The position numbers and the translations under genes are program-made. Shown here piece after piece: positions 1 through 45,835 of a DNA stretch of 45,835 nt; positions within the stretch are counted from its first letter, which is position 1, and the number at the start of each line of letters is the position of its first letter. The DNA is taken from positions 1 to 45,835 of the forward strand of contig JAIPJT010000018.1 of assembly GCA_021733985.1 (NCBI GenBank), written 5' to 3'. Under the pieces are notes generated by a model that searched no databases, had not been told where the DNA came from, and saw only the letters and a list, made by a program, of their open reading frames with translations. The stretch comes from Victivallales bacterium (lineage in GTDB: Bacteria; Verrucomicrobiota; Lentisphaeria; Victivallales; GWF2-38-69).

Positions 1-92
1 TTTATTATCCTCTTTAATTCAGTCAGTTCTGAAGTTGATAGATTTATTGCTAAAGCTTTACGCATTGTATACTCCATTATTCTTTTTGAATA
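1..92 (+). CDS. possible C-terminal end of an upstream gene (partial)
   Basis: A reading frame is open from the left edge of the window to a TAA at 90-92. It gives about 29 residues ending in D-R-F-I-A-K-A-L-R-I-V-Y. It may be the tail of a gene that starts outside the window. It overlaps the first part of the next open frame, which is one reason to distrust that frame's N-terminus. I recognise no family and the fragment is too short for more. Confidence 0.2.
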
Positions 93-757
93 ATATAGCA
101 CAACTGCTTTATATTACTATCTATTTTAGTTACATTACATTAGGCTTTGATTTTGATAATAAAAAGCCTTCAAAATATTTTACAATAAGTATTGTTATTG
201 TGCAGGATAAAAATATTAACAATGCTTTTAGAATTGCCGTAAGAAAAACACTCCGGAACAAAGTAAACAGAAAAAGAAAAAAACCGGCTGCAAATGAATT
301 AAAAGGCTACAGTTTAAGTAAAGAACATAAATACTATACATGGAAATCTATTCATAAAGAAAATTTTAAAATATGTTCTGTTACCATAAATAAAAAAGAG
401 CTTCCTGTATCGTTAACAAGTAATAAATCAAGGTTATATAATTTTGTTGCTTTGAGAGTTATTGAAAATATTCCGGAAGAAATTTTAAATAAAGATATTG
501 AGTTTGTAATTGATAGAAGTAAAGGCAAAAAAGAAATTTGGGAGTTAGACAAAGCAATTGAAAATATACTGTCCGGTAAAGTTGACATCAACAAGAATAT
601 AAATATTGTTCATGCAGACTCTGTAAAACTTCCAGGCTTACAGTTTGCCGATATTTTTAGTTACGGGATATACTCAAAATATGAAAAGAAAAGTTTAGCC
701 TGGTATAATCGCTTTAAAGAAAAGATGATTTTTGATATTAATTTAAGTATAAAATAA
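35..757 (+). CDS. DUF3800-like protein lacking the N-terminal acidic motif (possibly a decaying gene)
   Basis: From about residue 38 onward the protein looks like the DUF3800 family, an RNase H-like fold often found near mobile or defence genes. Visible family features are a beta-strand after K-P-S-K-Y-F, an E-L-K-G segment near residue 90, and a C-terminal G-L-Q-F-A-D-I-F-S-Y followed by K-Y-E. The opening motif of this family, normally Y-I-D-E-S-G-x-L-G-F, is replaced by Y-F-S-Y-I-T-L-G-F (about residues 30-38), so the first acidic pair is missing. The roughly 28 residues before it do not resemble the family and overlap another open frame, so the true start is uncertain. I infer a gene that has lost activity by small deletion or substitution. 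The domain call is moderate; the inactivation is inference. Confidence 0.5.
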   Translation: MIDLLLKLYALYTPLFFLNNIAQLLYITIYFSYITLGFDFDNKKPSKYFTISIVIVQDKNINNAFRIAVRKTLRNKVNRKRKKPAANELKGYSLSKEHKYYTWKSIHKENFKICSVTINKKELPVSLTSNKSRLYNFVALRVIENIPEEILNKDIEFVIDRSKGKKEIWELDKAIENILSGKVDINKNINIVHADSVKLPGLQFADIFSYGIYSKYEKKSLAWYNRFKEKMIFDINLSIK

Positions 758-760
758 AAA

Positions 761-823
761 AGCGCGCCCTTAAAGTCCTTTGCGCTGTAGCTGTAGCCCA
801 CTCTTGCAGGGAACACTACAGAC
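761..823. other. two tandem hairpins after the DUF3800-like gene
   Basis: Downstream of the stop codon there is AGCGC...GCGCT (about 761-787), then CTGTAG-CCC...GGG-AA-CACTACAG (about 792-823). Neither is followed by a T-run, so they are not clear intrinsic terminators. They are GC-rich compared with their surroundings, in the same style as the structured repeats further along, but I could not align them to those copies. The rest of 758-1053 is AT-rich with nothing I recognise. Confidence 0.35.
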
Positions 824-1053
824 AACTTTAATAGGTCTTACTACTGTTATTATTATAATTCCCTTTTCTTTAAATTCAATTATCCGTAAGAATAATTTTT
901 TTATTTATAGTCATTTTGATTTGCCGACAATATAGTTATTGATTTAAATAAATCCACAGTAAAAACCTAAGCTATGCCTAAGCCGGGAATTTTTTAGTGT
1001 TTTTTATTAAGGTTTATATTTTTTGTAAGTTACTGTTTTTAAAGGAGTTAAAA

Positions 1054-1129
1054 TGGTGCGCCCAGAGGGGTTCGAACCCGCGACCTAATGATTAAGAGTC
1101 ATCCGCTCTACCAGCTGAGCTATGGGCGC
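1054..1129 (-). tRNA. tRNA-Lys (anticodon CUU)
   Basis: Read on the minus strand, 76 nucleotides fold as a tRNA. The acceptor stem is GCGCCCA/TGGGCGC, the D-arm is GCTC...GAGC, the anticodon stem GATGA/TCATT encloses the loop CTCTTAA with anticodon CTT, and the T-loop is TTCGAAC. Discriminator A and a genomically encoded CCA follow. CUU reads AAG, so this is lysine. The T-stem pairs GCGGG with CCCTC, which leaves one C-U mismatch at the second pair; this is tolerable but slightly unusual. Confidence 0.95.
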
Positions 1130-1631
1130 ATATAAAGAAAATATATCAAGTATAATAATAAAATCAAATACTGAAGAAAAGTTTTTGTTGTCCTGGATAC
1201 GTAACTCCTTTTCGGGGGCAGGCAGTGAATTTACAATAGTATATTTTATTGTGGTGGTATACTTGGTTTTCAGTTTTTCTGAAGAAATGATTTTACTATT
1301 TTTATATTAGTGCTTAATATACACAAGTGTATGCGATTTTATGGTTTTTGTCCTTAGTAAATGAACTTGAACATACACTTTATTTTTCGAAAGACATTTT
1401 GATTTCGGTATAGCATGTGAATTAAAAATATGTCTTATAAAATAATAAAAGTTTACAGTTTTGCTATTTTATTTTAACGATTAAATGCAATAATAATATA
1501 TTTGTTAATATAAAAATGATGTTACACGAAAAGATTCAACGCTGCGAATATTTTTCATACGGTAACTGAAAAAAACCGGAATTTCAGCAGTTGAACAATT
1601 AAAGGAAGTTATTTAATTTTAAGGAATTTAT
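1130..1631. other. intergenic region between tRNA-Lys and rph
   Basis: About 500 AT-rich bases without a convincing gene. The only open frame (1122-1310) starts inside the tRNA and has no ribosome binding site. A short perfect inverted repeat, ATACAC-AA-GTGTAT, lies near 1318-1332 and could be an operator, but nothing supports this beyond symmetry. The promoters of the tRNA (minus) and rph (plus) must lie here; I could not pick a clear pair of boxes for either. Confidence 0.4.
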
Positions 1632-2345
1632 ATGCGAAAAGACAATAGAGAGAATAACGAACTTAGAAATATTAATATGATTACCGGGTATTTAATGCAT
1701 CCGGCCGGTTCCGTTTTAATAGAATTCGGAAAGACAAGGGTAATCTGCAGTGTGACTGTTGCAGATGAAGTTCCTCACTGGATGCGAGCACAAAATATTA
1801 AAGGAGGGTGGTTGACTGCAGAGTATCAGCTGCTGCCTTCATCTACAGGTGACCGTGTGAGGCGCGAAAGAAAAGGTGTGAGCGGAAGAACACAGGAGAT
1901 CCAGAGGCTTATTGGGAGAAGTTTGAGAGCGGCATGCGATTTAGAAAAGATACCCGGGAAAACTATTTATATTGACTGCGATGTTATTGATGCTGACGGG
2001 GGTACAAGGTGCGCAAGTATAAGCGGCGCTATGACTGCTCTTAGAATTGCTGCAAAAAAGCTTTTAAAAGAAGGTAAAATAAAAGAAAATCCAATTATAA
2101 CAGATGTAGCGGCAGTAAGTGTAGGTATATTAGATAATGAGGCAGTTCTCGATCTATGCTATGAAGAGGACAGTAATGCAGAAGTCGATATGAATGTAAT
2201 AATGACAGCAGAAAATGAATTTGTTGAAGTTCAGGGAACAGCGGAAGCCCGGACTTTTTCCAGAAAACAGATGGATAAAATGCTTGACCTGGCAGTAAAG
2301 GGTAACAAAGAAATATTAGAAATACAGAAAAAAGAAATTATTTAA
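1632..2345 (+). CDS. rph: ribonuclease PH
   Basis: A phosphorolytic 3'-5' exoribonuclease that trims tRNA 3' ends in the cytoplasm. The 237 residues match the family's usual length. Recognisable blocks are the start R-x-x-x-R-x-x-x-E-L-R, G-S-V-L-I-E-F-G-x-T-R-V-I-C, G-W-L-T-A-E-Y-x-L-L-P-S-S-T, the arginine-rich R-x-R-R-E-R, S-G-R-T-Q-E-I-Q-R-L-I-G-R-S-L-R, and I-D-C-D-V-I-D-A-D-G-G-T-R. The C-terminal E-V-Q-G-T-A-E is also present. An AAGGA about 8 bases before the ATG supports the start. The next gene follows after 24 bases on the same strand and may be cotranscribed. Confidence 0.95.
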   Translation: MRKDNRENNELRNINMITGYLMHPAGSVLIEFGKTRVICSVTVADEVPHWMRAQNIKGGWLTAEYQLLPSSTGDRVRRERKGVSGRTQEIQRLIGRSLRAACDLEKIPGKTIYIDCDVIDADGGTRCASISGAMTALRIAAKKLLKEGKIKENPIITDVAAVSVGILDNEAVLDLCYEEDSNAEVDMNVIMTAENEFVEVQGTAEARTFSRKQMDKMLDLAVKGNKEILEIQKKEII

Positions 2346-2369
2346 CTTTAAATTACCGGAGGAATAAAA

Positions 2370-3455
2370 ATGCCTTTTGAAAGAGGAACATTTTCTTTAA
2401 CTATATTTAAACTCACTAAAGATCTTCCTGATGATGCGCTGGAAAGATTTAATTCGATGGTAGCAGGTAAACTTGATGATGTTAAAGATGAACAGCAGAT
2501 AGGCTGGGTAAGCGGTCGGCATTTGCTTGAAAGAAGAATTGATGATGAAACAGCCTTTCTCGGCGGGCATATTTATCTTAATCTCAGGACTGCACAGAGA
2601 AAAGTTCCTTCAGCTCTGTTAAACGCCGAGGCAAAGATGGAAGAACTTGCCTACATAAAGTCTACAGGGAAATCTGATGTTCCGCGAAAAGTCAGGCGGG
2701 AAATAAAAGATGATATTATAGAAAAAAGACTGCCCCAGATGGTGCCTTCAATATCAGGAATACCTGTAGTTATTGACCAGACAGATAATACTGTCTATCT
2801 CGGAGCAACTTCCGTAAGTCAAATCGATACTTTTCTGGCATGTTTTAATGATTCTGTTGATATAGCACCAATCCAGGTAACAGCCGAAGAAATTATGATT
2901 GAAGAGAAATTTGACCCCCGCAGCTATGTCGGAATTTCGCTTGCCGATAACAATAATGACGAAGATTATTCTCCCGGTAGGGATTTTCTTACCTGGCTCT
3001 GGTATTTCAGTGAAGAGGAAAATGGCACAATTGAAGTCAGTGATTACGGCAGATTTGCAATAGGAATTGACGGGCCACTCAGCTTTATTGCAGACGGAAA
3101 AGGCGCCCTGGAATCAGTTGTAAGGAAGGGCAATCCTCTGAAAAGTGCCGAGGCAAGGGCAGCGCTAAGTGTAGGGAAAAAACTCAAAAAAGCAAAACTG
3201 ATAATATGCAGGGAAAAGGAAACCTGGAATACAGGTTTTGATGCTGACAGTTTCACATTTTCTTCTGTAGGTCTGCCTGAAGGAGAGGAAATGGATCTTG
3301 CGAGCAGATTTGCGGAACGTATTAATAACCTGCATATTTTTAAAACAGTATTCAGGGCTCTGTTCGTTAAGTTCCTGTACGATTTGAAAGAAGATAAACG
3401 TGAGGAGAAAGTTGAAAAAATAAAAAAATGGATTACTGCAAGAGAAACCTATTAG
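2370..3455 (+). CDS. RdgC-like recombination-associated protein
   Basis: 361 residues with the outline of RdgC proteins: a short N-terminal beta-strand (F-S-L-T-I-F-K-L), G-W-V near residue 45, a basic linker with K-x-x-R-R-E-I-K (about 108-115), then L-P and a second repeat of the fold with V-V-I-D and V-Y-L-G-A-T-S. A C-terminal D-F-L-T-W-L-W is typical of some longer RdgC versions. RdgC is known as a DNA-binding, ring-forming dimer that modulates RecA in Proteobacteria. This copy is about 60 residues longer than the E. coli protein. A strong GGAGG lies before the ATG. The assignment rests on pattern recognition, so I hold it at moderate confidence; another nucleoid-binding protein with the same fold is the main alternative. 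Confidence 0.55.
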   Translation: MPFERGTFSLTIFKLTKDLPDDALERFNSMVAGKLDDVKDEQQIGWVSGRHLLERRIDDETAFLGGHIYLNLRTAQRKVPSALLNAEAKMEELAYIKSTGKSDVPRKVRREIKDDIIEKRLPQMVPSISGIPVVIDQTDNTVYLGATSVSQIDTFLACFNDSVDIAPIQVTAEEIMIEEKFDPRSYVGISLADNNNDEDYSPGRDFLTWLWYFSEEENGTIEVSDYGRFAIGIDGPLSFIADGKGALESVVRKGNPLKSAEARAALSVGKKLKKAKLIICREKETWNTGFDADSFTFSSVGLPEGEEMDLASRFAERINNLHIFKTVFRALFVKFLYDLKEDKREEKVEKIKKWITARETY

Positions 3456-3587
3456 TTCTGCTATCATTAAATATCCTGCTATAAAAAATTTTAATTTTTA
3501 CAACATACGAAAAGGCAGGTTATCGAATAGCCGGGAAGAAAAATTTTTGATAGCAATATCGGAAAAGTTCCAATTCGAGGACACAAA

Positions 3588-4721
3588 ATGACTAATACTG
3601 TAGGAATAGTTAAAGAAAAAGATTTTACATTCGGCAAGAATGAGGATGATGCCCTTATTCTTGACAGCGGGAAGAGGCTGCTGGATGTTAATTTAAGATA
3701 TGAAACTTACGGCACATTAAATAAATCCCGCAATAATGCTATTCTGATTCAACATGCTTTAACCGGCTCTGCACATGTAGCCGGTTACCACTCGGAAAAC
3801 GACAGAAAACCCGGCTGGTGGAATGATATGGTCGGTCCTGGAAAAGCGTTTGACACAGATAAATACTTTATTGTATGCAGCAACTGCATCGGAGGGTGTT
3901 CAGGTTCTACCGGGCCAAGGTCCGTAAATCCTGAAACAGGAAAAAGATATAATTTATCCTTTCCGGTAATTACAATAGCTGATATGGTGAGGGCGCAGTA
4001 TAGGCTGATGAAGCATCTGAATATCCCAAAATGGCTGACAGTTGCCGGCGGTTCAATGGGGGGAATGCTTGTATTGCAGTGGGTCCTGGATTATCCTGAC
4101 AAAATTGACAACGTAATTGCGATTGCTACTTCTCCAAAACATTCACCGCAGGCCATAGCCTTCAACTGGGTAGGAAGAGAGTCGATAATGAACGATCCAC
4201 GCTGGGATAACGGGAATTACGAAGATGAATTTCCTGAAAACGGGTTGGCTACTGCAAGAATGCTTGCCCATATCACTTATCTAAGCGAAAAATCAATGGA
4301 TATTAAATTCGGCCGAAAACTGAGAAAATTAAAAAATTATGCTTATAATTTCAGCCATAATTTTGAAGTTGAAAGTTATCTTGAATACCAGGGTCAAACC
4401 TTCGTTGAACGCTTTGATGCAAACAGTTACCTGTATATAACCCGGGCAATGGACTACTTTGATGTTACCGCCGATTTTGACGGAGATTTGAATAAAGCTT
4501 TTGAAAATATAAAAACTAAATTTCTGGTAGTTTCATTTTCCAGCGACTGGCTCTATCCCCCGACAGAATCCCGAAAAATAGTGAAAGCGTTAAGAAGCAG
4601 CAATGTAGATGTTACCTATTGCAATATCGATTCCCACTATGGCCATGATGCCTTCCTTTTAGAAGCAGGGACACTGGGTAAACTGATTACAGGTTTCCTT
4701 GACGCTAATTATTTAACTTAA
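3588..4721 (+). CDS. metX: homoserine O-acetyltransferase
   Basis: An alpha/beta-hydrolase that acylates homoserine, usually with acetyl-CoA, at the entry to methionine synthesis. The 377 residues match the family. The oxyanion region H-A-L-T-G-S-A-H is near residue 56, the nucleophile elbow G-G-S-M-G-G places the catalytic serine at about residue 156, and the other triad members sit in S-S-D-W-L-Y-P-P (Asp) and S-H-Y-G-H-D-A-F (His) near the C-terminus. It is followed after 21 bases by metW, the classical metXW pair. Some family members use succinyl-CoA, which I cannot decide from sequence alone. Confidence 0.93.
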
Positions 4722-4742
4722 AAGGAATAATCAGGTATAGAA

Positions 4743-5345
4743 ATGGAAAATATTATACTGAGGCAGGATTTAAAAGAAATCTCAAATCTGGTTGCACCAA
4801 AATCAAAAGTTCTCGACCTTGGCTGCGGGAACGGTTCTTTGCTGGCTAAACTGAGGAGCGAAAAAGATGTTATTGGTTCGGGTATAGAGCTGGCTCAGGA
4901 AAGAATAATAAAATGTACTGAAAAAGGAGTGCCTGTTGTACAGGAGAACCTGGATGACGGGTTATGTCAGTTTAAAGATAACTCTTTTGATTATGTAATT
5001 CTCAGTAAAACCCTTCAATCTGTACAGCGTCCGGACCACCTGCTGAAAGACATGGTTAGAGTAGGGAAAAAAGCAATCCTCAGTATTATAAATATGGGGT
5101 TTTACAGATTAAGGCTGCAGCTGCTTTTTACCGGCAGGATGCCTGAATCAAAAACACTGCCGTATCACTGGTATAATACGCCAAACACACATCTCGGTAC
5201 AATTAAGGACTTTCAGCTTTTGTGCTCATCTCTGGACATTAAGATAATCAGGGAAATACCGTTGAACGAAAACAGCAACAGTCTAACTAAATTTTTCCCG
5301 AATCTCTTTGCTACGACAAGTGTTTTCAAAGTAACAAAAAATTAG
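4743..5345 (+). CDS. metW: methionine biosynthesis protein MetW (SAM-dependent methyltransferase fold)
   Basis: 200 residues with a class I methyltransferase fold. Motif I is V-L-D-L-G-C-G-N-G-S-L (about residues 24-34), an acidic end of strand 2 lies in G-I-E-L, and Y-V-I-L-S-K-T-L-Q is the motif IV region. In bacteria that carry metXW, MetW is known to partner with MetX and to be needed for full acyltransferase activity. Its position directly after metX with a 21-base gap supports this role. The ribosome binding site is weak (AAAGGA 15-20 bases upstream), which fits translation coupled to metX. Confidence 0.9.
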   Translation: MENIILRQDLKEISNLVAPKSKVLDLGCGNGSLLAKLRSEKDVIGSGIELAQERIIKCTEKGVPVVQENLDDGLCQFKDNSFDYVILSKTLQSVQRPDHLLKDMVRVGKKAILSIINMGFYRLRLQLLFTGRMPESKTLPYHWYNTPNTHLGTIKDFQLLCSSLDIKIIREIPLNENSNSLTKFFPNLFATTSVFKVTKN

Positions 5346-5617
5346 TCCTGTATTATAAGGCAATTACTTATCATAATTATAAAAACCGCCTTTAAATAAG
5401 CCTGGGTCTTTTCGTGAAAAAACCTTTACATTGATGCTTCGGCAGAGGGGGCTAAAGGAGGTGCTGTTGACAGCAAAACTCTTTATCTCGCTGTTAAAGT
5501 CTATTATTAAACGCTTGCCTTGACAACCATAAATTTTCGAGGTAAATTATGTTTGATGTATACTGTCATTACGCGGCCGCTAATGAATTATAAAAACAAA
5601 TATGATTTTAATTGATA

Positions 5618-6646
5618 ATGTCAAATATTAAACGGAAATTTACATTAATTGAAATATTATTAATAATTGGAATAATTGCTATATTATTTAGCATTTTAAT
5701 ACCGGCAATTACTAATGTTAAAAAGCAGGCAGACATTGTAAACGACATAAACAATCTAAAGCAGTTAAGCCTCGGGATGGTAATGTATGCAGAGTTAAAT
5801 GATAATTATTTACCTTATACCGAGGAACTTGCAGGTACTGATTATAAAGCTAAAACTTTATGGCTTTTGCTCCCTTATCTAAGCAATAATACTGATATAT
5901 TTTCTCCGGGAAATATTGAGGTCGGAGCAAAACAGATTTATTCTTTAATTAAAAATAACCCGACAGATGAAACAGTTCCGGCACCCGGTTATGCGTACAG
6001 TCCTTATTATGATAATGGAGAAAGAGAAAAGCCTTTAAGCCTTTTGAATGTAACTGAAAAAATTCCCGTATGTGCGACTTATGCCAAAGCTTACGGATAT
6101 TATATTGTTTCTACTACAACTCTCGGGCGTTCAATTAAAGAAAAGGGGCGCATTCTAAATAGTAAAAATATTGCATACAGTGAACTTGAAACTGAAATAA
6201 ATCAGGGGGTTGTCGGTAGTCATATCCTCGAAAACAACACTAAACTGCTTAAAGAAGTATATAAAAATGAACTGATTCCGTCCGGACCATATTCCAGGCC
6301 GGCTTTGTTTGATAGTACCGGTTCATATACTTTTGGGGATCCGCCAACTTCAAAAGTGGAATGGATCGGAAACGATGCAGGTTATGTTAGAGTTACTCCA
6401 AATGAGTCCGGTACTTTTACCTTTACTCAGCCCGAAGATGCTGAGAGGACTTCGTGGCATACTGACAGGGGAGAAACATGGACCTGGGAAACTGACGGTA
6501 CAACGTACGATTTCAAAATTGATGATAGAGGTAGAGCTTCAGTTAGTATAGATGGAGAAACTAAATGGTGGTCGCACTCTGATTCTGAAGCAGATGATTT
6601 TGAAGAACTGCCTGATGCTGCAAAAGAATATTTCAATTTTAATTAA
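5618..6646 (+). CDS. prepilin-like protein with N-terminal methylation motif
   Basis: 342 residues starting with a short basic leader, then K-F-T-L-I-E followed by a long hydrophobic helix, the type IV prepilin/pseudopilin signature with glutamate at mature position 5. The segment N-N-L-K-Q-L...M-Y-A-x-x-N-D-N-Y-L-P resembles the large prepilin-like families of Lentisphaerae, Planctomycetes and related candidate phyla. The rest is an extracellular domain ending in a Trp-, Asp- and Glu-rich tail. I chose ATG at 5618; a TTG at 5612 would add two residues. No good ribosome binding site is visible. No other pilus or secretion genes are nearby, so it is an orphan whose filament or machinery must be encoded elsewhere. 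Confidence 0.75.
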   Translation: MSNIKRKFTLIEILLIIGIIAILFSILIPAITNVKKQADIVNDINNLKQLSLGMVMYAELNDNYLPYTEELAGTDYKAKTLWLLLPYLSNNTDIFSPGNIEVGAKQIYSLIKNNPTDETVPAPGYAYSPYYDNGEREKPLSLLNVTEKIPVCATYAKAYGYYIVSTTTLGRSIKEKGRILNSKNIAYSELETEINQGVVGSHILENNTKLLKEVYKNELIPSGPYSRPALFDSTGSYTFGDPPTSKVEWIGNDAGYVRVTPNESGTFTFTQPEDAERTSWHTDRGETWTWETDGTTYDFKIDDRGRASVSIDGETKWWSHSDSEADDFEELPDAAKEYFNFN

Positions 6647-6663
6647 ACCGTATACATAAATTT

Positions 6664-6736
6664 TCTATAGAAAAGTTTTATTACTCCTGTAGTAAAGCTG
6701 TCTGTGAAAAGGAGGTAAACATTCTATGGATTGGGT
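6664..6736 (+). repeat. duplicated fragment of the ech operon 5' region (copy 1)
   Basis: All 73 bases are identical, in three consecutive blocks, to 8768-8783, 8886-8932 and 9004-9028, the leader and first codons of echA. Here the blocks are contiguous. The copy contains AAAGGAGGT nine bases before an ATG (6726) and reads M-D-W-V, as echA does, then diverges and stops after 13 codons. It is therefore a gene-start remnant, not a gene. The remainder of 6647-6987 shows a GC-rich, partly palindromic stretch near 6812-6834 and CCCCGCTGCGG near 6892 that I cannot assign. Confidence 0.85.
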
Positions 6737-6987
6737 GAAATTTGATATAATTTTAAAAAGCTTGTAGATTCTATAAAACTTAACCCAATATTATACTGTT
6801 GTGTTGTGACATGGCAGGGCGTCGCCTGACAGAGGCAAAGTCATTTGAGATAGCGACTACTCAAAATCTTTAATTACAGGCATATGCTGTGCAACAAGCT
6901 TCCCCGCTGCGGTTTGAATCTTACAACTATTAAATGAATATTACTCTGGTTTAAAAGATATATAACATTAAAAAGAGAGGAATGCAA

Positions 6988-7854
6988 ATGAATACTTTAT
7001 TGCATTTTACAGGATCCAGAAGTATTGCTGCTGCTGTTTTGATATTGGTGGTGTCCGTATACGGTTTTCCCCTATATTCCTATTCGGACAGCTTAAATAA
7101 TTCCAGTCAAAGTAAAGCTGCTGCTCGCGAAAGAAATAGCAATTATAAGATTGTAACAGAGTTTTACCCTCCGTTTAATTTTACAACTGTCTCAGGTGAT
7201 TTAACCGGGCTTTCCGTTGAAGTTGTAAAGGAAGTTTTGAACAGGCTTAACATCAAAAGAGTACCAGTCGAAATGATGGAATGGGAAAGAGCATTGGAGA
7301 CTGTAGAAAAAACACCTGATACGATGATTTTATCTATAATCAGAACTAAAGAGAGAGAAAACAAACTGAACTGGGCAGGCCCGATTGTTCAGGATGAAAG
7401 AAATTTATACTGTCTTAATGAGATTGAGGGTAAAAAAATAAATTATGATATTTCATCTTTGGCAGACGTAAAAAGATATTCAATATGTGTGGAGAAAAAA
7501 GGTGCATTAGCAGAATATTTTAAGGAAAAATTGCCGGGGAAAAAACTGATTTACTCAAATAATGCCAGAGGAGTCATTGAAAAGATTTTGAAATTTGAAA
7601 CTCAGCTGAGTGCGTGCTCAAAAATGGTTTCGGCTTATACTTTGAAATTAATGGGCAAATCTCCCGATAAATTAAAGTGCGTTTATAAAATTGACCGTTC
7701 CCCGTTATATGTCGGTTTCAATAAAAATATTCCGGAAAGTTTTGTAAACAGGTTTCAGAAGGAACTTGATAAATTTAAGAAAACAAAAAAATATAAAGTT
7801 ATACTTCAGAAATACTATAGGACTAATGTAGAAAAAGTGTCATTTTTGAATTGA
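6988..7854 (+). CDS. orphan family-3 extracellular solute-binding protein (first of two)
   Basis: 288 residues with a hydrophobic N-terminal export signal (roughly residues 12-30) and a periplasmic binding protein fold of the SBP family 3 type, which binds amino acids or related small molecules. Family features are Y-K-I-V-T-E-F-Y-P-P-F-N near the start of the mature domain, G-L-S-V-E-V-V-K-E-V-L, M-E-W-E-R-A, and L-S-I-I-R-T-K-E-R-E. ATG 6988 is preferred over 6982 because AGAGG lies seven bases before 6988 but directly against 6982. No permease or ATPase gene is adjacent. It may serve a transporter encoded elsewhere or a sensory role. The next gene is a diverged paralogue 25 bases downstream. 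Confidence 0.85.
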   Translation: MNTLLHFTGSRSIAAAVLILVVSVYGFPLYSYSDSLNNSSQSKAAARERNSNYKIVTEFYPPFNFTTVSGDLTGLSVEVVKEVLNRLNIKRVPVEMMEWERALETVEKTPDTMILSIIRTKERENKLNWAGPIVQDERNLYCLNEIEGKKINYDISSLADVKRYSICVEKKGALAEYFKEKLPGKKLIYSNNARGVIEKILKFETQLSACSKMVSAYTLKLMGKSPDKLKCVYKIDRSPLYVGFNKNIPESFVNRFQKELDKFKKTKKYKVILQKYYRTNVEKVSFLN

Positions 7855-7879
7855 ATTATTATTTGATGGAGAAAGTATT

Positions 7880-8725
7880 ATGTCCAATAAACGGTTCGAA
7901 TTTTTAAAAACGGGAAAACTGAAATTATTGCTGCTTTTAACTATTATTTATTGTTTCTGTATCTGTCCAGTATTAAATGCTGAAAACCAAAAAGTTGGCA
8001 CCGCAAATGCAAATACCGGTAAATATAAAATTATTTCAAGTCCATATCCACCTTTTAATTATTATAAAGGCGATGAAATAGTCGGCCTTTCCGTGGACAT
8101 TATGAGGGAAGTCCTACAGGAAATAGGCTGGGAACATGTCGAGATGGAGCTTATGGAATGGGATAAGGCATACAAAACAGCATTAGAGGAAGAGAATATT
8201 ATTGTGCTTTCAATTGTTAGAAACCCCAAAAGGGAAAAAGAATTTAAATGGGTGGGACCGATAGCAGTAAATTATATTAACATGTATTCACTGGCAGAAA
8301 TTGAAGGGAAAGCAGTAGATTATATGATTTCTGCATTAGAGGATGCTAAAAAATATTCAGTCGGTGTAGAACTTGACAGCTCTACAGCGGAATACCTCGA
8401 ATCCCGGAACTTTAAATATCTCAATTACTCTAAAGGAATACAGAAAGTTGTAGAGAATTTATTAAATTTTAAAACTCAGCTCATAGCCGGTTCAAAGGTT
8501 GTAATATACCATATACTAAGGGAAAAATGGCTTGTGGCAGATACTGTAAGAAAAGTCTATCCCATTGAACATGTTAATCTTTATATTGCTTTTAACAAGA
8601 ACGCTCCTGATAAAACTGTAGATAAGATCCAGAATGCTCTCGATAGAGTCAAGCGGACCGGAAGATATCAGGAAATTGTTTCCAAATACTATAAGGAAAA
8701 ATCGAACGGCTTGAGAAATCTGTAA
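7880..8725 (+). CDS. orphan family-3 extracellular solute-binding protein (second of two)
   Basis: 281 residues with a signal peptide ending near L-N-A-E (about residue 35), then the same fold as the previous gene. The two share Y-P-P-F-N, G-L-S-V-D/E, M-E-L/M-M-E-W, L-S-I-V/I-R, W-V/A-G-P-I, E-I-E-G-K and the C-terminal Q-x-x-L-D-x-x-K/R pattern, so they arose by tandem duplication but have diverged widely. A GGAG sits in front of the ATG. The ligand cannot be read from sequence. The gene ends about 80 bases before the upstream edge of the ech leader, and the pair lies between the two copies of that leader. Confidence 0.85.
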   Translation: MSNKRFEFLKTGKLKLLLLLTIIYCFCICPVLNAENQKVGTANANTGKYKIISSPYPPFNYYKGDEIVGLSVDIMREVLQEIGWEHVEMELMEWDKAYKTALEEENIIVLSIVRNPKREKEFKWVGPIAVNYINMYSLAEIEGKAVDYMISALEDAKKYSVGVELDSSTAEYLESRNFKYLNYSKGIQKVVENLLNFKTQLIAGSKVVIYHILREKWLVADTVRKVYPIEHVNLYIAFNKNAPDKTVDKIQNALDRVKRTGRYQEIVSKYYKEKSNGLRNL

Positions 8726-8767
8726 TAAAGACTCGTTAAACAATGTTTTGACTTCATTTAATCTCTA

Positions 8768-9028
8768 TCTATAGAAAAGTTTTTGTTTATTTAATACCTG
8801 TTAGTATTTACATTTAAAAAAAAATTGATATAATCTATATAAATTCTTTATTTTTTATTCGCATTTCAAGCTAACCAAAAAAAATAAAAGTTTTATTACT
8901 CCTGTAGTAAAGCTGTCTGTGAAAAGGAGGTATGCCTAACGAATTATATTTATTGTCGTAAATAACAAAAAATCATCAACGTTAAAATTTAAAACTAAAA
9001 AATGAGGTAAACATTCTATGGATTGGGT
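8768..9028 (+). repeat. ech leader, interrupted original of the duplicated segment (copy 2)
   Basis: Blocks 8768-8783, 8886-8932 and 9004-9028 equal the contiguous copy at 6664-6736. The two extra stretches here are flanked by direct repeats: AAAAGTTTT at 8775-8783 and 8886-8894, and GAGGTA at 8927-8932 and 9004-9009. This is the pattern left by slippage deletion in copy 1 or by insertion in copy 2. The first extra stretch carries the ech promoter; the second separates a strong AAAGGAGGT from the echA start. Confidence 0.8.
8807..8834 (+). promoter_or_regulatory. sigma-70-type promoter of the ech operon
   Basis: TTTACA (8807-8812) and a perfect TATAAT (8829-8834) are separated by 16 bases. 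Transcription would start near 8841 and give a leader of about 175 bases before echA. The site lies wholly inside the stretch that is absent from the upstream duplicate. Confidence 0.6.
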
Positions 9029-10892
9029 AACATTTCTTATTTTGTTCCCCCTTATTCCGGCCGTTATTTTACTTTTTACTAAGTCGGTCCAGCTCCAGAG
9101 GGTAGTAGTGCTTGTATCCTCGGCACTAATCATTCTGGGGTCTGTCGGTTTAGCATGTAATTATATGCAGGCTGGAGGGACATATCTGCCCATTTCATCC
9201 GGGTTCTTTAACGGATTAGTTATTCTGGGTGATATTGTACTTGCGCTGGTGTTTCTTTATGTTTGTAGAAAGCTGCCAATTAAAAAATACTGGATACCGC
9301 TAATGGTGGTTATCCAGTACGGTATGGTTGTTACAGCTGATCTTACAGGAGGAATACCTGAAACAAACCGTTATCTTTATATTGATAACCTTTCAATTGT
9401 AATGGCTCTTATTATCGGAGTCGTAGGCTCGCTTATTGCCGTTTATACAGTCGGTTATATGCAGCATTACCACGAGCAGCACAAGGAGATCAAAGATAGA
9501 AGATGCACTTTTATTGCAGCTATTTACCTGTTTTTCTTTGCAATGTACGGAATTATTTTTTCTAATTCTATCACATGGATTTATTTTTTCTGGGAAATCA
9601 CGACTCTTTGCTCATTCATAATGATTGGATACAGCCGGAAAGAAGAAGCTGTTCACAATTCATTCAGAGCATTGTGGATGCTTTTACTCGGAGGTTTAGC
9701 CTTTTCTGTCGGAATAATGTATGCAGCGAATTACTGCGGTACAATCGAATTGCAGAAACTTGTAACAATGAAGCAGTCACTTGTAATTTTCCCGATACTT
9801 CTTCTCTGTTTTGCAGGGATGAACAAGGCTGCTCAGTTCCCGTTCGGCGGCTGGCTACTCGGTGCAATGGTTGCCCCGACACCGTCTTCAGCGCTGCTCC
9901 ACTCAAGTACAATGGTAAAAGCCGGTGTTTATCTGGTGTTAAGGTGTTCGCCGATACTGCAGGGTACAGCATCAGGCGCTATTGTTGCATTTATCGGAGG
10001 TACAAGTTTTGTAATGTGCTCGGCACTTGCCATTTCACAGAGTAAAGGAAAACCTATTCTTGCGTATTCAACAATTGCAAACTTAGGTTTGATAGTTTTG
10101 TGTGCAGGGATCGGTACAAGTTTTACTCTCTGGGCGGCATTATTACTGATAATATTCCACGCTGTGGCAAAAGCTCTGATGTTTATCAGTGTCGGTACTG
10201 TTGACCATCAGACCGGAAGTCAGGATGTTGAAGATATGCACGGCCTGGTTTCAAGAATGCCTATTCTAACTTTTACTATGTTAATAGGACTCGGCGGAAT
10301 GTTTCTTGCACCGTTCGGAATGCTGATCAGTAAGTGGGCGGTGATCGAAGCCCTGGCTGTAAGAAATCCTGTTTACCCTCCTATTGTTATTTTCGGAGGT
10401 TCGCTGATGCTGTTTTTCTGGACCAAATGGATGGGTACCTTAATCTCAGTTGTCGGCAAGCAACCGCCTATAAAAGCTAAAGGAATCGGATTTGATGAAT
10501 GGCTCGGTCTCGGCGGTTTGTCTATATTAACTATAGCTGCCTGTGTCGGATTCCCGTGGATAGGCCATTACTGGATTCAGCCGCTTTACGGATGGAATCC
10601 TATGCTTTCTGAAAGGATAGAAGTTTCAGTTGCGCTTATGCTCGGATTAATGCTGCTACCGCCGCTGATTTTCGCATGCCGCTGGAAAAGACTTGTTCAT
10701 ACAGAACCATATCTGTCAGGCCTGAATGTTGAAAATAAATACGAATACTTAGGATCACTGGGAGCTCCCAGAAGATGGTCTTTCGGAAACTACTATATTA
10801 ATAAATATTTTAGTGAAGCCAAACTTTTTAAGGGCACCATTATCGGGACAACACTTCTTTGGATTCTTATGTTTTTTATGGAGAACTTATAA
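9018..10892 (+). CDS. echA: Ech hydrogenase subunit A (NuoL-like proton/ion translocating membrane protein)
   Basis: 624 residues, almost entirely transmembrane helices, of the NuoL/MrpA antiporter-like family. The functional charged residues are visible: glutamate in F-F-W-E-I-T-T-L (about residue 194), lysines in M-N-K-A-A-Q-F-P-F and H-S-S-T-M-V-K-A-G, and the H...K pair in F-H-A-V-A-K-A-L-M. Length and position as the first of six genes match EchA of group 4 energy-converting hydrogenases. It sits in the cytoplasmic membrane and is expected to couple hydrogen evolution from reduced ferredoxin to ion export. GAGGT nine bases before ATG 9018 supports the start. Its stop overlaps the start of echB by one base. 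Confidence 0.9.
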   Translation: MDWVTFLILFPLIPAVILLFTKSVQLQRVVVLVSSALIILGSVGLACNYMQAGGTYLPISSGFFNGLVILGDIVLALVFLYVCRKLPIKKYWIPLMVVIQYGMVVTADLTGGIPETNRYLYIDNLSIVMALIIGVVGSLIAVYTVGYMQHYHEQHKEIKDRRCTFIAAIYLFFFAMYGIIFSNSITWIYFFWEITTLCSFIMIGYSRKEEAVHNSFRALWMLLLGGLAFSVGIMYAANYCGTIELQKLVTMKQSLVIFPILLLCFAGMNKAAQFPFGGWLLGAMVAPTPSSALLHSSTMVKAGVYLVLRCSPILQGTASGAIVAFIGGTSFVMCSALAISQSKGKPILAYSTIANLGLIVLCAGIGTSFTLWAALLLIIFHAVAKALMFISVGTVDHQTGSQDVEDMHGLVSRMPILTFTMLIGLGGMFLAPFGMLISKWAVIEALAVRNPVYPPIVIFGGSLMLFFWTKWMGTLISVVGKQPPIKAKGIGFDEWLGLGGLSILTIAACVGFPWIGHYWIQPLYGWNPMLSERIEVSVALMLGLMLLPPLIFACRWKRLVHTEPYLSGLNVENKYEYLGSLGAPRRWSFGNYYINKYFSEAKLFKGTIIGTTLLWILMFFMENL

Positions 10893-11755
10893 TGACTACT
10901 ACATCTACAATTTTAGTTATACTTTTTATAATACTTGCACCGGTTATAGGCGGTATTATATCCGGAGGTGACAGAATAATATCAGCGAAGATGCAGAGCC
11001 GTGTAGGCCCTCCTATCGTGCAGCCGTTTTATGATGTTTTAAAACTTATGGGCAAAGAGAACCTTGTCGTCAACAGATACCATGGAGACTATATGATATG
11101 CTTTCTTATTTTTACAATAGTCAGTGGATGTCTGTTCTTCGGGGGCAATAACCTTCTTCTTGTCATTTTTGCATTGATAGTTGCAGGAGTTTTTCTGGTC
11201 CTCGCAGCATATTGTACAAATTCACCATATGCGTTAATAGGAGCGGAACGTGAACTGCTTCAAATGCTTGCTGCGGAACCGATGATTATCCTGTCTGCTG
11301 TAGGGTTATACGTTGTCACGGGAACATTTGATGTTTATGGTATAGCCAACTGTCAGCATATTCCTATTATTTATCTACCGGGGGTTTTTATAGCACTTAC
11401 TTATGTGCTGACAATAAAACTCAGGAAATCACCCTTCGATCTTTCTACTTCTCATCATGCTCATCAGGAACTTGTTAAAGGTCTTACTACAGAATTTGCA
11501 GGTCCTTCGCTTGGGCTTTTTGAAATTGCACATTGGTATGAAACAGTTCTTTTACTTGCTATGATATTCCTGTTTTTCGGCAGTTACTGGATATTAGGAA
11601 TTATTCTGGCGGTAATTATCTATTTCATAGAAATTTTAATTGATAACATAAATGCACGTATAAAATGGGAGCTTATGCTGATTTCAGCCTGGGCAGTAAC
11701 TTTGATCCTGGGAGTCGGCAATCTGATGATTTTATATTTTGTATTTCATATATAG
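10892..11755 (+). CDS. echB: Ech hydrogenase subunit B (NuoH-like membrane anchor)
   Basis: 287 residues in about eight membrane helices, the NuoH/HycD family. The cytoplasmic loops that contact the hydrogenase module are conserved: M-Q-S-R-V-G-P-P near residue 40, G-A-E-R-E-L-L-Q near residue 118, and S-P-F-D-L-S-T-S-H-H-A-H-Q-E-L near residue 183. A longer frame upstream would start at 10859, but ATG 10892 has GGAG at 10880-10883 and overlaps the echA stop as TAATG, so I choose it. It anchors EchC and EchE at the membrane and forms part of the path that links electron transfer to EchA. Confidence 0.92.
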   Translation: MTTTSTILVILFIILAPVIGGIISGGDRIISAKMQSRVGPPIVQPFYDVLKLMGKENLVVNRYHGDYMICFLIFTIVSGCLFFGGNNLLLVIFALIVAGVFLVLAAYCTNSPYALIGAERELLQMLAAEPMIILSAVGLYVVTGTFDVYGIANCQHIPIIYLPGVFIALTYVLTIKLRKSPFDLSTSHHAHQELVKGLTTEFAGPSLGLFEIAHWYETVLLLAMIFLFFGSYWILGIILAVIIYFIEILIDNINARIKWELMLISAWAVTLILGVGNLMILYFVFHI

Positions 11756-11771
11756 GAGCATAGGAGGTATT

Positions 11772-12203
11772 ATGGGTTATTTTGCTAAATCTCCATGGCT
11801 ATTACATTACGACGGTTCAAGCTGTAACGGTTGCGATATTGAAGTGTTAGCCTGCCTGATGCCGAAATATGATGTTGAACGGTTCGGTATTATCAATACC
11901 GGAAACCCGAAACATGCTGATGTATTTCTTATTACAGGCGGTATCAATACACAGAATATAGATGTTGTGAAAAATATCTACAACCAGATGGGTGAACCCA
12001 AAGTTGTGGTAGCAGTAGGTACTTGTGCTACAAGTGGTCATTTTTTCTCGGAATGCTACAATATTATTGGCGGAGTAGATAAAGTTATTCCGGTTGACGT
12101 ATACGCACCTGGATGTGCGGCAAAACCGGAAATGATAATCGATGCCGTTGTAAAGGGACTTGGCATTCTTGAAGAAAAGAAAAAGAAAATGTCACCAAAA
12201 TAA
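11772..12203 (+). CDS. echC: Ech hydrogenase subunit C (small subunit, NuoB-like)
   Basis: 143 residues carrying the proximal [4Fe-4S] cluster next to the NiFe site. The cysteine ligands are visible as S-C-N-G-C-D (Cys18 and Cys21), G-T-C-A (Cys85) and P-G-C-A-A-K-P-E (Cys115). The open frame extends upstream to 11739, but AGGAGG at 11762-11767 points to ATG 11772, and the family starts just before this point. The protein passes electrons from EchF to the large subunit. The C-terminus is lysine-rich. Confidence 0.93.
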   Translation: MGYFAKSPWLLHYDGSSCNGCDIEVLACLMPKYDVERFGIINTGNPKHADVFLITGGINTQNIDVVKNIYNQMGEPKVVVAVGTCATSGHFFSECYNIIGGVDKVIPVDVYAPGCAAKPEMIIDAVVKGLGILEEKKKKMSPK

Positions 12204-12225
12204 TTGATTTATAAGAGGTTCTATA

Positions 12226-12591
12226 ATGTTTGAAGAACAAGAAGTAAAAATTATCAAAAAAGAAAATCTGCACAGTGAAGTACAGACTGTTATAGATGAC
12301 GACTACAGGCTGGTACAGATGTGTGCAACTAAAACAGACAAAGGGCTTGATGTAGATTATACTTTTGATAAAGAGTACAAATTCCTCGATCTTCGTGTAG
12401 AGCTCCCGGCCGATAAGCTTGAACTGCCAAGTATTTCCGGAATTTCATTTCCAGCGTTTTTGTATGAAAATGAACTCCATGATTTATTTGGCATTAAAAT
12501 AAGCGGAATAGCTATCGACTTCGCAGGAAAATTCTACAGAAAAGACGAGGAAGCACCGTTTAATAATAATACTGAAATTCAGGAGAAATAA
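12226..12591 (+). CDS. echD: Ech hydrogenase subunit D (NuoC-like)
   Basis: 121 residues related to the 30-kDa NuoC family. The typical C-terminal pattern is F-P-A-F-L-Y-E-N-E-L-H-D-L-F-G-I, with the conserved E-x-E-L-x-D-L-F-G, followed by D-F-x-G-x-F-Y. The role is structural, in the hydrophilic arm of the complex. It lies between echC (22 bases) and echE (2 bases), as in the canonical order. AGAGG precedes the start. Confidence 0.88.
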   Translation: MFEEQEVKIIKKENLHSEVQTVIDDDYRLVQMCATKTDKGLDVDYTFDKEYKFLDLRVELPADKLELPSISGISFPAFLYENELHDLFGIKISGIAIDFAGKFYRKDEEAPFNNNTEIQEK

Positions 12592-12593
12592 TT

Positions 12594-13676
12594 ATGGCAA
12601 AACGCACAGTAATACCATTCGGGCCGCACCACCCGGTTTTGCCGGAACCGGTTCATCTTGATTTGGTGTTGGAAGATGAAACTGTTGTTGAAGCGATTCC
12701 GAATGTCGGCTTTATCCATAGGGGCCTTGAAATGCTCTGCAAAAAGAAACCATTCCAGGATATTGTACTGGTTGCAGAGCGCATATGCGGTATTTGCAGT
12801 ATGATACACGGCGTTGGATTCAGCCAGGGAGTAGAAAAAGTAATGGATATAGATGTCCCGCCAAGGGCAGAGTATTTGAGAGCTTTCTGGGGAGAACTCT
12901 CAAGGGTACACAGTCATATCCTCTGGCTGGGCTTAGCTGCGGACGCAATAGGCTTTGAAAGCTTATTTATGCATTCCTGGCGCGTAAGAGAAATGGTTCT
13001 GGACATATTCGAAGAAACGACAGGGGGCCGCGTTATTTTTGATGTCTGTAAAATTGGAGGCGTCAGAAAAGATATTGAAAATGAAATTTTGAAAAACAGG
13101 TTTTCTCAGCAAATAGACAAGATTGAAGAAGAATATTCAAAACTGGCCAAGGTTTTCACTGAAGACTATACTGTTTGTCACAGATGGTCGAATGTAGGAG
13201 TTTTAACAAAAGAAGATGCTCATAAACTTGGAGCAGTTGGCCCTACAGTCAGAGGCAGCGGTATATCCCAGGACATGAGAACGCTCAAATACGGAGCTTA
13301 TGAGCACCTTGATTTTGAGCCTGTTGTGGAAAACTCCTGTGACTGTTATGCAAGAACAGTCGTCCGAGTAAAAGAAGTATTTCAATCAATTGATTTAATG
13401 AGACAGGTAATCTCCAAGATACCTGACGGTGAAGTTGAAACAAAAGTAAAAGGAACTCCGAAAGGCGAATATTTTTCAAGGGTTGAACAGCCACGCGGCG
13501 AAGTTGTTTACTATGTAAAAGGAGACGGAACTAAAAATCTTGACAGATTCAGGGTAAGAACTCCTACCTTTGCGAATATACCTCCGCTTCTCCAGATGCT
13601 TGGAGGGTGTGACCTTGCAGATGTTCCGGCTATTGTTATCTCTATAGATCCATGCATAAGTTGTACAGAGAGGTGA
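12594..13676 (+). CDS. echE: Ech hydrogenase subunit E ([NiFe] catalytic large subunit)
   Basis: 360 residues of the [NiFe]-hydrogenase large subunit family, group 4. Both nickel-binding motifs are complete: R-I-C-G-I-C-S-M-I-H (Cys65 and Cys68) and D-P-C-I-S-C-T-E-R (Cys354 and Cys357), so it should bind the NiFe site, unlike NuoD. The N-terminal G-P-H-H-P is also present. The protein stops directly after T-E-R, so there is no C-terminal extension for a maturation protease to remove, a trait described for some group 4 enzymes. It catalyses H2 formation or oxidation at the cytoplasmic face. No hyp maturation genes lie in the window. Confidence 0.95.
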   Translation: MAKRTVIPFGPHHPVLPEPVHLDLVLEDETVVEAIPNVGFIHRGLEMLCKKKPFQDIVLVAERICGICSMIHGVGFSQGVEKVMDIDVPPRAEYLRAFWGELSRVHSHILWLGLAADAIGFESLFMHSWRVREMVLDIFEETTGGRVIFDVCKIGGVRKDIENEILKNRFSQQIDKIEEEYSKLAKVFTEDYTVCHRWSNVGVLTKEDAHKLGAVGPTVRGSGISQDMRTLKYGAYEHLDFEPVVENSCDCYARTVVRVKEVFQSIDLMRQVISKIPDGEVETKVKGTPKGEYFSRVEQPRGEVVYYVKGDGTKNLDRFRVRTPTFANIPPLLQMLGGCDLADVPAIVISIDPCISCTER

Positions 13677-13680
13677 TATT

Positions 13681-14193
13681 ATGTCAGACCTATTAAAAAT
13701 GTGTCATACAGTTATATCCAGTCTTTATAAAAAGACTGCATGTAAGATGTATCCGGTGGAGCCGGCAAAATACTTTAAAAATTCCCGTGGAAGTGTAAAA
13801 CTTGACCCACCAAAATGTATTCTCTGCACTTTATGTGAAAAGAGATGCCCGACAGGTGCTATTAAAGTTGATAGAAATGCCGGAATCTGGGAAATTGACA
13901 GGACAAGGTGTATTGTCTGCAATGAATGTGTTTCATGCTGCAGACCGGGGGCTCTTTCTATGGAAAATCAGTATACTACACCTGATGTTAAAATATCTGT
14001 AGAAAAGGTTAATGTCCCCAAAAAAGAAAAGCCAAAGCCTAAGAAGCAGCCTACAGAAAAGAAAACTGTTTCAAAAAAGACTGATACAAAAAAGACTGCG
14101 GAAAAGGCTCCTAAAGAACAGGAGACCAAAAAAGATGCAGCAGAATCAGCCCAAAAAAAACAGGAAACCCAAAAACCAAAAGATAAGGAATAA
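13681..14193 (+). CDS. echF: Ech hydrogenase subunit F (2x[4Fe-4S] ferredoxin-like) with Lys-rich tail
   Basis: 170 residues. The first 115 or so form the usual EchF/NuoI-like protein, with two C-x2-C-x2-C-x3-C motifs: Cys46/49/52/56 and Cys77/80/83/87 (Cys86 is an extra neighbour). It should take electrons from reduced ferredoxin and pass them to EchC. The last 55 residues or so are low-complexity Lys/Glu/Thr/Gln/Pro sequence with P-K-K repeats, which I do not associate with this family; the tail may be disordered and could bind an acidic partner such as ferredoxin. It is the final gene of the operon, four bases after echE. Confidence 0.9.
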   Translation: MSDLLKMCHTVISSLYKKTACKMYPVEPAKYFKNSRGSVKLDPPKCILCTLCEKRCPTGAIKVDRNAGIWEIDRTRCIVCNECVSCCRPGALSMENQYTTPDVKISVEKVNVPKKEKPKPKKQPTEKKTVSKKTDTKKTAEKAPKEQETKKDAAESAQKKQETQKPKDKE

Positions 14194-14203
14194 TTCTTAT
14201 TAT

Positions 14204-14245
14204 AAACCGGATAAAAAACTTTTTTTATCCGGTTTTGATTTTTTA
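14204..14245 (+). terminator. intrinsic terminator of the ech operon
   Basis: A perfect 15-base inverted repeat (14204-14218 with 14221-14235; arms begin AAACCGGAT and end ATCCGGTTT) is followed by GATTTTTTA. It lies 10 bases after the echF stop. The symmetric arms have A/T runs on both sides, so it may also work on the minus strand. Confidence 0.85.
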
Positions 14246-14373
14246 CTTTTGCCTTAATTTAATAATATTAATTTTTTGTTCTTTTCTACAGTTTTATAAA
14301 CATAATGGATTTTTTTTAGAAATTACTATGTCAGGTGATATTCTAAAATTAGAAAAAATTCATTCAAATAATC

Positions 14374-16479
14374 ATGAAAACCTGTTTTTTAAAAAAAAGA
14401 ATTTTTTTTATCTGTTTATTTTTAGTAACAGCTCCGTATGTATATGCTCTTCCTACAAGTTTTACTTATATATCTCCCAAAAAAATTGATGTTTTATTTA
14501 AGGAGCTGAAAAAAACAGATAGCGATAAACGAAAAATGCTTCTTCTTAAAGATATTTCTACCTATTTGGCGTTAAACTGTCCCAATAAAACAGCACTTGA
14601 ATACATAGCCCGGACAGCAGATCTTGCAAAAAAAATGAAGAATGAGAAAATATCTATTTATGCAATGCTGCTGTATGGGAAAATATATATCGAAGAAAAT
14701 GAAATTAAAAAGGCTTTTTTTCAGCTTGACAAAGCATTGAATCTATCAAAAGAATTTTCATACAAAAATTTAATCGGGAAAAGCCTACTCATGATGTCAT
14801 ATTTCTACAAGAGACTTGGTTTTTTAGAGTATTCCTTAGAGTTCGCTTTCAAAGCCGATCAATATATGAAATATATGAACAATTATGAGAAATTTTATTT
14901 TTATATAGGACTTGGCGACATATATGCAAAATTAAATGAACATGCCAACTCCATTGAAACTTACACTGAGGCTCTAAATATTGCAGTTGACAATAACATC
15001 AAAAACTTAATAGCTCTTTCTATAACTAAAATATCTTCAATATATATTTCTATGGGAGATTACACAAAATCTTTAAGCTATCTTAATCGTGCAATGAGCT
15101 TCTATGAAAAAAACAGCAGCAGCGTTTTCCTGAGAGTATTTATTTTGTTTAAATTTGGGAAGGTCTATACCAAATTAGGTAAGCTTGAAAAAGCTTTTTG
15201 TTATTTTGAAAAAGCTTTAAAGATTAGCAAGCGTAATGATTTTAAGTATTACGCAACTACCGCAATTATCGAAATTTCTAATATATTAATTCTGCAGAAA
15301 AAATATCATAAAGCTCTGTTTTATTTAGGGAAATGTAAAAAATATATAAATAAATCTTCAACATTATATGGAACACAGCTTAAACTTTATAATACATTTT
15401 CAGATTACTTTGAAGCAGTTGCGGAATATAAAAAAGCATTGGAATATAAAAAGAAATGTGATGTAATAAAGGATAAATTGTTTTTCGATAAAGTTGCTAA
15501 CCGGGTAGCACTTTTAGAAACTGCTTTCAGACATGAACAAAACGTTAAAAACAATCAATTGTTAAGAAAAAGTATAGAATTAAAAGAAGAAAGAATTAAA
15601 AGTGACCGTCATTTTATTTTATTTCTTATACTGATAACTTCGCTTGTTTTACTATTGGCGGTATTGTTTGTTGTACTTTACTACAGCAAAAAAAAGTTCA
15701 TTTCTAAACTTAACGATTTGAACAGGGTGCTGGAAGAGAAAGTTCAAGATAGGACAGCAACCTTAAGGAAAACTGTAGACAACTTAAGCAGCGAGGTAAA
15801 AGCAAGGAAGAAACTTCAGGAACTTGTTGAAAAAATAAGTGAAAGGGAACAGCAAAGGATTGGTCATGACATACATGACAGTATAGGACAAATCCTTGTA
15901 GGGATTTCATTAGGGAGCCAGGCTTTAGTCAAAAAGCTTAAAAAAAGAAGACTTAACGATTTATCTGAAGAAGCATCTAAAATTGTACAAAACGCTTCGC
16001 AGGCTTCTGTCCAGGCTCGAGACCTTGCTAAATTGCTTGCTCCGGTAGATTTAAGGGAAGGCGGGCTCGAAGATGCCATTAACAGACTTGTAGCTTTTAT
16101 TAAAACAAACTATAATATAGAATGTAATCTAATAATTAAAGATAATGAAAATGTAAAATTAAGTAATCGTTTTGTGACTAATATCTATCGTATAGTTCAG
16201 GAAAGTGTCAATAATGCAGTCAAACATTCTCAAGCTGATAATATTGATATTACGATTGATTTAACAACGAAACCGGCAATTATATCTGTAAAAGACAATG
16301 GCAAGGGTTTTTTATTAAAAAATTCGATGAAACTTACAGGGATGGGAATCAAAATTATGGAAACCAGGAGCCGTTTACTGAACGGTTATCTCAAAATAGA
16401 TTCAAAGCTGAACGAAGGAACAGTTATTAAATGTATATTTACGCCTGATGAAAAAAACTACAATAATTTAGAAGAATGA
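14374..16479 (+). CDS. membrane sensor histidine kinase with TPR sensor domain
   Basis: 701 residues: an export signal (about 8-26), a region of tetratricopeptide-like helical repeats (about 30-390, with repeated A-x-x-Y-x-x-A-L-x-I patterns), one membrane helix (about 412-436), a short coiled coil, then a kinase core of the HisKA_3/NarX type. The H-box E-R-E-Q-Q-R-I-G-H-D-I-H-D-S-I-G-Q puts the phosphorylated histidine at residue 501. The ATPase domain shows N-N-A-V-K-H (about 610), D-N-G-K-G-F (about 642) and G-M-G-I (about 655). The TPR region appears to lie outside the cytoplasm. The response regulator gene follows after one base. The signal is unknown; the position after ech is suggestive only, since a terminator separates them. 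Confidence 0.88.
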   Translation: MKTCFLKKRIFFICLFLVTAPYVYALPTSFTYISPKKIDVLFKELKKTDSDKRKMLLLKDISTYLALNCPNKTALEYIARTADLAKKMKNEKISIYAMLLYGKIYIEENEIKKAFFQLDKALNLSKEFSYKNLIGKSLLMMSYFYKRLGFLEYSLEFAFKADQYMKYMNNYEKFYFYIGLGDIYAKLNEHANSIETYTEALNIAVDNNIKNLIALSITKISSIYISMGDYTKSLSYLNRAMSFYEKNSSSVFLRVFILFKFGKVYTKLGKLEKAFCYFEKALKISKRNDFKYYATTAIIEISNILILQKKYHKALFYLGKCKKYINKSSTLYGTQLKLYNTFSDYFEAVAEYKKALEYKKKCDVIKDKLFFDKVANRVALLETAFRHEQNVKNNQLLRKSIELKEERIKSDRHFILFLILITSLVLLLAVLFVVLYYSKKKFISKLNDLNRVLEEKVQDRTATLRKTVDNLSSEVKARKKLQELVEKISEREQQRIGHDIHDSIGQILVGISLGSQALVKKLKKRRLNDLSEEASKIVQNASQASVQARDLAKLLAPVDLREGGLEDAINRLVAFIKTNYNIECNLIIKDNENVKLSNRFVTNIYRIVQESVNNAVKHSQADNIDITIDLTTKPAIISVKDNGKGFLLKNSMKLTGMGIKIMETRSRLLNGYLKIDSKLNEGTVIKCIFTPDEKNYNNLEE

Positions 16480-16480
16480 A

Positions 16481-17131
16481 ATGAATTTTAAAGTATTTAT
16501 AGTAGATGACCATGCAATTGTGAGGTCAGGGTTAGCAAACATTATTGAGGAAGAAAAAATGCTCGAGGTTTGCGGCTGTGCTGAAAGCTGCAAAGAAGCA
16601 TTAAGAAAAATATCAACAAAACTTCCGGATATAATCATTGTTGATATAAATCTAAAAGAAAAAAGCGGTTTAGACCTTATACGTGAGCTAAATAACCGGT
16701 ATCCGAAATTACCCGCCCTCGTATTATCTATGTATGATGAAACATTATATGCTCCTCAGGCCTATAATGCCGGGGCAAAAGGTTATATTATGAAAACAGA
16801 AGATCCCGAAAAATTTATAGAAGGGATTAAAAAGATACTTAATGGACAAACATTTTTTAATCCGAAACTGGAAAAAATGTTTAATAAAGAGCAAAAATGT
16901 AACTCCCGGGAAGACAAAGATAAAATACTTTCTCAACTCTCAAACCGGGAATATGAAATACTCAGGGCATATGGCAAAGGTTATTCTACAAAACAAATTG
17001 CATCCAATTTGCATATAAGCAGTAAAACCGTTAATACTTATAAAGACAGAATAAAAGGCAAGCTGAATCTTAAAAGTTCAAATGACTTGATCAGGATGGC
17101 AGTAAAAAGGCTGGAACTTTACGGTGACTGA
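16481..17131 (+). CDS. NarL/FixJ-family response regulator
   Basis: 216 residues. The receiver domain (1 to about 120) has the acidic pair D9-D10, phosphoacceptor Asp55 in I-I-V-D-I-N, the Ser in V-L-S-M-Y and Lys in Y-I-M-K-T. The output domain (about 150-212) is a LuxR-type helix-turn-helix with L-S-N-R-E-Y-E-I-L and S-S-K-T-V-N-T-Y. It is the cognate partner of the upstream kinase, with the two genes nearly touching. Its last 13 bases overlap the 3' end of the convergent membrane protein gene. Targets are not visible from the sequence. Confidence 0.93.
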   Translation: MNFKVFIVDDHAIVRSGLANIIEEEKMLEVCGCAESCKEALRKISTKLPDIIIVDINLKEKSGLDLIRELNNRYPKLPALVLSMYDETLYAPQAYNAGAKGYIMKTEDPEKFIEGIKKILNGQTFFNPKLEKMFNKEQKCNSREDKDKILSQLSNREYEILRAYGKGYSTKQIASNLHISSKTVNTYKDRIKGKLNLKSSNDLIRMAVKRLELYGD

Positions 17132-18504
17132 TATTTTTTTTTAGCTAAAATCAGCTTTTTCCAGGTAATTTTAACTTTATTTGATTCTAAATCCATCCTG
17201 CTAAGCCTTTGCTCTGCTTCTTTAAATCTGCGTTCATTTATTAATAACTTAATCGCTGCAAGTTTTTCCCCTTTTGGTCTAAGCTTACCCGGAGAAACAT
17301 ATGTAAACCGGAATATAAGCACGATGACTAATATTGAGGTTAGAGAAACCATTTTTCTGTTTTTCCAAAAACCGGCAATATACTGTAAAGTTATTCCTGA
17401 AAGTACGCAAAGCAAAGGCACAACCGGAATTCTGAAACGATAAAACATATCAAAAAAAATCATTGTCGCGGTATAGCATAAGCAAGACAAAAAGAACAAT
17501 AAAATATATTTGTTATATTTTACATAAAACAATGAAACAGCTGCAAATGCAATAAAAATATTAAAAGGGACAAATAAATATTTTAGTAAATAAATAATAT
17601 CTTTATGGGCATAAACAGAAAGACTGTTAGGTATTTCGTATGAAGAAATAAAATTACTTAATTGTAAAGGAATATTATTCAATATTGAAAATATAATATT
17701 TATAGATTTTCCAGAACTGAAAGCTTTGCCGTGATAAGCTGAGATTATGTTTGAAATGTGTCCCGGAATTAAAGCAAAACAATCATAAATAATATAATTA
17801 AATAAAGAGATTAAAATCAGTGGGATAAACGCTGTGATTACTCCGTATGTTAAGTACTTAATTTTTATAGAGCTTCTTATTTCTTTACAGAATAGAAAAA
17901 TTAGCGGTAATGCTACTACAGGGATAAAATTTTCTCTGCCTAAAATGCATAATGATGCAAATGCTCCAGAAAGCAAATAGTGTAAAAGCTTTTTACTTTG
18001 ATAAGCGTTTATAATAAAAAATAGAAAACAGATAAAACATAAAGCCAGCGGTGCAGCCCTTAAAAAACTAAGTGATATAAGAATAGCAGGAGCGTATAAA
18101 CAATAGAGAAACGCAGAAAGTAAAGCATAAACTCTTTTGACATTGATTTTTAATGAAATTGAATAGATGAATACAGGAATCAGAGAACAAACAGCAGTCT
18201 GAAACAATCGGGTGAGGACTAAATCACCTCCTGTTATAAGTATGGAAAAATAGAGGAATACTGTGTAAACATAAGAGTAATAATAATAAACTGAAGGCAG
18301 TCTTCCATAGTAAAGGTTTACTGCAGCGTCAAGCATACTTCGCTGGTCCATGCCTTCCAGCGGTATTCCAAGCAAGCCGTGCTTCCTGGCTTCAAAGAGA
18401 ATGCCGGTACTAATTCCCAGGCATAAAATATAAATTATAAGAGGGAAGAATTTATACTTCTGTTTTGAGAATTCTTTAATGTTAGCCCCTTTTATAAAAC
18501 TCAT
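17119..18504 (-). CDS. polytopic membrane protein, probable GT39/PMT-like glycosyltransferase
   Basis: 461 residues with about ten membrane helices. After the first helix a periplasmic-type loop holds G-M-D-Q-R-S-M-L-D-A-A, where the acidic residue lies at the place of the catalytic aspartate in ArnT/PMT-type transferases. The overall layout (loop, then repeated helices with R-A-A-P and C-I-L-G-R-E-N-F) resembles dolichyl- or undecaprenyl-phosphate-sugar transferases. The C-terminus ends in a charged helix of about 50 residues, with a TPR-like look (I-N-E-R-R-F-K-E-A-E-Q-R-L). It is the last gene of the minus-strand cluster, 22 bases after cobO. The substrate is unknown and the family call is moderate. 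Confidence 0.6.
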   Translation of the reverse strand: MSFIKGANIKEFSKQKYKFFPLIIYILCLGISTGILFEARKHGLLGIPLEGMDQRSMLDAAVNLYYGRLPSVYYYYSYVYTVFLYFSILITGGDLVLTRLFQTAVCSLIPVFIYSISLKINVKRVYALLSAFLYCLYAPAILISLSFLRAAPLALCFICFLFFIINAYQSKKLLHYLLSGAFASLCILGRENFIPVVALPLIFLFCKEIRSSIKIKYLTYGVITAFIPLILISLFNYIIYDCFALIPGHISNIISAYHGKAFSSGKSINIIFSILNNIPLQLSNFISSYEIPNSLSVYAHKDIIYLLKYLFVPFNIFIAFAAVSLFYVKYNKYILLFFLSCLCYTATMIFFDMFYRFRIPVVPLLCVLSGITLQYIAGFWKNRKMVSLTSILVIVLIFRFTYVSPGKLRPKGEKLAAIKLLINERRFKEAEQRLSRMDLESNKVKITWKKLILAKKKYQSP

Positions 18505-18526
18505 CTGTCAGCTCTGTGATTACTCT

Positions 18527-19060
18527 TTAAAACTCTATTCCCTTCTGTGCGGAAATTCCCTGCTCAAATGGATGTTTTACCGCATTAATTTCTGATACAA
18601 GATCTGCATATTCCTTTATTTTTTCAGGGACATTGCGGCCGGTCAGTATTATATGAAGCCATTTTTCTCTTCTTTTCAGCGTATATAAAACATCATCGAC
18701 ATCGATAGTATTATAATACATTGCGATGTTTATTTCATCGATAATAATAAGGTCGTAATCAGCTTTAAGAATATGTTCTTTTGCAAACTGCCAGGCTTTG
18801 CTGCACTCCTGTTTAATTTTATCTGTATTATTTTCGTCCCAGGTAAAACCGCTCCCAAAAGGTTTATAGTCTATCGGTAAATTGTATTTATTTATTACTC
18901 TTTCTTCGCCGGGCGTCCACTTACCTTTAAAGAACTGTACGATCAGCACTTTCCAATCCCAACCTAAAGCGCGAAACGCAACACCGAGTGATGCTGAAGT
19001 TTTACCTTTGCCATTGCCTGTATTTACTAAAACAAGCCCGTGTCTTTTTGTTTTCCCCAT
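18527..19060 (-). CDS. cobO: cob(I)yrinic acid a,c-diamide / corrinoid adenosyltransferase
   Basis: 177 residues of the CobA/CobO/BtuR family, which transfers an adenosyl group from ATP to cobalt(I) corrinoids. The P-loop is N-T-G-N-G-K-G-K-T-S-A (about residues 13-23), followed by G-V-A-F-R-A-L-G and V-Q-F-F-K-G; the second acidic strand is D-L-I-I-I-D-E-I-N. It ends with G-I-S-A-Q-K-G-I-E-F, typical of the family. It implies use of adenosylcobalamin, by salvage or synthesis, though no other cobalamin gene is in the window. It lies 22 bases after recR on the same strand. Confidence 0.92.
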   Translation of the reverse strand: MGKTKRHGLVLVNTGNGKGKTSASLGVAFRALGWDWKVLIVQFFKGKWTPGEERVINKYNLPIDYKPFGSGFTWDENNTDKIKQECSKAWQFAKEHILKADYDLIIIDEINIAMYYNTIDVDDVLYTLKRREKWLHIILTGRNVPEKIKEYADLVSEINAVKHPFEQGISAQKGIEF

Positions 19061-19082
19061 TATCGTTCTTTCCGATTAATCT

Positions 19083-19676
19083 TCATTTGTTCATTTCAGT
19101 TCTTCCGTTCATGGCTACTGAAATAGTTGCAGAGTTTGCGTAAGATATATCTGCTCCTGCCGGGATACCCCTTGCAAGAGTTGTTATTTTAACATCTTCC
19201 TTTTTAAGAACTTCAGATATATAAACAGCAGTAGCCTGTCCTTCAACATCCTGGCTTAAGGCAAGAACAACTTCTGTTATATCGCTGCTTTTAATTCGCT
19301 CAATTAGAGAAGCAAGATTTAACTGTTCAGCCTCTATATTGTTTAGCGGTGAGATTTTTCCACCCAATACATGGAAAACTCCTTTATAGCCGCTTTTGTT
19401 TATCGGTATTATATGACTGAATTCTTCAACAACACAAATGATATTTTTATCCCGTTCATGAGATGAACAAATTTCACAAATTTCACTTTCAGATATATTG
19501 CCGCATATTTTACATGTTCTGATTTGATCGGGGAGCTGTTTGATCTTTTGCCCCAAAGTTTCTACCTTTTCCGGAGGCCATTTTAGAATCTGAAATACTA
19601 TACGCTCAGCGCCCCGCTGGCCTATACCCGGGAATTCTTTTAAAATTTCAATTAATTCATCAATATACTTAGTCAT
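19083..19676 (-). CDS. recR: recombination mediator RecR
   Basis: 197 residues, the usual length. An N-terminal helix-hairpin-helix (F-P-G-I-G-Q-R-G-A-E-R), a C4 zinc finger (Cys55, 58, 67, 70) and a Toprim domain with V-V-E-E and D-V-E-G-Q-A-T-A are present. RecR works with RecO and RecF to load RecA on gapped DNA. The start ATG overlaps the ybaB stop by one base (TAATG), the conserved dnaX-ybaB-recR arrangement of bacteria. Confidence 0.96.
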   Translation of the reverse strand: MTKYIDELIEILKEFPGIGQRGAERIVFQILKWPPEKVETLGQKIKQLPDQIRTCKICGNISESEICEICSSHERDKNIICVVEEFSHIIPINKSGYKGVFHVLGGKISPLNNIEAEQLNLASLIERIKSSDITEVVLALSQDVEGQATAVYISEVLKKEDVKITTLARGIPAGADISYANSATISVAMNGRTEMNK

Positions 19677-20011
19677 TACTGTTCAAATAATCCTGATAAT
19701 CCTGGAATATTCATACCTCCGGTTACTGCAGCCATTTTCTTTTTAGACAGCTCTTTAGCTTCCTGTACTGCGTTACCCATCGCTACAGTTACCATATCTT
19801 CTAGTTTCCGGACATCGCCTGTGTTTACAGCTTCCGGAGAAATTCTTACTTTCTTTACTTCCATATTGCCTAAAAGTGTTACTTCGACCGCATTTTCGCA
19901 TACACCTTTTACTTCTGTTTCAGCGATTTCCTCTTTAACTTTGCCCATTTCATTTTTCATTTCAAGGGCTTTTTTCATCATACCGCTCATATCTCCGATT
20001 TTTCCAAACAT
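19676..20011 (-). CDS. ybaB: YbaB/EbfC-family nucleoid-associated protein
   Basis: 111 residues with the family's helix-strand-helix plan: an N-terminal amphipathic helix rich in Met and Lys (M-S-G-M-M-K-K-A-L), a central sheet with V-E-V-T-L-L-G-N-M-E-V-K-K-V-R-I-S-P, and a C-terminal helix ending in G-M-N-I-P-G-L. The family binds DNA and compacts or protects it. The gene is between dnaX (69 bases) and recR (one-base overlap), its conserved location. A ribosome binding site, AAGGAG, lies before the ATG. Confidence 0.94.
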   Translation of the reverse strand: MFGKIGDMSGMMKKALEMKNEMGKVKEEIAETEVKGVCENAVEVTLLGNMEVKKVRISPEAVNTGDVRKLEDMVTVAMGNAVQEAKELSKKKMAAVTGGMNIPGLSGLFEQ

Positions 20012-20080
20012 ATATATTCTCCTTTTATTTTATTGTTATTCTAAAGTTTTAGTTTTCTGGTAAAAAATTAGGAACATTTA

Positions 20081-21988
20081 TTATCCTCTGAAATCAACTA
20101 TTCTACCATTAAATTTTTTAATTATCTCTTTTACAAAACGATTTTCTTCAATTTTTTCTTTAACTTTGTTGAGATCTTTTTTCCTGATATTTTCAGAAGG
20201 AGTTGAAATGCCTTTTTCATAAATGATATTCAGTCTGAAATTATTTATACCGGTGATACGTTCTAAACATCTGTTTAAAATATCTTTTTTCTGCGAAACT
20301 CTTTTAGCCGGTACAGTTCCGAACTCCTCATCATAACATACAGTAATTGTACTTTTTCCAATATATTTGGGTATAGCCTTCTGAAGATAAAATTTTAATT
20401 GGGGCTGATTCAAATTTTCCATATCCATTATTAGTTTATGCCACAGTTTCTCAGGAGTATCTACTAAAGGTTGGCTGGAAGGAAGTGAAGTATCTTTTAC
20501 CTTTGCATTGCTGTCAGAGAGGGAAATATCAGATGTTTTTTTTGAGTCGCTAAGTTCACCCTTAATTTCAGCTGCAGCATTCTCTTTTGGGAAAGTTTTA
20601 TTTTTAACTGTACTTTCCGAATCACCCATTTTTTTATCATCAGTAAGTACCTTTTTTGGGTTAGAACTAATACCTTCAGCAACGGTTTTAGTAAGGTCTT
20701 TTATATCTCCGGCTTTAGCGCTTTTTCCGATCTCGTTATTTTTTAGGCCCGGACTCTTAGGTTGTTCTATATTTTCGGTAGTTTTTTTTTCTTTAGTTTC
20801 TGAAGGGGTTTGAACTTCAAGGTCTGACAGTTTTCCGGATTTTCGCAAAATGTTAATTTTTGAAAGAAGGTCATCAATTGTTTTTGCGCGGGCTTTTCTC
20901 ATAGCTTTAAGCAGCAGAGTTTCTATATAAACCTGTTTATTTATTGCATCATGTAAAAACTTTCCTGATGATGACAAAGTTTCCAGGAGACTTTGGATAA
21001 CTTTCAATGTAGTATTTTGGGCTATTTCTCTATATTTCTGAATAATATCCGAGCCAACTTCCAGAACACTATCGGGATTTTTAAGTAAAATACATATTTC
21101 TATCCCTCTCAGGTATTTTAAAATATCCTGGAACAGGTTATCTAAATTTTTCCCGTTTAGGGCCTGTTCATTAATCTCCATAATAACCTGCCCTTGTTCA
21201 TTATTAATTATTGAGCTAACCAGTTTATTTATTTTATCAGGAGCAGTCAGGCCGAATGTTTTCAGGATAAGCTCTTCGGAAATTTCGGTTTCTTCATCAG
21301 AAAAATGAAATGCTATCATCTGGTCCATTAGAGACAAAGCATCGCGCATACCTCCTTCAGCGGCTCTGGCTAAAGCCATTAGTGCTTTATCGGAAATTTT
21401 TACTTTCTCAGAAACTGCAACTTTTCTCAGCCTTTCTTCAATGAGGTTTTCAGGAATTTTCCTTAAATCAAATCTCTGGCATCTTGATAAAACTGTAGGC
21501 AGGATTTTGTGTACTTCTGTAGTAGCAAATAAAAATTTCACATGCCCCGGCGGTTCTTCAAGTGTTTTAAGCAGAGCATTCCAGGCCGGATTTGAAAGCA
21601 TGTGTACTTCGTCAATAATGTAGACTTTATACCTGCTTTTAACAGGGGAATACAATACTTCATCACGCAGGTTCCTTATATCATTAACACTGTTGTTGCT
21701 GGCACCGTCTATTTCAATAATATCAATATTGCTGCCTTCAGAAATACTTATACAAGATTCACATTCACAGCATGGATTCTCTACAGGAGCTTGTTCGCAA
21801 TTTAATGCTTTGGCAAAAATACGGGCAATAGTGGTCTTGCCAATCCCTCTCGGACCGACAAATAGATATGCATGTGCTGTTTTTCTGTTTATAAGTGCAT
21901 TTTGCAGCGTTCGTGTAATATGTTCCTGCCCGATCATGTCCTCAAAAGTTTTCGGACGCCATTTTCTGGCAAGCACCTGATATTCCAT
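20081..21988 (-). CDS. dnaX: DNA polymerase III subunit tau (and probably gamma)
   Basis: 635 residues, similar to full tau. Walker A is G-P-R-G-I-G-K-T-T (45-53), zinc ligands are Cys64, 73, 76 and 79, Walker B lies in V-Y-I-I-D-E-V-H-M-L, and sensor 1 follows in F-A-T-T-E. Domain III extends to about residue 375. A Lys/Ser/Glu-rich linker (about 390-500) leads to a C-terminal domain that would bind DnaB and the polymerase. Nine A residues in the linker at codons 400-403 may yield a shorter gamma-like product (see the separate entry). The TPR gene lies 21 bases upstream. The protein is the ATPase clamp-loader component. Confidence 0.96.
   Translation of the reverse strand: MEYQVLARKWRPKTFEDMIGQEHITRTLQNALINRKTAHAYLFVGPRGIGKTTIARIFAKALNCEQAPVENPCCECESCISISEGSNIDIIEIDGASNNSVNDIRNLRDEVLYSPVKSRYKVYIIDEVHMLSNPAWNALLKTLEEPPGHVKFLFATTEVHKILPTVLSRCQRFDLRKIPENLIEERLRKVAVSEKVKISDKALMALARAAEGGMRDALSLMDQMIAFHFSDEETEISEELILKTFGLTAPDKINKLVSSIINNEQGQVIMEINEQALNGKNLDNLFQDILKYLRGIEICILLKNPDSVLEVGSDIIQKYREIAQNTTLKVIQSLLETLSSSGKFLHDAINKQVYIETLLLKAMRKARAKTIDDLLSKINILRKSGKLSDLEVQTPSETKEKKTTENIEQPKSPGLKNNEIGKSAKAGDIKDLTKTVAEGISSNPKKVLTDDKKMGDSESTVKNKTFPKENAAAEIKGELSDSKKTSDISLSDSNAKVKDTSLPSSQPLVDTPEKLWHKLIMDMENLNQPQLKFYLQKAIPKYIGKSTITVCYDEEFGTVPAKRVSQKKDILNRCLERITGINNFRLNIIYEKGISTPSENIRKKDLNKVKEKIEENRFVKEIIKKFNGRIVDFRG
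20782..20790 (-). promoter_or_regulatory. dnaX: A9 slippage site within dnaX
   Basis: The coding strand has G followed by nine A and then CTACC, read as GAA AAA AAA ACT (codons 400-403). An added A, or a -1 ribosomal shift on A-AAA-AAA, gives AAC TAC CGA ... and a TAA after residue 410. A lost A gives CTA CCG AAA ATA TAG and stops after residue 406. Both products keep domains I-III and lose the tau-specific part. An A9 slippage site that makes gamma is known in Thermus thermophilus dnaX. Confidence 0.55.
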
Positions 21989-22009
21989 AGTAATAATCCT
22001 AATCTCTAT

Positions 22010-23404
22010 TTAGTAATACTTTTTTATTATCTTCCCAACGTCTTTATAAGTTGATTTTGTTGAATATATTTTTTTAAAACATTTTCCGGCATTTTCTTCA
22101 TCGCCGATTTTTTCAAATGAGATTCCAAGGTAATACAGTGCTTCAAGTATCTCTTCAGTTGTAGTCCTCTCTTCATTTAATACTTTTTTAAACTGGTCTG
22201 TTGCAATATCATACCGCTTCTTATTCAGAAAACACCTACCAAGATATATCAGCGACGGAATCCTTTTGTTAAGGTTCTGCTGTGATAACTGAAACTGCTC
22301 AATAGCAGATTCATAATCATTTTCATCCCAATAGACTTTACCAAGCTCAAAACGCAGCGTCATATCATTGGGGAATCTCTTAATCCTGTTCAGAACTTTA
22401 CTTTTATGTATTTCTTTAATCTGTTTATTAGCTTCTTCAATTTTTTTATTGATTTCTTCTTCAGAAGAATTGGTTTTTTTCTTTTCCTCTGTGAGCTGCT
22501 CTATTTGCTTTTCTATTTTTTTTATCTGTGCTTTTTCTATTTTTGAGTCGATAGTAATATCAAAAGCGTTTCTTACCTCCATCAATTTTTTGAATTTTTC
22601 AATTGCTTTATCATAGTTTCCGATATTTAAATAAATATTACCGAGTTCTCTTAAAGGTTTAATAGTCTCTCCGTTTTCCCTTAACTCATCTTCATAATAT
22701 TCTATCAGTTCTTTGACTTCATCTTTATCTTTAGCTACCCGCTCTTCTTCTTCAAGTCTGGCGCTTTCTTTTTTGCTTTTCAGTTTACTCTGAAATGAAT
22801 CGTCTTTATTTTCCCAGCTCCCGGTCTCCATAGTAGCCATTGCGCTTGCTTCTCTCATTTGCATCCTGAGTTTTTGGTCATTGGGTTTAAGGGCTACGAT
22901 TTTCTTTCTCACATCCAGCTCCTTATTCCCTAAACTGTATTTTCTATATTTCTCTGCAGCGTGTTTTAAAATATCTATATTCTCCGGAAATAGCTGGACA
23001 GCAAGGTCATAAGCCTCTACTGCTATAAAAGGCGCCTCCATCGCTTCCCCTATATCTGAAAGAACTTTAAGTCCGGAGGCAGTATAAATATTGATGGCCA
23101 GGGCATTTTCGATATTGGTATAAGCTTCCTTATACTTTTTCATCCTTTCTTTCATCTGGGCAATTTTTATTAATTTATTCTGTTTAATGCTTTTTAAAGC
23201 TCTCCCCATAAAACCGGGTTTTTCTTTTGCAAGTTCGTATTTTCTAAGTTCATTTCTTGCTTTAACGAACCCGGGTTCCTTTATAACTGCAGTTTTCATC
23301 AGTTCAATTGCATAATCAGGATTGTTGCGTTTAAACGCCTGTATAGCCTTCTGGTATATATTATAAATATTGTCGGGAATGTCTTTTATCTCTTTTGTTT
23401 CCAT
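22010..23404 (-). CDS. tetratricopeptide repeat protein
   Basis: 464 residues from the chosen start. The open frame runs further to 23491, but AAAGGT in front of ATG 23404 and the low-complexity Tyr/Ile extension before it argue for 23404. There is no signal peptide, so the protein is probably cytoplasmic. Degenerate TPR units occur at about 10-60, 85-170, 240-300 and 350-460 (for example Y-D-K-A-I-E-K-F-K-K and Y-E-S-A-I-E-Q-F-Q-L), with a charged coiled coil between about 275 and 330. It leads the dnaX-ybaB-recR group. The function is unknown; TPRs imply protein binding. Confidence 0.75.
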   Translation of the reverse strand: METKEIKDIPDNIYNIYQKAIQAFKRNNPDYAIELMKTAVIKEPGFVKARNELRKYELAKEKPGFMGRALKSIKQNKLIKIAQMKERMKKYKEAYTNIENALAINIYTASGLKVLSDIGEAMEAPFIAVEAYDLAVQLFPENIDILKHAAEKYRKYSLGNKELDVRKKIVALKPNDQKLRMQMREASAMATMETGSWENKDDSFQSKLKSKKESARLEEEERVAKDKDEVKELIEYYEDELRENGETIKPLRELGNIYLNIGNYDKAIEKFKKLMEVRNAFDITIDSKIEKAQIKKIEKQIEQLTEEKKKTNSSEEEINKKIEEANKQIKEIHKSKVLNRIKRFPNDMTLRFELGKVYWDENDYESAIEQFQLSQQNLNKRIPSLIYLGRCFLNKKRYDIATDQFKKVLNEERTTTEEILEALYYLGISFEKIGDEENAGKCFKKIYSTKSTYKDVGKIIKKYY

Positions 23405-23624
23405 GTTTACCTTTAAAATTAAAAAAATTGTTTTCCATTTATAAAGATATATTATATAATATGGTCTATATATATTGTAGATAATATACATTAAAAAATT
23501 ATTAAAACAAAGAACCGTAACATATGTTACAGGAAAAGAACTTATACAACTCTTGCTGTATATTTAATTTTTTTTATAGTTTAACTTGTTTTTCGGGAAA
23601 TATTGAACTGTTCAGGTTTTTTTT

Positions 23625-25355
23625 ATGAATATAAAAAATAAATTGATTCTTTCTCACATCCTTCTAATTCTGATTTTTGTAATATTCTGGATAAGTTATT
23701 CGTTTATAGGGTACAAAGAATTTCAGGAAAAAACGCAGTTACTTGCATATAATTCGCTGAAAGAATACTCAAACAAACTTTATAAGCTTACAAATAAATA
23801 TACAAAACCTTTCACTGAAGATTATATTAAACTGAAAACGAAGTTTTTAGCTTTAAAACTGTCAAAACTGATAATTGAAATAGAAAAAAAGGGCAAATCT
23901 ATTGAGGAAAATGAAGAGATTAACAGTTTAATATCTAAATTATTTTATGTTGGTGAAAATATTGTGGTCGGTTATTCCTATTTATTAAATAACAAATTAC
24001 AGATAATAGCTTCGCCGAATAAGAGTGCTTTAAGAACAGGAAAGCAGACCTGGAAAAATAAATTCCCGAAGCTGTATAATTTAATGGAGCGGGCAAAAAA
24101 GAATGGAGTAAGCCATGGTTACTATAAATTTTACGATATCAATAATAAAGGTGATATAAGTACAGTTGGTAAGAAGTATGGAGTAATTTCAAAAATACCT
24201 AAAACAAATTACTTTTTAGGCACCACTATATTTTTGAAAAACTATAATTTTTCTAAAAAAAAGCAGATAAAGTATTATGAAATGGAGGCAAGAAAAAAAG
24301 CGGAAAAAAAATTTGAGTTTCACTCCAGGTCGATACTTTTTGATATTCACTCCAAGACCGTAATCATCTTTACAATAATTTTTATTGTATTCATTTTTAT
24401 CAGTTACTGGTTCGCCAAAACAATTTCAAACCCAATACAGAAATTAACAGAAAAAGTTAAAGGTATAAATACTGAAAATTTGAACTTCTCAATGGGAAGA
24501 GATGAATATTATGGCACTACCGAGGTAAAAGAACTTTCAACAGCTTTTAAATTCCTTGGTGATGAACTGATGGAATATATGGATAACTTCAAACAGGAAG
24601 TATATCAGAGAAAACTTATAGACAGAGAGCTTGAGGTAGCAAGAGAAATTCAGGAATTCTCTCTGCCTAAAGTGATGCCCGGTTTCTCTAAACCTGAATT
24701 CGATATTTACGGGACAGTCAATCCGGCCAAAAAAATGGCCGGAGACTTTTATGATTTTTATTATTTAACAAAAACAAAAATAGCTGTAGTCATAGGAGAT
24801 GTTTCGGGTAAAGGAATATCTGCTGCATATTTCATGGCTAAAACACAAACGCTCATAAAAGCTTTCTGCTTAGAAGAAAAAAACGATCCTTCCCATGTAC
24901 TTACTAAAGTAAACAGTATTTTATCTAAAGATAATAAATCATACATGTTTGCTACTGTCTTCGTCGGTTACTATGACATAACTACCGGCATACTTACTTA
25001 CGCCAACGCCGGGCACCATGCAGCATTAAAATTAAAACAAAACAATACTATATTCGAATTCGGAGAACAGAGACGCCCCGCCCTCGGTTTTTTTGCAGAC
25101 GCAATATACGAAACGAAAACAGAACAGTTAAATCAAAATGAATTTTTTATTCTTTATACTGATGGAATATGCGAAGCTACTAATTCAGAAGAAGAGCTAT
25201 ACGGTAAAGTAAGACTGTTACAGAGCTGTACGAAGAACAGAAATCCAAATATCAAAAAAATGATAAGCGGAATAGTGAAGGATACTGTGGTATTTGAGGG
25301 AGAAACGTCACAGAGTGACGATATTACAGTGATTGGATTAGTTAGAGTAATATGA
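23625..25355 (+). CDS. membrane SpoIIE/RsbU-type PP2C phosphatase with HAMP domain
   Basis: 576 residues: a first membrane helix (about 7-28), an extracytoplasmic sensor of about 210 residues, a second helix (about 244-264), a HAMP domain (S-N-P-I-Q-K-L-T-E..., about 267-320), a short helix with A-R-E-I-Q-E-F-S-L-P, then a PP2C-like phosphatase domain (about 350-575). Metal-binding acidic motifs are M-A-G-D-F-Y-D, I-G-D-V-S-G-K-G, N-A-G-H-H and Y-T-D-G-I-C-E-A, with a final S-D-D-I-T. Such proteins dephosphorylate STAS anti-anti-sigma factors. A STAS protein is encoded at 43202 and is a candidate partner, although unlinked. The 3' end overlaps the convergent gene by 18 bases. Confidence 0.9.
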   Translation: MNIKNKLILSHILLILIFVIFWISYSFIGYKEFQEKTQLLAYNSLKEYSNKLYKLTNKYTKPFTEDYIKLKTKFLALKLSKLIIEIEKKGKSIEENEEINSLISKLFYVGENIVVGYSYLLNNKLQIIASPNKSALRTGKQTWKNKFPKLYNLMERAKKNGVSHGYYKFYDINNKGDISTVGKKYGVISKIPKTNYFLGTTIFLKNYNFSKKKQIKYYEMEARKKAEKKFEFHSRSILFDIHSKTVIIFTIIFIVFIFISYWFAKTISNPIQKLTEKVKGINTENLNFSMGRDEYYGTTEVKELSTAFKFLGDELMEYMDNFKQEVYQRKLIDRELEVAREIQEFSLPKVMPGFSKPEFDIYGTVNPAKKMAGDFYDFYYLTKTKIAVVIGDVSGKGISAAYFMAKTQTLIKAFCLEEKNDPSHVLTKVNSILSKDNKSYMFATVFVGYYDITTGILTYANAGHHAALKLKQNNTIFEFGEQRRPALGFFADAIYETKTEQLNQNEFFILYTDGICEATNSEEELYGKVRLLQSCTKNRNPNIKKMISGIVKDTVVFEGETSQSDDITVIGLVRVI

Positions 25356-28300
25356 AGCATATTTATTAATTCTACTGATATCAAGTTTACCTGTTCCAAG
25401 CATTGGGAGTTCATCAATTTTTATAAAATCATCTTTTTTAGGAATACATATGTTGGTGACTCCTTCACGTTTTAATCCCTTTACAATTTTTTCTGGAGAG
25501 ATATTATCATCAGAATAAAAAACAATCAATTTCTCTCCTTTTGCCTTATCCGGCACACCGGCTACTGCCACCTTTCTTTCTTCAGCATTCAGTACCTTCT
25601 GAATGACATTTTCAAGCATTTGGTGAGAAACCATCTCACCTCCTATTTTACTGAAACGGGATAACCTTCCAGTCAATGTTATATAGCTGTCCTCATCAAT
25701 TTTGCCCATATCACCTGTATTGTACCAGCCGTTTATCATTGCTTCTCTGGTTTTTTCGCTGTCAAGGTATCCTACCATAACATTCGGGCCTTTAACAAAA
25801 AGCACCCCCTCCTGGTTAGGCGGAAGTGTTTCATCATAATCATCAGGATTTACAATTTTTACAGCTATACCGGGTATAGGCCTGCCGATACTGCCTTTTT
25901 TTCCTACTTTTTTCCCTAAATCTGCAATTGACTCCGGGATGTTAAGCGTGACAACTGGTGAGAGCTCCGTACATCCATACCCTTCTGTGGGATATAGATT
26001 AAATTTTTTATAGAATGCTTCTGCTGTTTCCGGCCTCAGTTTTTCCGCTCCTGAAACAACAAGTTTTAAAGAGCGGGCGGCCTTTCTGCTGAGTTTTCTC
26101 ATATATCCCTGTAAAAATGTCGGTGTTGCCATAAAAATTGTCAGTTTGTATCTTTCTATCATTTTAATTATTGTATTTATTTCCAGAGGATTTTTAATAT
26201 AAACAATCTTTACGCCCAGCATCAATGGCATCCAGAAACCGACAATTAAACCAAAAGAATGAAAAAGGGGAAGATTTCCAACTATTTTATCTTTCTGTTT
26301 ACACCCGAGTACTTTAGATAGAAATACCAAATCAGAGTTTATATTATGATGAGAAAGTTTAATTCCTTTCGGCGAGCCGCTTGAACCGCTTGAAAAAAGC
26401 AGAACACTTGTATTAAACACATTTTTAAAACTTTTTGGTGCTATTTTTCTGATCAGTAAGGGGGACGGGATGAATATAGTTTCCAAAAAACTTTTAAGAA
26501 TTTCATTTTTACGAATTTTCCGCCCTAATTTTTCAAGAAAAATAACGTTCGGTAAATTATCCAAACGCAGTTTCAGCATGAAAAGTTCACTCGAAATGAC
26601 AGTATTCAGCTGTGCTTTATTAATCGCCTTTGTTATTGATTCTTTTGGGAGAGTAAAATTAAGAAGTGCCGGCACTTTATCTGCAAACATTATAGCTAAA
26701 CATGTAACTGTTGCAGCGTTACAATTTGGAAGCAGCACACCGATATATTTATTATTATCATTCAATTCTCTGATTTTTTTACTTAAAATAATACTTCTTG
26801 CAAGTAAGGAAACTGATGCTAATTTATTTCCGTCATTTTCAGCAATGACTCTGTGAAACGGCCGGGTTTTAGCCCTTTTCATAAAATGATAATGTATAGT
26901 CCTTTCGCCGGGCATCGGATTACTGATAAGATCTTCTGCAAAATTTTCAGTAAAACGCTGTCTCAGGTCATACGCATTTATATCTACAGGCAGTTCACGG
27001 GCAAATGAAACAGTTACTTTCCATATATATTTTTCCGGAATGGCCATTTTTCCGGTTTCACGAAAGTAATAGCTGAAAATACTTCCCCATAAATTTGATA
27101 TATGCACAGGAACAATGGGGACATTAAGCCCCTCAGGTATAAAATCGCTGAAATTATTATTGACAAACTTCCCGAGCATTCCGTCGCGTGTCATTTGAGC
27201 TTCTGGAAAAACACAAACCATCCCTCCTCTTTCAAGTATATTCTTGATCTTATTGCATTTTTCTGTATAATCCGAGCCTTTATTGGATTCAGAAAAAATT
27301 ATGAAATTGCACCTTTTATAAATAAATTTAAAAAGTTTGTGTTTTTGGTAATTCCTGTGTATTGCAAATGTGACCTGTCGAGAGAAGCTGGATAATATTA
27401 TAAAAGGGTCTATAAGAGTTACATGATTTGATGCTATTATTGCAGGCCCTTTAACAGGCAGATTTTCCAGCCCTCTGCATTCAACCTGATAAATAGTACG
27501 CGTTATTATTACAGCAATGCATCTATACAGAAATTCTCTATGATATAATATGATAATTAATGTCATTGTTAACAAAATAATGGCAATAATATAGATAACT
27601 GCATCCGGTGACAAATTAAGCATAAGGCTGTTCACATAAAGAATTACATTATTGGTTGTTTTGTCTGTAAAGTCTGATTTCCCGGTCAATCCGTATGTTA
27701 TAATTCCGGAAATGAAAATAACAAAGAAAGTACAGAAGTTTGAAATTGCAAGGATTCTGCCTCTTTCATTTTTTAAAGTTCTTTCCTGCTGGCAAACCTT
27801 AAGCGGCAGAACAAAAACACCTCCGCACACACCTGCCATTGTTAGGAAAAAAAGTACATTGGGATATATTACTAAAACCGTAGACCCTAACACAACCGGT
27901 AAGCCGGGACCAATAAAAACAGCTGTGCAAAGCACGAAAATGAACATGCCTAATCCCCCAATTGCAACCAGCCCGAGTTCAAGTTTATCTTTTGAAAATT
28001 TACCTGCAAGGAAACAGCCGACAGCAATCCCCACTGCTATTACTATCTGTAGAAGGCCGATACCTATATCACTCTTTAATTCCAGTGTAAATCTTGCGAA
28101 TAATATTATTACAGTCTGCAGACTGGAACCTATACCGTAGAAAAAGGCTTCACCAATAACAGAAATAAATACTGATCTTTCTCTGTAAGCAAGCTTAAGG
28201 TTCTGAAAAAATTCCTTGACTATATTGTTATTCCAGGTTGCCATTTGCTTTAACTGTTTTGTTTTAGTAATAAAAAGAGAAAACGCAAAACCGATTAAAC

Positions 28301-28862
28301 CGATTACTGTAAAAAACAGTCCGCAAAAAACATAATCCGGCATGAAAAGAACTTTTAATATTATCCCGCTTGTAAAACCTACAATAACAGCAATAAAATT
28401 CAGCATTACCAAGATACCGTTTGCTCTGGAAATCTCTTTTTCTGAAAAGGTTTCCGGAAGTACACTGTTTAACGCAGGGCTGAAAAAACTGCTTTGGGCT
28501 GCCATTAGAAACAGAATAATGATAAGTGGATAAAGACCTATTTTGTTGATAAAAGCTAAAAGAACAGCACCAAGCAGCATTATTAAGGTTTCAGCAAATT
28601 TAGAGGAAATTAATATTTTCTTTTTACTGAATTTGTCTGCACAATAACCTGCCGGAACAGTGAATATCATAAAAGGGGCAACAAAGACGACTGTCATTAA
28701 AGCAAGAAAAAATGAGTTCATGCTGTACGAAGCAGCATAGTCAATAGCGATAAATACAAGCAGGGCTTTAAAAGCATTATCGTTATATACTCCAAATGTC
28801 TGTGCAGCTAAGAGAGGGACTAATCTTTTAAAAAAGCCTTTTTTTTCAGTTCTTTGGGCCAT
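25338..28862 (-). CDS. aas: LplT-PlsC-acyl-CoA/ACP synthetase fusion (Aas-type phospholipid recycling)
   Basis: 1174 residues in three parts. Residues 1 to about 420 are a 12-helix MFS transporter resembling the lysophospholipid flippase LplT. Residues about 435-640 are a PlsC-type acyltransferase with N-H-V-T-L-I-D (about 478) and F-P-E-A-Q. Residues about 660-1174 are an AMP-forming acyl-activating enzyme with S-S-G-S-S-G-S-P-K-G (about 822), Y-G-C-T-E and Y-N-T-G-D. In E. coli, separate LplT imports lysophospholipid and Aas reacylates it; the fusion puts import and repair in one inner-membrane protein, and this fused form is known in several bacteria. It overlaps the phosphatase gene tail to tail. 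Confidence 0.88.
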   Translation of the reverse strand: MAQRTEKKGFFKRLVPLLAAQTFGVYNDNAFKALLVFIAIDYAASYSMNSFFLALMTVVFVAPFMIFTVPAGYCADKFSKKKILISSKFAETLIMLLGAVLLAFINKIGLYPLIIILFLMAAQSSFFSPALNSVLPETFSEKEISRANGILVMLNFIAVIVGFTSGIILKVLFMPDYVFCGLFFTVIGLIGFAFSLFITKTKQLKQMATWNNNIVKEFFQNLKLAYRERSVFISVIGEAFFYGIGSSLQTVIILFARFTLELKSDIGIGLLQIVIAVGIAVGCFLAGKFSKDKLELGLVAIGGLGMFIFVLCTAVFIGPGLPVVLGSTVLVIYPNVLFFLTMAGVCGGVFVLPLKVCQQERTLKNERGRILAISNFCTFFVIFISGIITYGLTGKSDFTDKTTNNVILYVNSLMLNLSPDAVIYIIAIILLTMTLIIILYHREFLYRCIAVIITRTIYQVECRGLENLPVKGPAIIASNHVTLIDPFIILSSFSRQVTFAIHRNYQKHKLFKFIYKRCNFIIFSESNKGSDYTEKCNKIKNILERGGMVCVFPEAQMTRDGMLGKFVNNNFSDFIPEGLNVPIVPVHISNLWGSIFSYYFRETGKMAIPEKYIWKVTVSFARELPVDINAYDLRQRFTENFAEDLISNPMPGERTIHYHFMKRAKTRPFHRVIAENDGNKLASVSLLARSIILSKKIRELNDNNKYIGVLLPNCNAATVTCLAIMFADKVPALLNFTLPKESITKAINKAQLNTVISSELFMLKLRLDNLPNVIFLEKLGRKIRKNEILKSFLETIFIPSPLLIRKIAPKSFKNVFNTSVLLFSSGSSGSPKGIKLSHHNINSDLVFLSKVLGCKQKDKIVGNLPLFHSFGLIVGFWMPLMLGVKIVYIKNPLEINTIIKMIERYKLTIFMATPTFLQGYMRKLSRKAARSLKLVVSGAEKLRPETAEAFYKKFNLYPTEGYGCTELSPVVTLNIPESIADLGKKVGKKGSIGRPIPGIAVKIVNPDDYDETLPPNQEGVLFVKGPNVMVGYLDSEKTREAMINGWYNTGDMGKIDEDSYITLTGRLSRFSKIGGEMVSHQMLENVIQKVLNAEERKVAVAGVPDKAKGEKLIVFYSDDNISPEKIVKGLKREGVTNICIPKKDDFIKIDELPMLGTGKLDISRINKYASYYSN

Positions 28863-29132
28863 ATTTTTAATTTTCTTAATAATCTTATTCGCAATGTCAA
28901 AAAAACTTTCAGCTTATTGCTTAAAGAGATTATGGCAGTTTAACCTGTTATTCGGGTTTGTATATTATATTATAGGCTGTTTTTTAAAAAAATTAACAAT
29001 TGATTTATAGTATATTTAGAAATCGGGTAATAAGAAAGGACAAATTCAATGAATACATTATACAGTTAAATAGAAGTTTACCCTGGTTTAATAATAATTA
29101 ATGTTTAAGTGAGGAAAAGTATTAAGTATAAT

Positions 29133-29783
29133 TTATCCTTCTATATCAGACATTTTGATGTCGTCCCCCTTGGGGTCAAGAAAGAAAAGCCCTGATGCAA
29201 AGTCTATAATTTCAAACGGGTGGACTTCAGCATCTAATTCCCCGAATACTGCTGCCTGCATGCCAATAGAAAACATGTCTCTGGGACCTTTCCAGAAATT
29301 ATAAACATTGTCATTTAATGAGGGTATGCCGGTATAATGTTCGAAGTAACTTTGAACACCTCTTGTAGTTTCATACATTTCAGTATTTTCAGCTGTGAGC
29401 ATCATAAAACTGGCATTCCAGCCTGACTCAAGACCTGCACCGTATTGACGGTTGTATCCTTTGATTATTTTTGCGCTTCCGCCTACTCCTCCGCCGAATG
29501 CCATATATCTTGTTGCCCATAATTTTGCTTTTACAACCGGACCGAAACCAAGCGAAACATCTACAATGTCAAGGAAGTCCATTACCCTGTTCGGAAAATA
29601 AAGAATAAGCATATCTGTAAATTCTTTCTTTTTTTTGTTCGCTTTTTCTTTGGGAGAAGCAACAGGCGGTTTTATTATAGATTTAGGGACAGTTTTACTG
29701 GTCAGCTCTTCTGCTGTTATATTTTCAGTAAAGACAAACGTAATAATAACGGCTACAAATAAAGAAACAATTTTCTTTTTCAT
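29133..29783 (-). CDS. exported protein of unknown function
   Basis: 216 residues. A signal peptide (about 1-24, ending T-A-E-E) is followed by a short Pro/Lys-rich linker (about 30-55) and a globular part. The motif P-N-R-V-M-D-F-L-D-I-V-D-V-S-L-G-F-G-P recurs in my memory of exported proteins from PVC-like bacteria, but I cannot name a family. A Gly-rich segment G-G-G-V-G-G-S-A and a C-terminal H-P-F-E-I-I-D-F-A-S-G-L-F-F-L-D-P-K-G-D-D-I are the other distinctive parts. There is no lipobox. It stands alone between intergenic gaps of about 270 bases. The upstream gap (28863-29132) holds only a six-codon frame at 29049. Confidence 0.7.
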   Translation of the reverse strand: MKKKIVSLFVAVIITFVFTENITAEELTSKTVPKSIIKPPVASPKEKANKKKKEFTDMLILYFPNRVMDFLDIVDVSLGFGPVVKAKLWATRYMAFGGGVGGSAKIIKGYNRQYGAGLESGWNASFMMLTAENTEMYETTRGVQSYFEHYTGIPSLNDNVYNFWKGPRDMFSIGMQAAVFGELDAEVHPFEIIDFASGLFFLDPKGDDIKMSDIEG

Positions 29784-30045
29784 TTACAAACCTTTCGTAT
29801 GTTAATTTTAAATAAACTGTACCAAATTTCCAATTTTCATACTATATTATTATATTAAAAATAATGCAATAAAATTAAATTTATTTTCAAGTTTTATCTA
29901 TGAATGGGTATTAAGGAATTCGAATGACAATAGAGAAGTTATATTGATAAAGCACTTTATTCTTTTTCAGCAATCAGAAATTTAATTAAATTTTGCAATA
30001 GAGTTAGTTATTTTAGCTTAAAAACAAAGTGTAAAGGAAGGAATA

Positions 30046-30546
30046 GTGAAAATAAGAAGGGAAACTGCAGCAGATATAGAGGCAATTACTAAAGTTACAA
30101 TAGAAGCATTTAAAAATCATCCAATCAGTGATCAGACAGAACATTTTATAATCAGGGAATTAAGGGAGGCATACGCATTGACTATTTCCTTAGTTGCAGA
30201 AATAGATGGTCGGGTGATTGGTCATATAGCTTTTTCACCTGTTTCTATTTCTGATAAATCTTCTGGATGGTATGGAGTCGGGCCAGTTTCTGTATTGCCG
30301 GCTTATCATAAGCAGGGTATAGGTAAAACCCTTATCGAAGAAGGAATAGATATATTAAAACAAAAGGGCGGGAAGGGCTGTGTCCTTGTTGGGGATCCTA
30401 ATTATTACAAAAAATTTGGGTTTAAAAACTGCCCGGAAATAGTTCTTGAAGGAATTCCTCAGGAAGTTTTCCTATCTTTACCTTTTACAAAACAAATACC
30501 TAAAGGAACAGTTACCTTCCATGAAGGTTTTAATGCAAAAAGCTAA
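30046..30546 (+). CDS. GNAT-family N-acetyltransferase (YhbS-like)
   Basis: 166 residues with the GNAT fold: I-R-R-E-T-A-A-D at the start, strand 4 with G-V-G-P-V-S-V-L-P, the acetyl-CoA pyrophosphate loop Y-H-K-Q-G-I-G-K-T-L (R/Q-x-x-G-x-G/A type, about residues 88-97), and G-D-P-N-Y-Y-K-K-F-G-F, which is characteristic of the YhbS subgroup. It starts with GTG at 30046, preceded by AAGGAAGG. The acetyl acceptor is unknown. It has no close neighbours on its strand. Confidence 0.85.
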   Translation: MKIRRETAADIEAITKVTIEAFKNHPISDQTEHFIIRELREAYALTISLVAEIDGRVIGHIAFSPVSISDKSSGWYGVGPVSVLPAYHKQGIGKTLIEEGIDILKQKGGKGCVLVGDPNYYKKFGFKNCPEIVLEGIPQEVFLSLPFTKQIPKGTVTFHEGFNAKS

Positions 30547-30847
30547 AAAATAAGGACAGATTATTGTCCGGATATAAAGTTGAGCTTTTTTTTATCTTCT
30601 GCTCCGTTTATTTCTACTGTATTGACTTTATATTGGTTCCTTAATCCTGGCTGTTTCCTGTTTAAACCATGATTATTAAGATCATTGTTTATTGATAAAA
30701 AAATTATAGGAAATTTTTCTGATAAATCCTTGTTTTTCAGAAAAATTTCCGTTATTTAAGATATAAATATCTGTTAAAATTTTGAAACAAACTACTTTTC
30801 GCTAAACTTGCAATTCTTGATCACTGATTGTTGCCTATATCGCGGAT
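30547..30847. other. intergenic region after the acetyltransferase gene
   Basis: Just after the stop codon GGACA-GATTAT-TGTCC forms a small hairpin (30553-30568). A run of eight T comes only about 20 bases later, so termination is possible but weak. The rest is AT-rich, and I see no gene or repeat in it. Confidence 0.4.
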
Positions 30848-31789
30848 TCAGGAATTAACCTGACTTATATTGCCGTGTTTATCTAAAACAGCTTTTGCAG
30901 ATTTAATAAAACCTGCGATATTAGCTAAGTCTGACGGGATAATAATTGAGTTGTTTTCTTTAGCCAGTTTGCCGAATTCATTGATATACTGCTGTCCGAG
31001 CTTCATGTTGACTGCTTCGGATCCGCCTTCCTGATTTATTGCATCACCTATAAGCTTTAAGCTCTTAGCAGTAGCTTCTGCAACTTTGAATACTTCGTAT
31101 GCATCTCCGTCGGCAATATTCATTTTTTGTTGTTTGTGGCCTTCAGATTGAGCTATAAGAGCCTGTCTTTCACCTTCCGCACGGTTAATCTGAGCTTGTC
31201 TTGCACCTTCGGATTCTGCTATAGCGGCTCTTTTTTCCCTTTCAGCTCTCATTTGTTTTTCCATTGCATCGTTGATGCCTTTAGGAGGAGAAATGTTTTT
31301 TACTTCATATCTTGTAACCTTAACACCCCAGGGGTCAGAAGCTTTGTCAACTGCATCAACTATGCTTTTATTTATAGTTTCTCTTTCTTCGAAAGTTTTA
31401 TCAAGGTCCAGCTTACCCATTACGCTTCTCATAGTTGTCTGTGCAAGCTGTATCGATGCAAAAGCATAGTTGCCGATTCCGTATGAAGCTTTATTGGGAT
31501 CTACAACCTGCATATACAAAATTCCATCAACTTCTACAGAAATATTATCTTTTGTAATGCACGTTTGAGGCGGCACATCTACAGCTTGTTCCTTAAGGGT
31601 ATGCTTATAGGCAATATTGTCAATGAAGGGTACTAAAACATGAAAACCGGCCTCCAATGTAGCTTTATACTTTCCTAAGCGTTCAACGATAAAGGCCTCT
31701 TTTTGCGGTACAATTTTGATTGCTTTAACTATTATCATCAATACAAAAAGTACAATGATAATAAGTAGAATTGTTACTGGATTAACCAT
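30848..31789 (-). CDS. SPFH/band 7 (stomatin-like) membrane protein
   Basis: 313 residues: one N-terminal membrane helix (about 4-24), the band 7 domain beginning V-P-Q-K-E-A-F-I-V-E-R-L-G-K-Y, and a long Ala/Glu/Arg-rich coiled coil with A-I-A-E-S-E-G-A-R-Q-A and repeated A-E-G-E-R-Q (about 175-235). This matches QmcA/YbbK-type proteins that form oligomeric cages in the inner membrane. The nfeD gene lies 90 bases upstream on the same strand; NfeD and SPFH pairs are a conserved functional unit in membrane quality control. Confidence 0.92.
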   Translation of the reverse strand: MVNPVTILLIIIVLFVLMIIVKAIKIVPQKEAFIVERLGKYKATLEAGFHVLVPFIDNIAYKHTLKEQAVDVPPQTCITKDNISVEVDGILYMQVVDPNKASYGIGNYAFASIQLAQTTMRSVMGKLDLDKTFEERETINKSIVDAVDKASDPWGVKVTRYEVKNISPPKGINDAMEKQMRAEREKRAAIAESEGARQAQINRAEGERQALIAQSEGHKQQKMNIADGDAYEVFKVAEATAKSLKLIGDAINQEGGSEAVNMKLGQQYINEFGKLAKENNSIIIPSDLANIAGFIKSAKAVLDKHGNISQVNS

Positions 31790-31879
31790 TATTAAACTCC
31801 ATTTTTTTGTTTATTTTTAGATATTGCAGGAAAAAATTCTACTTCTGTAGAATATAAAATCTTTTCGTGCAATATCTGT

Positions 31880-32335
31880 TTATATTTTTTTTACTTCGAA
31901 AGTAATATTATCCTGTCGAATAATAACGACACTTTCCCCTTTTTTAATTCGAACATTTGAATTTGCTTCCCACTCTGTGCCGTGAAACTCAATTTTTCCC
32001 GGATGGTTGGGCTTAATTTCTTCGCTGACAACAGCTGTTTTACCTATATAAGTGTCTATATTTTTGGGCATAACGTCTTTCTGATTGAAGATGCCTGAAA
32101 ATATATTTTTGAACCATCCTCTCAGGATTAAGAGCATTGCAATAGAGGTTATAATAAAAACCAGCAATTGTGTATTAATTGTTAAATCGGGAAACAAATA
32201 ACACAGTAAAGATACAGTAATAGCGCCCAGTCCGAAAAAGAATATTACAAAACCGGGAGCCAAAAATTCGATAAAAAATAGTATTATCCCTATTAGGGCC
32301 CATATGAATACCATGTTAAAAATTATTGATTCCAT
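31880..32335 (-). CDS. NfeD-like membrane protein
   Basis: 151 residues. Three or four closely spaced membrane helices (about 5-75) are followed by a soluble beta-rich domain of the OB type with I-G-K-T-A-V-V, H-P-G-K-I-E-F-H-G-T-E-W-E-A and a final V-V-I-I-R-Q-D-N-I-T-F-E-V. This is the short NfeD form without a protease domain. It acts with the neighbouring SPFH protein. The cupin gene ends 31 bases upstream, so the three genes may form one transcript. Confidence 0.9.
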   Translation of the reverse strand: MESIIFNMVFIWALIGIILFFIEFLAPGFVIFFFGLGAITVSLLCYLFPDLTINTQLLVFIITSIAMLLILRGWFKNIFSGIFNQKDVMPKNIDTYIGKTAVVSEEIKPNHPGKIEFHGTEWEANSNVRIKKGESVVIIRQDNITFEVKKI

Positions 32336-32366
32336 AATTCAACATTCTTAATTTAAAATATTATCT

Positions 32367-32633
32367 TTAACCAATTTTATAATGCTTGTTTACTGCTTTT
32401 TCCACTTTCCAAACACAGGATAGCCCTTTCTGAAAAGAGACTATATCTCCTGTAGCGAATGAAACAGTTTCAGTATCTGTCTTCACTGTGACTTTACCTT
32501 CCAGAAGATAGCATGTTTCTTTTTCGTGATAATGCCAGTCAAATTCTGATGGTTCACAGGTCCATAACGGCCAGTTAAGAATTCCTTTTTCTTCAAGTTC
32601 TCCGGGTTTGGGTTTGTGTATTGAAATATTCAT
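32367..32633 (-). CDS. small single-domain cupin
   Basis: 88 residues forming one cupin barrel of the Cupin_3 (DUF861) type. Visible marks are W-P-x-W-T-C-E-P-S-E-F-D-W-H-Y, E-T-C-Y-L-L-E-G-K-V-T-V and the late G-D-I-V-S-F-Q-K-G. The metal-site positions would be the histidine in W-H-Y, a nearby Glu and the Glu in C-Y-L-L-E; the second-motif histidine seen in many cupins is absent. Some relatives are ureidoglycolate-type or ethanolamine-linked enzymes, but this short form is usually unassigned. It is the first gene before nfeD on this strand. Confidence 0.8.
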   Translation of the reverse strand: MNISIHKPKPGELEEKGILNWPLWTCEPSEFDWHYHEKETCYLLEGKVTVKTDTETVSFATGDIVSFQKGLSCVWKVEKAVNKHYKIG

Positions 32634-33145
32634 TTTCTGCTGTGTTGCCGTTTCATACTGGTTTTCTATATGTAAGAGTGTTTAATATATATGTTTTAAT
32701 GCGTATAAAACAATAGAACAATCAGCTTTTTATCTAATTTTTTTTGTTGTAATAAAAAAAACTAAATCCGTTTTAAAAAAATCTCTGATTTTTGAAATAT
32801 GTTTGATACAAAAGACGGTAATCACATTCGGGGTCAAATATTGAGAAGCGGTACATCTCCTGCCCCAAAATTACGGAAAAGTACGAGGAGCAGAATCGGA
32901 ACCTGATTTTATCCATAAGTTAAAAATTACTCTTAAAGAACTTAGAGAAACTTGAAACCAGAAACTTTAGTTACTTGTATCCTGGATGATTTCAATATAT
33001 TCTAAATACTATATTCTCGACCTTATCATTCGATAGAGGTCATACCGTATGGTGTGATTGATAAATAAATTAAATCGGTTTTTGTATATGTTTGAATTTT
33101 GTTTTTACTTTTTTTAAAACAGCATTTTAAACAGGTGAGATTAAC
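32634..33145. other. intergenic region with a dispersed repeat and tandem hairpins upstream of the PFK gene
   Basis: No gene is visible. The stretch contains a 25-base sequence (32948-32972) repeated exactly at 40226-40250. Two adjacent hairpins follow: GACCT...AGGTC (33019-33041) and TCATACC-GTAT-GGTGTGA (33040-33057). They share two bases and lie about 90 bases before the PFK start, so they would be in its leader or form an operator. The remainder is AT-rich. Confidence 0.45.
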
Positions 33146-34429
33146 ATGAGAAAAAACTTGCTTATCGCTCAGTCCGGGGGCCCTTCTCCGGTGATTAACA
33201 GTTCACTTCGCGGTGTTATTGAAATGGCAAAAGATTTCCCTCATCATTTTGATAAAATATACGCCGGGCGCCACGGTATAGAAGGAGTTTTAAAAGAGGA
33301 ACTTCTTGACCTTTCTGTCCAGGATGAAGAGGAAATTGCGCTTCTCAGGTGTACACCGGCTGCAGGAGCAATCGGGACCTGCCGTTATAAAATAAAGAAG
33401 CATCAGAAAGAGGATCTTGATAGAGTTGTTGACGTATTGAAAGCACATAATATCGGTTATTTTCTTTATAACGGCGGAAATGATTCTATGGATACAGCAA
33501 ACAAAGTAGCTAAACTGGCTCGTGACAACGGACTTGATGTCATTGGTATCGGCATACCTAAAACAATAGATAATGATATCGGAGACAGCCAATTCAGATT
33601 AATAGACCATACACCGGGCTACGGTTCTGTTGCCAGGTACTGGAGCCACCTCGTACAGAATGCTGATGAGGAAAATCGCGGTTCATGCACGGCGGATCCA
33701 GTGCTTGTTTTGCAGGCTATGGGAAGAAAAACAGGATATATTCCTGCTGCAGCAAGGCTGGCGGACCCCGGCCGGAAAATGCCTCTATTAATTTTCTTGG
33801 CGGAAAGTAAACTTTCTATGTCAGAAATGGCAGATAAAGTTAATGATATGTTAAAAAAAAGAGGAAGAGCCGTTGTAGTTGTCAGTGAAGGCTGCGATGT
33901 GGGAAATCTCGGTTATACAAAAGATAAATTCGGCCATCCGCAGTTCGGGGCAAGTAAAACTACTGTACAACAGGCTATGGTCAATTACCTCAATGAAAAT
34001 GGAATAAATGCCGCCGGGAGTGCAAGAGGACAGAATTATGGAACTGACCAGAGGGATACTGCTGTTTATGCTTCCACTGTAGATTTAGATGAAGCATACA
34101 GAGTCGGTCAGAAAGCAGTTCTGCTTGCCGTAAACGGCGAAAACGGTTATATGTCAACTATCTTGAGAGAAAAAGGTCCTATTTATCAGGTGAAATTTGA
34201 TAAATCCCTATTAGAACAGGTAGCTAACTCAGAAAGATTTTTTCCGTCTGAATGGATTACTTCAGAAAGAACGGATGTAACTGACGGTTTTATTGAATAC
34301 TGCAGGCCGTTAATCGGCGAAGACTGGCCAAGTGTCCCTATTATAAACGGAAGACAGAGATTCGCTAACTTTGATTTAAAGTTTGCTGATAAAAAACTTG
34401 ACAGTTATGTGCCTGAAAACAACAGATAG
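33146..34429 (+). CDS. 6-phosphofructokinase, probably pyrophosphate-dependent
   Basis: 427 residues of the phosphofructokinase superfamily, longer than bacterial ATP-PfkA (about 320). G-G-P-S-P-V-I-N is the N-terminal phosphate loop. In the phosphoryl-donor site the sequence is G-G-N-D-S-M (110-115): Asp113 stands where ATP enzymes have Gly104. P-K-T-I-D-N-D (138-144) has the lysine found in PPi enzymes in place of Gly. Together they indicate use of PPi, which would make the step reversible and spare ATP. The asparagine in G-G-N-D, instead of the usual aspartate, marks a subgroup. AGGTGA precedes the ATG. Confidence 0.85.
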   Translation: MRKNLLIAQSGGPSPVINSSLRGVIEMAKDFPHHFDKIYAGRHGIEGVLKEELLDLSVQDEEEIALLRCTPAAGAIGTCRYKIKKHQKEDLDRVVDVLKAHNIGYFLYNGGNDSMDTANKVAKLARDNGLDVIGIGIPKTIDNDIGDSQFRLIDHTPGYGSVARYWSHLVQNADEENRGSCTADPVLVLQAMGRKTGYIPAAARLADPGRKMPLLIFLAESKLSMSEMADKVNDMLKKRGRAVVVVSEGCDVGNLGYTKDKFGHPQFGASKTTVQQAMVNYLNENGINAAGSARGQNYGTDQRDTAVYASTVDLDEAYRVGQKAVLLAVNGENGYMSTILREKGPIYQVKFDKSLLEQVANSERFFPSEWITSERTDVTDGFIEYCRPLIGEDWPSVPIINGRQRFANFDLKFADKKLDSYVPENNR

Positions 34430-34537
34430 TATATATCGAAATGCATTAAAGCTGTGTCTGCCGCTGTATTACAGCATAACAGAATGTACCTGATAAGAAT
34501 GCAATGATACTCGAAGATATTTATCAGAGTTTTTATT
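34430..34537. other. inverted repeats between the PFK gene and the structured repeat
   Basis: A near-perfect palindrome GCTGTA-T-TACAGC lies at 34463-34475. CTGATAA (34490-34496) pairs with TTATCAG (34521-34527), followed by AGTTTTTATTT, which makes a weak candidate terminator for the PFK gene. CTGTATTAC (34464-34472) also recurs inverted as GTAATACAG inside the structured repeat that follows. Confidence 0.4.
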
Positions 34538-34779
34538 TGAAGCAAATAGGTAGGTCGCAACCCTGTTCAGTATAATACTGCGAGTACAGTATAAGATGGA
34601 TAAAGCTGCCTGCCCTGCGTAGTACTTAAGCGGTACGTAGCAGCAGGGTGAGGCACAGCCCCGCGACTGCGGGGGGAAAGGCTTAGCGCAACGTAATACA
34701 GCAGCATCGTTTATAAATATGTTATATTTTGACATTTACATAGTAAATTTGCCCTGATATAATAATTGTTGTTTCAGGG
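34538..34779 (+). repeat. structured GC-rich repeat, copy A (upstream of tdh)
   Basis: About 240 bases that align along their whole length with copy B at 38046. Successive hairpins are CAGTAT-A-ATACTG (34568-34580), a long stem GCCT/CCCTGC/GTAC with GTAC/GCAGGG/AGGC (34608-34654), CCCCGC-GACT-GCGGGG (34659-34674), and the terminal CCCTGA...TCAGGG (34752-34779). A conserved GGCTTAGCGC follows the third hairpin. No open frame is shared between copies. It ends 34 bases before tdh. Confidence 0.75.
34735..34763 (+). promoter_or_regulatory. promoter for tdh-kbl carried by repeat copy A
   Basis: TTTACA (34735-34740) and a perfect TATAAT (34758-34763) have the optimal 17-base spacing. The -10 box lies inside the terminal hairpin of the repeat. 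Transcription would start near 34770, giving a leader of about 45 bases before tdh. Confidence 0.6.
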
Positions 34780-34813
34780 TAGATGTTGCATATATATAAA
34801 ACAGGAGAAACTT

Positions 34814-35851
34814 ATGGAGAAAATGAAAGCTTTGGTAAAGGCTAAACCGGAGCCGGGTTTATGGCTTGATGAAGTGCCCGTACCTGAAATAGGGAAAAAC
34901 GAAGTATTAATTAAAATACAGAAAACTGCAATATGCGGCACAGATGTACATATTTACAACTGGGATAAGTGGTCTCAGAAAACTATACCTGTCCCGATGC
35001 ATGTTGGGCATGAGTTTGTCGGGCATATAGTAGACAAAGGTTCAAATGTGAAAGCTTTTGAGTTAGGAGAACTTGTTACTGGCGAAGGGCATATCGTTTG
35101 TGGAAAATGCAGAAACTGTCTGGCCGGAAGGCGGCATCTCTGTAAGGATACAATGGGAGTAGGTGTAAACAGACCGGGAGCTTTTGCAGAATATCTTGCT
35201 ATTCCGCAGTCTAATGTCTGGCTGTGTGATCCGAATATTCCGAGAGATGTAATTTCAATATTTGATCCTCTTGGGAATGCTGTCCACACTGCATTAAGTT
35301 TTGATCTTGTCGGAGAGGATGTACTGATAACCGGAGCCGGTCCGATAGGGATAATGGCTGCCGCTGTAGCTAAGCATGCAGGAGCCAGGCATGTTGTCGT
35401 TACAGATATCAATGATTATAGGCTGAGTCTTGCTGAAAAAATGGGGGCCACAAAGGTGGTTAATATAGCAGATGAAGAGCTGAAAAATGTTATGAAGCGG
35501 CTTGAAATGAAAGAAGGCTTTGATGTGGGGTTAGAAATGTCCGGAAATAATTCCGCCTTTAATACTATGCTTGATAACATGTTTCATGGTGGCAAAATAG
35601 CGCTTCTGGGAATCTTGCCTGAAAATACGGAAGTGGACTGGGATAAAATTGTTTTTAACGGAATTACAGTTAAGGGTATTTATGGCAGAAAAATATATGA
35701 AACCTGGTATAAAATGACCAGTATTATTCAATCGGGTGTAGATTTTATGCCTGTAATAACGCATCGCTACAGTTATGAAGATTTCGTTAAAGGTTTTGAA
35801 GTTATGCGTTCAGGTAAATCCGGAAAAGTTATTTTAAACTGGGAAGATTAA
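34814..35851 (+). CDS. tdh: L-threonine 3-dehydrogenase
   Basis: 345 residues from ATG 34814, chosen because AGGAG lies seven bases before it; the frame is open to 34766 but that extension is Cys-rich and unlike the family. The protein is a zinc medium-chain dehydrogenase. The catalytic zinc site is [12 protein letters not shown] with G-H-E-F-V-G, the structural zinc site is [15 protein letters not shown], and the Rossmann motif is G-A-G-P-I-G. I-Y-N-W-D is typical of Tdh rather than other alcohol dehydrogenases. It oxidises threonine to 2-amino-3-oxobutyrate, which the next gene's enzyme cleaves. The gap to kbl is 24 bases. Confidence 0.95.
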
Positions 35852-35875
35852 ATATTTCAAAGAGGAGAATTTAAT

Positions 35876-37060
35876 ATGTATGGCAAAATGAAAAAGTATG
35901 TCGAAAATGAGCTGGAATCCATTAAAACAGCAGGACTATACAAAGATGAAAGAATCATTACCAGTCCCCAGAAAGCAAATATAAGTGTATCTTCAGGCCG
36001 GGAAGTCCTGAATATGTGTGCTAATAACTATTTAGGCCTGTCTGACAATCAGGAAATAATTGATGCAGTTAAAGATGGGCTTGACAAATGGGGTTACGGC
36101 CTTTCTTCTGTCCGTTTTATATGCGGCACACAGGAAATTCATAAAAAACTCGAACATGAAATATCAGATTTTCTTGAAACAGAAAGTACCATACTTTACA
36201 GCTCATGTTTTGATGCTAACGGAGGACTGTTTGAAACACTGCTTGGTAAGGAAGACGCTATCATAAGTGATGCTTTAAACCATGCAAGCATAATTGACGG
36301 AGTAAGGCTTAGCAAGGCAAAACGTTTCCGTTACAGTAATAACAACATGGAGGAACTGGAAGAAAAACTTAAAGAGGCACAGGATTGCAGATTTAGAATG
36401 ATAGCAACAGACGGTGTATTTTCAATGGACGGGGTTATTGCGAATCTTAATAAAATTTGTGACCTCGCAGAAAAATATGAAGCGCTGGTAATGGTGGATG
36501 ATTCTCATGCTGTAGGCTTTATGGGGAAAAAAGGGAAAGGCACACATGAATACTGTAATGTAATGGACAGAGTTGATGTTATTACCGGTACCCTTGGAAA
36601 AGCCCTTGGCGGAGCCAGTGGTGGTTATACAAGCGGACCTAAAGAGATCATAGACTTACTGCGTCAGCGGTCAAGGCCTTATCTGTTTTCCAATACTCTT
36701 GCACCTGCAGTCGCTTTGGGTTCACTCAAAATGTTTGAAATTCTCAAAAATTCGACAGAATTAAGAGATAAACTCGAAGATAACACAAAATATTTCAGAG
36801 AAAAAATAGCCGACCTTGGGCTGCATATTGTGCCTGGAGTCCATCCGATAGTACCTGTTATGCTTTATGATGCTGTAAAAGCTCAGAAGATGGCTTCCCG
36901 AATGCTTGAGCTGGGGGTGTATGTAATCGGATTTTCTTATCCTGTAGTACCAAAGGGACAGGCAAGAATCAGAACTCAGATTTCTGCAGCGCATACAAAA
37001 AAGGATCTGGATTTTGCTGTAAAAGTTTTTGCTCAGGTCAAAAAAGAGCTGGATATATAA
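35876..37060 (+). CDS. kbl: glycine C-acetyltransferase (2-amino-3-ketobutyrate CoA ligase)
   Basis: 394 residues, a PLP-dependent alpha-oxoamine synthase of standard length. Motifs are N-N-Y-L-G-L near residue 50, [18 protein letters not shown], and the PLP lysine in [15 protein letters not shown]. It converts the Tdh product and CoA to glycine and acetyl-CoA. The pair with tdh is the classical threonine-degradation operon. AGAGGAG lies before the ATG. Confidence 0.95.
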
Positions 37061-37102
37061 TAAATTATATTTTATGTTTATTTAAATGGACGAGCTAATT
37101 AG

Positions 37103-37984
37103 ATGGATTATGTAGAACAATTAAAGAATTTACCTAAAAAACATGATTTTTTTATTGGTTTTGACAGCGACGGCTGTGTTTTTGATACAATGGAAGTTAA
37201 GCATAAAGAATGCTTCTGTCCCAACTTTATAAAGCATTTTAAGCTACAGGCAGGGAGTAAATATGCCAGAGAAGTTTGGGAGTTTGTCAATCTCTATAGT
37301 AAAACTCGCGGTTGCAACAGATTTTTCGCTGTTAAGCATACACTTGCGTTTATGAGAGAGCGCAAAGAGTTTTCCGAAAGACAAATAGTTATTCCTGATA
37401 TGAATGAAATGCAAGAATGGATAGAGGAGGAAACAAAGCTTGGGAATCCCGCACTGGAGGCTGAAGTTGATGAAACTGAAAGCAGGGAATTGTTGGATTT
37501 ACTTTCCTGGAGCAGAGAGGTAAATGAGTCAATTGCACAAATAGTCCATGGCATCCCGCCTTTTCCCGGTGTTAAAAAAGTGCTTGAGAAAGGCTGCGGC
37601 AGGGCAGATATGATAGTAGTATCACAAACACCTGTCGATGCGCTTACCCGCGAATGGAGAGAGAACGGTATAGATTCTTACCTCAGCTTAATAGCCGGAC
37701 AGGAATACGGCACTAAAAATGAACATTTAAAATATGCGGCTTTCGGTAAGTACGATCCGGGAAAAATATTGATGATCGGAGATGCTCCGGGAGACCTTAA
37801 AGCTTCAAAGGCAAATGGAGCCCTATTTTATCCAATAATTCCCGGAAGTGAAGAATATTCATGGTCTAAACTTGCAGAGGAAGGTATTGAAAATTTTTTC
37901 AACGGTAAATATGCAGGGGCTTACCAGGACAGTTTACTTGACGATTTTGATAAAGCTTTGCCCGAAGAACCGCCTTGGAGATAA
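37103..37984 (+). CDS. HAD-superfamily hydrolase
   Basis: 293 residues. The first catalytic motif is F-D-S-D-G-C-V-F-D-T (Asp21 and Asp23), and the metal-binding motif IV is M-I-G-D-A-P-G-D-L. Between them is a large helical cap (about 35-160). V-V-S-Q-T-P (about residue 172) is motif II. The substrate is probably a phosphorylated metabolite. The gene lies 42 bases after kbl and before gnd, so a sugar- or threonine-linked phosphatase role is possible but unproven. The ribosome binding site is weak. The Ser between the two Asp of motif I is a minor deviation from D-x-D/T-G-T and is seen in some relatives. Confidence 0.75.
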   Translation: MDYVEQLKNLPKKHDFFIGFDSDGCVFDTMEVKHKECFCPNFIKHFKLQAGSKYAREVWEFVNLYSKTRGCNRFFAVKHTLAFMRERKEFSERQIVIPDMNEMQEWIEEETKLGNPALEAEVDETESRELLDLLSWSREVNESIAQIVHGIPPFPGVKKVLEKGCGRADMIVVSQTPVDALTREWRENGIDSYLSLIAGQEYGTKNEHLKYAAFGKYDPGKILMIGDAPGDLKASKANGALFYPIIPGSEEYSWSKLAEEGIENFFNGKYAGAYQDSLLDDFDKALPEEPPWR

Positions 37985-38045
37985 TTGTTGTTTTTTTTAA
38001 ATGGAAAATTAATTTTGATGTTTGTACGGCTAAGTGTAATCTTTT

Positions 38046-38269
38046 CTGTAACAAAAAGGTCGCGTAACCCGGCCCCTGTAATGCGTTACAGGATGGTTGA
38101 AACTGCCTGCCCTGCACAGTACCGTAAAAACATTACGAAGCAGGTGAACGACAGCCCCGAGACTGCAGTGCGACGGGTTAGCGCGCCGGAAATACTGCAT
38201 TGTTTATAATGTGCTATATTTTTTAATAAACAGAGAGTTTACCCTGATATAATAAATGATGTTTCAGGG
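38046..38269 (+). repeat. structured GC-rich repeat, copy B (upstream of gnd)
   Basis: Aligns with copy A over its length. It keeps a CCTGTAA-TGCG-TTACAGG hairpin (38075-38092), CCTGC/GCAGG with inner CGTAA/TTACG (38111-38144), the G(G/C)TTAGCGC motif near 38175, and the terminal CCCTGA...TCAGGG (38242-38269). Several stem sequences differ from copy A but still pair. TATAAT is kept at 38248-38253, though its -35 region is poor here. The remainder of 37985-38391 is AT-rich. Confidence 0.75.
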
Positions 38270-38391
38270 AGGAGCTGCCCGGAAAGAATTTTCGTTTAAA
38301 GCTTCTAATTATTATTAGATTTTTATGGAGCGTTTAACTGTAAAAATTGATTATTGCATGATTGTTTTCATTATAAGAAAAAGGTTTTATT

Positions 38392-39849
38392 ATGACAAAA
38401 AAAGCTGATATCGGATTTGTGGGTTTGGCTGTAATGGGAGAAAACCTTGTGCTGAATATGGAGAGCAAAGGCTTTACTGTTGCAGTATTTAATCGAACGA
38501 CTGAAAAGGTCGATAAATTTGTTGGCGGCCGGGGGAAAGGTAAAAAAATTATTGGGTGTCACAGTATAGAAACTTTATGTAAAAACCTTGAAAAGCCTCG
38601 TAAAATAATGATAATGGTTAAGGCCGGTAATCCTGTAGATAAAATTATTAAAACAGCTTTGCCTTATCTTGAAGAAGGCGACATTATTATAGACGGCGGA
38701 AACAGCCACTTTTCCGATTCGGTAAGAAGAACAGGAGATCTTGCAGAAAGAGGAATTCTTTTTGTGGGAACAGGTATTTCCGGCGGAGAAGAGGGCGCAT
38801 TGAAAGGTCCCTCAATAATGCCCGGCGGCGCACCGGAAGCCTGGCCGCATGTGAAGCCTGTATTTCAGGCTGTTGCAGCTAAAGCACCGGATGGTTCCCC
38901 ATGCTGCGAATGGGTGGGAAAAGAAGGAGCCGGCCATTTTGTAAAAATGGTCCACAACGGAATTGAATACGGTGATATGCAGATGATATGCGAAGCATAT
39001 AACCTTATGAAAAACATTTTGGGGTTGACTCCGGAAGAGCTTCATTCTGTTTTTGATAATTGGAATAAAGGAGAACTTGACAGTTATCTTATTGAAATTA
39101 CCCGAGATATTTTCAAAGAAAAAGATCCCGAAACCGGGAAATATGTTATAGATATAGTTCTTGATACTGCAGGCCAGAAAGGTACAGGGAAGTGGACAGG
39201 CGAAAGCGGGCTGGACCTTGGAATTGCAATCCCCACGATTGCAGAAGCTGTTTTTGCAAGATGCGTTTCAGCAGTAAAAGAAGAGCGTGTTGAAGCCTCT
39301 AAAGTTTTAAAAGGGCCCGGGACGGTTTTTGAAGGAAACAAAAAGGAATTTATAGAAGATATCAGAAAGGCTCTTTATGCATCCAAAATATGTTCGTATG
39401 CCCAGGGGTATCAGCTGATGAGAGCTGCTGCACATGAATACGGATGGAAACTGAATTACGGTGAAATAGCTTTAATGTGGCGAAGCGGATGTATTATCAG
39501 AGCAAAATTCCTCGGAGATATAAAATCGGCATTTAATAAAAAACCTGATTTGGCGAATCTGCTCCTTGATCCTTTTTTTAATAATATAATTGAAGGCTGT
39601 CAGGCTTCATGGAGAAAAGTTGTAGCTAAGGCGTTAGAGCTTGGAGTCCCGGTTCCGGCATTTTCCTCTGCACTCTGTTATTATGATTCCTACAGGTCAG
39701 CGGTACTGCCGGCAAATCTGCTGCAGTCCCAGAGAGATTATTTCGGAGCTCATACTTACGAAAGAATAGACAGGCCGCGCGGGCAGTTTTTTCATACTGA
39801 CTGGTGCAAACTGGGCGGAACAACGACTTCTTCGACATATGAGGTTTAG
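38392..39849 (+). CDS. gnd: 6-phosphogluconate dehydrogenase (decarboxylating)
   Basis: 485 residues, the long bacterial form. The NADP-binding motif is G-L-A-V-M-G-E-N-L with F-N-R-T-T; the substrate site has [19 protein letters not shown] and the catalytic lysine in [20 protein letters not shown] and a late [11 protein letters not shown] confirm the family. It produces ribulose 5-phosphate, CO2 and NADPH in the oxidative pentose phosphate pathway. No zwf or pgl gene is in the window. It stands alone behind repeat copy B. Confidence 0.96.
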
Positions 39850-40061
39850 TTCGCTTTAATAACCGGAGGGGATGCGTTTTACAAATAAATTTTTCCCTGC
39901 CTGCCCCTTATTTTAATTTAAATTTTACTTTAGCTAAAGTAAAATTTGGAAGGAAATTGGATAAATCAAAAAAGATAAGATTTTCCGTCACGTTTATTCT
40001 CCAAATATTCTTTTTCTGCAATACTGAGCTGTTTCTTTTTTAAATCGTATAATTTTATTAT

Positions 40062-40165
40062 ACATTTAACAATAATGCTGCATTGCGGCGCGCTAAGCCG
40101 TCGCCCCGGAGTAGCGGGGCTATGGCTGACACGGTCGGAGATCGCGCCCTACCTTTTGTTTCAGA
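40062..40165 (-). repeat. structured GC-rich repeat, copy C (shortened, inverted)
   Basis: Read on the minus strand it begins like copies A and B (TGAAACAAAAGGTAGG), then jumps to the third hairpin (GCCCCG/CGGGGC, 40103-40120) and the GGCTTAGCGCGCCG motif, which is closest to copy B. The first two hairpins and the terminal CCCTGA hairpin are missing. It lies between gnd and a pseudouridine synthase gene. The rest of 39850-40281 holds no gene. Confidence 0.6.
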
Positions 40166-40225
40166 AAAGATTAAACTTCGTCGTGCGAAGATCAAGCTGA
40201 TTAAGTTATTAATAATAAGTGATAT

Positions 40226-40250
40226 AAACTTGAAACCAGAAACTTTAGTT
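40226..40250 (+). repeat. 25-base dispersed repeat, second copy
   Basis: Exactly the same 25 bases (core ACTTGAAACCAGAAACTTTA) occur at 32948-32972 in the same orientation. Both are intergenic. It lies 60 bases beyond repeat copy C and just before a CAGAC-TTTTC-GTCTG hairpin (40259-40273), which sits immediately downstream of the minus-strand pseudouridine synthase gene. Confidence 0.7.
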
Positions 40251-40281
40251 TTAAGTAGCAGACTTTTCGTCTGACATTTAA

Positions 40282-41028
40282 TTAATTTTTCAATGCTTTG
40301 TTAAGCTCAGATGGAGTTAAGTACTTCCACTTTCCTTCCGGCAAGTCCTGGAGTCTTAGATTTCCTATTGCCACACGTTTAAGTTCTACTACATTGTTTT
40401 TGAAACGCTTTACCAGTCGCCTTATTTCTCTTTTTTTCCCTTCGTTTAAAATAAACTTATATTTTGCAGGAGCAATTTTTTCCACTTTCAAGGCTTTCAA
40501 GGTTTCACCCGAATCGATTATCCCTTCAGTTATTTCTATAATATTTCTGAAAGTAAGTTCTTTTTCCAATGTTACGAAATATGTTTTTGTTATTTGATTC
40601 TTGGGATGCATTAACCGATTTGCAAAAACGCCGTCGTTTGTAAAGAGTATTAATCCTTCACTGTTTTTATCCAGCCTGCCAATACTGAAAAGCCTTGTGT
40701 CAGGTACAGTTATGAGATCTACAGCTTTTTTGTCTGCATAAGGATCGGAGTTTGTGCATGTGTAACCCGGAGGCTTATTTAGCTTTATATAGACAGGTTT
40801 CTGAATTGTTACAAGTTTATTGTCAAACTTCACTTTAACTTCCGAGTTAATCAGCATGCTGGGTTCTTTAACAATAATTCCGTTAACACTTATTCTGCCT
40901 TTTAGTATTAATTCAAAGGATTTCCTCCGGGACGCAATCCCTGATGAGGTTAAAAACTTGATAAGTTTAATCGGGTATTTGGTTTTTTCGCAAAAATTAT
41001 TATATGTCATCCTTATTAAGGCTCCCAA
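40282..41028 (-). CDS. rRNA pseudouridine synthase, RsuA/RluB/RluE/RluF family
   Basis: 248 residues. An N-terminal S4 RNA-binding domain (about 20-75, I-K-L-I-K-F-L-T-S-S-G-I-A-S-R-R-K) is followed by the synthase domain with K-P-P-G-Y and the catalytic aspartate in G-R-L-D-K-N-S-E-G-L (Asp120). K-K-R-E-I-R-R and a short C-terminus match the RluB/RluF branch rather than RsuA, but I cannot name the target uridine. Two starts are possible (41028 or 41010); neither has a clear ribosome binding site. Confidence 0.88.
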   Translation of the reverse strand: MGALIRMTYNNFCEKTKYPIKLIKFLTSSGIASRRKSFELILKGRISVNGIIVKEPSMLINSEVKVKFDNKLVTIQKPVYIKLNKPPGYTCTNSDPYADKKAVDLITVPDTRLFSIGRLDKNSEGLILFTNDGVFANRLMHPKNQITKTYFVTLEKELTFRNIIEITEGIIDSGETLKALKVEKIAPAKYKFILNEGKKREIRRLVKRFKNNVVELKRVAIGNLRLQDLPEGKWKYLTPSELNKALKN

Positions 41029-41479
41029 TATAATGTATAAACTATGACATTAGAAAATGCCGGTATGGCTATAACTTCTAAAGTTAATTTACCAGTACAC
41101 AGGTTTCAGAAATTGAAACTATTTGAATTATGATTGAAACGGTACAAATATACGGTGCTAATACAGCATCAATAGGTGCACCGATTTTTTGTCCGGAATT
41201 CCAAATAACAGCTCTTATTTCGAGAATTTTATTTTCTGGAGTTCCAGCCCATTTATATTTTCTCCTTGAAATTACTTTTATTTAATAATATGCTTTTATA
41301 TATACAAAATATAGTAAGTTACTCTCAAATTCACGGAATCAGGTTATACAAAAGCCGATTTAATTTTCGAAAATCTCGAAAATCAATCGTAGTGTGTATA
41401 TATTAATAAAATTAATTTTATTTATAGACTTTACAATTCAATTTAATTTAAATTATAGATATTATAACAAGGCGGTTTT
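41029..41479. other. intergenic region with a terminator-like hairpin and a possible pyridoxal kinase promoter
   Basis: CGGTGC (41153-41158) pairs with GCACCG (41178-41183) and is followed by ATTTTTTG on the plus strand, which looks like a weak intrinsic terminator although no upstream plus-strand gene needs one here. TTTACA (41430-41435), 17 bases, then TTATAG (41453-41458) could be the promoter of the kinase gene. Nothing else is recognised. Confidence 0.4.
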
Positions 41480-42355
41480 ATGTCAAACCCTATACCAAAA
41501 GTTGCGGCAGTTCATGATCTTTCGGGTTTCGGGCGTTCGTCACTGGCTGTGGTCCTTCCTGTTCTCTCGTCTATGGGAATTCAGGTTTCATCCCTCCCGA
41601 CAGCTGTATTATCCACTCACAGCGAATATCCTGATTTCAGAATGGTTAATCTGACTGAATATTTAGAAGATTTTATACAGCATTGGGAAAAACTTAATAT
41701 AAAATTTAATGCAATATACAGCGGGTTTCTGGGATCAGATAAACAAATAGAGATAGTTAAAAAGCTGATTAAAACATTTTATACCGATGACCTACTGGTT
41801 GTGATTGATCCTGTGCTTGGAGATAACGGAGAGCTTTATGAACCGTTTAAAAAAAGCGGGATGGTTGCGAATATGAAAAACCTTATTAAAGATGCAGATA
41901 TTATTACTCCGAATATAACAGAGGCAGCGTTGCTCCTCGACAAAAGATATACAGAGGGCATTTATGAAAAAGAAGTAGTAGACTGGGCAAAACAGCTGGC
42001 TGAAAAAGGTCCGGATAAGGTTATTATTACAAGTGTTCCTGAAAAAAATAAAAAATTCACTTCTGTAATAGCTTATAATACACAGGATAAAAGAAGCTGG
42101 AAAGTTACATGCGATTATCTTCCTGCAAAATATCCTGGGACCGGTGATGCGTTCACAAGTGTAATTGTAGGTGCTTTGCTGCAGAATGACAGCCTCCCTG
42201 TTGCTGTAGAAAGAGCTGTACAGTTTATATCTTACAGTGTCAGGGCAGCTTTTGGACATGACTACGATCCTCTCGAAGGAGTATTGTTTGAAAAAGCCTT
42301 AAGCACCCTTTCTTATCCGGTAATGTCCTCGACCTATCAGCTGCTCGATTACTGA
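41480..42355 (+). CDS. pdxY: pyridoxal/pyridoxamine kinase
   Basis: 291 residues of the ribokinase-like superfamily, PdxK/PdxY branch. The start holds V-A-A-V-H-D-L-S-G-F-G-R-S-S-L, with L-P-V-L-S-S-M-G-I-Q-V next. V-V-I-D-P-V-L-G-D-N-G is the magnesium/substrate site, T-P-N-I-T-E-A follows, and the anion hole and catalytic base are in P-G-T-G-D-A-F (about 218-224). It phosphorylates B6 vitamers for PLP enzymes such as Kbl. PdxK and PdxY cannot be told apart safely, so the symbol is the best guess. It precedes rsmI by 24 bases. Confidence 0.88.
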   Translation: MSNPIPKVAAVHDLSGFGRSSLAVVLPVLSSMGIQVSSLPTAVLSTHSEYPDFRMVNLTEYLEDFIQHWEKLNIKFNAIYSGFLGSDKQIEIVKKLIKTFYTDDLLVVIDPVLGDNGELYEPFKKSGMVANMKNLIKDADIITPNITEAALLLDKRYTEGIYEKEVVDWAKQLAEKGPDKVIITSVPEKNKKFTSVIAYNTQDKRSWKVTCDYLPAKYPGTGDAFTSVIVGALLQNDSLPVAVERAVQFISYSVRAAFGHDYDPLEGVLFEKALSTLSYPVMSSTYQLLDY

Positions 42356-42379
42356 TAAAATTAATGAAAGCTTAACTTT

Positions 42380-43081
42380 ATGGAAAAAAACAAAGGTAAA
42401 CTCTCAATAGTAGCTACACCGATAGGTAATCTTGAAGATATGACTTACAGGGCTGTACGCATTCTCAAGGAAGCTGATATAATCGCAGCTGAAGATACCA
42501 GGAAAGCTAAAATTCTTTTAAATAAATATGAAATTGCTCCCCAAAAAATATACAGCCATCATATCCGGAATGAGCACAAGACAGCAGGCGGTATTGTCGA
42601 TGCAGTATTTTCCGGAAGTAAGGTTGCTGTTATAAGCGAAGCCGGGTGCCCCTGTGTTTCCGATCCCGGCTTTCTGGTAATCCGTGAAGCGCTAAAACAG
42701 CAAATTGAACCTGAGTTTATTCCCGGAGTTTCTTCGTTGACATTTGCTGCTATGGCTTCAGGGCTTCCCTCAGAAAGATTTACCTTTTATGGCTTTCTTC
42801 CGGCAAAAAAAGGTGCAAGACACAGGCTGCTCGGTGAAATTTCCGATTCAGAACTGACAGCGCTTATCTTTGAATCGCCGGTGAGGGTTAAACGTTTAGT
42901 TACTGAAATTATTGAATTTGTAGGTGCTGAGTGCGGTTTGTCTTTAATGCGCGAGGCAACGAAAATGCACGAAGAGATAATAAGAGGCAGCGCAGAGACG
43001 GTGCTAAAGAGAATTGAGGACAGAAACCTTAAGGGGGAATTCGTTATTGCTGTTTCTACAAAATATAAAGCCGATTATTAG
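42380..43081 (+). CDS. rsmI: 16S rRNA (cytidine(1402)-2'-O)-methyltransferase
   Basis: 233 residues of the tetrapyrrole-methylase-like family. The opening L-S-I-V-A-T-P-I-G-N-L-E-D-M-T-Y-R-A and A-A-E-D-T-R-K are diagnostic for RsmI; I-S-E-A-G-C-P-C-V-S-D-P-G and F-I-P-G-V-S-S follow, with F-Y-G-F-L-P. It methylates the ribose of C1402 in the decoding centre. It is about 50 residues shorter than E. coli RsmI and lacks the small C-terminal domain, as in many other bacteria. Confidence 0.95.
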   Translation: MEKNKGKLSIVATPIGNLEDMTYRAVRILKEADIIAAEDTRKAKILLNKYEIAPQKIYSHHIRNEHKTAGGIVDAVFSGSKVAVISEAGCPCVSDPGFLVIREALKQQIEPEFIPGVSSLTFAAMASGLPSERFTFYGFLPAKKGARHRLLGEISDSELTALIFESPVRVKRLVTEIIEFVGAECGLSLMREATKMHEEIIRGSAETVLKRIEDRNLKGEFVIAVSTKYKADY

Positions 43082-43201
43082 CTGTTTAAAGTTTTCAGGA
43101 AATCTCGATATATAATTAAATATGCATACTTTTATTATTTTCCGAATTAAGTTATAATTTAATCTATTCATGAAATTTAAATAATAATTAAGGATAAGAA
43201 A

Positions 43202-43516
43202 ATGCATGAAATTGTAACTTACAAGACTGTGGAGGGATATTTAGTCTGTTCATTTGCAGGGAGACTTGATACAGGAGTTACTGATATGATAGAGGATGAT
43301 TTGATAGACCATATTATGATTGCAGGGCTTCCTGTAAAATTTGATTTTCAAAATGTTGAATTTGTTTCCTCTCCATTTTTAAGAATAAGCATTAAAGCAG
43401 CGAGAGTTGCTCCTGGAATGGAAATAATTATTGTCAATGCTCTTTCTGTAATTAAAGAAGTTTATGACATGACAGGTCTGTCTAAAATGTTCAGGTTTGA
43501 AGATGTCAGAAAATAA
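43202..43516 (+). CDS. STAS-domain protein (anti-anti-sigma factor-like)
   Basis: 104 residues forming one STAS domain: the first strands G-Y-L-V-C-S-F-A-G-R-L-D-T, then K-F-D-F-Q-N-V-E-F-V-S-S-P-F-L-R. Ser57 aligns with the phosphorylated serine of SpoIIAA-type antagonists, with Ser56 in place of the usual aspartate. It could be the substrate of a SpoIIE-type phosphatase, and one is encoded at 23625. No anti-sigma kinase or sigma factor gene is adjacent, so its target is unknown. Confidence 0.82.
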   Translation: MHEIVTYKTVEGYLVCSFAGRLDTGVTDMIEDDLIDHIMIAGLPVKFDFQNVEFVSSPFLRISIKAARVAPGMEIIIVNALSVIKEVYDMTGLSKMFRFEDVRK

Positions 43517-43633
43517 CTGATAGATCGCAATAAGGCCGGGAATTCTTAATGTAAAAATACATAAGGAGTTTTGTACACACAGTAAGTAGCTGTTGCCTTT
43601 TAGAGTTTATGGAAGCTGAGTTTTTATTAATTT

Positions 43634-44881
43634 TTAAATGAAGGTTTTAATAATATATCCTGAAGTAATTACCAGGCCCAAACAGAGGAGCAGTATTTGA
43701 ATAGTAAAATCCTTATAGTTGAGTTCGCTTTTTTTGAAAAGCTTCAACATAGAAGGCAGTATAAATACTAGAATTGCAATACTTGGAGCTGTAAAAAAGC
43801 CCAAGATAATAAGTATTTTAAGGTCACATACAGCTACAATATATAAAGAAATAAATATAAACCCTATCGATATCCATCCTATGAATTTTTGATTAACGCT
43901 GTGCTTAACTTTCAAACCTTTTAAAGCCTGTAATATCAGACCGTTACAGGACTCCAGCGTACCTAAAAATACACCAAGGAAAGAACTGAGTATAGCAGTT
44001 AATGCAATAATAGGAGCAATATAGTGCAGTACACCCACCCCCTTTGAATTGGCTATAACTGACAAAATTGAAAGGTTGGCTTTTGATGCGTTTTCAATTT
44101 TTTCTGCAGGGACTGCCAGGATTGAGGAATAAATGAAAAACAGGGTAAAAAAAGTTATAAAAAGAGTGCCTATAAATACATTTCTTATTACTTTCCGATT
44201 TACAATCCCAGTATTGTCATTGCGTTCTTTGTAGTAAAAAACCATCTGAGAAATAGACTGGCAGAAGTTTAAAGAAAAAACAAGTATTGGGAAAACTGTT
44301 AAAAGGCCTAAAAAAATACCTTTAAGGGAGCAGACACCGAGATTGATGTTGTTGATGTTCCATTCAGGAATCAGGTAAAAAGATATTATAAGTATACAGA
44401 TTATTAGAGGATATAAAATTATAGAGAGAATATTAAGCATTAATTCGCGTCTGCAAACCATGATAAGTACTGGTATTATTAATATTATAAAGCAAAACAA
44501 TGGGGATTTGCTGAAGTCTGCCTGGGTAATTCCGTAAAGGTTTAATGCCTCCGATACTGTATTGGGTAAAGCATCAGCATAGGCAATTATGACAGTATAA
44601 CAACTTAAAAAATAGATGATTGTTGAAATGAAGGCAAATTTATGGCCGAGTTTTTTATAAAAGACTTCAGTGATATCCAGGTTTTCTTCTTCCTTCAGTA
44701 TAATTTCAGTAAGATTTCGTTCTGCAAGATAGACTACCGGAAAAATAATTACTGAACAGATTATTAGAGGAATGAATCCGCTTATTGATGCCTGAAGCGG
44801 AAGGAAAAGTATTCCTGCTCCTACGGCAGTACCGAATAAAACAAATATCCATTCAATATCACGAAAACGTATTCTAATCAT
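43634..44881 (-). CDS. amino acid permease, HAAAP family (serine/threonine transporter-like)
   Basis: 415 residues with eleven predicted membrane helices. The first helix carries G-T-A-V-G-A-G-I-L-F-L-P, the signature of the SdaC/TdcC/aromatic amino acid permease family. Helix layout and the F-P-I-L-V-F-S-L-N-F-C-Q segment (about 213-225) are closer to SdaC/TdcC than to the tryptophan/tyrosine members. It probably imports serine or threonine by ion symport, which would feed the Tdh-Kbl route. Substrate choice is inference. It stands alone, with about 220 bases upstream holding no other gene. Confidence 0.8.
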   Translation of the reverse strand: MIRIRFRDIEWIFVLFGTAVGAGILFLPLQASISGFIPLIICSVIIFPVVYLAERNLTEIILKEEENLDITEVFYKKLGHKFAFISTIIYFLSCYTVIIAYADALPNTVSEALNLYGITQADFSKSPLFCFIILIIPVLIMVCRRELMLNILSIILYPLIICILIISFYLIPEWNINNINLGVCSLKGIFLGLLTVFPILVFSLNFCQSISQMVFYYKERNDNTGIVNRKVIRNVFIGTLFITFFTLFFIYSSILAVPAEKIENASKANLSILSVIANSKGVGVLHYIAPIIALTAILSSFLGVFLGTLESCNGLILQALKGLKVKHSVNQKFIGWISIGFIFISLYIVAVCDLKILIILGFFTAPSIAILVFILPSMLKLFKKSELNYKDFTIQILLLCLGLVITSGYIIKTFI

Positions 44882-45101
44882 AAAAATATACCCTTATATT
44901 TTTGAAATTATTTAATACTGTTATTTCTGTAAAAAGTCGATACTACAGAACGAAATATTTCAGAAAAAGCCAAAAAACAGCCTAAAAATAATAGACCGCA
45001 GAGTATGGAACCTTTTCGTGTAAGATCTAATTATAAGGGGATAATGAAATAATGCAATACTCTAAAGATTGACAGGCTTAGCAAACTTTTGACCGGTTTT
45101 T

Positions 45102-45835
45102 CTAATTATTTTTTTTACTCACAATGTATTCTGCGGTAATAGGGAGACCATCGTATCTTGCGATGAGATCGTATGCGGAAATTACTCCTGTTTCCTTCAG
45201 CAACAGCCCGAGCTGTCCGGTACTGTTACCTTCTACAACATAAACTCTGTTATAATATTTGATCATGCTGTCGATTTTTTCCCGGTTCAGCGGCCATACC
45301 TGTGAAAAATGAAGCATATCGCTTTTTGTTCCGTTTTGATTGAGAGTGTCAACTGCTTCTCTGCATGGGCCGTAAGTTGAACCCCAGCATATAAACAGCT
45401 CTTCTGCATCCTCAACACCGTAAAGGGCAGGTGGTATTGATTCTTCAATCATCCCTGAAAGTTTTCTCATTCTTTTATTTTGGAGACAAAGGCGAATATT
45501 GAGGTCCTCAGTTATATGTCCATTTAAATTATGCTCATGGCTGTCTGACACAACTGTTGTTTTTTTACCCGGAACAGCACGAGGTGAAATACCGTTTTTC
45601 GTTACAGCATATCGGTGATAATCATTTTCAGGGTTTTCTTCTATATGTCTTGCTATTGGGTTGTATCCCATGTCGAAAGCTTCGGTATTTTCTATGTGGT
45701 CCTGTAGATACTGGTCTGTAAGAAGTACTACAGGACTTTGGTATTTATGGGCGGTTTCAAGGGCTTTCCTTGTTAAAGAGTAGCATTCCTCAAGAGTTCC
45801 CGGAGCAAAAACTGCCTTTGGAAATTCACCATGAC
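45102..45835 (-). CDS. 2-oxoacid:ferredoxin oxidoreductase, alpha subunit (partial; N-terminus beyond the window)
   Basis: The reading frame continues without a stop to the right edge; a start at 45671 would be false, because the residues before it (H-G-E-F-P-K-A-V-F-A-P-G-T, L-L-T-D-Q-Y-L-Q-D) belong to the same protein. About 243 residues of the C-terminal part are present, including W-G-S-T-Y-G-P and V-E-G-N-S-T-G-Q-L. These are typical of KorA/VorB-like alpha subunits, which oxidise 2-oxoglutarate or branched oxoacids to acyl-CoA and reduce ferredoxin. The beta subunit would be expected downstream on the minus strand, but that position holds the permease, so the gene order is split or the beta gene lies elsewhere. 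Confidence 0.88.
   Translation of the reverse strand, partial: HGEFPKAVFAPGTLEECYSLTRKALETAHKYQSPVVLLTDQYLQDHIENTEAFDMGYNPIARHIEENPENDYHRYAVTKNGISPRAVPGKKTTVVSDSHEHNLNGHITEDLNIRLCLQNKRMRKLSGMIEESIPPALYGVEDAEELFICWGSTYGPCREAVDTLNQNGTKSDMLHFSQVWPLNREKIDSMIKYYNRVYVVEGNSTGQLGLLLKETGVISAYDLIARYDGLPITAEYIVSKKNN

Follow-up and report, generated by a model that had tools for sequence, protein, structure and literature searches.

A 73-base segment at positions 6664-6736 (forward strand) of a Victivallales bacterium contig is a mosaic partial copy, here called copy 1, of the leader that precedes an Ech-type hydrogenase operon. On balance, the sequence points to the long leader at 8768-9028 as the working and older form, of which copy 1 would be a displaced partial copy trimmed at direct repeats. 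In the window, by which we mean the whole stretch of 45,835 bases that was analysed, the leader precedes a gene for an EchA-like membrane antiporter subunit (9018-10892, forward strand; PF00361 and PF00662), the first gene of an operon that runs to about 14193. A Pfam scan of four products of this operon, with two other frames left out, recognised subunits A, B, C and E by PF00361/PF00662, PF00146, PF01058 and PF00346/PF00374, respectively. Gene content and order agree with those of Ech-type membrane [NiFe] hydrogenase operons, and nothing unusual was noted; we take the enzyme to belong to group 4.

Copy 1 is composed of the leader blocks A (8768-8783), B (8886-8932) and C (9004-9028), all on the forward strand, joined in unchanged order and orientation with 73 of 73 bases identical. 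The sequence AAAAGTTTT, which forms the 3' end of block A (8775-8783) and recurs at 8886-8894, is common to blocks A and B, GAGGTA (8927-8932 and 9004-9009) is common to blocks B and C, and merging over both repeats gives copy 1. The preliminary description of this DNA had reported both the identity to three separated leader blocks and the repeats bounding the extra stretches, and all of its coordinates and junctions proved exact. Two forward-strand stretches of the leader are absent in copy 1, namely stretch 1 (8784-8885; 102 bases between the AAAAGTTTT repeats, 111-base period, GC 0.17) and stretch 2 (8933-9003; 71 bases enclosed by the GAGGTA repeats, which have a period of 77 bases, GC 0.20). 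Identity to the leader ends sharply at either edge of copy 1. Similarity between the left flank and the leader was not detectable (474 of 500 shuffles equally good), and a candidate fourth leader piece on the right (6738-6751 against 8821-8834, 13 of 14 bases) was rejected as not significant, being equalled in 124 of 500 shuffles.

The match between copy 1 and the leader greatly exceeds chance expectation. In 20 simulated second-order Markov windows, the longest exact direct repeats measured 15-20 bases, against 47 in the real window, and copy 1 holds a second exact repeat of 25 bases besides the 47-base one. When searched against the whole 2.46-Mb assembly at E 0.001, copy 1 matched just itself and the leader. 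Exact repeats of at least 40 bases within 12 kb numbered two in the 335,659 bases surveyed (the window together with 16 stretches sampled from its genome); one is the 47-base repeat, and the other, in the sampled stretch L122, is a member of a repeat family with 46 genome matches. The event still looks recent, as had been suggested earlier.

The sequence of the joins of copy 1 is characteristic of slippage or of template switching between short direct repeats. Among 17,750 forward skips of 40-149 bases in the 261-base leader, at least 9 bases are shared at 0.11% and at least 6 at 1.1%; for the two joins of copy 1, the shared bases number 9 and 6. The leader has two 9-base repeats, AAAAGTTTT and one A run ending in T. 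At the joins of copy 1, AAAAGTTTT and GAGGTA occur once each; in the leader they occur twice each. Published work on E. coli documents both RecA-independent deletion and switching of the template where homology is short (PMC2621351; PMC5426353). As in RecA-independent deletion by replication slippage, each lost stretch is bounded exactly by a direct repeat (9 or 6 bases, with periods of 111 and 77 bases) of which one copy is left; in contrast, the losses in copy 1 sit in a displaced copy beside an intact original. Copy 1 also resembles the products of FoSTeS/MMBIR (PMC2621351) in its discontinuous duplication, its skips at microhomology at both internal junctions (9 and 6 bases) and a source 2.1-2.3 kb away, whereas its pieces all keep their order and orientation.

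On this reading, a partial leader copy would have landed between a pilin-like gene and the first of two solute-binding genes, 2.1-2.3 kb upstream of its source, and two stretches would have been lost between direct repeats. The copying polymerase may have jumped forward at both repeats during a single template-switching event, or a larger duplication may have come first, with slippage deletions afterwards. Most likely, the event was a minor copying error of a common kind, made at short repeats. A filler event by Ku-based end joining is unsupported because none of the three genomes searched gave a Ku match (one of 14 controls was positive), and a hairpin that would pair ATTGGGT of copy 1 with a downstream ACCCAAT was also rejected (z -0.83).

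The preliminary description had left two alternatives, loss from copy 1 or gain in the leader. A duplication with two insertions or deletions at direct repeats stands; as to direction, gain in the leader is disfavoured, and we prefer loss from copy 1 with moderate confidence because the stretches are single-copy, inverted ends are lacking in them or marginal, and the flanking repeats are unequal (9 bases for stretch 1 and 6 for stretch 2), unlike those that two insertions of a single element would leave. If the compact form were instead the older, the leader would have gained two insertions with duplicated targets, the first bringing the promoter. The perfect direct repeats flanking both stretches fit such insertions, and the compact form owns a strong, well-spaced ribosome-binding site; but a transposon or MITE is expected in several copies and with target duplications of equal length, and a second copy of either stretch was not found anywhere in the 2.46-Mb assembly, and the repeat lengths differ. 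Inverted ends were no better than in shuffles for four of six boundary choices and marginal for the other two. One of these, stretch 2 with the right repeat (12 of 20 positions matching; 7 of 500 shuffles equally good; one of six tests), speaks for insertion, while the other, obtained when stretch 1 was taken with both of its repeats (equalled in 3 of 500 shuffles), takes in AAAAGTTTT, itself nearly palindromic. Since two rare gains within one short leader would also be required, we regard insertion into the leader as unlikely.

Loss from copy 1 was also considered against two family-level relatives, G001 and G002, both of other genera. The comparison used the loci L034 and L035; L042, whose position is not that of a gene start, was left out. 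Similarity of the ech leaders of both relatives to the long leader is limited to the neighbourhood of the start codon (81-82% over 53-62 bases, mostly coding), the region of block C, which comprises the ribosome-binding site GAGGTA, a spacer and the first echA codons. In a search of the leader against 99 other genomes, which scored at most seven candidates in each and may miss weak matches, the matches were confined to the start-codon end (G001 and G002) or to short, mostly AT-rich pieces. The region 6647-6985 gave no match in 40 other genomes at E 0.001. The bases directly before GAGGTA are A-rich in G001, G002 and the long leader alike. Global scores for 26, 30 and 40 upstream bases were 19-28 for the long form versus 7-13 for copy 1; at 50 bases they were mixed (18 and 35 for the long form versus 19 and 17 for copy 1), with G001 scoring 19 with copy 1 and 18 with the long form. 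Composition alone accounts for the scores favouring the long form, which shuffles of the upstream bases matched in 145-390 of 500 cases. Local alignments of other leader parts with the leaders of the two relatives were mostly in the shuffle range, the lowest value being 22 of 500 (block B, G001). Because both relatives retain just the start-codon end of the leader, descent of the compact form from the long form is weakly supported by this comparison. The genes upstream of ech differ in G001 and G002; for metW, a strong match was found in G002, where it lies on a different contig from ech, and none was found in G001.

Between copy 1 and the leader lie two forward-strand genes for solute-binding proteins of the SBP_bac_3 family (PF00497), at 6982-7854 and 7880-8725, whose products are 38% identical. 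The second protein has two paralogues in its own genome (40% and 38%). At E 1e-5 it had no match in 12 other genomes, including both family relatives, and at E 1e-20 it matched two of 288 genomes of the phylum, one being the source genome itself; this gene is thus accessory. The arrival of the pair may be linked to the copying event. A third paralogue (L097 1483-2247, on G000:C45) has a split copy of a GC-rich intergenic repeat close by, and adjoins genes that, by eye, seem to encode an Obg-type GTPase and the ribosomal protein L17. Upstream of copy 1, the frame that we call pilin-like has a start resembling by eye that of a type II pseudopilin, and no Pfam family was found for it. A degraded gene in 6737-6981 was excluded by stops in all six frames. 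Ahead of the first solute-binding gene, 6791-6935 has a GC content of 0.43 between AT-rich flanks; when this segment was searched, no RNA family, long open frame or stable fold was found.

This arrangement also bears on an allelic origin, in which circular DNA of a sister strain, bearing both solute-binding genes together with the long leader, would have integrated by a single crossover where ech begins. The resident leader, which would be the compact one, would then be left upstream, and the leader of the donor would precede ech. The pair is indeed flanked by direct repeats, copy 1 stops within the beginning of echA, as would be expected of a circle junction, and the second solute-binding protein is without a match in either family relative. 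However, it requires a compact allele, which none of the genomes searched displayed (99 with the leader, at most seven candidates being scored in each, and 40 with 6647-6985), and a working ech operon without the promoter of stretch 1, and none of ten neighbouring proteins scanned was of a mobile element; we therefore consider it improbable. That the solute-binding pair is a cassette which ordinary recombination at the 47-base repeat can loop out seems exceedingly improbable. If it were so, excision would join the pilin-like gene to a leader without its own promoter, and cells could alternate ech between its own promoter and upstream read-through.

An assembly artefact, either a misjoin at the 47-base repeat or chimeric reads between the copies, was weighed as well. 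The source assembly consists of 71 contigs, and a repeat of 47 bases can confuse a short-read assembly, but the joins inside copy 1 share just 9 and 6 bases and both of its flanks are unlike the leader. Usual assembly word lengths far exceed 9 or 6 bases; therefore, reads must span these joins, and an artefact is very unlikely.

With respect to function, stretch 1 contains the sole strong promoter match of the leader, a sigma-70-like TTTACA-16-TATAAT with TG before the -10 element (8807-8834, forward strand), which agrees with the consensus at 11 of 12 positions and is a consensus match only. This agrees with the earlier suggestion that one of the extra stretches carries the leader promoter, and copy 1 therefore has no promoter match. 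Block B contains AAAAGGAGGTA and a hairpin (8889-8914) of 11 pairs, intact in both copies, whose loop, UCCU, is the complement of AGGA. Its fold is modestly more stable than shuffles, with z values of -1.29 and -1.82 for 60-base stretches holding it; the latter value is that of 8886-8945, for which 11 of 200 shuffles were as stable. The ribosome-binding site is stronger in copy 1 than in the long leader and has a good spacing. In particular, GGAGG stands 10 bases from the ATG of a 13-codon open frame, MDWVKFDIILKSL (6726-6767, forward strand), which is opened by the copied ribosome-binding site and ATG; the well-spaced site that had been claimed for copy 1 is thus present. Copy 1 keeps four echA codons, after which its reading frame departs from echA, and the 13-codon frame is probably meaningless. 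In the long leader, the strong AAAAGGAGGT of block B is separated by a single base from the ATG that opens a nine-codon frame and serves no clear gene; a gap of one base between ribosome-binding site and ATG is too short for good initiation. Both the stronger site of copy 1, such as a functional leader might have, and this placing of AAAAGGAGGT count against the long leader as the older form.

Because it has no promoter and just four echA codons, copy 1 is probably an inert scrap. Were it instead a working regulatory leader for the solute-binding genes, acting through the hairpin, the ribosome-binding site and the 13-codon peptide, the hairpin with its AGGA-complementary loop intact in both copies would be in keeping with such a role. 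However, the z values of block B folds are modest (-0.94 to -1.92 in five stretches), the fold of 6790-6935 is no more stable than those of shuffles (z 0.03), no Rfam family matches at gathering score, and the peptide frame follows echA for four codons only, and a regulatory role appears highly improbable.

A known RNA and a phage or plasmid origin were rejected as sources of this region. Across 6600-9100, Rfam gave four chance-level hits and none above gathering score, and neither the 50,697 phage records nor the 72,556 plasmid records searched contained a match to 6400-9100. No exact match to the 19-base core of block B was found in the viral collection.

Other repeats were observed in the same genome. 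The GC-rich intergenic repeat mentioned above, of about 83 bases, lies at 40083-40165 in the window and has 46 matches in the assembly, most of them 92-99% identical; several copies are within 160 bases of contig ends, and in three places it is split by an extra 65-80 bases or so (for example, G000:C45:10178-10328). An exact 25-base repeat, AAACTTGAAACCAGAAACTTTAGTT, occurs at 32948-32972 and 40226-40250 in the window, its second copy about 60 bases after the 83-base repeat. On another contig, a 49-base pair with one mismatch (L113 3299-3347 and 4881-4929) is 1582 bases apart in regions without long frames, and its similarity extends into the flanks.

Copy 1 leaves the understanding of the hydrogenase unchanged and is a fresh instance of an already known kind of mutation. 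The perfect 47-base repeat around two accessory genes is a candidate for excision. In this little-studied bacterial group, copy 1 provides a clean example of how fragments of gene starts may be copied and trimmed at short repeats.
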